Source: Desulfobulbaceae bacterium (GTDB lineage: Bacteria; Desulfobacterota; Desulfobulbia; Desulfobulbales; Desulfobulbaceae). From it: a stretch of 64,000 nt of DNA. A program made the position numbers and the translations under genes. Numbering within the stretch: position 1 is the stretch's first letter; each line of letters begins with the position of its first letter. The stretch spans positions 21,076-85,075 of the forward strand of contig WFZC01000198.1 in the NCBI GenBank assembly GCA_015489765.1. Direction: 5' to 3'. This document shows positions 1-64,000 of the stretch, piece after piece. Below the pieces are notes generated by a model, which did not search any database, was not told where the DNA came from, and saw nothing but the letters and a program-made list of their open reading frames with translations.

Positions 1-109
1 GCTCTACCCCCAGTTCCGAGGCAATCATGGTTCGATAGTAGACGGAGAAGGGAGTGCCCCGGGGGCTGAAAAAGGGCTGTGGGGCAATGACCAGCGTTTT
101 AAGTTTCAT
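1..109 (-). CDS. Glycosyltransferase family 4 N-terminus, truncated by window edge
   Basis: Reverse translation from ATG at 109: MKLKTLVIAPQPFFSPRGTPFSVYYRTMIASELGVE; the PFFSPRGTPFS motif is typical of GT4 N-termini. Not in the ORF track because it runs off the window. Confidence 0.7.
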   Translation of the reverse strand, partial: MKLKTLVIAPQPFFSPRGTPFSVYYRTMIASELGVE

Positions 110-129
110 GGGAAGCTGCACAATGCTGT

Positions 130-966
130 TTATCTTGATTTCCGGGAGAGCTGCATGCTGATCTGGTGGTAAAAAAATGGGAAGATACGTTCAGGTGTAC
201 CATATGAGCCGATTTCGACGTTCCTGTCCGAGAGGATGGTGACAAGGGATTGAAATGGCCGCTCCAAATCCACCTTGCCGGGACAGTAAAAGCCAAAGCT
301 GGCCATCTTGTTTTCCTGTCCGGAAAAGGGCAGGGGATCACTGCCCTGCAGGTTGCGGATCCCCCGGTTGCGGGCCTGGGAAAAAAGCAGACTGCGGGGC
401 CAGAAAAAGGGACGGTTCGCGTTGTCGCCCAGGAAGAACAGGGGGGATGTGCGACGTTCAATTTCCTGTCTGACATATTTTCCCCGTCTGCCCCACCATT
501 TCCCGGCTCCCCAGGGCAGGACTGCGGGTATTTTTTTTTCTTCCAGGGTATCCAGCACCTCTGTCAGGGGAAGACCGTCCGCAAAGGCGCCATTCCATCC
601 CAGGGCCAGCACTTCCAACCCTTCCTTGACCACGATCTGCCGTCCGGCAACGACAAACAGGGGGGAATTGCCCTGACGCTCAACTATACGCTCAACTATA
701 GAAAGAACGTTGTTCTCTTCCGTCTGCATGATGGTTGCGGAAGAGAGACCAGGAGTATTGTCCTGAAAATGGGCAAACATATCAGTGCCGGCAGACTCGG
801 TCAACAGCAGGAAAGAGCAGGTTTGGCTGCCTGGTGGCAGGACTTTCCTGTACCTGCGGAAATTTTTAACGGCGACGCGAAAAAAAATATCGGGATCAAA
901 GGCGGGATGAATATGGACATGGGCATCTCCCATGATCCAGTTCTGGTGCTGTTCTGTCCGGTTCAT
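130..966 (-). CDS. PHP/amidohydrolase-like metal-dependent hydrolase (putative)
   Basis: 278 aa ORF with N-terminal GDAHVHIHPAFD metal-binding-like motif; lies just upstream of the GT4 on the same strand. Confidence 0.55.
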   Translation of the reverse strand: MNRTEQHQNWIMGDAHVHIHPAFDPDIFFRVAVKNFRRYRKVLPPGSQTCSFLLLTESAGTDMFAHFQDNTPGLSSATIMQTEENNVLSIVERIVERQGNSPLFVVAGRQIVVKEGLEVLALGWNGAFADGLPLTEVLDTLEEKKIPAVLPWGAGKWWGRRGKYVRQEIERRTSPLFFLGDNANRPFFWPRSLLFSQARNRGIRNLQGSDPLPFSGQENKMASFGFYCPGKVDLERPFQSLVTILSDRNVEIGSYGTPERIFPFFYHQISMQLSRKSR

Positions 967-1482
967 CGTTCCGCCTTTTGGGTTGCTCTGAAATAAACAA
1001 ATGCCCGGATATGACAGGGCAAGTCAACACTATGAACAATGGTAATCTATATGTCAAGATTTTCATTTCTGAAGGTTTCCATAAAGGTCTTTCGCCGGTG
1101 GCGCCATGAAAACGGTTACAAGCCGATGAATCACCAGTCGTGTGTCATTGGTCAGGAAGTTGCCGCTTGACAGGAAGGTGTACATGGTGCATAGTCTGCG
1201 CCATAATAAAGACCAAATAGTTCACTTCAGGTTACTTGATCGGCGGCCCGGCGCAGGCACGAGAGACTGTGGTTTCCCGGCGCAACAAAGCCATAAAACA
1301 GGGCAATGAATCCGGAGGTTCATCTACCCGGATGCCGACGGTGGCAACTGTTCTCGATTTTTATCTCTGTCTTTTGAAAAACCGGCATGACCGCACCAGG
1401 TCGGCCGGCCGTAACAAACAATGGAAATCCCTGGTTTCGGTATGTCGCCTCCATGGAACCCTGGAATTTCCGGATGAAAAAA

Positions 1483-3417
1483 ATGTGTGGAATCTGCGGA
1501 ATACTTTCACAAAAGCCTGTCCGGGAAGATCATGTCCGGGTGATGACCGATGCCCTGGTGCACCGTGGACCGGATGATGAAGGGATATATGTCAAAGATG
1601 GAGCCGGCCTGGGGCATCGCCGTCTTTCCATTATAGATCTCTCCACCGGCAGGCAGCCCATTGCCAATGAAGACGAGTCAATATGGATTGTGTTCAACGG
1701 GGAAATATATAACTTCCCTGAATTGAAACAGGAACTGGTGCAGCGGGGCCACCGGTTTCGCACCCACACCGACACCGAGGTCATTGTCCATCTCTATGAG
1801 GAGATGGGTGAACGTTGTGTGGAAAAACTAAGCGGCATGTTTGCCTTTGCCATCTGGGATGAGAAGCGGCATCAGCTGTTGCTTGCCCGGGATCGGATAG
1901 GCCAGAAACCGCTTTTTTATACGGATAATCATGGTGAATTTCTCTTTGCCTCCGAGGTCAAGGGCATCCTGGCCCATCGGGAAATCCCGCGCGTTCTTGA
2001 TGTGGAGTCCCTCCATTATTACCTTTCCCTTCGTTTTATCCCGCCGCCCCATACCATGTTCGAGGGGATCTGCAAATTGCCCCCTGGCCATACCCTGATC
2101 CGCCGTGACGGCAAGACAATTCTGCGGCGTTACTGGGACCTTGATTTTACGAGCAAGCTTGGGCTTTCAGAAGCCGATTTTATCAGCGGCCTGGATGAGG
2201 CCCTGCACAAGGCGGTCAGCTCGCATCTCATCAGCGATGTGCCGGTGGGGGCCTTTTTAAGCGGCGGCATGGATACCTCGACCGTGGTGGCCTTGATGGC
2301 GGACATCCGCAAGGAACCTTTTAAGACGTTTGCTATCGGGGTCAAAGAGCAGGATTTTAATGAATTACCCTATGCCCGGGCCGTTGCCGATTATTTCCAT
2401 ACCGATCATGTCGAAGAGGTGGTTTCCGCCGATCTTGTCGAGTTGATGCCCAGTATTGTCTATCATCTTGATGAACCGTCGGATTCCATTGCCGCCTGTA
2501 TGTACCAGGCGGCCCGGTTGGCAGGAAGTCATGTCAAGGTGGTGATGGGGGGGGACGGCGGCGACGAACTGTTTGCCGGCTTTGACCGATATATGGGGGT
2601 GGGATATATCAATCACTACGCCCTGTTGCCCCGATTGATTCGGCATGGTCTGCTGCGCCCGTTTTTTCATCTTCTGCCGGACAGCTTCACCTATAAGAGT
2701 TTTGTCCAGAAGCTGCGGTGGATGGATCAACTTGCCGACTACAGCGAAGGGGAACGGTATGCGGAGGCGACGGCGTTCTTTCGGTTCAGCCATTCCCAGA
2801 AGGGACGGTTGTTTACGCAGGAGTATTGGCAACAGCTTCAAAAAATCGATGCCAAACAGATCATTGTCCAGCAGTATAACAAACCCAATGCGGAAGATCC
2901 CATTGACCGGATGCTGTACGCCGATTTCATGACCAGGCTCTCCGAGCATACCCTGATGCTGACCGACCGGATGAACATGGCTTTCAGTCTGGAGGCCCGT
3001 TCTCCGTTCCTTGATCATGAGCTGGTCGAGTACCTGGCCCGTTTCCCCAGCAATCTCAAGATTCGAGGCCGGGAGCTTAAATATATTCTCCGGCGATATG
3101 CCAGGACTATTCTGCCTCCTGAAATTACGGCCCGTAAAAAACAGGGTTTTATGTTTCCTGTTGCCTACTGGTTCAGAAACGAGCTGTATCCCTTTGTCAG
3201 GCAGACCCTGGCCGATTCATTTTTTGTCCGCAACGGTATGTTTGACCGTGATTATGTGCTTGGACTCGTAGAGGATCATCGACATAACCGGGATGATCAC
3301 CATGTCCGTTTGTGGATGCTGCTGAATATGGAGGTCTGGCATCAACTTTATATGGAGAACCGTTCTCCGGATGAGGTGGCTTCATCATTTGCCGAGATTC
3401 GTCGTCGGGCCGGCTGA
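1483..3417 (+). CDS. asnB: Asparagine synthase (glutamine-hydrolysing)-type amidotransferase
   Basis: MCGICGILSQ N-terminus with Cys2 nucleophile, RGPDDEG, FNGEIYNF, SGGMDTS PP-loop. Start set at 1483 because Cys must be N-terminal after Met removal; the ORF track starts at 1387. Confidence 0.93.
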   Translation: MCGICGILSQKPVREDHVRVMTDALVHRGPDDEGIYVKDGAGLGHRRLSIIDLSTGRQPIANEDESIWIVFNGEIYNFPELKQELVQRGHRFRTHTDTEVIVHLYEEMGERCVEKLSGMFAFAIWDEKRHQLLLARDRIGQKPLFYTDNHGEFLFASEVKGILAHREIPRVLDVESLHYYLSLRFIPPPHTMFEGICKLPPGHTLIRRDGKTILRRYWDLDFTSKLGLSEADFISGLDEALHKAVSSHLISDVPVGAFLSGGMDTSTVVALMADIRKEPFKTFAIGVKEQDFNELPYARAVADYFHTDHVEEVVSADLVELMPSIVYHLDEPSDSIAACMYQAARLAGSHVKVVMGGDGGDELFAGFDRYMGVGYINHYALLPRLIRHGLLRPFFHLLPDSFTYKSFVQKLRWMDQLADYSEGERYAEATAFFRFSHSQKGRLFTQEYWQQLQKIDAKQIIVQQYNKPNAEDPIDRMLYADFMTRLSEHTLMLTDRMNMAFSLEARSPFLDHELVEYLARFPSNLKIRGRELKYILRRYARTILPPEITARKKQGFMFPVAYWFRNELYPFVRQTLADSFFVRNGMFDRDYVLGLVEDHRHNRDDHHVRLWMLLNMEVWHQLYMENRSPDEVASSFAEIRRRAG

Positions 3418-3522
3418 ATGCTCTTCTGATACCCCGTAAAAAATTTCCACGTATCCAAGGCCGGCCGTGCCCACAACCTAAGCCCGTAGGCAGCGGCTTT
3501 ATCCGCCATATTTATAGTTATC

Positions 3523-4980
3523 ATGGTTTTCAGCTCGACAATATTTCTCTTTCTCTTCCTGCCCCTTGTCTTTGCCGCCTATTTTCTGGTTGGGTCACGG
3601 GGACGTAACCTTGTTTTGCTGGCGGCCAGTCTTGTCTTTTATGCCTGGGGCGAGACAGTCTATGTCCTGCTCATGCTGGCCTCCATCCTTATCAACTACA
3701 TATTTGGCCTGCTCATCGGGCGGGCACGGGAGCGCGGACACCGGGGAAGGCTTGCTCTGGGCTGGGCGGTTGCCCTTAATCTGCTTCTGCTCGGATTTTT
3801 CAAGTACGGCAACTTTGTCGTTGATAATCTTAATAAAATTCTGGTTTATTTTCATGTAACTCCTGTACATCTGGCTCCGATTCACCTGCCCATCGGCATT
3901 TCCTTTTTTACCTTCCAGGCCATGTCCTATGTGATCGACCTGTACCGCGGTGAAGTGGAGGTGGAGAAAAATCCCGTTGACATAGCCCTGTATATCTCCC
4001 TTTTTCCCCAGCTCATCGCCGGGCCCATTGTCCGTTACCATGACATAGCAAAAAGGTTGCATAAACGGAGTACCGATAGTACTGACCTGGCCATCGGTAT
4101 CCGCCGTTTTATTATCGGACTGGCAAAAAAGGCGCTGGTTGCCAATGTGCTGGGCAAGAGCGCGGACTATCTTTTCTCTGTTCCGTCCCATTACCTGCCG
4201 GCTACGCTGGCATGGCTCGGGGCCCTGGCATATACCCTGCAGATTTATTATGACTTTTCCGGGTATTCGGATATGGCCATTGGTCTTGGCCGGATGTTTG
4301 GATTTCATTTTCCGGAAAATTTCAACTATCCCTATATATCCCAATCCATCAGGGAATTCTGGCGGCGCTGGCATATCTCGCTGTCCACCTGGTTTCGTGA
4401 TTATCTCTACTTTCCACTTGGCGGCTCCCGTCGCTCCACGGCCCGCACCTATTTCAATCTGGTCACGGTTTTTTTCCTCTGCGGCCTCTGGCACGGCGCC
4501 AGTTGGACCTTTGTGGTCTGGGGCCTGTACCATGGCCTTTTTCTGATCATCGAGCGAACGAAAATCGGTGCCGGGCTCCTGGAGTGGTTCCCGGCCTTTA
4601 TCCGGCGGGGGTATGCCCTGTTGACCGTTATTCTCGGGTGGGTTATTTTCAGGGCCGATACCTTCCCCCACGCCATTGGCTATATCAAGGCCATGTTTTC
4701 TCCCGGCCGGCCCCAATTGTATAATTCACAGATTTTTCTCTATATTAACAATGAATTTACCGTCACCTTTATTGCCGCCGTTATCGGGATGACACCGGTC
4801 ATTCACCACCTGGTTATTTCTCTGGAAAAGCGGGTTTGGGCCGGAAATGGCGCTGCCTTTACCTGGCCCCGGGTCCTGTTTGGTGGAGTCGAGCTGATGA
4901 TTTTACTGTTTTTGCTACTCTATTCCATTGCCGCGATTATGGGTGGCTCTTATAACCCTTTTCTTTATTTTCGTTTCTGA
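3523..4980 (+). CDS. MBOAT family O-acyltransferase (AlgI-like)
   Basis: MVFSSTIFLFLFLPLVFAAYF N-terminus, multiple TMs, REFWRRWHISLSTWFRDYLYFPLGGSR and LWHGASWTFVVWGLYHG motifs. Confidence 0.93.
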   Translation: MVFSSTIFLFLFLPLVFAAYFLVGSRGRNLVLLAASLVFYAWGETVYVLLMLASILINYIFGLLIGRARERGHRGRLALGWAVALNLLLLGFFKYGNFVVDNLNKILVYFHVTPVHLAPIHLPIGISFFTFQAMSYVIDLYRGEVEVEKNPVDIALYISLFPQLIAGPIVRYHDIAKRLHKRSTDSTDLAIGIRRFIIGLAKKALVANVLGKSADYLFSVPSHYLPATLAWLGALAYTLQIYYDFSGYSDMAIGLGRMFGFHFPENFNYPYISQSIREFWRRWHISLSTWFRDYLYFPLGGSRRSTARTYFNLVTVFFLCGLWHGASWTFVVWGLYHGLFLIIERTKIGAGLLEWFPAFIRRGYALLTVILGWVIFRADTFPHAIGYIKAMFSPGRPQLYNSQIFLYINNEFTVTFIAAVIGMTPVIHHLVISLEKRVWAGNGAAFTWPRVLFGGVELMILLFLLLYSIAAIMGGSYNPFLYFRF

Positions 4981-6818
4981 TGAGCTGGTTTCAGGCAGAG
5001 AAAAAACGCGTGCCCTGGCAGTACATGTGCACCGCCCTGGTGGCGCTCTATCTTACCGGAGCTTCCTGGCATGGTATTGCCGGCGACGTTACCGGCGGCC
5101 GTTATGGCAGCCTGGTGACCAGGCTTGCGCTTGTCGTGATCGTTTCTCTTGTGACCGGCTGGCGTGCCGGCGGTTTTCTTGCCCGGGAACAGCGGCTGCG
5201 GCCTGATTATTTGCTGTTGATGACCTGTTTCTGGGCAATACTGTTTTATCCCATGGTTTCGCATAGTTCGTATATGGGGCGAAGTGTGCGCCAGGTGGTG
5301 CGCTATCTTGAGCGGCTGCAACAGAAAAATCATGGTTCGATGCTCGATGTTGTCCGGGCATTTCCCGGCACCTATGAGAAATACTGGCAGGATAATTCGA
5401 TCCTGCCCAAGGGGTTTATCTATCTCAACAGCATGGTCAAGGTCTATCTCCTTCATATCTCACCCAATCCAACCGTGGCCCTGGGGGAAAACGGGTTCTA
5501 TTTCGAGGGTTATGGGGCCAGGAAGGTAGAAAAGGGGATTGTGGAATCCTTTGATAATATAGCTGATTACCTTGGCATGATTCCATTTTCCCCCCTTGAG
5601 CTCTGGAAGTGGAACCAGACCCTTGAGGAGCGGAGTTACTGGCTGAAAGAACGCGGGGTTGATTATGTCTTTGTCCTGGCGCCCACCAAGGGGCTGGTCT
5701 ATCCGGAAAATCTGCCCGCTTCACTGCGCAGGAGGATTGGCGGGACCAGGAGGTACATGCAGTTGTCACGCTATCTCCGGAACAATACCGATATTCATTT
5801 TATCGACCTGTTGCCGCCGCTTCTTGCCGCCAAGAAAAAAAGTCCCGATCCCCAGCTTTTTTACAAGACGGATTTTCACTGGAATTTTTACGGTTCCTTT
5901 GTCGCCTATCAGGCCATGGTCCGTGCTTTACAACGATTTTTCCCAAAATATCATCTACGTCCTCTCTCTCTTGACGACTTCACGATCAAGGTAAACAAAC
6001 ACTGGGCCCATCACCGTTTCATGAATATGATCGGCCTGCCGGAGCGGTTGCACCGGCATGAACACTACCTGACCCTGGTGCCCAAACCGGGCACTCCGCT
6101 GTATGGTCTGCGGAATCTGCCCGCAGACGGGGTTCATGACGTATATCCACCCAAGGGAATCTTGACCAACAACAAGGGTGAATCCATGGCCATTCGTATG
6201 GTGCATAATCCCAGGGCCACCATCGACTCTATTCTGTTGCTTGGTGATTCGTTCATGGAAAAATGTGTCTACTATTTCAGCGCCCATGCGAAAGAGGTAT
6301 GGAATTACCGGACCGTGGTCAATTTTCCCTACAAGATTTTTCTTTATAAGAATCCTACTATTACTATCCAGGAAATTCTGAACATGTTTCTGCTCCGGCC
6401 GCCGCCGGAAAATCCACCGGGCATCCGTCAGGAGTATCTTGCAGCCCAGGCTGCCCGCTTACGCGCAGCCGGAGCTGTAATCATCCCCCTTAAGGCGCAT
6501 CCGGTTTCCGGTGGCAGGGTGGCCAGAATCCCTGTTCCTGCCGCGGCATGTAAGGGTCGCCGCTCTATTGTCCGGATAGGGCTTGATGGCGGCGGCAGCA
6601 GAAGGATACAGGTCTCGTTTGTGATGGCGGGTACGAGTGATGAGAAGAGATGGACAGAGGAACGAATGCATGGTAAGCATACCACCTTTTATGTCTCGCT
6701 TCCTCCGGATGGTTCGGTCCGGGCATTGCTGCTCCGTTATGCAGGCAAGTCCACGGCTGCCCCGTCCATTTCCGAAACAGTGCTAATAGCTGGCGCGTCA
6801 GCTCAGAAAGAGGAGTAA
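4980..6818 (+). CDS. AlgJ/AlgX-like SGNH domain protein, putative polysaccharide O-acetylation
   Basis: TDFHWNFYGSFVAY and LLGDSFME motifs; overlaps MBOAT stop by 1 nt (TGATG). Confidence 0.8.
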   Translation: MSWFQAEKKRVPWQYMCTALVALYLTGASWHGIAGDVTGGRYGSLVTRLALVVIVSLVTGWRAGGFLAREQRLRPDYLLLMTCFWAILFYPMVSHSSYMGRSVRQVVRYLERLQQKNHGSMLDVVRAFPGTYEKYWQDNSILPKGFIYLNSMVKVYLLHISPNPTVALGENGFYFEGYGARKVEKGIVESFDNIADYLGMIPFSPLELWKWNQTLEERSYWLKERGVDYVFVLAPTKGLVYPENLPASLRRRIGGTRRYMQLSRYLRNNTDIHFIDLLPPLLAAKKKSPDPQLFYKTDFHWNFYGSFVAYQAMVRALQRFFPKYHLRPLSLDDFTIKVNKHWAHHRFMNMIGLPERLHRHEHYLTLVPKPGTPLYGLRNLPADGVHDVYPPKGILTNNKGESMAIRMVHNPRATIDSILLLGDSFMEKCVYYFSAHAKEVWNYRTVVNFPYKIFLYKNPTITIQEILNMFLLRPPPENPPGIRQEYLAAQAARLRAAGAVIIPLKAHPVSGGRVARIPVPAAACKGRRSIVRIGLDGGGSRRIQVSFVMAGTSDEKRWTEERMHGKHTTFYVSLPPDGSVRALLLRYAGKSTAAPSISETVLIAGASAQKEE

Positions 6819-6821
6819 TCC

Positions 6822-7805
6822 ATGTCTACAGTCGATTATGTTGAGCTGTTTGAACTGGTCAGCAAGGAAAATTTTGATGAACAACGGTATCTGGAGCAAA
6901 ACCAGGATGTAAAAAGGGCTGTGGCCGAAGGGGTGATAGAATCGGCCAGGAAGCACTGTCTTCGCCATGGCCTGAAAGAAAAACGGTCCCAGCAGAAAAG
7001 GGTGGAAGATTATCTTGACGAGCTGGTCCGTCTGCGTAAAAGGAAACTCGTCCGGATCAAAAAGAGATTAAAAAAGGGGATTGATGTCCGCATAAATGAT
7101 CAGATGGTTGTTGATTACACCGGTAGCGGCCGTAAGGAAAAATTCGGATTTTCAGAAACCGACAACGTTTCATCATTTTTTTATGATGACCTGCCCCTTG
7201 AGATCATCAACCGCAATCCGGAGGGCTTGATACTTGACTGCGGAGCCGGCTTCAGGCCGGTGTATTATGAAAATGTGGTCAATTACGAGATTGTGCCCTA
7301 TCCGACAACCGATGTTATCGGCTTTGCCGAGGATCTGCCCTTTGAGGACAATTCCTTTGACGCTGTCTTCTCGTTTGCCGTTTTAGAGCATGTCAAGCTC
7401 CCCTTTGAAGCCGCGGCCGAGATGTGCCGAGTGCTCAAGCCCGGCGGCACCATGGCGGTTTGCACGGCTTTTCTCCAGCCGGTGCACGGTTATCCCCATC
7501 ATTATTACAACATGACGCATATGGGGCTTAAGGCCCTGTTCGAAGACGCAATCGACATAGAGCGTCAGTTCGTTAATTCCGGCACCGGCCCGGTCTGGTC
7601 CCTGTCCTGGATACTGCGACGCTGGGCCAAACAGTTGCCGGTCCGGGAAAGAAAGAAATTTCTGAAGATGAAGGTGGCTGATCTGATAGATCATCCCTTT
7701 GAATACCTTGACCATGGTTTTGTCACCGCCTTGCCGGAAGAGGCAAATTTCGAGCTGGCCTCCGCCACTCTGCTCGTCGGGACAAAGAGGAATCAGCCGG
7801 GATGA
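6822..7805 (+). CDS. Class I SAM-dependent methyltransferase
   Basis: LDCGAGFRPVYYE, EDLPFEDNSFDAVFSFAVLEHV, EMCRVLKPGGTMAV. Confidence 0.85.
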   Translation: MSTVDYVELFELVSKENFDEQRYLEQNQDVKRAVAEGVIESARKHCLRHGLKEKRSQQKRVEDYLDELVRLRKRKLVRIKKRLKKGIDVRINDQMVVDYTGSGRKEKFGFSETDNVSSFFYDDLPLEIINRNPEGLILDCGAGFRPVYYENVVNYEIVPYPTTDVIGFAEDLPFEDNSFDAVFSFAVLEHVKLPFEAAAEMCRVLKPGGTMAVCTAFLQPVHGYPHHYYNMTHMGLKALFEDAIDIERQFVNSGTGPVWSLSWILRRWAKQLPVRERKKFLKMKVADLIDHPFEYLDHGFVTALPEEANFELASATLLVGTKRNQPG

Positions 7806-8022
7806 GACATGGCATATATTCACGCGTTTTTCCATTAAAATCAGGGAGAGGAGCAGCTTTGAGCCTCCTTGAAAAAAATCTGATACCTGATATATTTATT
7901 TTTTGTCCTGTTCAGGTGTTCGGCTGTAAGAACCTGTTGCAATTCCCTGTTCTGTTATCATCGCGGTTTTCCTTACCGGCACGACCGGATCAGACCATTT
8001 CATTACAAGAAACAATCCAACC

Positions 8023-8925
8023 ATGACACCAACAGTATCGGTCATCATACCAGCCTATAACCATGAACGGTTTGTCGGCCAGGCCATTGAAAGCGTTTTG
8101 CAACAGAGCTGGGAAGATCTGGAACTGCTGGTGATTGATGACGGCTCCACGGATAGGACCGGCGAGGTGGCGCAGAGTTACACTGATTCCCGCCTCCAGT
8201 ATTTTTATCAGGAGAACCAGGATGCGTTCAATACCCTGAATCGGGGATTGCAGCTCGCCAGGGGCGCCTTTATCTCTATTCTCAACTCCGACGATGTATA
8301 TGCCACCAATCGGCTGGAACGGCTTATTGCCGAGCAGAAGCGCACCGGGGGCCAGTGTCTCTTTACCGATGTCATTCCCATTGACGAGGCAGGCGGGGTC
8401 TGGGAGGACCCGGATTTCGGCTGGAATCAGTGGCATCGTAAAAACAGGGAGTTTTACTTCTCCCAGGATGATCTTTATACCGGTTTCCTTCATGGCAACT
8501 TCATGGTGACGACTTCCAATCTGTTTTTGACCAGGGAGGCGGTCGATCGCATCGGCGGATTTTGTTCATTGCGCTATCTCCATGATTATGATTATATCTT
8601 CCGGGTCATGCTTGCCTGTCCGGAGCAAGTGGTTTATCTCCATGATGAACAGTTGCTGATGTACCGGATTCACAGTGGTAATACTCTCGGTGAGGCAGCG
8701 ATTATCGGTCGGGAACAGGACAAGGAGGTGATCCGAAAATATCTGTTGAAAGGTATTGCGCCGGAATGCCGGCAGCGTGCTGCGGCCGGTGCGGATCGTC
8801 TGGCGGAACTGGAGCGGGAACTTTGCGAGGTACGGACTGCATTGTCCCCTGTGCCGCAGTCCGGAATCAGGGACCACGCACGCGCTTTGAGCAGAGCCAT
8901 TGTAAAGCGGTTGATCAAGAGATAG
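8023..8925 (+). CDS. Glycosyltransferase family 2
   Basis: VSVIIPAYNHERFVGQAIESVLQQSW, VIDDGSTDRT, ILNSDD. Confidence 0.92.
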   Translation: MTPTVSVIIPAYNHERFVGQAIESVLQQSWEDLELLVIDDGSTDRTGEVAQSYTDSRLQYFYQENQDAFNTLNRGLQLARGAFISILNSDDVYATNRLERLIAEQKRTGGQCLFTDVIPIDEAGGVWEDPDFGWNQWHRKNREFYFSQDDLYTGFLHGNFMVTTSNLFLTREAVDRIGGFCSLRYLHDYDYIFRVMLACPEQVVYLHDEQLLMYRIHSGNTLGEAAIIGREQDKEVIRKYLLKGIAPECRQRAAAGADRLAELERELCEVRTALSPVPQSGIRDHARALSRAIVKRLIKR

Positions 8926-8999
8926 GTTCCCGGCCGGAAACAGGAATTTTCGCATAAACCAGCAAGGCTGGACGGTACAACAAACTATGAAAATCAACA

Positions 9000-9080
9000 G
9001 GTTACGCTAAAAAAAACATGCGTAACCTTATTTTCCTATAAACCAGCATGGCTGGCCAATCTGGTCCAGCCATGCTGGTT
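9000..9080. repeat. Two intergenic hairpins (ggttacgc/gcgtaacc and a perfect 15-bp aaccagcatggctgg/ccagccatgctggtt)
   Basis: Stems at 9000-9007/9020-9027 and 9041-9055/9066-9080, read directly. Confidence 0.8.
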
Positions 9081-9117
9081 CATCTGACAAATCTTTAGAT
9101 TTTCCCGCTTTGGAAGG

Positions 9118-11505
9118 GTGATAATGGTACAGATAAGTATCGGCCTGCTCTGCATGGCCTTGACGACATTAATGCTGGAATTGACCATGGTCCGTGTTTT
9201 TGATGTGATCTGGTATTCCAATATGGCCTACATGGTTATTACCCTGGCCATGTTTTGTTTTGGCCTCTCCGGCATATATTCTTCTTTGCGGCCGTTACCA
9301 ACCGGGATCCGGCCCAATCGCTACCTTGCCGTGCTTGCCCTGCTGTTTGCCGCTTCGTCCATAGCTATCCTGCCGGTTCTCAACGCGCTTCCCTTTGATT
9401 TTAATCTGCTGTACTCGGCGCCGGTGTCAGGGATTGGTTATTTTTTGATTATGTATCTGGTTCTGGCCCTGCCTTTTTTCCTCTCCGGCCTGATTTTCAC
9501 CACTGTATTTTCCAGTTATGCCACCAAAATCCAGGGGTTGTACTGTTGGGACCTGGGCGGCGCCGCCATGGGCTGTCTGCTCCTGGTTCCCTTTCTGCCC
9601 CCCATAGGACCAGGAGGTATTCTTTTTCTGGTTGCGGCCATAGGACTGGTGGCTTCGGGCTGTTTTGCCGCCGAGCGGAAGTGGAGCATCCCGGCTCTGA
9701 TCCTCGCCTTTGCGGTTGCCCTGGTTCCCTTTGTCCATCATGGATACTTTGATTTCCGATATCATATCAACAAGCGGGGGGTGAAATCCGCCGAGGACAA
9801 GGGTTTTGTCGAGCGGGTCCACTGGGATCCCATTTCCAAGATCGAGGTGATCGATTTTGGTTCCATGAAGCATATCGCCTATGATGGTGGGTCACAGTCT
9901 TCATTTATTTTCCCGTTTGATGGTGACTATGTCCGCCTGCGCCAGGATGTATTGCACCATCGGGGCCATCATTTCTATAACAGTAATGTCTGGGTATCCC
10001 ATGCCCTGAAGCGGGACAGTAATCAGAATGTCCTGGTGATCGGCGCCGCCGGCGGGTCCGAGACCAAGGCCGCCCTCATGTTCGGGGCCGCCCATGTGGA
10101 TGCGGTGGAGCTGGTCGGTTATGTTATCGATATCGGCAAGACAGTCTATGCCCGGTACAATGGGGGCATTTATAATAATCCCCGGGTCAATGCCCTGCGG
10201 GGCGAGGGGCGCAGTTTTTTACGGGCAAGCGGGAAAAAGTATGACATCATCCAGATGTACAGCAATCATACCAGCTCCAGCATTGCCGCCGGCACCGGGG
10301 CCATGGCCACCACATATCTGCAGACCGCCGAGGCCTATAAGGAATACTTCACCCACCTTACTAAGGATGGTATCCTGCATATCAATCATCATGTCTATCC
10401 GCGCATGGTGGCGACAGCAGCCTTGGCCTGGCGTGAGCTGGGCCGGAAGGATTTCAGGAAACATGTCATAGTGGTGGAGGCGGTCCGCAAGGGATTTCAG
10501 GACAATCTTCCCACCATGCTCATCAAGATGTCTCCCTGGACCAGGGCTGAGCTGCATGAACTGATGGGGTATTTCCCGCCGGTCATGCAGGCGGTGGTCA
10601 ATCCATTTGCTCCGGAAAAATGTATGCTCAGTGATGAGTTTTTCAGTGGCCACCTGTCAAAAGCGGTCATCGACTCCGTCCCTTTCCGGGTCAATCCAAC
10701 CACAGACAACCAGCCCTATTTTAATTTCCTGCGCAAAAGTTTCAAACGTCTTGACGCCGATCCCGCCCATTATCTGAATTTTTCAACCGCATCTCTACTC
10801 AACTCCCAGCTAAAAAACGGCTGGATCCCATCCGATGTTATTCATCTGATTGTCACCGGATTTGCTTCGGCTGTCTTTATCGGGGTCTTTATTTTCATCC
10901 CCATGTTTTTTTCCAGCACAGGCCGTACGCCCTGGCCGGGTAAAAAGCTGGCCCTGTTTTATTTTTCCTGTCTTGGCGCCGGATTTATTCTTATCGAGCT
11001 GGTCTTTATACAGATATTCATGCAGCTGGTGGGGTATCCTCTCTACACCTATTCCACTGTGGTTTTTGCGCTTCTGCTCGGGGCCGGCATGGGCAGTGTG
11101 GTTTCCGGTAAGATGCATATTTCCCCGGCCAACAGGTGGATGCTTCCGTTTATCGGCTTGCTGGTCACGGGTTCCCTGTTCCTGTTTATCTATCCGCCGT
11201 ATTTTCATCTCTTTTTGCGGCAGGCTGTCGGAATGCGTATCCTTGCAGCCATGGCATTGATTTTTCCGGTGGGCTTTTTCATGGGAATGCCCTTTCCCCT
11301 TGGCATACTCACCATTGCTCGGCAGCCGCAGGGGTCGATTGCCTGGGCCTGGGCCATGAATGGACTGTTTACGGTTGTCGGTGGTCTGGCCAGTGTCTTG
11401 CTGTCCATCTATTTTGGTTTCAGGATGACTCTGATTGTGGCTCTGGCCATCTATGTCGCCGCATTTTTTTCATATGTCCTGCTCCGCCGGATCGGACAGG
11501 CGTAG
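9118..11505 (+). CDS. Spermidine-synthase-like Rossmann domain between membrane segments
   Basis: N- and C-terminal multi-TM regions flank VLVIGAAGGSETKAALMFGAAHVDAVELV; ends with TM block. Confidence 0.75.
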   Translation: MIMVQISIGLLCMALTTLMLELTMVRVFDVIWYSNMAYMVITLAMFCFGLSGIYSSLRPLPTGIRPNRYLAVLALLFAASSIAILPVLNALPFDFNLLYSAPVSGIGYFLIMYLVLALPFFLSGLIFTTVFSSYATKIQGLYCWDLGGAAMGCLLLVPFLPPIGPGGILFLVAAIGLVASGCFAAERKWSIPALILAFAVALVPFVHHGYFDFRYHINKRGVKSAEDKGFVERVHWDPISKIEVIDFGSMKHIAYDGGSQSSFIFPFDGDYVRLRQDVLHHRGHHFYNSNVWVSHALKRDSNQNVLVIGAAGGSETKAALMFGAAHVDAVELVGYVIDIGKTVYARYNGGIYNNPRVNALRGEGRSFLRASGKKYDIIQMYSNHTSSSIAAGTGAMATTYLQTAEAYKEYFTHLTKDGILHINHHVYPRMVATAALAWRELGRKDFRKHVIVVEAVRKGFQDNLPTMLIKMSPWTRAELHELMGYFPPVMQAVVNPFAPEKCMLSDEFFSGHLSKAVIDSVPFRVNPTTDNQPYFNFLRKSFKRLDADPAHYLNFSTASLLNSQLKNGWIPSDVIHLIVTGFASAVFIGVFIFIPMFFSSTGRTPWPGKKLALFYFSCLGAGFILIELVFIQIFMQLVGYPLYTYSTVVFALLLGAGMGSVVSGKMHISPANRWMLPFIGLLVTGSLFLFIYPPYFHLFLRQAVGMRILAAMALIFPVGFFMGMPFPLGILTIARQPQGSIAWAWAMNGLFTVVGGLASVLLSIYFGFRMTLIVALAIYVAAFFSYVLLRRIGQA

Positions 11506-11521
11506 AAACCGGATTGGTGGT

Positions 11522-13582
11522 ATGCGTTGGAAAAAGTTTTATTCCCTGCCATCTTTGATCAAGGCCGGTCGCAAGGCAGCTCGCACCTGCCAGACGGTCA
11601 GTTTTGATCTCTTTGATACCCTGATCATTCGGAGAATCCATGATCCTGATATGGTTAAACTGCCGGTTGCCCGGTATATATCTTCTCTGGCAGGCAAGCA
11701 GGGTATTGTCTGTCCCTGGTATCGGGTACAGGAGATTCGTGATACGATCGAGCAGGAACATCGGCGCCGCACGGCCCAACACCATCCGGACCATGAGGCA
11801 TGTTACCCTTTGTTCATGCGGGAGGCGCTATCGCAGATTTTTGGCCCACATGCCGATCTTGATCACCTCCTGGAGCAGGTAACAGACTTTGAGCTGCACA
11901 TGGAAAACCGGATGCTGGTTCCCCGGCGGGAATTGGTCGACTGGCTCAGGGAACTGCATCGGTCAGGTAAACGCATCTTCATCCTTTCCGACGTCTATCT
12001 GCCCTCCGACCATCTACGCCGGTTGATCCGTCATGCCGGATTTCTTGACAGTGTGGAAGCTGTGCTCTCATCTGCGGATCGGTTTCAGGCCAAGGCATCC
12101 GGGCTGGGATTTGACTCTGCCGCCACCACCTACGGCCTTGATCCCTCATCTTGGCTGCATGTAGGTGATAATCCCTTTTCCGATGGGCTGCGGCCGGCGG
12201 AAAAGGGTATCCGGTCGCTGGTTTTGCGGGATTTCAGAGAGAAACATCGCAAGGCCGTGATCAAGCGGTATGTGCAGTACAGCGCCGGCAAACCTTTCTG
12301 GCGGGGCCGGAGTGTGCAGCAGCTCATGTTACCCCTGGAGGCGGAAAATCCAGGCCCATGTTCGCCCCTGTACGCCTATGGCCATAACGTGCTGGCTCCA
12401 CTGCTCTGCGCCTTTATGCATGCGGTTGCCCACCAGTGCCTGGCTAACGACATCAAACGGTTGTATTTTTTCTCCCGCGAGGGATGGCTCCTGCAAAAAA
12501 TCTGGCAGCGGGTTGTGCCGGAACTCTATCCCCTGGCCGATCTTCCCAAGGCATCCTATCTGTATGTCAGCCGTATGGCGCTGGCCGGCGCCAGCTGCGC
12601 TCACCAGGGATTGGTCCGCTCCAGCGCCGATATTGTTTTTCTGCCGGAAGGTAACCGCGATTTCCGTGATGTATGCCGGGTTTTTTCCCTTGATCCGGAG
12701 CCGTTTGCCGCCCATCTCGCCCGCTATGAACTGACCCCGGAAACAGTGCTCAGCCCCCTGCACGAGGGCTTTGTTCCCCGCAGCCGGCTTATGTTTACCG
12801 GCCTGCTCGATGATGCTGATTTTCAGGAAGAGGTGCGACGACAGTGCAGGGAACCAGGTCTTGCCGTGGAGGCGTATCTGGAGCAGGAGGAATTTTTCAA
12901 ATATCCTGATGTGGGCTTGGTGGATATTGGCTGGCTTGGCACCATTCAGCGTTTTTTGTTCGACGCCGTCAAACACCGGGATGACGCACCGGCCTGCCAT
13001 GGTTTTTTGTTCGCGGCAACCAGGGGCATAGAGTATCCCACCAGTAAAAGGAATAGAATCTCCGGGGTTATTTATGATCGGCACCGATTTGAGCTGGCGG
13101 CCAGCTCCATTCTCCAGGCCCGTGATCTCTTTGAGGAGGCATGCCGGGCACCCCATCCAACCCTGTCCGGATATCGGCTGACCGACTCAGAGGTCAATCT
13201 TGTCTTCCGTGACAGGGATGATACCACGGGCAGTGCTGAACAGGAACAGGATAAATATTTTGAACCATTGCAGCAGGGGATTCTTGATGGCGCTATCCGT
13301 TATGGTCCTGCTGTTCAGTTGCTGGGCCACACTTTTGATGATTTGCGTCCATGGCTGAACTATCTTCTGCTCAGCAGGTTTTCTTTTCCCAAAACAACGG
13401 AGGTGACAGATATTAGGTACCTCCATCATCTTGATGATTTTCAGGGTCAGGCTGTGCCTGTTCCCGGCCATACCGGTTCACCGACAGGGCCGTGGGAATG
13501 CTCCCCGCGGCGGCTCCGCATCGATCCCCTGCTGCGTTTGAAATTCTTCCTGTCGATGATTCGGCAGAGATTGCGGGAATAA
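11522..13582 (+). CDS. HAD superfamily hydrolase-like protein with large C-terminal domain
   Basis: SFDLFDTLIIRR (DxDxT-like), FILSDVYLPSDHL, LHVGDNPFSD. Start adjusted from 11435 to MRWKKF to avoid overlap. Confidence 0.75.
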   Translation: MRWKKFYSLPSLIKAGRKAARTCQTVSFDLFDTLIIRRIHDPDMVKLPVARYISSLAGKQGIVCPWYRVQEIRDTIEQEHRRRTAQHHPDHEACYPLFMREALSQIFGPHADLDHLLEQVTDFELHMENRMLVPRRELVDWLRELHRSGKRIFILSDVYLPSDHLRRLIRHAGFLDSVEAVLSSADRFQAKASGLGFDSAATTYGLDPSSWLHVGDNPFSDGLRPAEKGIRSLVLRDFREKHRKAVIKRYVQYSAGKPFWRGRSVQQLMLPLEAENPGPCSPLYAYGHNVLAPLLCAFMHAVAHQCLANDIKRLYFFSREGWLLQKIWQRVVPELYPLADLPKASYLYVSRMALAGASCAHQGLVRSSADIVFLPEGNRDFRDVCRVFSLDPEPFAAHLARYELTPETVLSPLHEGFVPRSRLMFTGLLDDADFQEEVRRQCREPGLAVEAYLEQEEFFKYPDVGLVDIGWLGTIQRFLFDAVKHRDDAPACHGFLFAATRGIEYPTSKRNRISGVIYDRHRFELAASSILQARDLFEEACRAPHPTLSGYRLTDSEVNLVFRDRDDTTGSAEQEQDKYFEPLQQGILDGAIRYGPAVQLLGHTFDDLRPWLNYLLLSRFSFPKTTEVTDIRYLHHLDDFQGQAVPVPGHTGSPTGPWECSPRRLRIDPLLRLKFFLSMIRQRLRE

Positions 13583-13586
13583 CTCT

Positions 13587-13862
13587 ATGAAGAAAGATGT
13601 GGTTACAGACATCCATTATGACATCGGTCGTGGTGAAATTGTGAGAATCAGCCGTCTCAGTCTGCTCAACAAATTTATTCCCCTTGGTCATCTCGGCGGC
13701 GGACCGGGCCTTCGCTGTCTCCTGGTTCTTTTTGTCGTCCACCGGTTTGGTAACCCGTTATTCAGGATTCTCATGCTTCAGGAAGAGCGGCTCACCAGAC
13801 TTTACGTATGGCTGCGGAGACGGGGTGGCAAAGAGAGCCCAGCCGGGTCGGGGTCATGCTGA
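13587..13862 (+). CDS. Small hypothetical protein
   Basis: 91 aa ORF filling the 13582-13856 gap; its stop overlaps the next start (ATGCTGA). No recognised family. Confidence 0.4.
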   Translation: MKKDVVTDIHYDIGRGEIVRISRLSLLNKFIPLGHLGGGPGLRCLLVLFVVHRFGNPLFRILMLQEERLTRLYVWLRRRGGKESPAGSGSC

Positions 13863-15727
13863 AAGAAACAGTTCCGCGTCATCACCAGTGGCTGGTCTTT
13901 CTTCTGGTTGGGGTCTCCCTGGCCCTGCTCTATCATAATCTGGTGCAACGGCGTGCCGTGATAGATCTGGTTCTTGATACCGATACCCGCACCATCCTGA
14001 AAGTTTACTGGCCCATGGACGATGGCCGCTATACGGAACAGCGCATGGCCAGGGTAACCATATCTCCAAACAGGCATCGGTACAGTTTTCATATTTGCGA
14101 TCTGAAAGGATTGACGATGCTCCGTCTTGACCCGGCTGAACGTCCGGCCCGAATTCTGCTCCGTTCGTTGACTATCAGGCAGCAAGGATATCCGGAATTG
14201 CATTTTGACGTCACAAGCGGTCGAGACAGGCTCTATCCACTTGCAGGTGTCAATAAATTTGTTCGGTCGCCGGACGGGTGGCTGATACTATCTGCCGGCA
14301 GTGATCCTCAGCTTGGTCTCAAACTGCCCACAATAACGTTTCAGTCGACGTTGCAGGACGAGGCGGCGCGTATTGCTGTGATTCTCTTGCTGGTTTTCCT
14401 GGCAGGGTCGCAGCTTAAACCCCTTGGCCGTGGCAGCAGGTATGTTTCCTGTCTGGCCGCGGTGGCCTTTGGTCTGATCATGGTCATGGCCGTCGTGAGT
14501 ACCTACAATCATCATCCGGATGAATATGTGCATGTCAATGCGGCCAGGTATTATGTCGCCCATTTCATGCCGCCCAGGATCGAGGCACCAGAGATACGGC
14601 ATACCTACAGTGTTTACGGGGTGTCACGTCTTCATTCCGGAGAAATCGTTTATCTTCTGGCGGGCAAATTTCTATGGTTGCTGCAGCCCTTACGGCTGCC
14701 GCCCTATCTGGCGCTGCGGTTTTTTAATGTCAGCCTTTTTCTGTTCCTGGTTCTTTGTGCGGTCAGGCGTCCGGGATTCCGGATTATTCTGCTGCCGGTT
14801 CTGGTGTCGGCCCAGATATGGTATGTTTTCAGTTACTTTAACTCCGACGCCTTTGCGGTGTTTATTACCCTTCTTGCCGGCTATCAGATGGCGGTTCCTT
14901 CCTCGGCGTTCAATCGGTTTCTAAAGCAGGGGATGGGACGTACAACCTGGTGGCTTCCCCTCATGGTCGGCGGGTTGTTTGCGCTTCTCCTTCTGCTGAA
15001 AAAGAACTTTTATTTTTTTTACGTCTTTCTATTTTTCTATACTCTCTGGCGTATCAGGTATGGCGACTGGACTCTTTCCAGATCCTTTGCCCGCCGCTTT
15101 GTTGCCGTTCTCGTCATCGCCTGCTGCCTGGCTGGATTCTATAAAGGGACGGATTACTGGGTAAACGGTGCGGATAGAAACGACAAACTTTTTCAGGCCC
15201 GGCGGCATCTTGCTACCCGTCTCTACAATCCTGACACGCCCCTTGCCCGTCGGCATCCCTATCTGGAGATGAAAGCGCGCGGCGTGCCCCTTGGTGATCT
15301 CCTGACCCGGCTGCGCTGGGGCGAGAAGTCTTTTCGCAGCGCTTTTGGGGTCTACGATTATCTCTCTATTTCCGGCCCGTTTGTGTTTTATGACTATGTC
15401 AGGATCACAGGGCTTCTTCTTCTGCTGGTGATGATCGTGCCTGTTCTTTTTCGGGGTGGAGTAGAAGGGATAACTCTTCTTGGAATTACCATGTCGGTTA
15501 CCCTGGCCTTACTCGGTATGGCGTTGTATCATGCCTGGACAGTGGATTTTCAGGCCCAGGGGAGATATTTTTTCCCGATTTGGGCTATGTTTTCACTTTA
15601 TCTCTACCATGAAAGACGTTATCTTATAAATTTTTATTTTTCGACACTGGCTTGTGCAATGTATCTGCTTGCTTTATACAGTTTTCTTTGGGTCGGTATC
15701 TTGCATATTGCCAAAATTTCCCTGTGA
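13856..15727 (+). CDS. Multi-TM membrane protein, glycosyltransferase (GT-C)-like
   Basis: Many TM helices, NHHPDEYVHVNAARYY loop after the first TM block resembles GT-C type proteins. Confidence 0.6.
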   Translation: MLKETVPRHHQWLVFLLVGVSLALLYHNLVQRRAVIDLVLDTDTRTILKVYWPMDDGRYTEQRMARVTISPNRHRYSFHICDLKGLTMLRLDPAERPARILLRSLTIRQQGYPELHFDVTSGRDRLYPLAGVNKFVRSPDGWLILSAGSDPQLGLKLPTITFQSTLQDEAARIAVILLLVFLAGSQLKPLGRGSRYVSCLAAVAFGLIMVMAVVSTYNHHPDEYVHVNAARYYVAHFMPPRIEAPEIRHTYSVYGVSRLHSGEIVYLLAGKFLWLLQPLRLPPYLALRFFNVSLFLFLVLCAVRRPGFRIILLPVLVSAQIWYVFSYFNSDAFAVFITLLAGYQMAVPSSAFNRFLKQGMGRTTWWLPLMVGGLFALLLLLKKNFYFFYVFLFFYTLWRIRYGDWTLSRSFARRFVAVLVIACCLAGFYKGTDYWVNGADRNDKLFQARRHLATRLYNPDTPLARRHPYLEMKARGVPLGDLLTRLRWGEKSFRSAFGVYDYLSISGPFVFYDYVRITGLLLLLVMIVPVLFRGGVEGITLLGITMSVTLALLGMALYHAWTVDFQAQGRYFFPIWAMFSLYLYHERRYLINFYFSTLACAMYLLALYSFLWVGILHIAKISL

Positions 15728-15778
15728 GGCTACACGGATCAGGGCTGTTGTTGAATTATTGCAGTCGGGAGAAAACCG

Positions 15779-16591
15779 ATGAACAGTAGAATAGATAAGA
15801 AGAAAACAGGTATGCTGGCTGTCATCTCCGGCCTTGTTTTGTTGTCCGGTGTTTTCTGCAGCAGGGCCAGTGCTGGCGGGGTTGATGCCGAAGTGGTCTG
15901 GGCCCAGTCTGATGGGCTCCGTTATGAGTTGTATAAGGCAACGCATCGGGATGGAACCTGGAGTGGCCCTGAAAAATTGACCGATGATAATGCTGATAAT
16001 CTGCATCCCTGCATCGATACTGGACCGAATGGGAAAAAATGGTTGGTCTGGACTGCTATGGAACAGGGCGGTTACGAAATTCGTTACACATTTACCAATA
16101 CGGATGGTCAGTGGCATGAACCCATGCGGTTCCCATCACCCCTGCCTTCCAATATTGCCCCCTCCCTGATTGTTGATAACGCCAATGTGCCCTGGCTGGT
16201 CTGGTCAGGGAACGACGGTGTTCATAATGATGAGATCTTTTTTTCCAGGTATTTGCATGGTAAATGGCAGAAACCGGCCCTGGTGAACAAGGCAAATAAC
16301 GTTCCTGATATCCTTCCTTTTATCTCCCTGACCTGTGATGGCGGCTATGAAGTCACCTGGCAGGGATACCGCTCAGATAAATATATTACTCTTTCTTCCC
16401 GGTGGCAGGGAAATCATTGGGGAAAAGAGCATCCCGTATCAGGAAAGCGGCCGGACGACCAGGTATGTGAAGAGCGATTGAAACAGAAAATGGGACCAAA
16501 GGTGGAGTTACCGTCTTTTGTCCCTGGTAACAGGCAGTCTTTTCTGCGTGTTTACTCTCCAAATGCCGTGGGGCAGTATGAAAGAAAATGA
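15779..16591 (+). CDS. Secreted BNR/propeller-like repeat protein
   Basis: Signal peptide (MLAVISGLVLLSGVFCSRASA) and repeats of the type KWLVWTAMEQGGYEIRY / PWLVWSGNDGVHNDEIFFSRY. Confidence 0.55.
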   Translation: MNSRIDKKKTGMLAVISGLVLLSGVFCSRASAGGVDAEVVWAQSDGLRYELYKATHRDGTWSGPEKLTDDNADNLHPCIDTGPNGKKWLVWTAMEQGGYEIRYTFTNTDGQWHEPMRFPSPLPSNIAPSLIVDNANVPWLVWSGNDGVHNDEIFFSRYLHGKWQKPALVNKANNVPDILPFISLTCDGGYEVTWQGYRSDKYITLSSRWQGNHWGKEHPVSGKRPDDQVCEERLKQKMGPKVELPSFVPGNRQSFLRVYSPNAVGQYERK

Positions 16592-16619
16592 ATATCCTGC
16601 CAGGCAGATTGCCGTGGAG

Positions 16620-17423
16620 ATGAACAGACGACAAACTGATGGTGAATTTGCCTGGAGTTGCCATGTAACCGGCTTTTTAGGCATCATTAGAATTTATATA
16701 CTGTTCCTGTTTGTTGCCATGGTTTCCTGTTCCGTAACAGGAACAGCCAAGGCAAAAGAACTCTCAGTACTGGCCTTTGGTGACAGTATCACTCAGGGTT
16801 ACAAAAGCAATGGCCAGGGCGCCTCCTGGGGGATTACCAGTCCGCCCCATGGAGCGCGGGTCGGGGGGTATGAACCCTATCTGGAAACATGTTTTCAAAA
16901 TGACAGCCGGGCATTGGGTAATACCGCCCTGGTGTATAACTGGGGCTATGGTGGCGAACAGACCTACCAGGGAACCGGCCGCCTGCAGAGCATACTTGCC
17001 TCCAGGGCCGGGATCTATGATTACTGTCTGTTGATGGAAGGTGCCAATGATCTGTATGCCGGTGTATCGGCAAATACAACGGCCTTTAACCTGGGACTGA
17101 TGGTGGATTATTGTCGCAGCGCCGGGGCCGTGCCAATTCTTGCCACCATTACTAAAAATTGGAACACACCGGCGGGCCACCTTATCCCTGAACAATATAA
17201 TCCGGCTATTGTTGCCAAGGCTACCGAAAAACAGGTGCTTCTTGCCGACCAGTATGCCATGAGCCAGCAGTACTGGTATTCGGTTTTCACGCCGGACCAC
17301 CTACATATGAACGATCTTGGCGATCAGAAAATGGCTGGCGTCTGGTTTGAAACCTTGCTTCAAGATGACCGTTTTAAGGTTCGAGTTCCTGTCGGCGCCC
17401 TGGAACTGCTCTTGTTGCATTGA
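16620..17423 (+). CDS. SGNH/GDSL hydrolase, secreted or membrane-anchored
   Basis: FGDSITQG, LMEGANDL, DHLHMND motifs; hydrophobic N-terminus. Start between 16518 and 16620 uncertain. Confidence 0.8.
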   Translation: MNRRQTDGEFAWSCHVTGFLGIIRIYILFLFVAMVSCSVTGTAKAKELSVLAFGDSITQGYKSNGQGASWGITSPPHGARVGGYEPYLETCFQNDSRALGNTALVYNWGYGGEQTYQGTGRLQSILASRAGIYDYCLLMEGANDLYAGVSANTTAFNLGLMVDYCRSAGAVPILATITKNWNTPAGHLIPEQYNPAIVAKATEKQVLLADQYAMSQQYWYSVFTPDHLHMNDLGDQKMAGVWFETLLQDDRFKVRVPVGALELLLLH

Positions 17424-17427
17424 ACTA

Positions 17428-17541
17428 TGATGGCGTCGTAAAAACTTCGATCTACTGCATCGTGTGTCCTGTGGCGATTTGTGGGCATACTACATGTATA
17501 GTTAAGACCCGCCACAGATCACTATTCCTCGGAGTCTACGC
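17428..17541. repeat. Interspersed intergenic repeat, family A copy 1
   Basis: tgatggcgtcgtaaaaacttcgatctactgcRtcgtgtgtcctgtggcgatt... also found at 63892-64000; internal hairpin ctgtggcg/cgccacag. Confidence 0.85.
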
Positions 17542-17693
17542 TTCGCTCCGCTTATCTCTATATCTATGTTTTTACTTAGCCATCTTGAAGCATTGTCTGG
17601 ATTTTTTAAGAGTTTGTCAACTATTGAATCAACGGACTCTTCGATTAAAGAGTTAATCCATGCAATAGCTCATAAAGAAGGGAGAAATACGTC

Positions 17694-18746
17694 ATGATAC
17701 CCGGGCGGCTGTGGTTTCGGCAAAACAGTACAGACCTAAACAACAAAATAGTAATCAGCTCCAGCTTTCTCATGGTTTCTGTTGTAATACTGGCCTGTTG
17801 GCTGTTGGTCGATGTCGGCGTTGGTTTTGCCGATACGGTCGTTGCCTTTGGAGATTCCATCACCGAGGGGCACGGGGTAACACCATATTCAGCCTATCTG
17901 CAGAATATGATCGGCGGAGCCGCCACCGTAGTCAATCAGGGGGTAGGTGGAGAAACTACCATGCAGGGGGCCAGGCGAATCGGAGGAGTTCTCCAGACGT
18001 ATAAACCCAATTTTATATTGATCATGGAAGGAGCAAACGACGCCATCCTTGGCATCTCCTATACGACCACCAAGTTCAACCTTTCCGTGATGCTTGATCA
18101 GTGCGGTGGAACAACACCTATTCTTTCCACTATTACTCCCAATATCCGAGAGTCCGGCCTGGGCAACAGTATTCCCAATCTGTACAACAATGCCATCGGT
18201 TCCCTGGCCGCCAGTCGTGGAGTTCGGCTTGTCGATTCTTATTCCTACGTGGCTCCCAGTTGGAGCTCCCTGACAACAGATGGTGTTCATCCCAATGAGC
18301 AGGGCGCCCAGATCCTGGCCAGAGGATTTGCCGCTGCCTTACCTTATGGCGCTTCCGGTTCCGCTGGAAATGGCAGCGGAGGAGGTGGTGGTGGAGGTGG
18401 CGGCGGTGGCGGTTGTTTTATTGCCACAGCGGCATTTGGCAGTCCCTTTCAGTCCCAGGTCATGCTGTTGAAAAGATTTCGGGACCAGTGTCTGTTGCCG
18501 AACTCGCCGGGCCGTCTTTTTGTTCGACTTTATTATCGTTATTCACCTCCCATCGCCCGGATTATCGCCCGTCATGATATTCTGCGCCGTTTGGTCCGGG
18601 CGGGCTTATGCCCTTTGATAGGTCTTTCCTTCTTTCTGGTTGATCTTCCTTCCGGAAGCGCCATTCTACTGTTTATGATAGCCTTGTGTGGCATGTTGAT
18701 TCTTGTCATGGCCAGAATGACTGCAGGAAGTGGAACCGGTGATTGA
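17694..18746 (+). CDS. SGNH/GDSL hydrolase with poly-Gly linker and CFI-box-type C-terminal domain
   Basis: [27 protein letters not shown]; then G-rich run, [48 protein letters not shown] and terminal TM segments. Confidence 0.85.
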
Positions 18747-18845
18747 ATTTTCCGGCCTTTTTCAATTGTTGGTAGAAAAATCGCAACATTGTCTACCCCT
18801 GTCCCTGCTTCAAGGATCAGAACGAAAAACGGTCGGGGTAATTGT

Positions 18846-20213
18846 ATGAGACCTTCTATACTGACGCAACGGCGTTTTTCCTGTGTGGACAGCATCTGTT
18901 ATGACCAGGAAAAATTTCCGGTTTTATGGGCCTGGATGGGCGTTCTGCTGCTTGTCTTTTTCTGCCTGCTGAGGTCCTGGCAGACCCTCAAGGCGCCCGG
19001 CCTGTATATGGAGGATTCACTGCTCTTCAGTTATTATTATGGTCATTTTCGACCCTTTTCCTCTCTTTTTGTCAGCCATGTTGGGCAGAATTACCTGACC
19101 GTTCCTCCTTATTTTGCTGCCTGGGTTTTTTCCTGGTTTGATGTGCGCTTGCAGCCGTACCTGTACCAGTGGTGGGGATTTTCCTGGTCTGTTGCCGCCT
19201 GCTCGGTGCCTTTTTTTTCCCGATTGTTCCGTAATCGTTTTATTCTGCTTCTCGGACCAACGGTGCTGGGGCTTGTTGGCCTTAACGACATATATTACTG
19301 GAATACTCTTATTTATTCCATGTACACGGGGTTGCTGGTACTGTTTTCCCTCCTGTTTTACCCTCCGCCGAAAACATGGCCTGGTACTGCTGCCCTGGTT
19401 CTGCTTTTTATTGTTTTGCCCTGGTCCGGTCCCTATTGTGTGCTTTTGCTGCCAGCCGGCATTATTTATCTTGTGTTTTTCGGCAGGAACAGAAAAACAC
19501 TACCCATAGTGGCCGGCATTTGCTCCACCATTGTATATTTCATGACCGTGCAGAGCCACACAACCCGGCTGGATCAACTCAAACCAATGGTGGTGACCCG
19601 TTATCTGCAGGTGCTTGTCGATAAGGTGCTGTTCTTGCAGCTTACTGATGGGATGCCCCTCTACTGGCTTGTTGCCGTGATGTTGCTGCTTGTATTCTCA
19701 TGGTATTGTTTCCGTGCAGATCCCTGCTTTGTAAAAAATATCACCATTATGCTGTGTTTTGTTTTTAGTTCACTTTCCCTGTTTTTCCTCAGTGTCAAGT
19801 ATCCCATGTATGGACATACATTGGCCTGCCACCGGCTGATTTCCACTTTTTTCTGGCTCATTCTGCTCCTTTATATCAGTGACAGGTATCTTGTCCAGTA
19901 TACTCCACCATGGCCCGTGTCCTTTGCCCTGTTGTTGGGTTTTGCCTCTCTTGTTGTGTTCCTTAATATTCGTTATCCATCCCTGGGCCGGGTGTCAGCC
20001 ATCCAGCGGCTGGATGATTTCACCCATGGTATTGCCTGGTGTGAACAGGTTGTTGGCCGGCAAAAGAACACCTATATAATTTTTCGTCGTCCGACTTCTG
20101 TGCCGGTTATGCAGCTTCGGGTGCGTATCGGCAGCAACAGACCCGATGCCGTCTGCATCGGCTCCGATAATTTGCCCCGGGCTACCTGGAAACGGTTTGC
20201 AACCTGCCAATGA
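18846..20213 (+). CDS. Multi-TM membrane protein, hypothetical (possible glycosyltransferase)
   Basis: About ten hydrophobic segments; start at MRPSILTQ chosen by inference (ORF starts 18789). Confidence 0.6.
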   Translation: MRPSILTQRRFSCVDSICYDQEKFPVLWAWMGVLLLVFFCLLRSWQTLKAPGLYMEDSLLFSYYYGHFRPFSSLFVSHVGQNYLTVPPYFAAWVFSWFDVRLQPYLYQWWGFSWSVAACSVPFFSRLFRNRFILLLGPTVLGLVGLNDIYYWNTLIYSMYTGLLVLFSLLFYPPPKTWPGTAALVLLFIVLPWSGPYCVLLLPAGIIYLVFFGRNRKTLPIVAGICSTIVYFMTVQSHTTRLDQLKPMVVTRYLQVLVDKVLFLQLTDGMPLYWLVAVMLLLVFSWYCFRADPCFVKNITIMLCFVFSSLSLFFLSVKYPMYGHTLACHRLISTFFWLILLLYISDRYLVQYTPPWPVSFALLLGFASLVVFLNIRYPSLGRVSAIQRLDDFTHGIAWCEQVVGRQKNTYIIFRRPTSVPVMQLRVRIGSNRPDAVCIGSDNLPRATWKRFATCQ

Positions 20214-20971
20214 AATCCCGGTCCGAATCTAAGATGAAAAAAACCCATAACACTGTGACCGGGCAGGGTTCGGCCTTTAGCCGGTACCGTCGGGTGATCT
20301 TCGGGCCAGGCAGCCTGGCGCGTTTTTTCTATTATGAATGGTGTCAGTTGCTTGCCCCGGTTCCCGGTGCTCTGGGCATGGTTTTGCGTAAGATTTTCTG
20401 GCCCTTTATGTTTGCCTCCTGCGGTCGGGGCGCCCTGTTCGGAACCGGGGTTGTGGTCCGCCATCCCGGCCGGATTCAGATCGGCAGTCGGGTGGTTATC
20501 AGTGAAAACTGCATCCTTGACGGGCGAAGTGCCGTCAAGGATGAAACCATAACCTTGGGGGATAATGTTATTCTCTCCAATAATGTCATGCTGTCCTGCA
20601 AGGAAGGGCGTATCAATATTGGTGCGCGGACCGGTATCAATGCCCAGTCCATAATCCAATCCACCAATGACTGTCCAGTCATCATCGGGCCGGATTGTAT
20701 CATTGGCCAGCAGTGTTTTATCGTTGGCGGTGGCAGTTATAATCTGGAGCGGTGTGATATTCCTATTTGCGAACAGGGGATACGACCTGACGGCGGGGTG
20801 GTTCTCAAAGAAGATGTCTGGCTGGGCGGTCGAGTGACAGTGTTGGGCGGTGTGACCATGGGACCGGGATCTGTTGCCGCTGCCGGAGCAGTTGTGACAA
20901 AATCGGTACCTGCGTTTTCGGTATGTATGGGGGTCCCGGCCCGGGTCATCCGTAATCGGGCCGATGCATGA
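20210..20971 (+). CDS. Hexapeptide-repeat acyltransferase (LbH family)
   Basis: Left-handed beta-helix repeats (RIQIGSRVVISENCILDG..., VWLGGRVTVLGGVTMGPGSVAAAGAVVTKSVPAFSVCMGVPARVI). Confidence 0.9.
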   Translation: MKSRSESKMKKTHNTVTGQGSAFSRYRRVIFGPGSLARFFYYEWCQLLAPVPGALGMVLRKIFWPFMFASCGRGALFGTGVVVRHPGRIQIGSRVVISENCILDGRSAVKDETITLGDNVILSNNVMLSCKEGRINIGARTGINAQSIIQSTNDCPVIIGPDCIIGQQCFIVGGGSYNLERCDIPICEQGIRPDGGVVLKEDVWLGGRVTVLGGVTMGPGSVAAAGAVVTKSVPAFSVCMGVPARVIRNRADA

Positions 20972-21978
20972 AAGGACGATGGACAGGGATGAAAATGCAC
21001 AAAGGGCTTGCTGTTGTTCTCAAGTTGATCTTCAGCGGTCTGCTTCTTTTTTTTCTCTATCAGTCAACCCCGGTTGCAGAGATTATCACGCTGTTTGCAG
21101 GCATTGATCTTCGCTACCTTCCATTTATTTTTGCGCTTCTGTTCTGCAATACGGTCCTCAGTGCCCTGAAATGGCAGATCCTCCTGCGGGCTGATTCCAT
21201 ACATATATCCCTGTTCGATTTGACGGTTTCCTATCTCACCGGCACTTTTTTCAATATTTTTTTACCGTCAAGCATCGGAGGTGACTCGTATCGGATTTAC
21301 GATGTCGCCCGGAGATCAAGGGAAGCGGCCCGTTCAGCGGCCTCGGTGCTTGCGGATCGACTTTCCGGATTTCTGGCGCTCATTTTGCTCAGTCTGTTGT
21401 CTTCCATCCCTGTCGCCCACCGGATTGGACAGCCCGGTTTTTTTCTGCTACCCCTTGTTCTGGCTCTGGGGCTGTCCCTGGTGTTGTGGGGGCTTTTCCT
21501 GAAGACTCCGGCTATCCGCCTGCTGGCCCTGCTGCATCTTGATCGGTACGAAGCAGTTACCGGTTTTGTCGATCGCTTTTTTTCTGCCTGGCAGCAGTAT
21601 CATCGTCGTCCACGGATACTTGCCCTGGTTATGCTTCTTTCCTTTACCTTCCAGCTTTCGGTGATACTGACTGTGTATCTCATGGCCTGTGCTCTGGGCG
21701 CCTCGGTCTCCCCGGTTTATTTTGCCGCCTTTGTGCCGGTGATCAACCTGATGGAGGCCCTGCCCATTTCCATATACGGCCTGGGGGTTCGCGATGCGGG
21801 GTATGTTTTGTTCTTTGGTCTTGCTGGAATGACCGATATCCAGACCCGTTCCCTGTCCATGTTTTTTCTTGCTGTCACCGTCTGTTACTCCCTTTTTGGA
21901 GGCCTGGTTTTTTTCCTGCGAAATCTAATAACGAAATACCGGCAATCCGGCACCGGGGAGCAAGGGCAGGGTGGTTGA
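20968..21978 (+). CDS. Flippase-like / lysylphosphatidylglycerol synthase TM family protein
   Basis: SLFDLTVSYLTGTFFNIFLPSSIGGDSYRIYD and EALPISIYGLGVRDAGYV motifs. Confidence 0.85.
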   Translation: MKGRWTGMKMHKGLAVVLKLIFSGLLLFFLYQSTPVAEIITLFAGIDLRYLPFIFALLFCNTVLSALKWQILLRADSIHISLFDLTVSYLTGTFFNIFLPSSIGGDSYRIYDVARRSREAARSAASVLADRLSGFLALILLSLLSSIPVAHRIGQPGFFLLPLVLALGLSLVLWGLFLKTPAIRLLALLHLDRYEAVTGFVDRFFSAWQQYHRRPRILALVMLLSFTFQLSVILTVYLMACALGASVSPVYFAAFVPVINLMEALPISIYGLGVRDAGYVLFFGLAGMTDIQTRSLSMFFLAVTVCYSLFGGLVFFLRNLITKYRQSGTGEQGQGG

Positions 21979-21996
21979 TCAGGGGCGCTGTGAATA

Positions 21997-24090
21997 GTGA
22001 ATCGTTTTTCTGACTTCGATAAGCGGTACCTGCTTCCCCGTGTCCTGCTGTCCCTGGCTACCTCCGCTCTTATCCTGGGTCTGCTCCTTCGCTATGTGAC
22101 CCATGCGACCGGTCCCGGTCAATTGCCGGACCTGTTTTCAATTCTGACGCATCTGTCAATGGCGCCGGTGACGGCCTATGTCGTGTTCAACCTGGCCGGG
22201 GCTTTGGTCAGGACCATGCGCTATTCCCTTTTACTGGTCGGAGCAGGAGAGGGAAGGGTTTCCTTTTCTTCTCTTTTTCTGGCAACTGTTGCCCGTAACA
22301 TGTTTGTCGACATGTTACCGGCCAGAATGGGTGAGTTGAGTTTTGTCGCTCTTTTGAACCGGAGCGACGGGGTTAGGGTTGACAGTGGTATCTCGGCGCT
22401 GGCTGTCAGTTTTGTCTTTGATCTGTTGGCCCTGGCCTGGCTGACCGTCATACTTGGTCTTTACCTCGTTCTTACAGCAACGATGCCAGGGTGGCTTTTC
22501 TGGTCTGTGGCGCTGCTGCTCATTCTCGGCATTGGTTCCCTGCTGGTGTTGTTTGTTCTTTTCCCCTGGCTGGCCCGCCTCCTGTCTTCTTCCTGTACCG
22601 GCCATGGGCTTGCGCAACGAGCAATACGAAAACTGGCCCGGTTCGCCACCTTGCTTGATCAGATACGCGGCGCCGGTATAACTCTGCCCGTTGCCTTCCA
22701 GTCTGTCCTGGTCAGGTTAATGAAATATGGAGGGTTATACTGCCTTTATCTTGCCGTTCTCAATGCCGGCTTTCCGACCGTAACCAGGGATGTGGCCATT
22801 GTGGTGACGGCCCTGATCGGCGCGGAGGCGGCGGCAGCTATGCCCGTGCCGGCCTTCATGGGCTTTGGAGTATATGAAATGGGCGGGGCGGCAGCCCTTG
22901 CCTTGCTTGGCGTAGATCGGGGCGCTGCCGTACTTCTGATGTTGGCCCTGCATATCATCAGTCAGGTTGTGGATTACAGCCTTGGCTTACTGGCCATGAT
23001 CGGATTCATTCATACGGCGCCGCCATTGGAGGGAAAGCGATCTGGAAAAGATACTCTGGGGCGTTTTCCTCTTTTCCGCAAACTGTTTCTGGTTGGGATA
23101 CTGTGTCTTTCCCTTGGTTTTTTGGGATTGCAGGTGCATGGCTGGATGAAAATGGGTCACCTGACCAGGCCGGCAACCGGACACCGGGTGGAAAACAGGG
23201 GAGTGAAAAGAACTCCGGAAGATATTGTTGCCGGCCTGCACGGATTTGTGGTCTGGAGCAGTAATCGGTTTGGCAATCATGACATTTTGAAGCTCAGTCT
23301 ACCGGACAGAAAACTGACGCGTCTTACCCATCATCCCCATACGGAATATTTTCCCCGGATTTCTCCCGACGGGCGAAAGATTGTCTTTGCCCGCTCACGG
23401 GCCCCCTGGGTACCGCAGCGAAATTATTATGCCTGGGATGTGTATCTGCTGGATCTGGAAACCGGCAGGGAACAGCTTGTGGCCGAGCATGGTAATGTGC
23501 CCACCTGGTCTAAGAATGGCAAGGCTGTCTTCTTTCAGCGTAACGGTAATCTTTTTGTCCGGCATGATCTGGATAACGGCAGGGAGCTGGTTGTTGCCTC
23601 TCCTGGTTCCGTTCCCGGATTGCCACGGAAGATTATTTTTGAAACTCCGTCCTGGAGCCTTCAAAATCAGGCCATGGCCGTAACCCTGCGGGGAGGGATG
23701 CGGGAAACGGCAATCATCGATGCAAGGGGAAACATCCGACGGGTGGGAGACGGTTGTCAACTGACCTGGAGTCCCGATGGTTCTTTTCTCTATCAGGTTG
23801 ATCATGGGGGCAATGTCCTTAATGCCATTTACCGGGTTAACGCCAAAACACTGACCAGAACTCTCTGGTTTGACGCTCCGGGCAGGTGGAGCCATGAATA
23901 CTTTCCAAAGCTTTCCAATTGTGGTAAAGTCCTCGTCTTCGGGGCGAGTCAAGGTGGTCATGAGCATGATAGCGCTGATTACGAAATTTTTCTCTGGCCC
24001 GTCAACCGTCCGGTTTCCGAAGTCGTCCGGCTGACCTATCATACCGGCAATGACTGCTGGCCCGATATTTTTCTACGGCCCGGATCATGA
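21997..24090 (+). CDS. Flippase-like TM domain fused to C-terminal TolB/PD40-like propeller
   Basis: N-terminal LPG-synthase-TM-like region (FVDMLPARMGELSFVALL) then FVVWSSNRFGNHDILKLSLPDRKLTRLTHHPHTEYFPRISPDGRKIVFA. GTG start. Confidence 0.8.
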   Translation: MNRFSDFDKRYLLPRVLLSLATSALILGLLLRYVTHATGPGQLPDLFSILTHLSMAPVTAYVVFNLAGALVRTMRYSLLLVGAGEGRVSFSSLFLATVARNMFVDMLPARMGELSFVALLNRSDGVRVDSGISALAVSFVFDLLALAWLTVILGLYLVLTATMPGWLFWSVALLLILGIGSLLVLFVLFPWLARLLSSSCTGHGLAQRAIRKLARFATLLDQIRGAGITLPVAFQSVLVRLMKYGGLYCLYLAVLNAGFPTVTRDVAIVVTALIGAEAAAAMPVPAFMGFGVYEMGGAAALALLGVDRGAAVLLMLALHIISQVVDYSLGLLAMIGFIHTAPPLEGKRSGKDTLGRFPLFRKLFLVGILCLSLGFLGLQVHGWMKMGHLTRPATGHRVENRGVKRTPEDIVAGLHGFVVWSSNRFGNHDILKLSLPDRKLTRLTHHPHTEYFPRISPDGRKIVFARSRAPWVPQRNYYAWDVYLLDLETGREQLVAEHGNVPTWSKNGKAVFFQRNGNLFVRHDLDNGRELVVASPGSVPGLPRKIIFETPSWSLQNQAMAVTLRGGMRETAIIDARGNIRRVGDGCQLTWSPDGSFLYQVDHGGNVLNAIYRVNAKTLTRTLWFDAPGRWSHEYFPKLSNCGKVLVFGASQGGHEHDSADYEIFLWPVNRPVSEVVRLTYHTGNDCWPDIFLRPGS

Positions 24091-24203
24091 TGTCTTGTTG
24101 GCATGTGTTATTGTCGTCATAAAGGTCCTCAATTCCGGTAGGTCCGGGTTTGATATTTTTCCGGTTTCGGATTGATGAAAGTAATAAAGGAGAGGAGTGT
24201 GTC

Positions 24204-25163
24204 TTGAAGATTTCGGTCGTCATTCCCATATACAATGAGGAAGAAAATATAGAGGCCTTGTACCGGGAACTTGCCGAAGTGGTCCATGATCTGCCCCAGG
24301 AAACCGAGATCGTGTTTGTGGATGACGGGTCTTCAGACCGGAGCCTGCAGATACTTGAAGAGATCCAGGCCAGGGAACCTGGCGTGATTGTGGTAAGTTT
24401 CCGTCGTAATTTTGGTCAGACAGCGGCTCTGTCCGCGGGGTTCGATTATGCGGACGGCGATATTATTATTACCATGGACGGGGATCTGCAGAATGATCCC
24501 CATGATATACCGGCCCTGATCCGGGAAATCGAGGCCGGTTATGATGTGGTAACGGGCTGGCGATTCAAGCGAAAGGACCCTTTCCTGTCCCGTCGTCTGC
24601 CGTCCATGATTGCCAACCGGATCATATCCTGGATCACCGGGGTGCGGCTGCATGACTATGGATGCACGCTCAAGGCGTTCCGGCGTGAGGTAACCAGTAA
24701 CATCAGACTCTATGGCGAGATGCATCGGTTTATTCCCGCCATTGCCTCAGGCATGGGAATCTCGTTTACCGAAATCAAAGTGAACCACCGACCGCGCATT
24801 CATGGAACGTCCAAATATGGTATTACCAGGACCTTGCGGGTTATCCTGGATTTGATGACCGTCAAATTTATGCTCAGCTACGCCACCCGGCCGTTGCATG
24901 TTTTCGGATCGGTCGGTTTTGTCGCAACCAGCATAGGTTTTTTCCTGGCCCTGTACATGACCGTGCAGCGACAGTTTTTTGCCGTTCCCATGGCCAATCG
25001 GCCCTTGTTGCTCCTGGCGGTGCTGCTCATTTTCATCGGTATCCAGTTTGTCACCATTGGTCTTCTTGCCGAGTTGGTGGTCAGGACCTATCACGAATCC
25101 CAGCGAAAGCCTATTTATTATGTTCGTCGCGTCGTGGGCCGACCGGATACTCCGCCAAGCTGA
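24204..25163 (+). CDS. Glycosyltransferase family 2, DPM1/ArnC-like with C-terminal TMs
   Basis: KISVVIPIYNEEENIEALY, FVDDGSSDRS, TMDGDLQNDP; TTG start with AGGAGAGG upstream preferred over ORF start 24150. Confidence 0.92.
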   Translation: MKISVVIPIYNEEENIEALYRELAEVVHDLPQETEIVFVDDGSSDRSLQILEEIQAREPGVIVVSFRRNFGQTAALSAGFDYADGDIIITMDGDLQNDPHDIPALIREIEAGYDVVTGWRFKRKDPFLSRRLPSMIANRIISWITGVRLHDYGCTLKAFRREVTSNIRLYGEMHRFIPAIASGMGISFTEIKVNHRPRIHGTSKYGITRTLRVILDLMTVKFMLSYATRPLHVFGSVGFVATSIGFFLALYMTVQRQFFAVPMANRPLLLLAVLLIFIGIQFVTIGLLAELVVRTYHESQRKPIYYVRRVVGRPDTPPS

Positions 25164-26200
25164 TGTCTTCGGTTCAGGTCGATATTGTTATTCCCCATTT
25201 TAACGGTCTGACCCTGCTTCAGGCATGTCTGTCGTCTTTGGCCCGTCAACAGCACGTGTCCTGCCGGATAGTGGTTGTTGATAACGGCTCAACCGATGGC
25301 TCGGTGGACTGGCTTGAAGAGAATGGTGATGTGGATGCGGTTTTTCTGGAGGAAAATACCGGCTTTGCCGCAGCCGTCAATGCGGGCATCAGACATTGCT
25401 CCGCCCCCCTTGTCCTTTTGCTCAATAATGATACAGAACTTGCCCCGGATACACTGTTCCTGCTTATCCAGGCGGCCGGTTCCAGGCCCGGGTATGGCTT
25501 TTATGTGCCAAAGATGCTCAATCTGCAGAGGCCCCAGATTCTTGATGGCGCCGGAGATGCCTATCTGCGGGGTGGGGCGGGCTACCGGCTTGGCACCATG
25601 GAGCCGGACTGTGATTTTTACAATAGACCGGGCCCGGTGTTCGGCGGTTGTGGCGGAGCCACCCTGTTTCGGCGGGAAATCTTTGCCCGCACGGGACTCT
25701 TTGACGAGGATTTTTTTGCCTATCTCGAGGATGTGGATTTAAATCTGCGCATGAACAGGATGGGGATAGGCGGCTATTACGTGCCCGCGGCCCGGGTTTA
25801 TCATGTGGGCAGCGCCACCAGTGGTTCAAGGATCAACAGCTTTACAGTACGTTTGTCGACCAGGAATTCCCTGTATATTTTAGCCAAGCACTATTGTGTA
25901 TCCCTTTTGATCAGGTTGTTGCCGGTTATTTGTATCTATCAGTTATGCTGGCTGTTTTTTTGTATCAAGAGAGGCCAGGGCCGGGCATGGCTGCAGGGCG
26001 TGGTCCAGGCCCTGGTTCATCTGCCTGCCCAGCGTCGAAAGCATCGCCTGCTTAGCAAGCACGATACCCTGGCCGGGTCTGAATTTGCCGACCTGATCAA
26101 AAAGGCGGAAGGGGAGGTCGTGACCTCAATTATGCACCGGAGAGAGGGGCAGGGAAAGGGAGTGTCCCTGCTGCGTCTGTACAGGTTTTTGTTTCTGTAA
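25163..26200 (+). CDS. Glycosyltransferase family 2
   Basis: VDIVIPHFNGLTLLQACLSSL, VVDNGSTDGSVDWL, FLEDVDLNLRMN-like motif. Confidence 0.92.
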   Translation: MSSVQVDIVIPHFNGLTLLQACLSSLARQQHVSCRIVVVDNGSTDGSVDWLEENGDVDAVFLEENTGFAAAVNAGIRHCSAPLVLLLNNDTELAPDTLFLLIQAAGSRPGYGFYVPKMLNLQRPQILDGAGDAYLRGGAGYRLGTMEPDCDFYNRPGPVFGGCGGATLFRREIFARTGLFDEDFFAYLEDVDLNLRMNRMGIGGYYVPAARVYHVGSATSGSRINSFTVRLSTRNSLYILAKHYCVSLLIRLLPVICIYQLCWLFFCIKRGQGRAWLQGVVQALVHLPAQRRKHRLLSKHDTLAGSEFADLIKKAEGEVVTSIMHRREGQGKGVSLLRLYRFLFL

Positions 26201-26212
26201 ATTTTCCCGGTT

Positions 26213-27037
26213 ATGAGTGGAATATCGGTTATAATCGTCACCCATAATTCAGCGAAAGTTATTGGACGTTGCATGGATGCGCTGGCCCGGCAGCAGCACC
26301 CGCCGGACGAGATTGTTCTGGTCGATTCCGGCTCGGACGATCCCTCCTACCTGGAGCAATATTTAGGTCATAAAGGTGTCCGTCTCCTGCTTCTTCAAGA
26401 GAATGTGGGTTTTGCCAGGGCCAACAATATCGGCTACAGACAGTGCGCCAGAGACAGTGAATATATCCTGTATCTCAATCCGGATGCCTTTCCCCAGGAA
26501 ACGACACTTAAGTTGTCCCGCCAATGTTTGATTGAAAATCAGGACTGTGGTGTTGTCGGCGGGCGTTTGCTTGGCTGGGATCTGAAGGCAGGCAAGGCAA
26601 GTGGCCTGCTTGATTCCACGGGTATCTTCAGAAAGTGGTATGGCCGCTGGGTTGATCGGGGCCAGGGCGAGAGGGATCATGGACAATTTTTCAGGAAGGA
26701 GAGCGTACCGGCCCTGTGCGGCGCTTTTCTTTTTTGTCGCAGGTTGGCCCTGGAAAGGATGCGTCTGGCCGAGGGTGTGATTTTTGATCCGGATTTTTTT
26801 TTGTACAAGGAAGACATTGAACTCAGTATTCGTATGCGCAAATACGGGTATGGGTTACTTTATAATCCGGACATACGGGTGTTTCATTGCCGGGGCTGGC
26901 GGGCAAGGAAGGAGATGGAGTTTAGGCAACGTATTTTGGCGGCAAAAAGTGAACTGCTTTTGTACCGTAAACATCCCTCACCCTATATCTGCTGGGCTTT
27001 GTTCAAATACTTGCTGGTGAGATGCCTGCGTCTATGA
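26213..27037 (+). CDS. Glycosyltransferase family 2
   Basis: ISVIIVTHNSAKVIGRCMDAL, LVDSGSDDPS, LYKEDIELSIRMRKYG. Confidence 0.9.
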   Translation: MSGISVIIVTHNSAKVIGRCMDALARQQHPPDEIVLVDSGSDDPSYLEQYLGHKGVRLLLLQENVGFARANNIGYRQCARDSEYILYLNPDAFPQETTLKLSRQCLIENQDCGVVGGRLLGWDLKAGKASGLLDSTGIFRKWYGRWVDRGQGERDHGQFFRKESVPALCGAFLFCRRLALERMRLAEGVIFDPDFFLYKEDIELSIRMRKYGYGLLYNPDIRVFHCRGWRARKEMEFRQRILAAKSELLLYRKHPSPYICWALFKYLLVRCLRL

Positions 27038-27975
27038 GTGGAAACGATTCCAGTAGAGGTAGCGTCACAGTTATTATACCTACTCTGAACGGAGCTTTCT
27101 GGTTAGAAGATGTTTTTACCATGCTTGCCGCCCAGACCCTCTGTCCTGCGGAAGTCCTTGTGGTTGATTCAGGCTCCACGGACGGCACCATTGCCATTGC
27201 CCGCAGGTATGGCGCCCGGATAGTTGAAATTCCGAGGGAAGATTTTGATCATGGCGCCACGAGAAGCATGGCCGCCAGGATGGCAACAACGGAGATCCTT
27301 GTCTTCATGACCCAGGATGCCGTCCCCGCCGATGAGAATGCGCTTGCCCGTCTTGTGGCCCCCCTTGGGAAAAACCGGGTGGCGGCATCCTATGGAAGAC
27401 AGCTTCCCCGCCGCGATGCAACGGTGTTTGGCAGGCATCTCCGCTTGTTTAATTACCCGGCAGAGTCCCATGTCTTTTGTTTTGAATCCCGGCAAAGGCA
27501 TGGGTTTAAAACCATTTTTATCTCCAACTCCTTTGCCGCCTATCAGCGGGATGTCCTGCTGGCCCAAGGGTGTTTTGACGAACATTTGCTTTTTGGCGAG
27601 GACACGCTTGCGGTGGCAAAAATGCTTGGAAACGGGTATTGTGTAGCCTATGTCAGTGAGGCAATGGTCTATCATTCCCATGACTATTCCATTGTACAGG
27701 ATTGTAAGAGATACTTTGATATCGGAGCATTTCATGCCTGCCAGCAGGAGCATCTTGCCGCCTATGGTGGTCCCGGCGGTACGGGCAGGGCATATGTTCT
27801 TTCTCTGTTAACGATGTTGATTCAGGACAGAAAACTACATCTGCTGTTTGAGGCCATTCTCCGGGTAGCTGGAAAGTTCATCAGCTACCAGTTGGGAAAA
27901 AGGTATGCATGGCTGCCAACATCCCTTGCCCGGAGGCTGAGCATGAATTCCGATTGGTGGACACGGGAGGCCTGA
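27022..27975 (+). CDS. Glycosyltransferase family 2 (rhamnosyltransferase-like)
   Basis: VTVIIPTLNGAFWLEDVF, VVDSGSTDGTIAIAR, FDHGATRSMAA, LVFMTQDAVP. Confidence 0.92.
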   Translation: MPASMSGNDSSRGSVTVIIPTLNGAFWLEDVFTMLAAQTLCPAEVLVVDSGSTDGTIAIARRYGARIVEIPREDFDHGATRSMAARMATTEILVFMTQDAVPADENALARLVAPLGKNRVAASYGRQLPRRDATVFGRHLRLFNYPAESHVFCFESRQRHGFKTIFISNSFAAYQRDVLLAQGCFDEHLLFGEDTLAVAKMLGNGYCVAYVSEAMVYHSHDYSIVQDCKRYFDIGAFHACQQEHLAAYGGPGGTGRAYVLSLLTMLIQDRKLHLLFEAILRVAGKFISYQLGKRYAWLPTSLARRLSMNSDWWTREA

Positions 27976-28087
27976 CGATGACAAGATTGTCTATCGCGTC
28001 TTTAGACCCGGTGTTTCTCCTGTGTGTTTTCTCATTTTCCGCCTGTTGTTTTTCCGGTTCCCTTGAACCGTTTAAATAAGAACCCTT

Positions 28088-29518
28088 ATGTCACCTGTTT
28101 TATCCTGGAACCTGCGTGAGCGCAGTTCGCTAATTTACCGGATTCTCCACATACTGGACTGTTCCCTTGTCTGTGCTTTTCTCTGGCTCCTTGTCCATTT
28201 GTATAGGGTGCCATGGAATCCGTATTACAACTGGCTTGAGCTGGTTGTGTTTATCGTTTCTTTTATCAGCTTCCAGTATTTCCAGCTCTATCGCTCCTGG
28301 CGCGGCTGGAAATTCTACCGGGAGTTTTTCGTTATTGTCCGGGCCTGGGCCGTTGTTATCGGATGTGTTTTGTTTTATTTTTTCATCTTTAAAATATCCG
28401 AGGCCTATTCCCGGGTGGTCTTTATAATCTGGTCGTTTTCAACGCCTTTTCTTATCTTTTCAGCCCATCTTGTTGTCCGTAAACTGTTGCGCCATTACAG
28501 AGCTCAGGGCAAGAATATCCGGCATGCGGTCATTGTCGGGGCCGGAGACCTTGGAACCCGTATGGCGGCCTATCTGGAACAGATTCCCTGGGCCGGGATT
28601 GAAGTTGTGGGATTTTTTGATGATAAGGTAGAACTACGGCAGGAGTTGGATAGAATTGACAAGCCTCTTCTCGGCAAAATAGCGGACGTGCGCGGATACC
28701 TGGAAAACAACGATATCGATTATGTCTATATCGCCCTGCCCATGCGGGCGGAGAGGAAAATTTTCCAGATATTACGGGAATGCCGGGACCTGGGCGCCCA
28801 GATATTTCTGGTGCCGGACCTCTACATATTCGGCCTGCATCATGCGGAAATTCAATCCCTGGGCGATATGCTGGTGTTGAGTTTTAATCCTACCTCGGAC
28901 TGGAAACGGACCTTTGATGTCATCTTTTCCTCTCTTGTCCTCATCTTTGGTAGCCCTCTTCTGTTGCTGATCGCCCTGGCCATCAAGCTCGACAGTCGGG
29001 GACCGGTTCTCTATCGGCACAAAAGAATCATGGCCACCGGTCGTGAGTTTGACTGCCTGAAGTTTAGAACCATGGTTGTGGATGCCGACAAACAACTGGA
29101 AAAATTGTTGCAAGAAGATTCGAAGCTGGCAGCGGAATGGAAGAAAAATTACAAATTAAAGCATGACCCCCGTATAACCCGGGTGGGGCGTTTTTTACGC
29201 AAAACCAGCCTGGATGAGTTGCCCCAGTTCATCAACGTCCTGAAAGGAGAAATGAGCGTGGTCGGGGCCCGTCCCATTGTCGGCCGTGAGCTGGAAAAAT
29301 ATTACAAGGGAAACGGCGACAAGAGCGCCGGTCGTTATGTGTCCATGAAGCCGGGCATCACCGGTCCCTGGCAGGTGATGAAGCGCAATGACATGAACGA
29401 TTATCAGGAGCGGGTGGATCTGGACGACTGGTATGTTCTTAATTACTCCCTGCGAACCGACCTGAAAATCATATTTAAGACCATTGTCTGTATGTTTAGC
29501 GGCAAGGGCGCGTATTGA
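28088..29518 (+). CDS. Polyprenyl glycosylphosphotransferase (WbaP/WcaJ type)
   Basis: N-terminal TMs, CoA-binding-like domain, then [41 protein letters not shown]...[13 protein letters not shown]...[26 protein letters not shown]...[10 protein letters not shown]. Confidence 0.95.
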
Positions 29519-29554
29519 ATACAGGAATCCGGGAGCGAAACAGGCGGTCTTTTG

Positions 29555-30316
29555 TTACTTTTTGTCCTGGAATATTTTGAGCAATATTTGTTGCGGCGCT
29601 CCTTCCAGCTCACTCTCTATTTCAGTAATGGCCGTTTCTTTGCGCTCAGCATTCCGTATTTCACGAGAATCAGGAAAAAAGGCGATTGGTGCCTCTGGCA
29701 GGGCCGTCATGAGAAACTCTCTGTCGTCTTCATCCCGGACCAGGTTGGCGATGAATGAAATATTGGGAATGCGGACATCATCGGCCATTTTTTTGATTTT
29801 CAGGGCCGTGCGGATGGATGAGCGTGAGGGAATAACCACAATGAGCAGGTGGTCCACACCTGCCACTGTGCCCCGGCCGAGGTGTTCAACTCCGGCTTCC
29901 ATATCGAGAAGCACGACCTCATTGGGGGCAAGGAGCATTTTTTTCAACATTTTTTTCAAGACATGGTTTTCCGGGCAGGCGCAGCCCCCCTCGGCCACCT
30001 GAACAGCGCCCAGCACCATGAGCCGCAGTCCGTCATGCTCAATCATGAAGTCCCTGAGCAGATCATTGACCTCGGGATTGAGGTTGTAGAACGGCGATCC
30101 CTCCGTTTTACCAGCCCGCTCGGCGAGCAGTCTGGTCATGTCGGCAATGGGCCGGGCCTTTTCCGCGTCTTTAAACCCCAGAGTCTCGGCCATGTGTGGG
30201 CTTGGATCGGCATCGATCACCAGCACTTCCCGCCCCTGTTTCCTGAGTTCCCCGGCCAGCAGGGCCATAATGGTAGTCTTGCCGACTCCGCCTTTACCGC
30301 TTATTGCAATTTTCAT
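29555..30316 (-). CDS. CooC-like P-loop ATPase (CO dehydrogenase maturation factor family)
   Basis: MKIAISGKGGVGKTTIMALLAGELRKQG deviant Walker A; LLDMEAGVEHLGRGTV. Confidence 0.88.
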   Translation of the reverse strand: MKIAISGKGGVGKTTIMALLAGELRKQGREVLVIDADPSPHMAETLGFKDAEKARPIADMTRLLAERAGKTEGSPFYNLNPEVNDLLRDFMIEHDGLRLMVLGAVQVAEGGCACPENHVLKKMLKKMLLAPNEVVLLDMEAGVEHLGRGTVAGVDHLLIVVIPSRSSIRTALKIKKMADDVRIPNISFIANLVRDEDDREFLMTALPEAPIAFFPDSREIRNAERKETAITEIESELEGAPQQILLKIFQDKK

Positions 30317-30577
30317 TTTTTCATTTTTTTTTAGTTTTTTATCCTGTTTTGCTGCCTGGTCAGTATGTCGAGAGATTATCCGGGCAGGGAGATCATGGTT
30401 CGCAATTTTACCATGCCATGTGATTATGTTTGGGTTGCCTTCCGGAATAGATTGATTACAATATAAGACAATCGGCCCCTGTTTGCCACTGGAGAAGACA
30501 GCAGGGGGAAGTTCAATTTCCGGTCAGGAGTGGAATATGCCGGGCCGGTGACGTTTTTTTCTTTGAGGAGAGTTTTT

Positions 30578-31291
30578 ATGGAAGCACAATATGAGAGCAC
30601 GCCGGTAACCATTACCCGGGCCCGCCAGGAGGCATCCACCATTTTTCTGGCTAAGGTGTTTAACTGGATGGCCATAGGTCTTGGCCTGACCGGAATCATA
30701 GCCTTTTTTACCGCCAGTACCGGTCTGGCCCTGACCATTGCCGCCAGCCCCCTGTTCATGGTTCTGATGCTGGTCGAACTTGGCCTGGTTTTTTACCTTT
30801 CCGCCCGCATCGAAAAAATCCAGGCCGGTACCGCGACCGGTCTGTTTCTTGGGTACTCCATCTTAAACGGCCTGACCCTGTCGACTGTTTTTCTTGCCTA
30901 TACCCGGGCCTCCATCGGCGGCACCTTTCTTATCACCGCCGGCATGTTCGGGGCAATGGCCGTGTACGGCATGGTAACCAGACGTGACCTGTCCGGAATG
31001 GGCTCATTTATGTTCATGGGCCTGATCGGTATACTCATTGCCTCGGTGGTGAATTTTTTCCTGAAGAGTTCCAGCCTCTACTGGGCAATTTCCGTGATCG
31101 GGGTTTTGGTCTTCGTCGGATTGACCGCCTGGGATGTCCAGAAAATCAAACAGATGGGCGAGCAGGGAATTATGCAGCAGGGCGAGGGAGCCATCAGGAA
31201 AGGGGCGATTATCGGCGCCCTGGCCCTTTATCTGGATTTTATCAATCTCTTCCTTATGCTGCTGCGCTTCTTTGGCGGTAATCGGGATTAA
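30578..31291 (+). CDS. Bax inhibitor-1 / YccA family membrane protein
   Basis: FLAKVFNWMAIGLGLTGIIAFF...TAWDVQKIKQM...GALALYLDFINLFLMLLRFFG; start MEAQYEST behind GAGGAG. Confidence 0.93.
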   Translation: MEAQYESTPVTITRARQEASTIFLAKVFNWMAIGLGLTGIIAFFTASTGLALTIAASPLFMVLMLVELGLVFYLSARIEKIQAGTATGLFLGYSILNGLTLSTVFLAYTRASIGGTFLITAGMFGAMAVYGMVTRRDLSGMGSFMFMGLIGILIASVVNFFLKSSSLYWAISVIGVLVFVGLTAWDVQKIKQMGEQGIMQQGEGAIRKGAIIGALALYLDFINLFLMLLRFFGGNRD

Positions 31292-31383
31292 CAGACAACA
31301 AACAGAGATTTTTTCAATTCCAAGGGAAGCATGGATTTTCTCGGGGACAGGAATGGCAGGGGAGCCCATCGGGCCTTGCTTGC

Positions 31384-32454
31384 CTATCCCTGATGCAGAG
31401 AGCCGACTCCGACCACGGGAGTGTCGGCTCTCTTCCATTTCATCCCTGGTTCCTTTGCCAGGTCGCTTCCGCTTATCTTTGTTTTGGCCGGGTACTTCTC
31501 GAGTAACCCGTAAAGGGTGTCGAGATATCGTTCTTTATAAATCAGCTGGTCCGAATGTTCGATTTCATCGATGGTACGTGGGATCAGCGGACGCAGATCA
31601 ATACCGTATCGGTTGTTTCCCTCTTTGTTGGCATCATCGACCAACAGAATGGAGTAGTAGTTGACCAGCAGACGTGAACGTGAGTCCCGACGAAAGAGGT
31701 AGGAGCGGCCGCTTATGGAGTTGAGGAAAAAACCGGCATACTGGTAAAGCTGATCAATGGATACGCGCAGGGAAAATTCGGGTTCGTCACATTCCGGCCC
31801 TGTCGTCCACTGGTACAGATCGGCGGCAATATCTTCCACAGTGGCCCTCTCTCGATCAAGAATGGTCTTGATAATGGTGATGTTCCTGCCGCCGATCACC
31901 CTGAAAAAATGGGCCATGTTTTTCAGCATGGTGTAGAGATCGTCTGTTTCCCGGGAAACAACAGGTGGATTGTTGAGCAGTTTTTTTGCCAGTTCGAGAA
32001 AATATTGCTGCGCGGGTAGTCCCACATGGAATTGCTGAAAATATTCTTTCCTGTCCAGGAGACTGAAGAAGCCGTGCAGTCTCGCTGCCAGTGCCTTGCA
32101 TCCCTGGTCTTTGTCTTTGGCTGCCTCCATTGCTGATCCTGTCTTGCCGGTTGGTAATTTTTGGTTGTTGATTGTTGGGGATGAGGCAAGGTTGCCGGTT
32201 GCCTGCTCCTTGTCTGGAGAATTTGCCTGTTGGGCAGGCAGGGAGGAGGCGGTTGTTTCGCCCGTGGTCTGGACCGTCTGTTGCCGTTGTTTGTGCCTGG
32301 TAGCCCGATTTTTTAAAGGGCTGGATGGCGCCAGGAAGAGCCACAGACAGGCAAGAGCGGTGCAGAGGATAAGGCTGATCAGGGTAATCGGGACCAGAGA
32401 GCTTTTTTGGGCGCGATTGGCAGGTTCCGGCTCGGGCCGTTCCAGGTCGATCAT
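31384..32454 (-). CDS. Hypothetical membrane-anchored protein
   Basis: 356 aa, single N-terminal TM (PITLISLILCTALACLWLFLA), low-complexity linker, then conserved-looking domain; no family recognised. Confidence 0.7.
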   Translation of the reverse strand: MIDLERPEPEPANRAQKSSLVPITLISLILCTALACLWLFLAPSSPLKNRATRHKQRQQTVQTTGETTASSLPAQQANSPDKEQATGNLASSPTINNQKLPTGKTGSAMEAAKDKDQGCKALAARLHGFFSLLDRKEYFQQFHVGLPAQQYFLELAKKLLNNPPVVSRETDDLYTMLKNMAHFFRVIGGRNITIIKTILDRERATVEDIAADLYQWTTGPECDEPEFSLRVSIDQLYQYAGFFLNSISGRSYLFRRDSRSRLLVNYYSILLVDDANKEGNNRYGIDLRPLIPRTIDEIEHSDQLIYKERYLDTLYGLLEKYPAKTKISGSDLAKEPGMKWKRADTPVVGVGSLHQG

Positions 32455-32603
32455 AAACTGTGTACAGAAATCAGTATGGGGTGGACAGGTACTAAAACGG
32501 CAATGAAAGAGACAAAATCACCGAGTTCCATGTATATCATGGTATTCTAATGTACCAGAAAGCGGTGGTAATGAAAAAAGAAAAATGAATATTTGCAGAA
32601 AAA

Positions 32604-32800
32604 TCAGCATGGCTGGACCATAATTTACCGTCCCAGCCACAACTAATGATGAAAATATCCTGAAAGGACACAGCTACGCTGGCTATTTTCGGATAAACCA
32701 GCATGGCTGGACCAGATTGGCCGGCCACAACAAACAATGAAAATCTCCGACTTCGGCATGGGCAACCATGTCTTCCGGGGGTGATTTTCGGATAAACAGA
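32604..32800. repeat. Intergenic degenerate repeat, family B (about 94-99 bp units, CCAGCATGGCTGG core)
   Basis: cagcatggctggacca at 32605 and 32699; ttttcggataaac at 32686 and 32785; related to 1383-1456 and 8950-9080. Confidence 0.75.
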
Positions 32801-33003
32801 TGGGCAGGTAATCATTGTTCTTTAATATCTTGTTAAGATTAACTTATCCTAATGATCTTCTCATCGTTTTCTCCTTGACGCTCCGTGAGGAACGAGCTAA
32901 AGTTTTGACGTTTTACTCAATATCGGGCTTCCCGAGTTACTATTGTAAGGATGACCGCACCCCCACTGCAGTCTATAACAACCGATTTAAGGAGGAGTAA
33001 CCA

Positions 33004-33927
33004 ATGTCTGTTTATGTAACTGGCCACAAAAATCCGGATACTGATTCTGTAACCGCTGCCATCGCCTATGCCGCCCTGCTGAAGGCCCAGGGAGAAGACG
33101 CGATTCCTGCCATGCAGGGTGAGATGAATCCCGAGACCGTTACGGTCCTGGAGCGTTTTGGCGTCAGCGCCCCTGAAATTATGACCGATGCAACCGGCAA
33201 GACAATCGCCTTGGTTGATCACAGTGATCTGAACCAGGCCCCGGATAACCTTGATGCCAATAATGTGGTTGCTATTATCGACCATCATAAAATTGGTGAT
33301 GTAACGACCAACAATCCGATTTTCTGCTGTGTCAAACCGGTTGGCTGTACGGGAACAGTCCTCAAGCAGTTGTATGATATTTCCGGTGTAAGCATAGACG
33401 GCAAAGTCGCCGGCCTGATGCTGTCCGCTATCTTGAGCGATACGGTTAACTTCAAGTCGCCCACCTGTACCGATGAAGACAAGAAAGCCGTGGCCGAACT
33501 CAAGGAGATCGCCGGGGTCAGCGATACCGACGAGCTGTTTATGGATATGCTGAAGGCAAAAAGCTCTGTTGATGGTGTACCTGCCAAGGACCTGCTCAAT
33601 CGTGATTATAAGGATTTCGATATGAACGGCAACAAGGTTGGTTGCGGGCAGCTGGAGCTGGCAACTCTGGAGCAGGTTGCCGATATTCGTGATGATCTGC
33701 TGAATGCCATGAAAGAGCAGAAAGCAGCCGGTGGCCATCACACCATTTTGTTAATGCTGACAGATGTCGTCAAAGAGGGTACCGACCTGCTGGTTCTTTC
33801 CGATGATCCGTCCATCATCGAAGGTGCATTTGGTGCAAAAATGGACGGTGATTCCATGTGGGTTCCCGGCATGATGAGCCGGAAAAAACAGGTTGTACCG
33901 AATCTGCAAAAGGCTTTTGGCTGCTGA
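33004..33927 (+). CDS. ppaC: Manganese-dependent inorganic pyrophosphatase
   Basis: VYVTGHKNPDTDSVTAAIAYA, LVDHSDLNQAPDNL, AIIDHHKIGD, C-terminal SRKKQVVPNLQKAF. Confidence 0.95.
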   Translation: MSVYVTGHKNPDTDSVTAAIAYAALLKAQGEDAIPAMQGEMNPETVTVLERFGVSAPEIMTDATGKTIALVDHSDLNQAPDNLDANNVVAIIDHHKIGDVTTNNPIFCCVKPVGCTGTVLKQLYDISGVSIDGKVAGLMLSAILSDTVNFKSPTCTDEDKKAVAELKEIAGVSDTDELFMDMLKAKSSVDGVPAKDLLNRDYKDFDMNGNKVGCGQLELATLEQVADIRDDLLNAMKEQKAAGGHHTILLMLTDVVKEGTDLLVLSDDPSIIEGAFGAKMDGDSMWVPGMMSRKKQVVPNLQKAFGC

Positions 33928-33951
33928 TAGTCGTAGCAGTTATTTATTTGC

Positions 33952-33989
33952 AAAAAAGGATGGCCTGCAAGTGGGTCATCCTTTTTTTT
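33952..33989. terminator. Bidirectional intrinsic terminator between convergent genes
   Basis: aaaaaaggatggcc-tgcaagtg-ggtcatcctttttttt, 14-bp stem with one G.U. Confidence 0.85.
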
Positions 33990-34008
33990 GTTTGCCCGGC
34001 ATGGCGAG

Positions 34009-35635
34009 TTAACCGGCTGGACATCTGATTTTATCAGTTTTTCTTGTGAAGTTAAAATGTTTGTCCCTTTTTTGGGTGTGGCATTGCAGACAGGTGCTTG
34101 CATTCGGTTTTCCGGGGCACTCTGCTTTCCGGAGCCTGGGAATGCTGCCGGGCCGGGCCATGACAGGTTTCACAACCGACACCCCGTAGTCGTGGGGGAA
34201 TAGTTGTAAGCAGCGCCTCCTGACTGGTCAGACTGGGACCATAATTCGGCAAGGTGACGTGACAGGATATGCAATCGGGATTATACTGTTGATCTTTTTC
34301 GACCAGCGTCTGCCATGCCTTGGCATGATCGGTCTGCAGGTAAAAGGCAACCTGGATGGGATGACATTTTTGACAGATTCGACTGCCTGCCATATCGGCA
34401 AAAGGGGCTGGCTGGTGTGCGTTGTTTGCTGATTGCCGCTGTTTTTCCCACCTTTGCCGCAGTTTCTGCTGCTCTTTCCTGTTAATTATATTGACCTCAC
34501 GTCTGGTCCGGTCAACAATGGCCTTTACCTCCTTGTCTTCCGGAATGGAGGTTTCCACCGCGATGAAGGTGTTGTGGAACCGACAGGCTGTCCCCGCGCT
34601 ATCGTCTTGTAGGGTGAGTTTTTTTAGTTTACGTTCAAGTTCTTCCGCTCCCCTGACCAGCCGTTGATACTGGAGGTTATTTCGGAGTTCCTCTTGCGGG
34701 TGACGTTTTTCCATCCTGCCTATCTGCCAGCGTATTCGATCAAGACGGTTTTGAGTCTTTATCAACTGATCCGTATCATTATCACTCCAGGTTTTTGTCC
34801 CGCCCCAGTCGACCTTGAGAATGCCGAGCGATTTTCCCCGGCTTGCGGTCCGGCAGAGCAGGGTATTGTTGATATTGAGCGGCGGCTGGTTGCCACCTCC
34901 CTGTCCGGCCTGGAATATGATGTGTATGTTTTTGAATTTTTGAGCTATTTCTCTGTTGGTCTGCGGCGAAGCGCTGGAGAGAAGGATGATAAGGTCCGCC
35001 CTGTTGTTGATTTTTTTCAGCACTGCCGGCAGCGCCTCCTGCCAGGGAAGGACATGGTACTGGTGTTGCTGCCGGTTTCCGGATAGTGGTCCTGTCAGGC
35101 CAATGCAGCCAATTGTCATACTGCCGGCTTTTATCATGCGATATGGTGGAAAAATTGGCGTATTTTCCTTGTCTTCGTAAAGATTAGCAGAGAGAAGAGA
35201 GAGGTCATTTTTTTTTGCCAGGCGGACAAGAAAATCCGATCCCGCGGCCAGGTCATAGGGAGAGACACCGATGGCCCTGATCTGCATCGCCGCCATTGCC
35301 TGGCCGATGCCTTTGGCGATGCGTCTGGCTGGTTTCAACTGGATGGGGGAAAGATAGGGGCGGGCAAAAAACATGGCCCCGCCGTCGATTGCAATCACCG
35401 GTTGTTTATCTGTGTGGCGCAGCTGCTGTTTGATAAGGTATGCTTTTCTGGACAGACCGCCCAGTTGATGACGGCTTCAGCCGCAGGGCTCAAGCTCGCC
35501 CCGGATATCATTGCCGTAGAGTATGGTTATTTTCTGTTCAGCGGCCCGGCTGCCGGCCGAAGCGGCAGGAATGACCAGGAAAAATCCAAGAAAAATAAGG
35601 AAGAGAGTAATAAATTTGCTATGCTGGTTTTGCAT
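34009..35635 (-). CDS. Metallophosphatase (5'-nucleotidase-like)/tetraheme cytochrome c protein; putative selenoprotein with UGA at 35477-35479 and apparent frameshift near 34114-34117
   Basis: Minus-strand reading from ATG 35635: [52 protein letters not shown]-[TGA]-SRHQLGGLSRKAYLIKQQLRHTDKQPVIAIDGGAMFF..., in frame with ORF 34052..35398. Heme motifs CQKCH, CISCH, CETCH in frame and CLQCH in the shifted frame, ending at TAA 34009-34011. Total length is 3n+1. Confidence 0.75.
35448..35464 (-). promoter_or_regulatory. Putative bacterial SECIS hairpin
   Basis: CUGGGC-GGUCU-GUCCAG on the minus strand; loop GGUCU begins 18 nt after the UGA at 35477-35479. Confidence 0.6.
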
Positions 35636-36950
35636 TGGCTTGTGCTCGTTTTGCTAATATTTTCCGCCACTTGATTAGGCGGTCCCGAATGATGGCCTCA
35701 AAGCCGCGGTTTGTCGGCTGGTAATATCTTGTGCCCGCAAGTTCGGCGGGCAGGTGTTCCTGGTCGACCAGGCCGTCTTCCTGGTCATGGGCATACCGGT
35801 ATCCCCTGCCATAGCCGATGGATTTCATCATTTTGGTGGGAGCATTGCGCAGATGCATGGGCACCGGAAGGGAACCCGTGGCTCTTATGTCCTTGTCTAT
35901 ATGATGTTCCATCCGATAGAGGGCATTGCTCTTGGGGGCGGTGGCAAGGTAGGTAACGGCCTGCATGAGCGCCAGGTCACCTTCGGGCGAACCCAGCATC
36001 TGATAGGCGTCCCTGGCGGCAAGGGCGACCGTCAGTCCTTGCGGATCGGCAATGCCCACATCTTCACTGGCAAAACGTATCAGGCGGCGGGCAATATAGA
36101 GCGGGTCCTCACCGCTTTTCAGCAGCCTGCGCAACCAGTAGGCCGCACCGTCCGGATCGCTGTCCCGCATGCTTTTATGAAGCGCTGATATGAGATTGTA
36201 ATGCTCCTCGCCCATGTTGTCAAAGCGCAGTGCCTGTTGCTGTGCCGCTATCCGGAGAATGCCGGTGGTGATTTCACCATGTCCGTTGCCCTTGTTGACA
36301 AGGGTGGCCGCGGTTTCCAGGCAATTCAATGCCCGGCGACAATCACCGTCGGCTGACCTGGCCAAGGCTTCCAGGGCCTCCCGATCTATTGTCAGTTTCT
36401 GTTTGCCCAGGCCGTTTTCAGGGTCATCGATGGCCCGTTTGATGATGGTTTGAATGTCCGTACTGGCCAGCGGCTTGAGGACCAGGAGTTGGGTTCTTGA
36501 AAGAAGCGGCGCAATAACATGAAAGGAAGGGTTTTCCGTTGTTGCTCCGATAAGCGTCAACAGGCCGCTTTCAACATGGGGGAGAAAACCATCCTGCTGT
36601 CCTTTGTTGAAGCGGTGGATCTCGTCAACAAAGAGAATGGTGGGTTTGTCGCTTTGGCCTCTTTTGGCTTCCGCTTCGGCGACAATACGTCTGACATCCT
36701 TGACACCGGAGAGAACAGCGGAAAAAAAGATAAAATCAGCCGACAGGCTGTGGGCAAGAATAGTCGCCAGGGTGGTCTTACCCGATCCCGGTGGTCCCCA
36801 GAGCAAGAGCGACGGTATCCTGCCCTGCTCGATGAACCTGTTGAGCAGGCGGCCCTCTCCTGTGAGATGCTCCTGACCGACAAAATGGGCCATTGTCCTG
36901 GGCCGCATCCGTTCGGCAAGGGGTGTGTTGTGCTGATGTTGTTTCTGCAT
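35619..36950 (-). CDS. rarA: Replication-associated recombination protein RarA/MgsA (AAA ATPase)
   Basis: [57 protein letters not shown]. Confidence 0.94.
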
Positions 36951-37278
36951 GGGGCCTTTATGGGATACCGGGAGGGATAAATGCTTTGTCTGCTTGATCT
37001 TTCCTTTTGGTTTTTCCGCGGGAAAACAGGGGCATGTCTTTGGGTGGAAATCTCTTGTCATGCTTTGGAGCCGGGACAGTATCCGGCCTGTTCCCTGATA
37101 ATTTTTTCACAAATGTATTATCAAACGAATCAGGGTGTTCGTCAAGGGTATGATTTTGTCTCCGGCTGCCGCATCATTGCCTTGCGAGCTCTATGGTGGT
37201 AAGATGTCGCAAAAGTCTCGGAAGCGGTCTTGTAGAGATTTTCCCGGGGAAGATTAGAAGTAGGCAGGCGGTGTCTTG

Positions 37279-37722
37279 TCAGGCGCTGTCGGAAATGGTA
37301 TGGGAGCTCCACCAGTCGCCCCGTTTTTTTTGCTGCTGTTCCATCGCCTTTCTCAGGTGTTTTATCTGTTCGTCCCCGGGGCTGGTGAGAAATTCGATTC
37401 CCATCTTGAAGGCCCGGATTTTATCGCGGCGAAACAGGTCCAGCCAGACGGGATGGGCGGTAATGGAAAAGGGGATGTTTTTCGGTGGAACATTAATGGT
37501 GAGCTGCAATACCCGAGAATCGTCTTCACGGGTTGAGTGAAAGACATGATAGGCATTCTGCATTACCTGGGTCATGAGCAGGCAGGCGCCATGTTCGGAG
37601 ATATCAATGATACGCCCGGAAAACGGTCCTGCAAGACGTTGTCCGGTTGTCTTATTTTTTGCATTGACCAGAATGGGAAGATAATCGGTGACGCGTTTTG
37701 ATCGTCTCAGCTCGGTGATCAT
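37279..37722 (-). CDS. PilZ domain protein (c-di-GMP binding)
   Basis: RRSKR...GRIIDISEHGACL = RxxxR and DxSxxG motifs. Confidence 0.8.
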   Translation of the reverse strand: MITELRRSKRVTDYLPILVNAKNKTTGQRLAGPFSGRIIDISEHGACLLMTQVMQNAYHVFHSTREDDSRVLQLTINVPPKNIPFSITAHPVWLDLFRRDKIRAFKMGIEFLTSPGDEQIKHLRKAMEQQQKKRGDWWSSHTISDSA

Positions 37723-37869
37723 GGGACTTCCAGGTAAAAGAAACAGGAAATGATTAATTTTCTTTTAGCATATTTTACCAATTTCATAAATAAAAAAGAA
37801 CGGTCCTGCCAGATGATAGCTCTGTTTTGTTAATCGAGCCGCAGGAACAAGATAGTGATGGGAGTAATT

Positions 37870-39345
37870 ATGGAACTGCACAACAGGAAGCTGTTTCGTC
37901 AGCAATGCCTCAGTAATGGCCAATGGATTTCTTCGTCGTCCGGAGATGTGATGGCAGTGTATAATCCTGCGACCGGAGAACGTATAGGTACGGTCCCAGC
38001 CCTTGGCGCAGGGGAAACAGCGGCAACGATTGCCGCCGCCGATCATGCCTGGCAGGGTTGGCGCTCGATGACGGCCCATGAACGGTCGCGGATTATCCGC
38101 CGCTGGTATGACCTGATCGTTGCCCACCAGGATGACCTGGCTGTTATTATGACAACAGAGCAGGGCAAGCCGCTGGCCGAGGCACGGGGCGAGGTCCTGT
38201 ACGGGGCCGCCTTTGTTGAATGGTTTGCCGAAGAGGCCAAACGGGTGTATGGCGACACCATACCCATGGCCCAGCCCGGTAAGCGGATTGTTGTTATCAA
38301 GCAACCGGTCGGTGTCTGTGCGGCCATTACTCCATGGAATTTTCCCTCGGCCATGATAACCCGCAAGGCTGCGCCGGCCCTGGCCGCCGGATGTCCGGTG
38401 GTCATCAAGCCAGCGGCCCAGACTCCGTTTTCCGCCCTGGCCCTTGCCGAACTGGCAATGGAGGCAGGGATCCCGGCTGGGGTGTTCAATGTCCTGACCG
38501 GTCCGGCATCAGAAATAGGCGGAGAGTTAACGGCAAATCCCATTGTCAGAAAGCTCAGTTTTACCGGATCGACGGCGGTCGGCAAGATGTTGATGCGGCA
38601 ATGTGCTGACACGGTGAAAAAGATTTCCCTGGAACTGGGCGGCCATGCGCCATTTCTTGTTTTTGGTGATGCAGACCTTGATGCCGCCGTTGACGGGGCG
38701 CTTGCCTCCAAGTACAGGAATGCCGGCCAGACCTGTGTCTGCGCCAACAGGTTCCTTGTCCACCACCAGGTTTATGACGCATTTGCCGACAAACTGATAG
38801 CAAAGGTGCAGAGTCAGCTCAACGTGGGTAACGGCTTTGATGATACCGTTAATCAGGGGCCGCTCATTGATTTAAATGCCGTTATCAAGGTCGAAGAACA
38901 GATAAAGGACGCCCTTGACAAGGGTGCTCGTCTTGGTTGCGGTGGCCACCGCATTGGAGATTCCGGTTTCTTTTTTGAGCCCACCATTTTGCTGGATGTA
39001 ACCCCGGAGATGCGCATTGCCCATGAGGAGACCTTTGGCCCTGTGGCCCCGCTTTTTTCCTTTGCAACCGAGGAAGAGGCCATCCGCTTGGCCAATGATA
39101 CCCCATACGGGCTGGCCTCCTATTTTTACAGTCGTGACATCGGCCGTGTCTGGCGGGTGGCCGAACAGCTTGAATACGGGATGGTCGGGATCAATACTGG
39201 CATCATGTCGACCGAATCCGCCCCCTTTGGCGGCATAAAGGAATCTGGCATCGGCCGGGAAGGATCAAGATATGGCATGGACGAGTACCTGGAGATGAAA
39301 TACCTCTGCCTCGGTGGTCTGGATCTGCCCGATTCAGGGCGATAG
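37870..39345 (+). CDS. gabD: NAD(P)-dependent succinate-semialdehyde-type aldehyde dehydrogenase
   Basis: TPWNFPSAMITRKAAPALAAGC, SFTGSTAVGK, LELGGHAPFLVF, NAGQTCVCANR, GIGREGSRYGMDEYLEMKYLC. Confidence 0.92.
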   Translation: MELHNRKLFRQQCLSNGQWISSSSGDVMAVYNPATGERIGTVPALGAGETAATIAAADHAWQGWRSMTAHERSRIIRRWYDLIVAHQDDLAVIMTTEQGKPLAEARGEVLYGAAFVEWFAEEAKRVYGDTIPMAQPGKRIVVIKQPVGVCAAITPWNFPSAMITRKAAPALAAGCPVVIKPAAQTPFSALALAELAMEAGIPAGVFNVLTGPASEIGGELTANPIVRKLSFTGSTAVGKMLMRQCADTVKKISLELGGHAPFLVFGDADLDAAVDGALASKYRNAGQTCVCANRFLVHHQVYDAFADKLIAKVQSQLNVGNGFDDTVNQGPLIDLNAVIKVEEQIKDALDKGARLGCGGHRIGDSGFFFEPTILLDVTPEMRIAHEETFGPVAPLFSFATEEEAIRLANDTPYGLASYFYSRDIGRVWRVAEQLEYGMVGINTGIMSTESAPFGGIKESGIGREGSRYGMDEYLEMKYLCLGGLDLPDSGR

Positions 39346-40089
39346 TGATTGAATATCCCGGCTGTCCACATAGGCATAGGCGGAATGTTTGTGGATGGAT
39401 TCAAAACTTTCCACCCCGATGGAGAACCAGCCGATATCGGGGTGGGCCAAGGCCTTCTGGGCCGCCATTCTGACAACGTCTTCGACAAACATGGGGTTGT
39501 TGTAGGCGGTCTCGGTGACAAATTTTTCATCGGGCCGCTTGAGCAGGGCAAACAGGCGGCAGGAACCACAGCTCTCGACCAGCTCGATCAGCTCTTCCAG
39601 CCAGATAAACCTGTTGTTCTTCGGTTCCACCAGCAGACATACCTCGGCCCGTTGATTATGGGCGCCGGCCGCACTTATTTCTTTGGAACAGGGACAAAGG
39701 GTGGTCACCGGTACCTCGACCTTGAGCAGGAGTTGCCGGCTTGGCGCGGTTGATCCGCGAAAGGAGCACTGATATTCCATTAGACTGGCGGTGCCGGTGA
39801 CCGGTGCCTTCCGGGTCAGGAAATAGGGAAACCGCATTTCCATTCCCGCCTGTTCGGCCTGGAGTTGTCTCCGGAGGTTTGCCAACAGTTCCGGAAACAC
39901 CCTGGCATGTATGTCCCGGCTGTACATGGTCAGGATATCGGTAAAGACCGACACACATGACCCTCTCAGGCGGCGGGGCATCCTGGCCTTAAGTGAAATA
40001 GTGGCAATGGTCTGCTGGCGGGCCCCTGTTTTTTCCCGGATGCTGACCGGACAGGTGAAGTTGTTGATACCTACAGCGTCAAGTTTCAT
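39334..40089 (-). CDS. folE2: GTP cyclohydrolase FolE2 (type IB)
   Basis: NNFTCPVSIREK, RGSCVSVFTDIL-like helix, VTTLCPCSKEIS-AAGAHNQRAEV, MFVEDVVR. Confidence 0.9.
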   Translation of the reverse strand: MKLDAVGINNFTCPVSIREKTGARQQTIATISLKARMPRRLRGSCVSVFTDILTMYSRDIHARVFPELLANLRRQLQAEQAGMEMRFPYFLTRKAPVTGTASLMEYQCSFRGSTAPSRQLLLKVEVPVTTLCPCSKEISAAGAHNQRAEVCLLVEPKNNRFIWLEELIELVESCGSCRLFALLKRPDEKFVTETAYNNPMFVEDVVRMAAQKALAHPDIGWFSIGVESFESIHKHSAYAYVDSRDIQSLSP

Positions 40090-40201
40090 GGCCTTCCATT
40101 ACCGTATTTTGATGCCATGCTCAAGAAAAGAAGTCGACCGGTAAAGGAAAAAATGATCGGTGATGGCCCGGTACAGCTTTATTTGAAGGCAGTGATAAAA
40201 T

Positions 40202-40645
40202 ATGGTAGGTTGCATTCTCATGCAGAATGTGGCAGGGGAAAGAGCAACAGGAGTTGAGGTGGCCGGGGACAAGGTTCGCATAGATAAATGGCTATGGGCG
40301 GCCCGATTTTTCAAGACCCGCTCTCTGGCTGCAAGGGCCGTGACCGGGGGACATGTCCATATTAACGGCGCCCGGGTCAAGGCGGCGCGTCCGGTGCAGC
40401 CGGGTGATAGGGTGCACATCAGGCGAGGCGAAGAGGAATTTACCGTTACAGTGCAAGCCCTGAGCGGGAAAAGGGGGCCGGCAAAGGTGGCTGTGACCTT
40501 GTATGAGGAGACGGAAGAATCCATTGCCGCCCGGGAGATCGCCCGGGAAGAGAGACGTTTGATCCGGGCCCGGGCGCCGCGTCCCGACCGGCGGCCGGAT
40601 AAACGGGAACGCAGGCGGATCAGGAAATTTTTACGTAAAGATTAA
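40202..40645 (+). CDS. hslR: S4-domain RNA-binding protein, HSP15-like
   Basis: VRIDKWLWAARFFKTRSLAARAVTGGHVHINGARVK; basic C-terminus. Exact start uncertain. Confidence 0.88.
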   Translation: MVGCILMQNVAGERATGVEVAGDKVRIDKWLWAARFFKTRSLAARAVTGGHVHINGARVKAARPVQPGDRVHIRRGEEEFTVTVQALSGKRGPAKVAVTLYEETEESIAAREIAREERRLIRARAPRPDRRPDKRERRRIRKFLRKD

Positions 40646-40660
40646 CAGTTGAGGGAAATT

Positions 40661-41284
40661 ATGAAAAAGGTGGAACGGGCATTGATCAGCTTGACGGATA
40701 AATCCGGAATCGAGGGGTTTGCCAGGGCATTGACCGAGCTTGGCGTGGAAATTCTTTCCACCGGCGGCACGGCGAAAAAGATGCGTGATGCCGGGGTTGA
40801 AGTAACGGATGTGGCGGATTTCACTGGATTTCCCGAGATGCTCGATGGCCGGGTCAAAACCCTGCATCCCCTGGTCCATGGCGGCATCCTCAACCAACGG
40901 GACAATCCGGACCATCAGAAACAGTGCCAGGAGCATGGCATTCGCGATATCGATATTGTTGCGGTCAACCTGTATGCCTTTGAAAAAACCGTGGCGGATC
41001 CCAACTGCAGCCTGGCCGATGCCATTGAAAATATAGATATTGGCGGGCCGACCCTGCTGCGGGCCTCGGCGAAAAATTTTCGGGATGTGACGGTGATCGT
41101 TGATCCTGCCGATTATGATCAGGTCCTTGCCGAGATTAGAAAGACCGGCAACACGACGTTAAAGACCAGGTTTCGGCTGGCGGTCAAGGTTTTTCAACTG
41201 ACATCCTCCTATGACACCACTATTGCCGACTGGCTTGCCCGGATAGATGTGGATACCAACCCCTATTTTGCAGGAGAAGAATAG
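40661..41284 (+). CDS. Stand-alone IMP cyclohydrolase (PurH N-terminal domain only)
   Basis: [69 protein letters not shown]; ends after about 208 aa without the AICAR transformylase domain. Confidence 0.92.
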
Positions 41285-41287
41285 AAA

Positions 41288-41863
41288 ATGTTGAAAATGG
41301 CGGTGTTGTTGTCTGGCAGCGGCAGGACTCTGGACAATTTTCATGAGCGTATTCAGGCAGGGAGCCTGCAGGCGGAAATACAGGTGGTTGTCTCCAGCGC
41401 GGCTGATGCCCTTGGGCTGGAGAAGGCCCGTGGCTATGGCTATCCGGCCTTCCATGCTGTCGGCAATCCCGCCGTAAACGAGATCCTTGGCCGTTATGAC
41501 ATCGAGTTAATTGCGCTTGCAGGTTATCTCAAGTTGTATCAACCGCCGCCGCACCTGTCCAGGGCGGTCCTCAATATTCATCCTTCGTTGATTCCAGCCT
41601 TCTGCGGACACGGGTTTTATGGCCATCATGTCCATGAAGCTGTCAAGGCGAGGGGGTGCAAGGTCAGCGGTTGCACGGTCCATTTTGCCAATGAGGTCTA
41701 TGACGAGGGGCCGATTGTTGTTCAGAAATGTGTGGCCCTGGAGGATACCGATACCCCCGATGATATTGCCGACAAGGTTTTTGCCAGGGAGTGCGAGGCC
41801 TTTCCCGAAGCCATCAACATGGTTGATTACAAGGGGATCGATTATTTTTGGGACCGGGCCTGA
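41288..41863 (+). CDS. purN: Phosphoribosylglycinamide formyltransferase
   Basis: VLLSGSGRTLDNF, LAGYLKLY, VLNIHPSLIPAFCGHGFYGHHVHEAV, VSGCTVHFANEVYDEGPIV. Confidence 0.88.
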   Translation: MLKMAVLLSGSGRTLDNFHERIQAGSLQAEIQVVVSSAADALGLEKARGYGYPAFHAVGNPAVNEILGRYDIELIALAGYLKLYQPPPHLSRAVLNIHPSLIPAFCGHGFYGHHVHEAVKARGCKVSGCTVHFANEVYDEGPIVVQKCVALEDTDTPDDIADKVFARECEAFPEAINMVDYKGIDYFWDRA

Positions 41864-41944
41864 AATTTTTTATCTTCATTCAACAGGGAATTGCTCCCAA
41901 GCCACAACGAGGCCTCCTCTTTACTGGTGCACAAGGTGACCGCA

Positions 41945-42484
41945 ATGACAACCCAGACCATAATGACCGCCCGCGACATAGACCGCAGCCTTGACCGGAT
42001 CAGTCTTGAGATACTGGAAAAAAATCATGGTATCGATGAGTTGGCCATCGTTGGTATTCATACCGGTGGTGTCTTTCTCGCTGAACGGATTCATCGAAAA
42101 ATTCTTGTCCGTGAACAGGGTGACATGCCGCTTGGCGCCCTTGATATCACCCTGTACCGGGACGACTGGAGTCTGGTTTCCCAGAATCCCATTGTGCGGA
42201 CAACGGATATCGGATTTAATGTGGATAACCGCCGGGTGGTGCTGGTGGATGATGTCATTTTTACCGGTCGAACAATTCGGGCGGCCATGGATGCGATCAT
42301 GGATTACGGCCGCCCGCTTTCCATTCAGCTGGCGGTACTGATTGATCGCGGCGGCAGGGAACTGCCCATTGGACCCGATTACGTCGGCTTGTACGTCAGC
42401 GCCGAGGATGGTGAGCAGGTGGATGTCCTGCTCGATGAAAAGGGCGGCCGTGACGAAGTTGTCCTGCATGGGCCCGAAGCCTGA
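41945..42484 (+). CDS. pyrR: Bifunctional pyr operon regulator/uracil phosphoribosyltransferase-type protein
   Basis: GVFLAERIH, LDITLYRDDW, VVLVDDVIFTGRTIRAAMDAI, ELPIGPDYVG. Confidence 0.92.
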   Translation: MTTQTIMTARDIDRSLDRISLEILEKNHGIDELAIVGIHTGGVFLAERIHRKILVREQGDMPLGALDITLYRDDWSLVSQNPIVRTTDIGFNVDNRRVVLVDDVIFTGRTIRAAMDAIMDYGRPLSIQLAVLIDRGGRELPIGPDYVGLYVSAEDGEQVDVLLDEKGGRDEVVLHGPEA

Positions 42485-42485
42485 C

Positions 42486-43931
42486 ATGGCTGCGACAACC
42501 GCCTCTTCCCGGCCCAGGGACCTGGCCGCTGTCTGCCGCCGGGTGCGGGAAAAGTCGGAAAGTTACGAAAAATACAATTTCAGCAGTAAGTTCAATGAGT
42601 TTTTAAAGGCATTTTTTGATCTGGCCCAGGAGTTTGATTCCCTCGAGGATTTTTACCGGATCTGTGTGGCCGTGCCGCTGGAGATGACGGAGCTGGCAAG
42701 CGCTCTGTATCTCAGGCAAAAGGGCGAACAATCGCTGTTGCTTGCCTGTGACAGTGAACATGGGATCCCGGCCGAGCCGGTGGTTGCCGATCAGGCGATC
42801 CGTCTGCAGGATTTTCCATACGAAACCGGGGACAAGTATGTTGTCCCTATCTGCAGCAAACAGCCACAATCCGTTGTCCTGAAGGCAGCAGCGGATGATG
42901 GAGAACAGGGCGTGGAGTCCCTGCCGGAAGAGCAAGGTTTTTGCGGCATGGGCCGGCTTCTCGGTATGTTTGCCGTTGGACCATTGACCGCGCTTTCTGA
43001 CTCGGACAAGTTTTTCTTTGTCAAGTATGTCAACAGGATAGGATTTAATCTGGATAATCGCCTCATCGCCCGCCAGAATATTGATCATCTCAAGTTCATC
43101 AATTCCCTTGTCATGGACATAGAGCACAATGTTATTGTGCCAAACATGTATTTCCTCCATCTGTTTAACCAGTTGAAGAAGAAGATTGTTGAGCTGCACC
43201 ACCTTGAAGAAACGTTAACAAAGGCATTATCCACTGACGGGGACGAGGCCGATCATAAGGGATGTATCAAAGAATGCAGCAGGATCCGGGAAGAACTGCT
43301 GGGCTATCATCAGGAACTGGTCAAGCATCATGCCAATATCAGTCTGTTTCTGGAAAGTCTGTTCAGACGTGAACATTTCCAGAAAGGGCATCTAGTTCTC
43401 CATCCAAAACGCTGTTTTGTGGAAAAGGAGATTATTCTTCCCCAGCTCGAACATTATACCACCCGTCTCAGGGCGGCCGGTATAACGGTGGAACGTCCGG
43501 ACAACATGCTGGACGAGGAGTTCCAGATCATGGTGGATATCGGCCTGCTGGCCCAGGTGTATGCCAACCTGTTTTCCAACGCCGCCAAATATACCCGCGA
43601 GATCAGGACCAGTGACGGGGTCTCCCGGAAGGCTATTGCCTATGGTCGTGAAATAGTAAATGATTTTCCAGAGCCGGGCCGACAGGGAATAAAGTTTAAT
43701 GTCTTTACCACCGGCCCCACCTTTTCCGATGAAGAGGGCAAGGCCCTTTTCCTTGAGGGCAGGCGTGGCCCGGGGTGTGAAAACATCCCCGGCACCGGTC
43801 ATGGGCTCTCCTTTATTCGGCATGTGATCGAGCTGCACGGCGGCACTGTCGGGTATGAGAGCACTCCGGAGGGCAACAATTTTTATTTTATCCTGCCTGT
43901 GGGCTCGCCGGATCGTCAGGATCCTTCCTGA
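42486..43931 (+). CDS. Sensor histidine kinase-like protein
   Basis: C-terminal HATPase: LLAQVYANLFSNAAKYT, GCENIPGTGHGLSFIRHVIELHGGTVGYES; start MAATTAS at 42486. Confidence 0.82.
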   Translation: MAATTASSRPRDLAAVCRRVREKSESYEKYNFSSKFNEFLKAFFDLAQEFDSLEDFYRICVAVPLEMTELASALYLRQKGEQSLLLACDSEHGIPAEPVVADQAIRLQDFPYETGDKYVVPICSKQPQSVVLKAAADDGEQGVESLPEEQGFCGMGRLLGMFAVGPLTALSDSDKFFFVKYVNRIGFNLDNRLIARQNIDHLKFINSLVMDIEHNVIVPNMYFLHLFNQLKKKIVELHHLEETLTKALSTDGDEADHKGCIKECSRIREELLGYHQELVKHHANISLFLESLFRREHFQKGHLVLHPKRCFVEKEIILPQLEHYTTRLRAAGITVERPDNMLDEEFQIMVDIGLLAQVYANLFSNAAKYTREIRTSDGVSRKAIAYGREIVNDFPEPGRQGIKFNVFTTGPTFSDEEGKALFLEGRRGPGCENIPGTGHGLSFIRHVIELHGGTVGYESTPEGNNFYFILPVGSPDRQDPS

Positions 43932-43980
43932 ACCCCTGTAAAATTCCGATTGTCGGAAGCAACATTTTGTTCATTATTCC

Positions 43981-45072
43981 ATGAATCAGGCACCTCTTAT
44001 TGTCCACACTGACTGGTCCCGAAGCTGGGGCGGCCAGGAAATACGGACATTGACGGAACTGCGTGCCATGAAGGTGCATGGATTTCGGGTTGGGTTGATC
44101 GTGCGCAAGGGCGCAGAACTGGCCGCGCGGGCACGGGCAGAGGGGATACCGGTTTATTTTATTGATTTTTCGTCAAAATTTAATGTGGTAGCCTGGCGGG
44201 AGCTCTATCGACTGTTCAGACGTCTCCGGCCGGCGGTCCTCAATACCCATTCTTCGGAGGACTCCTGGATGGCCGGTTGTGTGGCCCGGCTCTGCCATGT
44301 GCCACTGGTTATCAGGACCAGGCATGTGCTGGCCCCCATATCCAGCTCGCTTAGTTATAATCTCTTTGCCGATGTCATCTTTGCCTGCAGTGAATCCATT
44401 GGCCGACAGCTCACCGACCAGGGGGTCACGCCGGCGAAAATAGTTGTTCAGTCAACCGGTATCGATGAACGCCGTTTCCGTTTTTCCGAACAGGACCGGA
44501 AACAAATAAGAGAAAAGTATCAGATCGGCCCGGATGATATCCTGGTGGGCAATGTGGCCTTTATCCGCCACTACAAGGGTCATGATTTTATTGTTCGTAC
44601 AGCAGCGAAGATGCCGGAAAATTTTAAATTCATGATTGTCGGCGGCGGTGATGACCTGCCGCTTCTGCAACAGAGCATTGAGCGGGCCGGAGTTGGGGAT
44701 CGTTTTATTCTGCCCGGGCACAGGGAAGACCCCGAACGATTTTTTTCCGCTATGGATATGATCTTTTTTTCCTCATACGAGGGTGAGGGGATCTCCCAGT
44801 CCTTTATCCAGGGGCTGCTCTACGGACTGCCCCTGCTGACCTGTAAAACCCCTTCGCTGATGGAACCCCTTGCCCTGGTGGAGAAGTACCGCGTTGTTGA
44901 CTATGGCGATACCGAAGATGCCGCCCGCAAGCTGCTGGAACTGGCAGATGATCTGCAACATGATGCCGCTGATGTCGAGCGGCAGCGGCAGGCCATTGCC
45001 GAAAAGTATGGCTTGCAGACCATGATCAGAACCATTCTCTCGGTCTATGAGGAGCACGGTATTGCCCTCTAG
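43981..45072 (+). CDS. Glycosyltransferase family 4
   Basis: HTDWSRSWGGQEIRTLTE, NTHSSEDSW, STGIDERRF, FFSSYEGEGISQSFIQGLLYGLPLL. Confidence 0.92.
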   Translation: MNQAPLIVHTDWSRSWGGQEIRTLTELRAMKVHGFRVGLIVRKGAELAARARAEGIPVYFIDFSSKFNVVAWRELYRLFRRLRPAVLNTHSSEDSWMAGCVARLCHVPLVIRTRHVLAPISSSLSYNLFADVIFACSESIGRQLTDQGVTPAKIVVQSTGIDERRFRFSEQDRKQIREKYQIGPDDILVGNVAFIRHYKGHDFIVRTAAKMPENFKFMIVGGGDDLPLLQQSIERAGVGDRFILPGHREDPERFFSAMDMIFFSSYEGEGISQSFIQGLLYGLPLLTCKTPSLMEPLALVEKYRVVDYGDTEDAARKLLELADDLQHDAADVERQRQAIAEKYGLQTMIRTILSVYEEHGIAL

Positions 45073-45115
45073 GCGACAGAAACCAGGCCCGAAGGGACAG
45101 GCCGGACATCATGGG

Positions 45116-47368
45116 ATGGAACTTCTTGCCCCGGCCGGCAGCTTTGCGGCCTTTGAAGCGGCGCTTGAGCAGGGGGCGGATGCAATTTATGTCGGGGCGC
45201 CGGGATTCAATGCCCGGGCGCTCAGTCGTGATTTCTCCTTTGGCGAGATCGACTCCATGGTTAGACAGGCCCATGACCAGGGAGTGAAACTCTATATCGC
45301 CATGAACAGCCTGGTCAAGGAAGATGAATTACCTGCCGCCATAGAGGCCCTGTCCTGTTTCCGGCAGATTGGAGTCGATGCCCTTATCCTTCAGGACCTT
45401 GGTCTGCTCCACATCGCCCGTACCTGGTTTCCCGAGCTTGTTCTGCACGCCTCGACCCTGATGTCGGTGCATAATTCCCTGGCCGCTGAAGCGCTGAGGC
45501 GCCTTGGTTGTGAGCGGGTGGTTCTGGCCCGGGAGTTGACCATTGACGAGATGGCCGAAATTGCCGGCAGGACAGAGGCTGAAATAGAAGTGTTTGTCCA
45601 TGGCGCCATGTGTTTTTCCTATTCGGGCCTCTGTATGTTTTCCAGCCTGCACGGCGGCAGGTCCAGCCTGCGGGGCCAGTGTGTGCAGCCATGCAGGCGC
45701 CATTATTCCTGGATGAAACCAGGACGTACCGGCAAAAAACAGGGGCTTGCCTCGTATCCCTTTTCCATGAATGATCTTTGCGGTGTTGATCTGTTGCCCG
45801 AGTTGGAGAAGGCCGGTGTGGGCTGTTTGAAGATCGAAGGCCGGATGAAAAGCGCTCAGTATGTCGCCAACACCGTGGCCGCTTATCGTCTGGCCCTGGA
45901 CAGTCTCGATGGGTCCGATGAGGAACAGGAAAAGGTCCTGCGAGAGGCGCACCGGCTCCTTGATGCGGCCATGGCCAGAAAACGTTCCAGCGGCTATATG
46001 CTCTCCCCGCAGCCAGCAGGGGCAATTTCTCCCGGGATTTCAGGAAACAGCGGCCGCTTTCTGGGCAGGATCACCGGGGTTCGCAGGCAGAGGTCCGGGC
46101 AGGGAAAACAGGGCAAGTATCTGCGGTTGGTACTGGCAGCCCCGGTTTCCGAGGGAGATCGGTTGCGTCTGCACCATGAAAAAACAGGCGAGCGGGCCAG
46201 TTTTACCCTGCGGTTTATGACTGTTGACGGCCGCAGGAGCAAAAGCGCTGCCAGCGGCAGCGCCGTGGAAATAGGGTTGCCTGACCGGATAAGAGGAGTT
46301 GGGCACGATTTCCGGGGCAGCCTCTTTCAGGTCGATGTCAGGGCAAGGATTGTGGCCGAACGGTTCGGGCAGCGAAGGCGCCGCAAACTTGCTGGTCGAA
46401 AAGTAGAGCCGGACCGGAGGCTCGTGGAGCGAATCATTGGCCATCTCTGTTGGCGGCAGGACCGTACTCGGGAGAGACAAACCGGCAAGGGACATACGGG
46501 CAGGCGGTTTGCGGCCAGGGGCAGGCGGCAGGGGCCGGGCGAGCTGCCCTGGTGGGTTGTTCTGGGCTCTATTTCCGGGCTGCGGCAAAGGCTGCCGGTG
46601 CGGCCTGCCCGTATAATCCTGCCGCTGTCGCGGGAAAATATGCGCGATCTTGAACGTCCGGGACTAAAGAAAAAAAAATACCGGTCCCGGATCATCTGGC
46701 GTCTGCCGCCGATAGTGCCTGAGTCTGAACTCCCCTGGTATGAACAACAGGTAGAAACTCTGCTTGCAGCAGGATACTCCTGTTTTGATCTGGGCCATTT
46801 CAGTCAGTACGGGTTGTTTTCTTCCGTAGGGCGACAGGAGAGGCGATGGCTGGAATTGTCTGGTCATTACACCCTTAATCTGCTTAATTCAGCGGCCCTT
46901 GCAGCGGTCTCTGCCCTGGGTTTTCGCCGGGCACTGTTTTCCCTGGAAACAGAGGCAGGAAACCTGGCGGCAGCGCTTGCCCATTTCAGGAACCGGCAGG
47001 GCCGGATAGGGAAGAAACATGGAGGCCGCAGGCCGGGGCTGAAGGTTGGGCTCTATGTTTATGGCCGGCCGCCCCTGTTTACGGCCCGACTGGACAGCGA
47101 GCATTTTCAGTATCGAAAAATTTTTGTCAGTCCACACCAGGAAGAGTTCACCCTTGAGCATCGGCAGGGGCTTACCCTGGCAAGATCCCTGATTCCCTTT
47201 TCCCTGCTGTCATGGCAGGATGAGCTTCAGAAGAGCGGTGTTGATTATCTGCTTTTGGACCTGTCCGGCGGGCCGGTGAAAAAGGAAGCACCCCTGGTCG
47301 GCACCCTTCTTGCCGGCAGCCGGAAAATGCGCGTGCTCTCCGGGAACTTTCATTCCACCCTGGTATGA
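45116..47368 (+). CDS. U32 family peptidase
   Basis: MELLAPAGSFAAFEAALEQGADAIYVGAPGFNAR; FVHGAMCFSYSGLCMFSSLHGGRSSLRGQCVQPCRR; LKIEGRMKSAQYVA. Confidence 0.92.
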   Translation: MELLAPAGSFAAFEAALEQGADAIYVGAPGFNARALSRDFSFGEIDSMVRQAHDQGVKLYIAMNSLVKEDELPAAIEALSCFRQIGVDALILQDLGLLHIARTWFPELVLHASTLMSVHNSLAAEALRRLGCERVVLARELTIDEMAEIAGRTEAEIEVFVHGAMCFSYSGLCMFSSLHGGRSSLRGQCVQPCRRHYSWMKPGRTGKKQGLASYPFSMNDLCGVDLLPELEKAGVGCLKIEGRMKSAQYVANTVAAYRLALDSLDGSDEEQEKVLREAHRLLDAAMARKRSSGYMLSPQPAGAISPGISGNSGRFLGRITGVRRQRSGQGKQGKYLRLVLAAPVSEGDRLRLHHEKTGERASFTLRFMTVDGRRSKSAASGSAVEIGLPDRIRGVGHDFRGSLFQVDVRARIVAERFGQRRRRKLAGRKVEPDRRLVERIIGHLCWRQDRTRERQTGKGHTGRRFAARGRRQGPGELPWWVVLGSISGLRQRLPVRPARIILPLSRENMRDLERPGLKKKKYRSRIIWRLPPIVPESELPWYEQQVETLLAAGYSCFDLGHFSQYGLFSSVGRQERRWLELSGHYTLNLLNSAALAAVSALGFRRALFSLETEAGNLAAALAHFRNRQGRIGKKHGGRRPGLKVGLYVYGRPPLFTARLDSEHFQYRKIFVSPHQEEFTLEHRQGLTLARSLIPFSLLSWQDELQKSGVDYLLLDLSGGPVKKEAPLVGTLLAGSRKMRVLSGNFHSTLV

Positions 47369-47502
47369 TTTCTCCCATGCTTGACAAAGCAAAAGCGGTT
47401 GACTACTACTGTAGGTTTTTTGGCAATTTCCGTCACGCTGGAAATTGCAAGAGAGTTGCAAGAGAGCGGGCCGGTTTCGGGACAGGTGACAGTAAAAAAA
47501 TC

Positions 47503-49233
47503 ATGACCAACAGGGAAATCATATCCAGGCTGTACCAGGTGCTGGCCCCCTATCGCGGTAAACTCATCATCGCCATGGTGGGGATGGTCATTGTCGCCGG
47601 GTTCAATGCGGCCCAGGCCTATATGGTCAAACCGCTTCTCGATGAGATCTTTGTCAACAAGGACAGGGTATTGCTCAACATTCTTCCTCTGGCCCTGCTG
47701 GCGTTGTTTCTAATCAAGGGAGTTTTTTATTTCATCTATTCCTACCTGCTTGAATGGGTGGGCCAGTGCGTGATCAGGGACCTGCGCAATACCCTGTATC
47801 AACATATAAACCGGTTGTCCCTGTCCTTTTTTCACAAAATGCCCACCGGGGAACTGATCTCAAGGATAATGAATGATGTCGCCATGCTGCAGGGAGCGGT
47901 TTCCCATGCCCTGATCCGGGTATTGCGGGATTTTTTTTCAGTGGTCGGCCTGTTGGGGGTCATCTTTATCATGGATTGGCGTCTGGCCCTGATGTCCATG
48001 ATTATCCTGCCCCTGGCCATTGTCCCCATTATCATCTTCGGAAAAAAGTTTCGCCAGGTTTCCACCCGCTACCAGAAAAGCATCGGCAAGGCGACCAATA
48101 TCCTGCATGAGACCATCGGCGGGGCCAGGATCGTCAAGGCTTTCTGCATGGAAAAGGCGGAAGAGAAGAGATTTGCCGGCCAGATTCAACATCTTTTCAA
48201 TACCCTGATGACCGAAACCCGCTACCGGTGCCTGTCTCACCCCATGATCGAATTTCTGGGCGGGGTGGCCATGGCCCTGATTATCTGGTTTGGTGGTATG
48301 CAGGTGTTGAAGGGACATTCCACCACCGGTACCTTCATGTCCTTTCTGACCGCTCTTATCATGCTCTATGAACCGATCAAGGGGGTGAGCAAGATTAATT
48401 CCACCATCCAGTCCGGGCTGGCGTCGGCAACCAGGATTTTCAGTCTGCTTGATATTGCCCCTGATATTGTGGAACGGGATGATGCTGTCGAGCTGCCGCT
48501 CTTTCACGATACCATTGAATACCGAAATGTGACCTTTTCCTATGGCGAAGACGAGCCTGTCCTGCACGGGATAAATCTCAAGGTGCGATGCGGTGAGGTA
48601 CTGGCCGTGGTTGGCCCCTCGGGTGGCGGAAAAACAACCCTGGCCAATTTGCTGCCCAGGTTCCATGACGTTGGGGACGGGGCTGTTCTTTTAGATGGCC
48701 ATGACATCCGTGATGTGACCCTGCATTCGCTGCGCAGGCAGATTGCCCTGGTGACCCAGCAGACAATCCTTTTTAATGATACGGTCCGCAATAATATCGG
48801 ATACGGCAGTCCGGACTGCAGTGAAGAAGAGATCAGGCGGGCGGCGGAGGCGGCGTTTGCCCTCAAGTTTATTGAAGAACTGCCCCAGGGCTTTGATACT
48901 GTTATCGGCGAATCCGGGGCGCGATTATCCGGTGGCCAGCGGCAGCGTATCTCCATTGCCCGGGCAATTTTAAAGGACGCGCCCATCCTGGTTCTGGACG
49001 AGGCCACCTCATCCCTTGACACCGAATCCGAGCGCAAGGTGCAAAAGGCCCTGGAAAATCTCATGAAAAACAGGACAACCATTGTCATTGCCCATCGTCT
49101 GTCGACCATTAAAAATGCCGATCGTATTATTGTCATGCAAAATGGCCGGCTGGTGGAAGAGGGCACCCATGAAAATCTTTTGCAGCTTCAGGGGGTGTAC
49201 GAGGGACTGCACTCCATGCAGTATGGTACCTGA
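47503..49233 (+). CDS. msbA: Lipid A/flippase ABC transporter (MsbA-like)
   Basis: Six-TM ABC exporter domain plus VVGPSGGGKTTLANLLPRF, LSGGQRQRISIARAI, LVLDEATSSLD. Start at MTNREIIS. Confidence 0.92.
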   Translation: MTNREIISRLYQVLAPYRGKLIIAMVGMVIVAGFNAAQAYMVKPLLDEIFVNKDRVLLNILPLALLALFLIKGVFYFIYSYLLEWVGQCVIRDLRNTLYQHINRLSLSFFHKMPTGELISRIMNDVAMLQGAVSHALIRVLRDFFSVVGLLGVIFIMDWRLALMSMIILPLAIVPIIIFGKKFRQVSTRYQKSIGKATNILHETIGGARIVKAFCMEKAEEKRFAGQIQHLFNTLMTETRYRCLSHPMIEFLGGVAMALIIWFGGMQVLKGHSTTGTFMSFLTALIMLYEPIKGVSKINSTIQSGLASATRIFSLLDIAPDIVERDDAVELPLFHDTIEYRNVTFSYGEDEPVLHGINLKVRCGEVLAVVGPSGGGKTTLANLLPRFHDVGDGAVLLDGHDIRDVTLHSLRRQIALVTQQTILFNDTVRNNIGYGSPDCSEEEIRRAAEAAFALKFIEELPQGFDTVIGESGARLSGGQRQRISIARAILKDAPILVLDEATSSLDTESERKVQKALENLMKNRTTIVIAHRLSTIKNADRIIVMQNGRLVEEGTHENLLQLQGVYEGLHSMQYGT

Positions 49234-49293
49234 ACTGAGAGCGGACGGAGCAGTGACTGGCCTGCAGACGATGTGACGGCATGGAAGCGAGTT

Positions 49294-50556
49294 ATGGCTG
49301 AGGACAGGGAAATGAAGGTGTGGCAACGGATCAGGACCGGTGCCGGACGATTGAACCGGATTCTTCCCGCTCTGCTGGCGTGTGCGTTGCCGTTATCCAC
49401 CTCGGCGGTCAGTGTGTTATCATTGTGTATTCTGCTACTCTGGGTGGTGGAGGGGAAATTTGGGCAGAAATGGCGGGTCATCACAGCCAATCCGGTGGTT
49501 GTTGCGCTCCTTGCCTATCTTGCTGTGCTGGCCATCGGTTTACTGTGGAGCCCTAATGTCAAGGCAGGATTGATTGTGCTGCAGGCAAGATGGAAAATCG
49601 CCCTGCTGCCCGTGTTTTTAACGGCAATTGACAGCAGGCGCCGGTCATTCTATGTCTGGGGCTTTCTGATCGGGCTTGTTGCGGCCATGCTCATGACCTA
49701 TCTTGCCTGGTTCGGCTTCCTTCATTACAGCGATATCTCCCAACACCACCTGACCCATAATACCTTTCATGTGGTGTATAACCCACTGCTCGCCTTTGGT
49801 ATTTACCTGGTAATGCATGAGGCTGTCTGGGCAAAGGCCGGAAAAGGTTTCCGCCTGGGCCTGGCGCTGTTGGCTGCCATCATGACCTTTAACATGTTCA
49901 TTACCGAGGGACGTGCCGGCCAGCTGGTTTTTTTTGTTCTGCTGGCCCTGTTTATCCTGCAGGTGCTGGCGAAAAACCGTATCAAGGCAGTTGCTGCTGT
50001 CTGTTTGCTGGTTCCGGTCATATTTTATGGCGGCTATCGTCTAAGCCCCGTCTTTCACCATCGGGTGGATGCGGCCCGGTATGAGATTGCCCGCTTCCAT
50101 ACCGATCCCAACACCTCGGTCGGCCAGCGGCTGCGGTTCTGGTGCAACTCATGGCAGATTATCCGGCAGCATCCGCTTCTCGGAGTGGGTACCGGTGGTT
50201 TTCAGGCGTCCTATGCCGATATCAATCACAAGCTCAGCCCAACCTGTGTGGCAACCGATAATCCCCATAATCAATATGTACTGGTGGCGGCAATGGTTGG
50301 TATTCCGGGTATCATTGCCCTGCTGATGATTTTTGCCGTCATGTTTCGACAGGCCTGGGTAAGCCATGACCACTGGCGCCGCGTCCGTTTTGCCTTTCCC
50401 CTGTTTTTTCTTACCATCATGTTGACGGAATCGTATCTGAGGGTATATGAAACCGGCTTTTTCTTTTCCCTTTTTGCCGCTGTTCTGTATGCCCTTCCGC
50501 AAGATAACAGGCAGTCGGCTGCCGTTCAATCCGATGCCGGGGAGCTGATGGCATGA
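49294..50556 (+). CDS. O-antigen ligase family (WaaL-like) protein
   Basis: Multi-TM, RWKIALLPVFLTAI, LRFWCNSWQIIRQHPLLGVGTGGFQASY, NPHNQYVLVAAMVGIPG. Confidence 0.88.
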   Translation: MAEDREMKVWQRIRTGAGRLNRILPALLACALPLSTSAVSVLSLCILLLWVVEGKFGQKWRVITANPVVVALLAYLAVLAIGLLWSPNVKAGLIVLQARWKIALLPVFLTAIDSRRRSFYVWGFLIGLVAAMLMTYLAWFGFLHYSDISQHHLTHNTFHVVYNPLLAFGIYLVMHEAVWAKAGKGFRLGLALLAAIMTFNMFITEGRAGQLVFFVLLALFILQVLAKNRIKAVAAVCLLVPVIFYGGYRLSPVFHHRVDAARYEIARFHTDPNTSVGQRLRFWCNSWQIIRQHPLLGVGTGGFQASYADINHKLSPTCVATDNPHNQYVLVAAMVGIPGIIALLMIFAVMFRQAWVSHDHWRRVRFAFPLFFLTIMLTESYLRVYETGFFFSLFAAVLYALPQDNRQSAAVQSDAGELMA

Positions 50557-51356
50557 GTTGTCCGGTCTGTGGTCATGATCGTGTTTTTGTCCGCTATACC
50601 ATTGGGGCGTACAATCTTAAATGCTGCCGTCGGTGCGGGCATGCGGTCACCGAACCCATGCCGGAGCCTGCAGAGTTGGCGGCCCTGTACGATCAAAGGT
50701 ATTTTGCGGCCCATTATGAGGATGTCGCGCCTGGTGATCCCGGATTTGGCAAACACATTTGCCGGGAGGATCACCGTATCAACTTTGTGAAAAAGTATAA
50801 AAAACGAGGGCAGCTGCTTGATGTGGGCTGCGGCAGGGGCTATTTCCTGTATGGTTGCCAAAAGCGTTTTGTCTCTGTCGGGTTTGATATCAGTCCGGCA
50901 AATAAAGATTTTATAACCCGAAAGCTTGGTCTGGAATTTGTTGATAATCCCGGGGAAATCAGGCAACGCCGTTTTGATGTCATTACCTTCTGGCACAGTT
51001 TTGAACATTTTCCAGAGCCAGAGAGACAGTTGGCCTTTTTTACCGAGTTACTGGCTGAGGATGGAATAATTATTGTTGACGTGCCGAACCATGATTCCAT
51101 TGATGCGTTCATGGAGGGAGAGGATTGGCCGGGCTGGGACCTGCCGTTTCACTGCCATCATTTCACGCCCAGGTCCCTTGCCCTGCTCATAAAACGGTAT
51201 GACCTTGAGATAATAGGACAAAAAACGTATCATTGCGGCTATATAAGAAAACGGCTTGCCAAAAATCCCATCACCCGTCCGTTTGCCAGGCCCATAGCCA
51301 AACTCTTTCCCGGCTCTTCTATCCTCTTTGCCTGCAGGAAAAAAGAACAGCGATGA
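50553..51356 (+). CDS. Class I SAM-dependent methyltransferase with N-terminal Cys motif
   Basis: CPVCGHDRVFVRY...CCRRCGHAVTEP then LLDVGCGRGYFLY, VITFWHSFEHFPEP. Confidence 0.85.
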   Translation: MSCPVCGHDRVFVRYTIGAYNLKCCRRCGHAVTEPMPEPAELAALYDQRYFAAHYEDVAPGDPGFGKHICREDHRINFVKKYKKRGQLLDVGCGRGYFLYGCQKRFVSVGFDISPANKDFITRKLGLEFVDNPGEIRQRRFDVITFWHSFEHFPEPERQLAFFTELLAEDGIIIVDVPNHDSIDAFMEGEDWPGWDLPFHCHHFTPRSLALLIKRYDLEIIGQKTYHCGYIRKRLAKNPITRPFARPIAKLFPGSSILFACRKKEQR

Positions 51357-52219
51357 CCCCGGATATCTGTATTGTCATCGTCAACTATAATACGGGAACA
51401 CTCCTGGCCCGCTGTCTTGATTCCATCAGAAAGGAGAAGGATGACAAATGCCGAATAATTGTGGTTGACAATGGTTCGGTCGATGGCAGTCCCGAGTTGT
51501 TGCAAACCGATTATCCGGAGATAGAACTCATTGCCAACACCGAAAACCTGGGTTTTGCGGCGGCCAATAATCAGGCAATTAAACGGTGCAGGGAGGAACT
51601 GCTTTTTTTCCTTAATCCTGATACGGAACTGCAAGCTGGCTGCCTGCGGGCAATCCGCAAATTTATGGAGTCACATCCCGAGGTCGGGCTGGCCGGGCCA
51701 GTGATTATCAATCCGGATGGAAGCCCGCATCCTGCCGTGGAATACAGCTACCCGGCAGGCCGTTACAGCGGCGGATGTTTTGATGATCTTCCAGGAAAAA
51801 TTGCCTGGATACTTGGCGCCGCCATGGTCGCGCGCAGCTCTGTCATTGCTGCTGTTGGCGGTTTTGACACCCGTTTTTTTTTGTACGCCGAAGACATAGA
51901 TCTTTGTCTTGCAGTGAGAAAGGAGGGGTGGCAGCTTGCTGAAATACCGGAGGCAAGGGTCATGCACCTTGAAGGACAGAGCGAAAAAGGAACGCCTCTT
52001 GCCGAGGTCATGGCGCGTAAGGTACGATCAGAACTCATCTTTTTAAAAAAACATTATGATGCCGCTACCGTGCGGAAGATACGGCGTGTCCGTCTGCTGG
52101 AGGCGTGGTGGCGGCTCTGTTGCCTGCGTTTTGCAAGGTTTTTCCTGGAGTTGCCGGCAGATAAAAAGGAGAAATTGATCAGGTATGAGGTCGTGGCCAG
52201 ACTGTACGGCGAGACTTGA
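51353..52219 (+). CDS. Glycosyltransferase family 2
   Basis: ICIVIVNYNTGTLLARCLDSI, VVDNGSVDGSPELL, LNPDTELQ; ATGA overlap with upstream stop. Confidence 0.92.
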   Translation: MTPDICIVIVNYNTGTLLARCLDSIRKEKDDKCRIIVVDNGSVDGSPELLQTDYPEIELIANTENLGFAAANNQAIKRCREELLFFLNPDTELQAGCLRAIRKFMESHPEVGLAGPVIINPDGSPHPAVEYSYPAGRYSGGCFDDLPGKIAWILGAAMVARSSVIAAVGGFDTRFFLYAEDIDLCLAVRKEGWQLAEIPEARVMHLEGQSEKGTPLAEVMARKVRSELIFLKKHYDAATVRKIRRVRLLEAWWRLCCLRFARFFLELPADKKEKLIRYEVVARLYGET

Positions 52220-52234
52220 GATCAGGGTATTACA

Positions 52235-53311
52235 GTGAAAATTGCCATTATTCATAACCAGCTGCGGTCCAGCGGGGGTATGGAGGCCTATATGCTGGCC
52301 TTGATCAACGGCTTTCTTGCCGCCGGTGATGAGGTGCATATTGTTACCTGTGAGGTGGACAAAAAACTTGCGGCCAAGCTCAACTGCAGCATCCACCGGG
52401 CACCCATCTTTCTTGTGCCGGGACGATGGAAAAAGTATTGTTTTCTTTCCTGGCTTAACAGAAAATTTGACAGGAATGATTATGATCTGTCCCTGGCGCT
52501 AACCAGAACCGGGGCCGCCCATGTGGCTGTGGTGGGCGGGGTCCACCCGGCTTTTGCGGCCATGCGGGATAAAACAGAGAGTCCGGTGCGCTGTTTCCAC
52601 GATCGGACGGAGAGCCGTTTTGAGCGTTATATGTTTGCTAATACTCCTGTAATCCTGGCCCATTCAAAATCCATTGCCGCAGAAATACAGAGATATTATC
52701 CGGAGGTGGATGCCGGTAAAATTGTGGTGCGGTATCCGCCAGTTGATACGGATTTTTTTGTTCCTGTCAGCGGGCCTGCTCTTAAGAAAATCAGAGTACA
52801 ATACCATATTGATCCCGAGCGGATGACCTTGCTCTTTCCCTCCAGGGGGCACGGGCGCAAGGGACTGAAAGAACTGCTGGCCGCCTTTGCCATGCTCGAT
52901 CAAAAGGAATATGAACTTCTGATTGTTGGTGAACGCGTACAGGGCGTTGGCGATATTCCGGCAAATGTCCGTTACCTCGGCTATATCGATAACCTCTCCG
53001 GCCTTTACAGCGCAGTCGATTACACTATTTTGCCATCTCACTATGAACCCTTTGGCCTGGTGGTGGTTGAGTCCCTGCATTGCAGGACCCCGGTTTTGGT
53101 TTCCAGGCAGGTCGGGGCTTCTGAAATTATCAGTCCTGCGGAAGGCGATATTCTTAAAAATATTACCGCCGGAGATATTGCGGAATCAATCAGAAATTTA
53201 AAGAAAAAAAACGTAGTTCCCGGTTTTGTTGACAGGCATGGATTAGGTATTCCCCGGCATATAGCGGATCTGAAAACACTGATCAGGGAGGAGGGGCAGA
53301 GCAGGAAATAA
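52235..53311 (+). CDS. Glycosyltransferase family 4
   Basis: SSGGMEAYMLALINGFLAAGDEVH, RYPPVDTDFF, ILPSHYEPFGLVVVESL. GTG start. Confidence 0.92.
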   Translation: MKIAIIHNQLRSSGGMEAYMLALINGFLAAGDEVHIVTCEVDKKLAAKLNCSIHRAPIFLVPGRWKKYCFLSWLNRKFDRNDYDLSLALTRTGAAHVAVVGGVHPAFAAMRDKTESPVRCFHDRTESRFERYMFANTPVILAHSKSIAAEIQRYYPEVDAGKIVVRYPPVDTDFFVPVSGPALKKIRVQYHIDPERMTLLFPSRGHGRKGLKELLAAFAMLDQKEYELLIVGERVQGVGDIPANVRYLGYIDNLSGLYSAVDYTILPSHYEPFGLVVVESLHCRTPVLVSRQVGASEIISPAEGDILKNITAGDIAESIRNLKKKNVVPGFVDRHGLGIPRHIADLKTLIREEGQSRK

Positions 53312-54339
53312 TGAGCAGCAACTACAGAAAAATACTCATTATCAAACCCAGCGCCCTGGGTGATATTGTCCATACCTTGCCCTTTCTGGCCGCTGTCCAC
53401 AACAGGTTCCCGCAAGCGGAAATTCACTGGGTTGTGGCCCGGGGCCTGCATCGTTTTCTTGAAGGCCATCCCATGATTACAAAACTCTGGATCATGGATA
53501 AGGATAAGTGGAAAAAGATGGGCCGTCTGCACAGATCAATTCCGGAAATCATTCGTTTTGGCCGTGCCCTTGCCGCTGAACAGTTTGATATTTCTGTGGA
53601 TCTTTCCGGGCTGTTGCGCAGCGGCCTGATCACCTGGGCGACGGGAGCCCGGGAAAGACTGGGTTTTTCCGATTCGGACGAGGGCAGCCCGTTGTTTTAC
53701 ACCCATAAAATCAGGGGTGGCGAAAATATCCATGCCATTGACAGGTATCTGAAACTGGCCCGGTTGATGGGCTGTGATGTATCAAAGGTGGAGCATCCCA
53801 TGCCGCCCATTGAGGGAGAAATCCCTGAAATTTCCTTTTTTCCCGAGCGGTTTTGCGTCATTGCCCCATCTGCCGGTAAGGATGCCAACAAATGGCCGGC
53901 GGAGCGCTTTGGCAGGCTGGCAGCCGGACTTCCTCTTTGTTCGGTTGTGATAAGTAATAGGGCTGACGCGCCGGTGGTCGATGAAGTGGTAGCCGCCAGT
54001 GGAGGTAGGGCAATTTCCATGGCCGGAAAAACGGGCTTGAAAGAACTGGTGGCCCTGATCTCCAGGGCCGAGTTTTTCATATCCAATGATACCGGACCAA
54101 TGCATATCGCCGCTGCTCTCGGCATACCCGTATTTGCCATTTTTGGCCCGGCAAATCCTGTGCGGACCGGACCCTATGGCCCGGGACACACAATTATCAG
54201 AAAAGATATGTCGTGTTCCCCCTGTTACCGGCAAAAGCCCTGCAGCCATTGGCGTTGTATGCAAGATTTGTCTGTTACCGAAGTACGGGATACCATCCTG
54301 TCAAATATTGATATCGCCGTTGCCAGTCAACGGCGCTAG
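53311..54339 (+). CDS. Glycosyltransferase family 9 (heptosyltransferase-like)
   Basis: ILIIKPSALGDIVHTLPFLAAV, FFISNDTGPMHIAAALGIPVFAIFGPANPVRTGPYG. Confidence 0.92.
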   Translation: MSSNYRKILIIKPSALGDIVHTLPFLAAVHNRFPQAEIHWVVARGLHRFLEGHPMITKLWIMDKDKWKKMGRLHRSIPEIIRFGRALAAEQFDISVDLSGLLRSGLITWATGARERLGFSDSDEGSPLFYTHKIRGGENIHAIDRYLKLARLMGCDVSKVEHPMPPIEGEIPEISFFPERFCVIAPSAGKDANKWPAERFGRLAAGLPLCSVVISNRADAPVVDEVVAASGGRAISMAGKTGLKELVALISRAEFFISNDTGPMHIAAALGIPVFAIFGPANPVRTGPYGPGHTIIRKDMSCSPCYRQKPCSHWRCMQDLSVTEVRDTILSNIDIAVASQRR

Positions 54340-54350
54340 AGGATACTGGT

Positions 54351-55196
54351 GTGGATATCAGCGTAATAATCACAACCTACAACTGGCCCGAGGCGCTTGC
54401 CCTATCTCTTAAAAGTGTTCTTGCCCAGAAACAACTGCCTCTGGAGGTGATTGTGGCTGACGATGGTTCTACCTCGGAAACCGCGGAAATGATCAGGAGT
54501 ATAGCCGCCAATGCTCCCATTCCGGTTATTCACTCCTGGCAGGAGGACAAGGGCTTCCGTCTCGCCCGTAGTAGAAATCGTGCCATTGCCAGGGCACGGG
54601 GAGAATACGTCATCCTTATTGATGGTGATATCATTGCCGAACGTCATTTTGTCCATGACCATCACAGGTTTGCCCGCAAAGGTTTTTTTGTTCAGGGAAC
54701 CCGGGTCTTGCTGACAAAGCGGCTGTCGCAACAGATTCTCCGCACCGGCGAGTTGTCCGCCAACTGTTGTAGCGCCGGAGTCGGCAATAGAAAAAACTGC
54801 CTGCGTTCTGATCTTCTGGCAAATATTTTTTCTTTTAAAAGTAGAAGGTTACCGGGAATTAAGACCTGTAATTTCGCTTTCTGGCGGCAAGATGCTATTC
54901 GGGTGAACGGTTTCAACGAGGACTTTGTGGGCTGGGGCCGGGAGGATTCGGAGTTCACTGTCCGCTTGATGAATATCGGTCTGCGGCGTCAGAATGTCAA
55001 GTTCAATGCTCTTGCCTATCATCTCTACCATTCCAAGAGTGATCGTCGCCATCTTTCGGCCAACGATAAGATATTAAAGCACAGCATCCAAAAAAAACTA
55101 TCATGGTGTGAAAATGGACTAGAGCAACATTTATTGTCCACCCAGCGCAAGGTGCATAATTGTGGGGTTAACAGGACAGGGGAACCTGGCCGGTGA
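54351..55196 (+). CDS. Glycosyltransferase family 2
   Basis: ISVIITTYNWPEALALSLKSVL, VADDGSTSET, KTCNFAFWRQDAIRVNGFNEDFVGWGREDSEF. Confidence 0.92.
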   Translation: MDISVIITTYNWPEALALSLKSVLAQKQLPLEVIVADDGSTSETAEMIRSIAANAPIPVIHSWQEDKGFRLARSRNRAIARARGEYVILIDGDIIAERHFVHDHHRFARKGFFVQGTRVLLTKRLSQQILRTGELSANCCSAGVGNRKNCLRSDLLANIFSFKSRRLPGIKTCNFAFWRQDAIRVNGFNEDFVGWGREDSEFTVRLMNIGLRRQNVKFNALAYHLYHSKSDRRHLSANDKILKHSIQKKLSWCENGLEQHLLSTQRKVHNCGVNRTGEPGR

Positions 55197-55409
55197 GCAG
55201 ATATACGTATTGTGAGAGGTTACAGACTACAGAGATGTCTGCTCATAAATAAATCTGCATGTGCAGATCAGCGCCACTTCTGCCCAATTGTCAGAATTCA
55301 TCCACGCGCAAATCGACAGGATATTGGGTATGAAGCCAAGATTCAGAGTTTGTACCGGCCCATGGAGCAAATTGTGTCCAAGTCGGTACACATTTACACA
55401 GAGCTGTGA

Positions 55410-56207
55410 TTATTTTTTAATGGGCGGCGATTCGGGAGGCTGCCAGTTGGCCTGTAACTCCACTAACTTGGCGTATTTGTAAAATGTTCCCTGAAAGTTG
55501 CCAAGGGCAATGACCATTCCCGGCCAACCGTCAAGGATTCCTCTTTTGATAATATACATGTGGAAAAAGGACCAGCAGCCCCGGGCCAGGGCTGTAACCA
55601 TGGTGGCCTTGCGGCCGTTTGCCTGCAGTTTTTTGGCACCAAGGGTTGAATATTTATTGGCCTTGTGTGCGACTTCTTCCAGATTCTTAAAGGGAACCTG
55701 CCAGATGGCCTGTTTCAGGTAGCCGGGCGGTTTTGCCGAGACGATTCGGTATCCCTCATGGACCTGGTCCTGGTTGTTGAATACGAGCGCTCCCTTTTTA
55801 AAGAGTTGCGGTTGGCGATAATCTGGATAAAAACCGGAATATTTCATCCAGCGGCCCATGAAGAAATTTCGGCGGGGAATATAGTAGGCGTCGGCCGGCT
55901 CGGGAAGGGCAATGGTCTGCAGGATTTCGTCACGGGCCTCGGGCGTACAGCGTTCATCGGCATCCAGAGAAAAAATCCAGCCATGGCTGCAGGCGGCCAT
56001 GGCCCGATTACGGAGATCGCCAAATCCGTTAAACTCTATCTGCACAACCCTGGCCCCCATTTCCTCGGCAATGGCAGCGGTGTCATCGTCACTGAAAGAA
56101 TCGGCAACAACGATTTCATCGGCCCATAGTACGGAGTTAATGGCCGAACGGATCTTATCCGCCTCGTTATAGGCGATAATATAAACGGAAAGCAGGTGGG
56201 AATTCAT
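55410..56207 (-). CDS. Glycosyltransferase family 2, WaaE/KdtX-like
   Basis: LSVYIIAYNEADKIRSAINSVLWADEIVVADSFSDDDTAAIAEEMGARV, FSLDADERCTPEARDEI. Confidence 0.9.
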   Translation of the reverse strand: MNSHLLSVYIIAYNEADKIRSAINSVLWADEIVVADSFSDDDTAAIAEEMGARVVQIEFNGFGDLRNRAMAACSHGWIFSLDADERCTPEARDEILQTIALPEPADAYYIPRRNFFMGRWMKYSGFYPDYRQPQLFKKGALVFNNQDQVHEGYRIVSAKPPGYLKQAIWQVPFKNLEEVAHKANKYSTLGAKKLQANGRKATMVTALARGCWSFFHMYIIKRGILDGWPGMVIALGNFQGTFYKYAKLVELQANWQPPESPPIKK

Positions 56208-58453
56208 GCCCGACGAACGGCCTGGGGTCTGGGTCTGCCGCCGCCTGCCAACTGGACCACGATGCGGTCGGTTTTTTGCAGTCGGCCAACCAGGGTTTTG
56301 AACAGATGTTTGGACACGTCAGGATATTTTTCTATCAGTTCTTCCAGCTTATCACCGGGATAACGCTTGACAGTGCATCGGCCTGCCGAAACAATGGAGG
56401 CACTGCGGACTTCATTTAAGATCGAGGCCATTTCACCGAAATATTCTCCCGGTTCGGTAATCTCGGCAATTTTTTTCCCTCCCCGCAGGACCGCTACCTT
56501 GCCCCGAACCAGCTTGAAAAAATCCTTGTCCTTGTTTCCCTCCTGGATGATGGTATCGCCTTCCTGGTATTCTTCCACATCAGGGTTGACCAGATAGGCG
56601 GGCAGGCTGTCTTCATGGACTACTGTACGTCGCAGGACCTCTTCCAGGCTGGTTATACCTTCCCTGGCCTTTTGCAGGGCTGCCTGGCGCAGGGTATACA
56701 TCCCCTCTTGAACCGCTACCTTGCGCAGCTGTTCCTCGGAAACCTCGGCCTGGATGGCTTTGGCCACCTCATCGGTTACCTCCATCAGTTCAAAAAAACC
56801 GACCCGGCCCTTGTATCCCAGGCCATTGCATTCCGAACATCCCTTGGCCTTGAACAGCTGCAGGTCGTCAATCTCTTCCTCTTTAAAGCCGGCCGCAATC
56901 AGTTCCTTTTTGCTATAGGTGGCCGGTTCCCGGCATTTGAGGCAGAGGCGCCGTCCCAGCCTCTGGGAAAGGACCATGGTCAGAGAAGAAGCCAGCAGGT
57001 AGGGTGGAATACCTATATCGACCATACGGCCGACCGTGGCCGGAGAGTCATTGGTATGGAGGGTTGAGAAGACAAGATGGCCGGTCATTGCCGCTTTCAT
57101 GGCGATTTCCGCAGTATCGATATCACGAATCTCACCAACCATGATGATGTCCGGATCCTGACGAAGAAAGGCCTTGAGGGCGGCGGCAAAGGTCATCCCG
57201 ACCTCGGTGTTGACGTTGACCTGGTTGATACCCTTGAAGTTGAACTCCACCGGATCTTCTGCCGTCAGGATTTTAATGTCCTCGCTGTTGAGTGAATTAA
57301 GCGCTGAATACAGGGTTACGGTTTTACCGGAACCGGTTGGGCCGGTAACAAGAAGCAACCCCTGGGGCCGATTGAGACACCGTTTGAGGGCATCAAAGGT
57401 CTTTTGTTCAAAGCCCAGCTTGGTCAAGTCGACGTTGAGTGAACTTTTATCCAGGATACGAAGGACAATACCTTCACCATGGAGCAGAGGCAGGGTTGAC
57501 ACACGAAAATCCACCGCCCTGTTGCGGCCCATCCGCATTTTGATACGTCCATCCTGGGGAACACGCCGTTCAGTGATGTTGAGATCGGCCAGGATCTTGA
57601 CCCGGGCAATGAGGGCGTTTTTAATGGTCAGCGGCAGGTTCATGGACTTAAAAAGCGCCCCGTCTTTCCGGTAACGGACCTGCATGGTTTTTTCAAAAGG
57701 TTCAATATGAATATCACTGACCCCTTCCTGGACCGCCTTGACCAAAATACCATTCACCAGCTTGATAATCGGGGCATCGGAGGCGGAAAACTGATCAAAA
57801 CTGCTCTCGTCCTCCTCACCGGTCTCGATTTCAAAATCTTCAGCAGCATCGGACACCAGGGCGCCAAAATCCTCGATCTGGGTGATCTCTTCCGTCCCCA
57901 GGTCGTCTTCCGGCTGGGAGGCAAAAAATGATTGATACTCCTCCTCGTCAATCTTGTAGTATTTCTTGTAGGCATCAATGATGTCCTTTGCCGTGGAGAC
58001 ACAGACATCAAGATCCATGTTGACCAAGTCCTGAAGCTCCTCCACCTCGATATGGTCGGTGGGCTCGGCCATGGTGACCTGGAGGGTGTTGCCGGCCCGG
58101 CGCAGGGGGAAAGCGAGGAATTGTTTTGCCTTTTCATAGGGGAGCAGTTCCAGCACGTCCGGACTGGGCACCTCGTCCTCGAGCGAGACCAGGGTATAGT
58201 TATGCATGCGGCTGAGAAACTTGGCAATGGTATCCCGCTCCAATGTACCGTTTTCAAGCAGGATACGCCCCAAGCGCTCACCGGTCTTTCGATGGATCTT
58301 TTTTGCCTGTTCAAACTGGTTGGCGGTGATGTAGCCAGCTTTCTGCAGGAGTTCACCGATCTTGAACTTACCGGCCCCGGACTGGTCCTTGACCGTCCGC
58401 TTCCGGGAGGTTTTCCGGTGAATATTTTTTTTGGTGGCAGTTGTCTTGACCAT
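56204..58453 (-). CDS. GspE/PilB-type ATPase with C-terminal cyclic-nucleotide-binding-like domain
   Basis: T2SSE N-domain, ASDAPIIKLVNGILVKAVQEGVSDIHIEP, LVTGPTGSGKTVTLYSAL, IMVGEIRDIDTAEIAMKAAMTGHLVFSTLHTNDS, LCLKCREP...CSECNGLGYKGR; C-terminus YQEGDTIIQEGNKDKDFFKLVRGKVAVLRGGKKIAEITEPGEYFGEMASILNEVRSASI. Confidence 0.93.
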   Translation of the reverse strand: MVKTTATKKNIHRKTSRKRTVKDQSGAGKFKIGELLQKAGYITANQFEQAKKIHRKTGERLGRILLENGTLERDTIAKFLSRMHNYTLVSLEDEVPSPDVLELLPYEKAKQFLAFPLRRAGNTLQVTMAEPTDHIEVEELQDLVNMDLDVCVSTAKDIIDAYKKYYKIDEEEYQSFFASQPEDDLGTEEITQIEDFGALVSDAAEDFEIETGEEDESSFDQFSASDAPIIKLVNGILVKAVQEGVSDIHIEPFEKTMQVRYRKDGALFKSMNLPLTIKNALIARVKILADLNITERRVPQDGRIKMRMGRNRAVDFRVSTLPLLHGEGIVLRILDKSSLNVDLTKLGFEQKTFDALKRCLNRPQGLLLVTGPTGSGKTVTLYSALNSLNSEDIKILTAEDPVEFNFKGINQVNVNTEVGMTFAAALKAFLRQDPDIIMVGEIRDIDTAEIAMKAAMTGHLVFSTLHTNDSPATVGRMVDIGIPPYLLASSLTMVLSQRLGRRLCLKCREPATYSKKELIAAGFKEEEIDDLQLFKAKGCSECNGLGYKGRVGFFELMEVTDEVAKAIQAEVSEEQLRKVAVQEGMYTLRQAALQKAREGITSLEEVLRRTVVHEDSLPAYLVNPDVEEYQEGDTIIQEGNKDKDFFKLVRGKVAVLRGGKKIAEITEPGEYFGEMASILNEVRSASIVSAGRCTVKRYPGDKLEELIEKYPDVSKHLFKTLVGRLQKTDRIVVQLAGGGRPRPQAVRRA

Positions 58454-58514
58454 GAAAGATGTAAGTTTTTTTCTGTTTTAAATTCTCTAATGAGAGACTG
58501 ATTTACATTATGAT

Positions 58515-58566
58515 ACTATAAAAAAGAAACCGGGTCAAAAGCACTCTCCACTTTTGACCCGGTTTT
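58515..58566 (-). terminator. Intrinsic terminator downstream of fhs
   Basis: Perfect 14-bp stem aaccgggtcaaaag/cttttgacccggtt (58528-58541/58551-58564) followed on the minus strand by TTCTTTTTTAT. Confidence 0.85.
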
Positions 58567-58650
58567 CTAAAAAAGGGATTTTTAATGAATTATCCCCTCG
58601 CCGGCGGATGGAACTGCACCCCAAAGGGCCACGCTACAAAATGCATGGAA

Positions 58651-60414
58651 TCAGAAGACTCCTTTCACCTTGCCGGTTTCCACATCGACGTCAATGCGGC
58701 GATAGGCCGGATCAGAGGCCGTACCCGGCATCAGGCTGATGGCGCCTGCCACTGGCACGACAAAGCCCGCTCCCTTATAGGTGAGGATGTCGCGGATGGG
58801 CAGGGTCCAGCCCTTGGGCACTCCTTTCAGTTTGGGATCGTGGGAAAGGGAGAGGTGGGTCTTCACCATGCAGGTGGTCATCTCTTTCATCTCCGGATCG
58901 GCCTCGATGCGTTTGAGCTTGGCAGCCGCCTCGGGTGAGTAACTGACACCGTCGCCGCCATACACCTCTTTGACAATCAGTTCAATACGCTTGGAGAGAG
59001 GAGTGTCCAGGTCGTAGAGAAATTTGAAATCGTTGGGTTCTTCACAGGCGTCGGCAACAGCGTCGGCAAATTCAAGGGCCCCTTCACCGCCATGCTCCCA
59101 GTGCCGTGACAGGGCGACTCTGGCCCCGGCTGCTTCAGACAGACGCCGAACAGCGGCGATTTCGTTATCCGTGTCGGTATAGAAGGCGTTGATGCAGACA
59201 ACCGGGTTGATGCCGGCCTTCTTGACGGTCTCGATGTGGTGGATAAGGTTGGCGCATCCCTTTTCAACCCATTCCACATTTTCACCTTCATATTCCTTGG
59301 GCATGGGTTTGCCGGGCACGGGAATCGGGGCGCCGCCGTGACATTTGAGCGCCCGGATGGTGGCGACCACTACCGCACAGTTTGGTTTCAGGCCGGAATA
59401 GCGGCATTTGAGGTTCCAGAATTTTTCAAAGCCGATGTCAGCGCCAAATCCGGATTCGGTTACGTTGTAATCCGCCAGTTTCAGGGCGACCCGGTCGGCA
59501 ATGACCGAGGACTGGCCGATGGCGATATTGGCAAAGGGGCCGGCATGGACAATCACCGGCTGTCCCTCCAGGGTTTGCATCAGGTTGGGGTTGATGGCAT
59601 CAACCATCCAGGCCGTCATGGCGCCGTCCACCTCGAGATCAGCCGTTGTGATCGGCCGGTCCTGCTTGTCGTAGGCCACAACAATCCTGCCGATACGTTC
59701 CCGCATGTCTTTCAAGTCCTTGGCAATGGAGAGAATGGCCATTATTTCCGAAGAAACCGCAATGTTAAAGCCGGACTGCATGGTCATGCCGTCCATCTTG
59801 CCGCCTATGCCCATGGTAATGTTGCGCAGGGCCTGGGCGCAGAAATCCATGATCCACCTGAACTCAACCTTCTTGGGATGGATGTCCAGTCGTTTCAGGT
59901 TGCGCATGGCCAACTGTTCGTCAGTATAGTTGCACTCATGCTGCATGCGGGCGGAAAGGGCAACCATGCCCAGGTTATGGGCATTCATGATGGCGTTGAT
60001 ATCACCGGTCATGCCCAGGGAAAAGGGTGTCAGGGGGATACACTGGGCCAGGCCGCCGCCCGCGGCAGAGCCCTTGATATTCATGGTCGGTCCGCCGGAG
60101 GGCTGCCGGATGGCGCCGACAACCGACTTGCCGCGTTTTCCCAGGCCCTGGACAAGCCCCATGGCACAGGTGGATTTTCCTTCACCAAGCGGCGTAGGAG
60201 AGATGGCGGTAACATCAATGTATTTTCCGTCCGGTTTGTCCTTTAACCGGTCAAGAATCTTACGGTAATCCAGTTTTGCCAGATAATGGCCATGGGGAAG
60301 CAGTTCTTCTTTTTCCAGGCCGAGCTGTTCGCCCAGTTCATAGACTGTTTTCATCCGGCTTTCAGCTTCTTCTGCAATTTCCCAGTCCGCGTGCTTGGTG
60401 GGATCCAAAACCAT
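58651..60414 (-). CDS. fhs: Formate--tetrahydrofolate ligase
   Basis: [56 protein letters not shown]. Start at [17 protein letters not shown]. Confidence 0.95.
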
Positions 60415-60760
60415 AGGGTCCTCCTTTACGTAGTAAGGTGAGTGGGGGGTAGAGTATGAGACAGCCCAGGAAGACTCCTGTGCTAAAAACGACGATAATC
60501 CCAAAAAATTAGCAGGTTTGAGGAAAGATGTCAATAAAGAGCGCCTGTAAAATCACGATGCGATCTGGTAACCTGCTGAAAAATATATTGGAAAATGTTC
60601 TTTGAGCCTGCTGGTTCCTGGGAAAATGATTTTCCATTTCCGGCTGCTTTCCCGGCAATATTCAGACATCAGCCAAGGCACATATTTTCGCATACCTTTT
60701 CATGCCCTGGATGTGGTGGATGAACCGAAATTCCTTGTCGTCGGGTTGTTCCTGGAATCC

Positions 60761-61693
60761 TCAGTGAAAAATATCAGGGAAGCGGGTTTTGAACTCTTCC
60801 TGCAAGGGGATCATTACTTCGCGCATGGATGGTTCGGCTGCCTTGGTTGTCCGAAGGTTGAAAATATGGCGCCACTCCGCCAGGTTGGCGTAAACGATCA
60901 GTTCTGTTTTGCAGGAGTTGGGCAGGACGGTCCTGGCCGCCTGCGGGCTGGAAGTCTCAAGGAGCTGCAGATACATCTTTTCCGTGTCCAGCATGGCCCG
61001 GTGCCAGATGGCGTATTCCGGACTGTCTTCCTCAAAAAACATGGGCTTGATAAAGGTGACCTCATTGCCGAATTTATCGTCACTGTAACGGCAGTACCGC
61101 TGGCTTTCCTGGAGAAAGGAACAGGGACGATGGCGTACGATTTCGTGGGTAATGGCCCGGTTGACGATAAATTTGACTCCGATATGGCGATGTTTGGCCC
61201 GTTGTTCCGGAGGCAACCGGTCAACATCTGCCAGTTCCATTTTTGTTACCGAAATTGTCGGGTCGTCCTTCAGTCCGTTTTCCGGCAGGATGGTACTGAA
61301 AAAATAGGGATGACGACGATTGAGGTAACTGCACATGGCCCGGACCATCGCACAGTCCGGGTGGAACATGAGCATTTCGCGGAAGGCCCGGACACTGCCG
61401 GTAACAAGCAAGTCATCTCCCTGGCGGTCAATATGCAGGTATTTTGGCTGGGTGAGGAACAGGTCGATTACCTTCTGCTGATCGCTGCAAAGCACCTGCA
61501 AGGTAACGACCCCCATTTCCAGGACCGAGTTATGCCCATGTTCCGCCATTTTGGTGACAAAGGGAAGGGCGGAGTCGCGATCGATCTTGTCCTCGCTCTT
61601 GTAACAGATGCGGCCACAGAATTCGATACGAACAGCCAGGCTTTCATGGTCAAGATGGTCCAGCACTTCAAACGAGGGCGGTACTATGTGCAT
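60761..61693 (-). CDS. thyX: FAD-dependent thymidylate synthase
   Basis: EIVRHRPCSFLQESQRY = ThyX signature RHRxxSxxxxSxRY; EHGHNSVLEM. Confidence 0.92.
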   Translation of the reverse strand: MHIVPPSFEVLDHLDHESLAVRIEFCGRICYKSEDKIDRDSALPFVTKMAEHGHNSVLEMGVVTLQVLCSDQQKVIDLFLTQPKYLHIDRQGDDLLVTGSVRAFREMLMFHPDCAMVRAMCSYLNRRHPYFFSTILPENGLKDDPTISVTKMELADVDRLPPEQRAKHRHIGVKFIVNRAITHEIVRHRPCSFLQESQRYCRYSDDKFGNEVTFIKPMFFEEDSPEYAIWHRAMLDTEKMYLQLLETSSPQAARTVLPNSCKTELIVYANLAEWRHIFNLRTTKAAEPSMREVMIPLQEEFKTRFPDIFH

Positions 61694-61798
61694 CGTTCTT
61701 TCCCTTTGGTCGTATTTTTTCGGGTGGATGCTGCGTTGGCAACCGGAATGGGGGACTGTTTATTCCGGGTAGTTTTGCGTTCTCCTGCTTTTGCCTTC

Positions 61799-62986
61799 CT
61801 ATTCGTCTTCTTTCCAGAAGGGTGATAATTTGCGCAGGTTGGCGATAATGGCTGGCATCTTGTCCAGGACCAGGTCCACCTCTTCTTCGGTGTTGTAAAT
61901 GGAAAGACTGAAGCGGATGGAGCCGTGGGCCGCTGTAAACGGCACTCCCATGGCCCGCATGACATGAGATGGTTCAAGGGAGCCGGAAGTACAGGCCGAT
62001 CCCGAAGAGGCGCAGATGTTATACCGATCCATGTGCAGGAGTATGGCCTCGCCTTCGACAAATTCAAAACTGATGTTGCTGGTATTGGGAAGACGTTTTT
62101 CCGGATGTCCGTTAAGCATGGATTTAGGAATGGTGGAAAGCAGTCCTTTTTCCAGTTTATCGCGCAGGGCCTTGACCCTGGTATTTTCATCCTCCATGGA
62201 TTGGCCGGCCAGTTCACAGGCACGGCCAAGGCCGATAATTGAGGCCACATTTTCCGTGCCGCCCCGTCGTCCCCGTTCCTGATGACCACCGTTGAGAAAG
62301 GGGACAAACGGGGTGCCCTTGCGGACATAGAGGACTCCCACTCCCTTGGGCGCATGCAGTTTGTGGCCCGAGAGGGAAAGAAAATCAATATTGTTTTCCC
62401 GCATATTTATGGGGATTTTACCCACGGCCTGGACCGCGTCGGTGTGAAAGAGAATACCCCGTTCCCGGGCCATGGCCGCCATTTCTTCAACGGGAAATAT
62501 GACCCCGGTTTCATTGTTTGCCCACATGATCGAAATAATGGCCGTGTCATCGGAAAGCGCCTTTTTGTAACTGTCCATATCCAAAAGGCCGTCGGCGTCG
62601 ACCATGAGCCTGGTCACTCGATGTTTATGACCGGTGAGCTGGGTCAAACTTTCGCACAGATTTTTCACCGCCGGGTGTTCCACTCTCGTGGTAATAACGT
62701 GCCTGTTCTCCGGGTAGGTCTGCAGGGCAGAGAGAATGGCGGTTGAATCACTTTCCGTGCCGCAGCTGGTGAAGACAATCTCTTCGGGGTCGGCCCCGAG
62801 AAGATCCGCCACCTGGGCCCGGGCCTGTTCAATGGCCCGGCCGACCATGCCGCCGAATGTGTGCATTGATGAGGGGTTGCCGTAACAATCGGTCAGAAAC
62901 GGCATCATGGCATCAACCACCTCGGGCGCAATGCGGGTGGTTGCATTGTTATCCATGTAGATGACCTTGTCACTTCCGCAGTTCAT
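61799..62986 (-). CDS. nifS: Cysteine desulfurase
   Basis: IYMDNNATTRIAPEVVDAM, FTSCGTESDSTAI, SLSGHKLHAPKGVGVLYVRKG, SSGSACTSGSLEPSHVMRAM. Confidence 0.94.
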   Translation of the reverse strand: MNCGSDKVIYMDNNATTRIAPEVVDAMMPFLTDCYGNPSSMHTFGGMVGRAIEQARAQVADLLGADPEEIVFTSCGTESDSTAILSALQTYPENRHVITTRVEHPAVKNLCESLTQLTGHKHRVTRLMVDADGLLDMDSYKKALSDDTAIISIMWANNETGVIFPVEEMAAMARERGILFHTDAVQAVGKIPINMRENNIDFLSLSGHKLHAPKGVGVLYVRKGTPFVPFLNGGHQERGRRGGTENVASIIGLGRACELAGQSMEDENTRVKALRDKLEKGLLSTIPKSMLNGHPEKRLPNTSNISFEFVEGEAILLHMDRYNICASSGSACTSGSLEPSHVMRAMGVPFTAAHGSIRFSLSIYNTEEEVDLVLDKMPAIIANLRKLSPFWKEDE

Positions 62987-63822
62987 TATTTATCCTCCTC
63001 AACAATCAGGGTATCGACGACCTGCTCACGCAGTTTCTTTTCCACATATTCTTTCAGGGTCGTCCGGGAGGATTGGCAGCCGGAACAGGCGCCGCGCAGG
63101 GAGACGGTAACAAAATCCCCGTCCACGTCCACAAGTTCGATATCTCCTCCGTCTTTTTTCAGGGTAGGCTTGATCTCCCGTTCCAGGACCTGCTCTATTT
63201 TTTTAATCTTCTGCAGGGTGGTCATACGCTGGTCTTTATGGGGTTTGGTTTTTTCAGCGGCAATGCCTTCAACGGTCTGTTGCAGGATTTCACGCAGCCG
63301 GTCTTCACATTTTCCACAGCCGCCGCCTGCCTTGGTAAAGTTGGTGATCTCTTCAACCGAGCGCAGGTCGGATTCCTTGATGGCACGAATAATTTCAAGG
63401 TCGGTCACCCCAAAGCATTCACAGACGACCTCACCTTCGGCCATGGGCAGGATGACCCCCTTGTAATCGGCAATGGCGGCTTCCAGGGCCTCGCGCCCCA
63501 TGACCGAACAGTGCATTTTTTCCTTGGGCAGGCCGCCCAAGGCCTCGGCAATATCTTCATTGGTGATTTTTGAGGCCTCTTCAATGGACATGCCCTTGAT
63601 GATTTCGGTCAGCACCGAGGATGAGGCAATGGCCGAGGCACAGCCAAATGTCTTGAATTTGGCATCGGTGATGATACCGTTGTCGTCAACCTTGATGGTC
63701 AGTTTCAGTGCGTCTCCGCAGGAGAGAGAACCGACATCACCCGTACCGCTGGGATTTTCCAGCTCCCCGACATTTTGCGGGTTCATGAAATGCTGTTGAA
63801 CTTTATCCGTATATTCCCACAT
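62986..63822 (-). CDS. nifU: Fe-S cluster assembly protein NifU (IscU + [2Fe-2S] + C-terminal NifU domains)
   Basis: MWEYTDKVQQHFMNPQNVGELENPSGTGDVGSLSCGDALKL; CECFGVTDLEI...GGGCGKCEDRL; LKKDGGDIELVDVDGDFVTVSLRGACSGCQSS. Confidence 0.94.
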   Translation of the reverse strand: MWEYTDKVQQHFMNPQNVGELENPSGTGDVGSLSCGDALKLTIKVDDNGIITDAKFKTFGCASAIASSSVLTEIIKGMSIEEASKITNEDIAEALGGLPKEKMHCSVMGREALEAAIADYKGVILPMAEGEVVCECFGVTDLEIIRAIKESDLRSVEEITNFTKAGGGCGKCEDRLREILQQTVEGIAAEKTKPHKDQRMTTLQKIKKIEQVLEREIKPTLKKDGGDIELVDVDGDFVTVSLRGACSGCQSSRTTLKEYVEKKLREQVVDTLIVEEDK

Positions 63823-63891
63823 GGTAGTTCCTTGATTGTGTTGTTGATCAATCCGGGAGAAAAAACTCTGTATTTCTCCCCGTTCTCTAAT

Positions 63892-64000
63892 TGATGGCGT
63901 CGTAAAAACTTCGATCTACTGCGTCGTGTGTCCTGTGGCGATTCTCGACATACTACAGGTATAGCCAAGACCCGCCACGGAACACTACTTCTTGTATACC
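63892..64000. repeat. Interspersed intergenic repeat, family A copy 2 (runs to window edge)
   Basis: tgatggcgtcgtaaaaacttcgatctactgcgtcgtgtgtcctgtggcgatt matches 17428-17541; hairpin ctgtggcg/cgccacgg. Confidence 0.85.

Follow-up and report, generated by a model that had tools for sequence, protein, structure and literature searches.

The in-frame TGA codon at positions 35477-35479 (minus strand) of the 64,000-nucleotide stretch of Desulfobulbaceae DNA analysed here (contig WFZC01000198.1; hereafter the window) very probably encodes selenocysteine (Sec) at the second Cys position of a conserved PCGC motif, as judged from sequence comparison. The complete reading of the gene, viz. a periplasmic UshA-like selenoprotein with a cytochrome c554-type tail, in which UGA stands for Sec and a Cys-x-Sec (CxU) pair is proposed to be redox-active, is held with high confidence. 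On comparative grounds, the ribosome would recognize this UGA as Sec codon by means of SelB, Sec-tRNA and a hairpin located downstream.

Gene organization and genomic context

Translation of the window from the minus-strand ATG at 35635 yields a frame of 527 codons with a single in-frame TGA (codon 53), the surroundings of which read ILYGNDIRGELEPCG-U-SRHQLGGLSRKA and include the motif ELEPCGU (codon of Cys51 at 35483-35485, minus strand). This start codon, the TGA and the continuation of the frame beyond it had been proposed in a first-pass annotation made from the letters of the window, and were all recovered by translation. The annotation had further anticipated that standard ORF calling misses about 80 N-terminal residues together with the Sec site; the actual loss amounts to 79 residues, among them the signal peptide and the probable active site, and concerns a protein that almost all sampled members of the order possess. 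With the TGA read through, the gene for the UshA-like (seleno)protein extends over 34009..35635 (minus strand) if the conserved end is taken disregarding a 3′ frameshift (see below), and to 34052 as assembled. Its product starts with a putative Sec-type signal peptide of 27 residues (35555..35635, minus strand; assigned by sequence inspection), and the AlphaFold model displays a helix at residues 4-20 of this stretch.

The gene is preceded by rarA/mgsA (35619..37061, minus strand), the 3′ end of which has 17 nt in common with the start of the selenoprotein gene, and faces a convergent DHH/DHHA2 gene (inorganic pyrophosphatase-like, ppaC; 33004..33927, plus strand). Upstream rarA and the convergent DHH-type pyrophosphatase-like gene were also found beside the homologues of most relatives with sufficiently long flanks, and the three genes stay together across the order. 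This conserved adjacency indicates stable vertical inheritance. A further ORF of 356 residues at 31384-32454 (minus strand) has no Pfam match.

Selenocysteine and cysteine forms among homologues

Homologues were searched in a sample of 58 genomes of relatives and in a wider sample of 297 genomes of the phylum. In the former, a homologue was detected in 57 genomes; nearly all full-length matches carry exactly one TGA, located in nearly all relatives, across many genera, at the same codon as in the window. In the latter, 99 genomes possess the family at E <= 1e-40, most matches again with one TGA. Copies from the same genus are 49-95% identical to the window protein, and C51, G52 and C/U53 are invariant among 22 relatives compared.

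Three genomes of one genus, designated g10 (G026, G034 and G016; loci L039, L042 and L044), have TGC or TGT at the Sec codon, and genome profile searches detected neither tRNA-Sec nor SelB in them. Their residual SelB-profile matches do not exceed ~190 bits, which is the level of elongation-factor-like matches below cut-off in other genomes, and presumably represent ordinary elongation factors. The hairpin is partly or wholly decayed in g10. Distant homologues from Planctomycetota, Myxococcota, Verrucomicrobiota and other groups share the motif PCGC. The in-frame UGA is therefore aligned to Cys in homologues, as is characteristic of bacterial selenoproteins, and the earlier proposal that the TGA occupies the position of a conserved Cys is borne out by a column composed of Cys or UGA.

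Some homologues deviate from this pattern. Genome G014 (L160) encodes a Cys form, SCGC, despite the presence of SelB and tRNA-Sec, and in G019 (contig C16, L162) the motif reads PCGSU, with UGA one codon later than usual and a similar hairpin downstream. Homologues with UGA and GGUCU hairpins also occur outside the main group, in metagenome-assembled genomes labelled uncultured proteobacterium and Oligoflexia (L087, L096).

SECIS-like hairpin

The bacterial SECIS-like hairpin CUGGGC-GGUCU-GUCCAG is located at 35448..35464 (minus strand; loop 35454-35458), beginning 12 nt downstream of the UGA, with the GGUCU loop beginning 18 nt after it; sequence and spacing are as given in the first-pass annotation. 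The latter had cautioned that the loop also encodes the residues GGL. When the comparison was confined to homologues with equally spaced Gly-Gly, and at least five of six pairs were demanded for presence, the hairpin was found in 57 of 61 TGA homologues versus 6 of 37 Cys homologues. This contrast answers the caveat; its p-value (3e-15) is nominal, given the relatedness of the sequences. The two Gly codons are nearly always GGC-GGT in company of TGA, whereas in company of Cys each position shows the full set of four Gly codons. In addition, the outer C-G pair is replaced by U-A, i.e. in a compensatory manner, in six sequences of the closest set belonging, by inspection, to at least four genera. 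Directly past the UGA, the hairpin is hence conserved beyond coding constraint.

In distant families the register of the hairpin is shifted by one base, and the loop comprises 6 nt in this second register; covariation there is weak and no better than in one slid control. Folding of a single sequence (55 nt of the window) revealed no unusual stability (z = -0.63) and preferred another structure, and the support for the SECIS is therefore comparative. The hairpin proposed earlier stands as a structure conserved among TGA homologues, but not as the preferred fold of the isolated sequence.

Frameshift at the 3′ end

As assembled, the reading frame ends at 34052 because of a one-base frameshift in a run of CCCC (34114..34117, minus strand) ahead of the last heme motif. 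The relative G005, 95% identical, has CCC at this position and stays in frame; the extra C is unique to the window copy among relatives of the same genus. Of the ORF 34052..35398 on which the first-pass annotation had built, the frame shared with the TGA-bearing start is correct, but its end is an effect of the frameshift, the conserved end being at 34009. Should the extra C be a genuine mutation, as the assembled CCCC and the shifted frame ending at 34052 would have it, the protein of this genome would truly be truncated and devoid of the last heme motif and the C-terminus. This is considered rather doubtful, since all seven of the same-genus copies examined keep the frame and a further CXXCH, and since the tail of the window copy still encodes, in the next frame, conserved sequence up to a CPAG-stop ending at 34009.

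Domain architecture and possible function

The read-through protein matches the NCBIfam profile NF041198 with 519.3 bits (curated cut-off, 275 bits) over profile positions 2-498 of 519, and contains the PCG[U/C] motif. Its C-terminal part matches PF13435 (cytochrome c554) with 49.9 bits versus a gathering score of 20.8. This region (34157..34375, minus strand) harbours three in-frame CXXCH heme motifs (34361-34375, 34259-34273 and 34160-34174); a fourth, CLQCH (34078..34092, minus strand), lies past the frameshift and is out of frame as assembled. The protein accordingly qualifies as a multiheme c-type cytochrome, and its C-terminal region is probably tetraheme.

The N-terminal part (approximately residues 32-280; 34796..35542, minus strand) constitutes a degenerate metallophosphatase domain of the UshA/5′-nucleotidase type, the fold of which emerged from profile search as well as from structure search of the model and matches 5′-nucleotidases of known structure. 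Ligands were mapped with the aid of an UshA sequence, the structure 1USH having been retrieved independently. The dinuclear ligand set of UshA-type metallophosphatases (D41, H43, D84, N116, H217, H252) was not recovered in the 22 relatives: the equivalent of D41 (the first Asp) is kept in 21 of them and is the sole conserved ligand, the equivalents of D84, N116 and H217 are not Asp, Asn or His in any, and a His occupies the H43 position in only 6 relatives and the H252 position in only 8. From the designation "metallophosphatase/multiheme cytochrome" in the first-pass annotation, both domains are retained by virtue of their profile matches, but most of the metal ligands of a phosphatase are lost. 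This loss, the known family NF041198 and the 3′ frameshift had not been mentioned there.

The exported N-terminal domain would thus represent a metallophosphatase fold without the usual dinuclear metal site. A redox role appears likelier than hydrolysis, because the metal ligands are mostly lost and Cys51, Gly52 and Sec/Cys53 are invariant. The Cys-x-Sec pair probably forms a selenenylsulfide/thiol redox centre, which, to judge from conservation, may exchange electrons either with the hemes or with a small substrate, sulfur-containing or otherwise. Ligand loss, the invariant C-x-U/C and the heme motifs combine into a specific, testable redox hypothesis. In its most explicit form, that the metal centre was swapped for a Cys-x-Sec pair wired to c-type hemes, yielding a heme-coupled periplasmic selenol oxidoreductase, it is put forward tentatively; if true, such an enzyme would represent a type still awaiting biochemical characterisation. 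The AlphaFold model is in keeping with the metallophosphatase fold, but its confidence is low at the loop that carries CxU (residues 52-56) as well as in the heme region, so that a contact between CxU and heme is not readable from it. A working metallophosphatase or thiosulfohydrolase (an UshA/SoxB-like hydrolase), with CxU in an accessory or metal-binding capacity, could draw on the fold, on profile similarity to UshA, CD73 and SoxB, and on Asp43, kept in 21 of 22 relatives; with the equivalents of UshA D84, N116 and H217 lost in all 22 and those of H43 and H252 so rarely His, it is unlikely.

Selection across the TGA and selenocysteine machinery

In the comparison with G005, dN/dS amounts to 0.14 ahead of the TGA and 0.16 past it, and in that with G007 to 0.20 on both sides; such purifying selection implies that the part beyond the TGA evolves as translated protein. 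G005 shares the TGA and differs from the window copy by one indel only. The one-base frameshift near the 3′ end of the same gene could be taken to signal a decaying pseudogene in which TGA is a true stop arisen by nonsense mutation, or an assembly error for TGC or TGT. Given a TGA common to nearly all relatives across many genera, that single indel and a dN/dS of about 0.15 on either side, pseudogene and sequencing error are rejected as very improbable.

The genome of the window encodes SelA (634 bits), SelB (373 bits), SelD (367 bits) and tRNA-Sec (72 bits), which together identify it as a selenoprotein host; the first-pass annotation had proposed to look for these genes. Its interpretation of the TGA as Sec is supported with respect to selB and selC, to the occurrence of Cys or Sec at the column, and to a decayed or misread gene. 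Genome-wide reassignment of TGA as a sense codon, e.g. for Trp, in favour of which no point was found, is dismissed as practically negligible, as the genome has a full set of Sec genes, TGA is the commonest stop codon (it terminates 23 of 36 long ORFs inspected in the window), and homologues have Cys rather than Trp at the column.

SelD of this genome (G000:C31:21204-22136; L158/L161) has an in-frame TGA of its own, at AAG-U-AAKLGPGDL, and is therefore probably a selenoprotein, too. G019, G029 and G055 possess TGA and tRNA-Sec with no SelB above cut-off, possibly owing to assembly gaps. Lower-scoring tRNA-Sec matches of a second type (56-57 bits) were observed in G044 (C104), G028 (C195) and G039 (C61); those in G044 and G028 adjoin a partial SelB match, possibly forming a divergent selB-selC cassette.

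Comparison with known systems

The SECIS of Escherichia coli fdhF has a GGUCU loop that begins 18 nt past the UGA, and the window hairpin resembles it in loop and spacing; unlike fdhF are its six-pair stem and the second register with 6-nt loop in distant relatives. With the 5′-nucleotidases UshA and CD73 and with SoxB, the window protein has the metallophosphatase fold in common, differing by the poor conservation of most metal ligands in its family and by the addition of CxU and hemes.

Relative to NF041198 (UshA_like_PCGU, "UshA-like (seleno)protein"), nothing differs in kind: the match covers nearly the whole length, and the PCGU motif as well as the succession of an UshA-like domain and a CXXCH cytochrome-type region are shared, the window copy merely having a one-base frameshift ahead of its last heme motif. 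The related profile NF049981, UshA-like (seleno)protein family 2, gave 54 bits versus its cut-off of 140, and its motif is CxxU (PMC13188914), as opposed to CxU in the window protein. No functional study of the UshA-like selenoprotein family was found in a literature search, and its biochemistry appears unexplored. As a selenoprotein the family has been catalogued since 2008; the Sec finding is correct but largely expected, and its novelty is low for that reason. The Global Ocean Sampling survey listed a COG0737 UshA-like selenoprotein with CxU motif (PMC2398784), sharing COG and motif with the window protein; it recurs in later lists (PMC9312934, PMC13188914), the last of which links it to NF041198. 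These published lists only name the family, whereas the comparison of SECIS between TGA and Cys forms and the analysis of neighbouring genes were computed in the present work.
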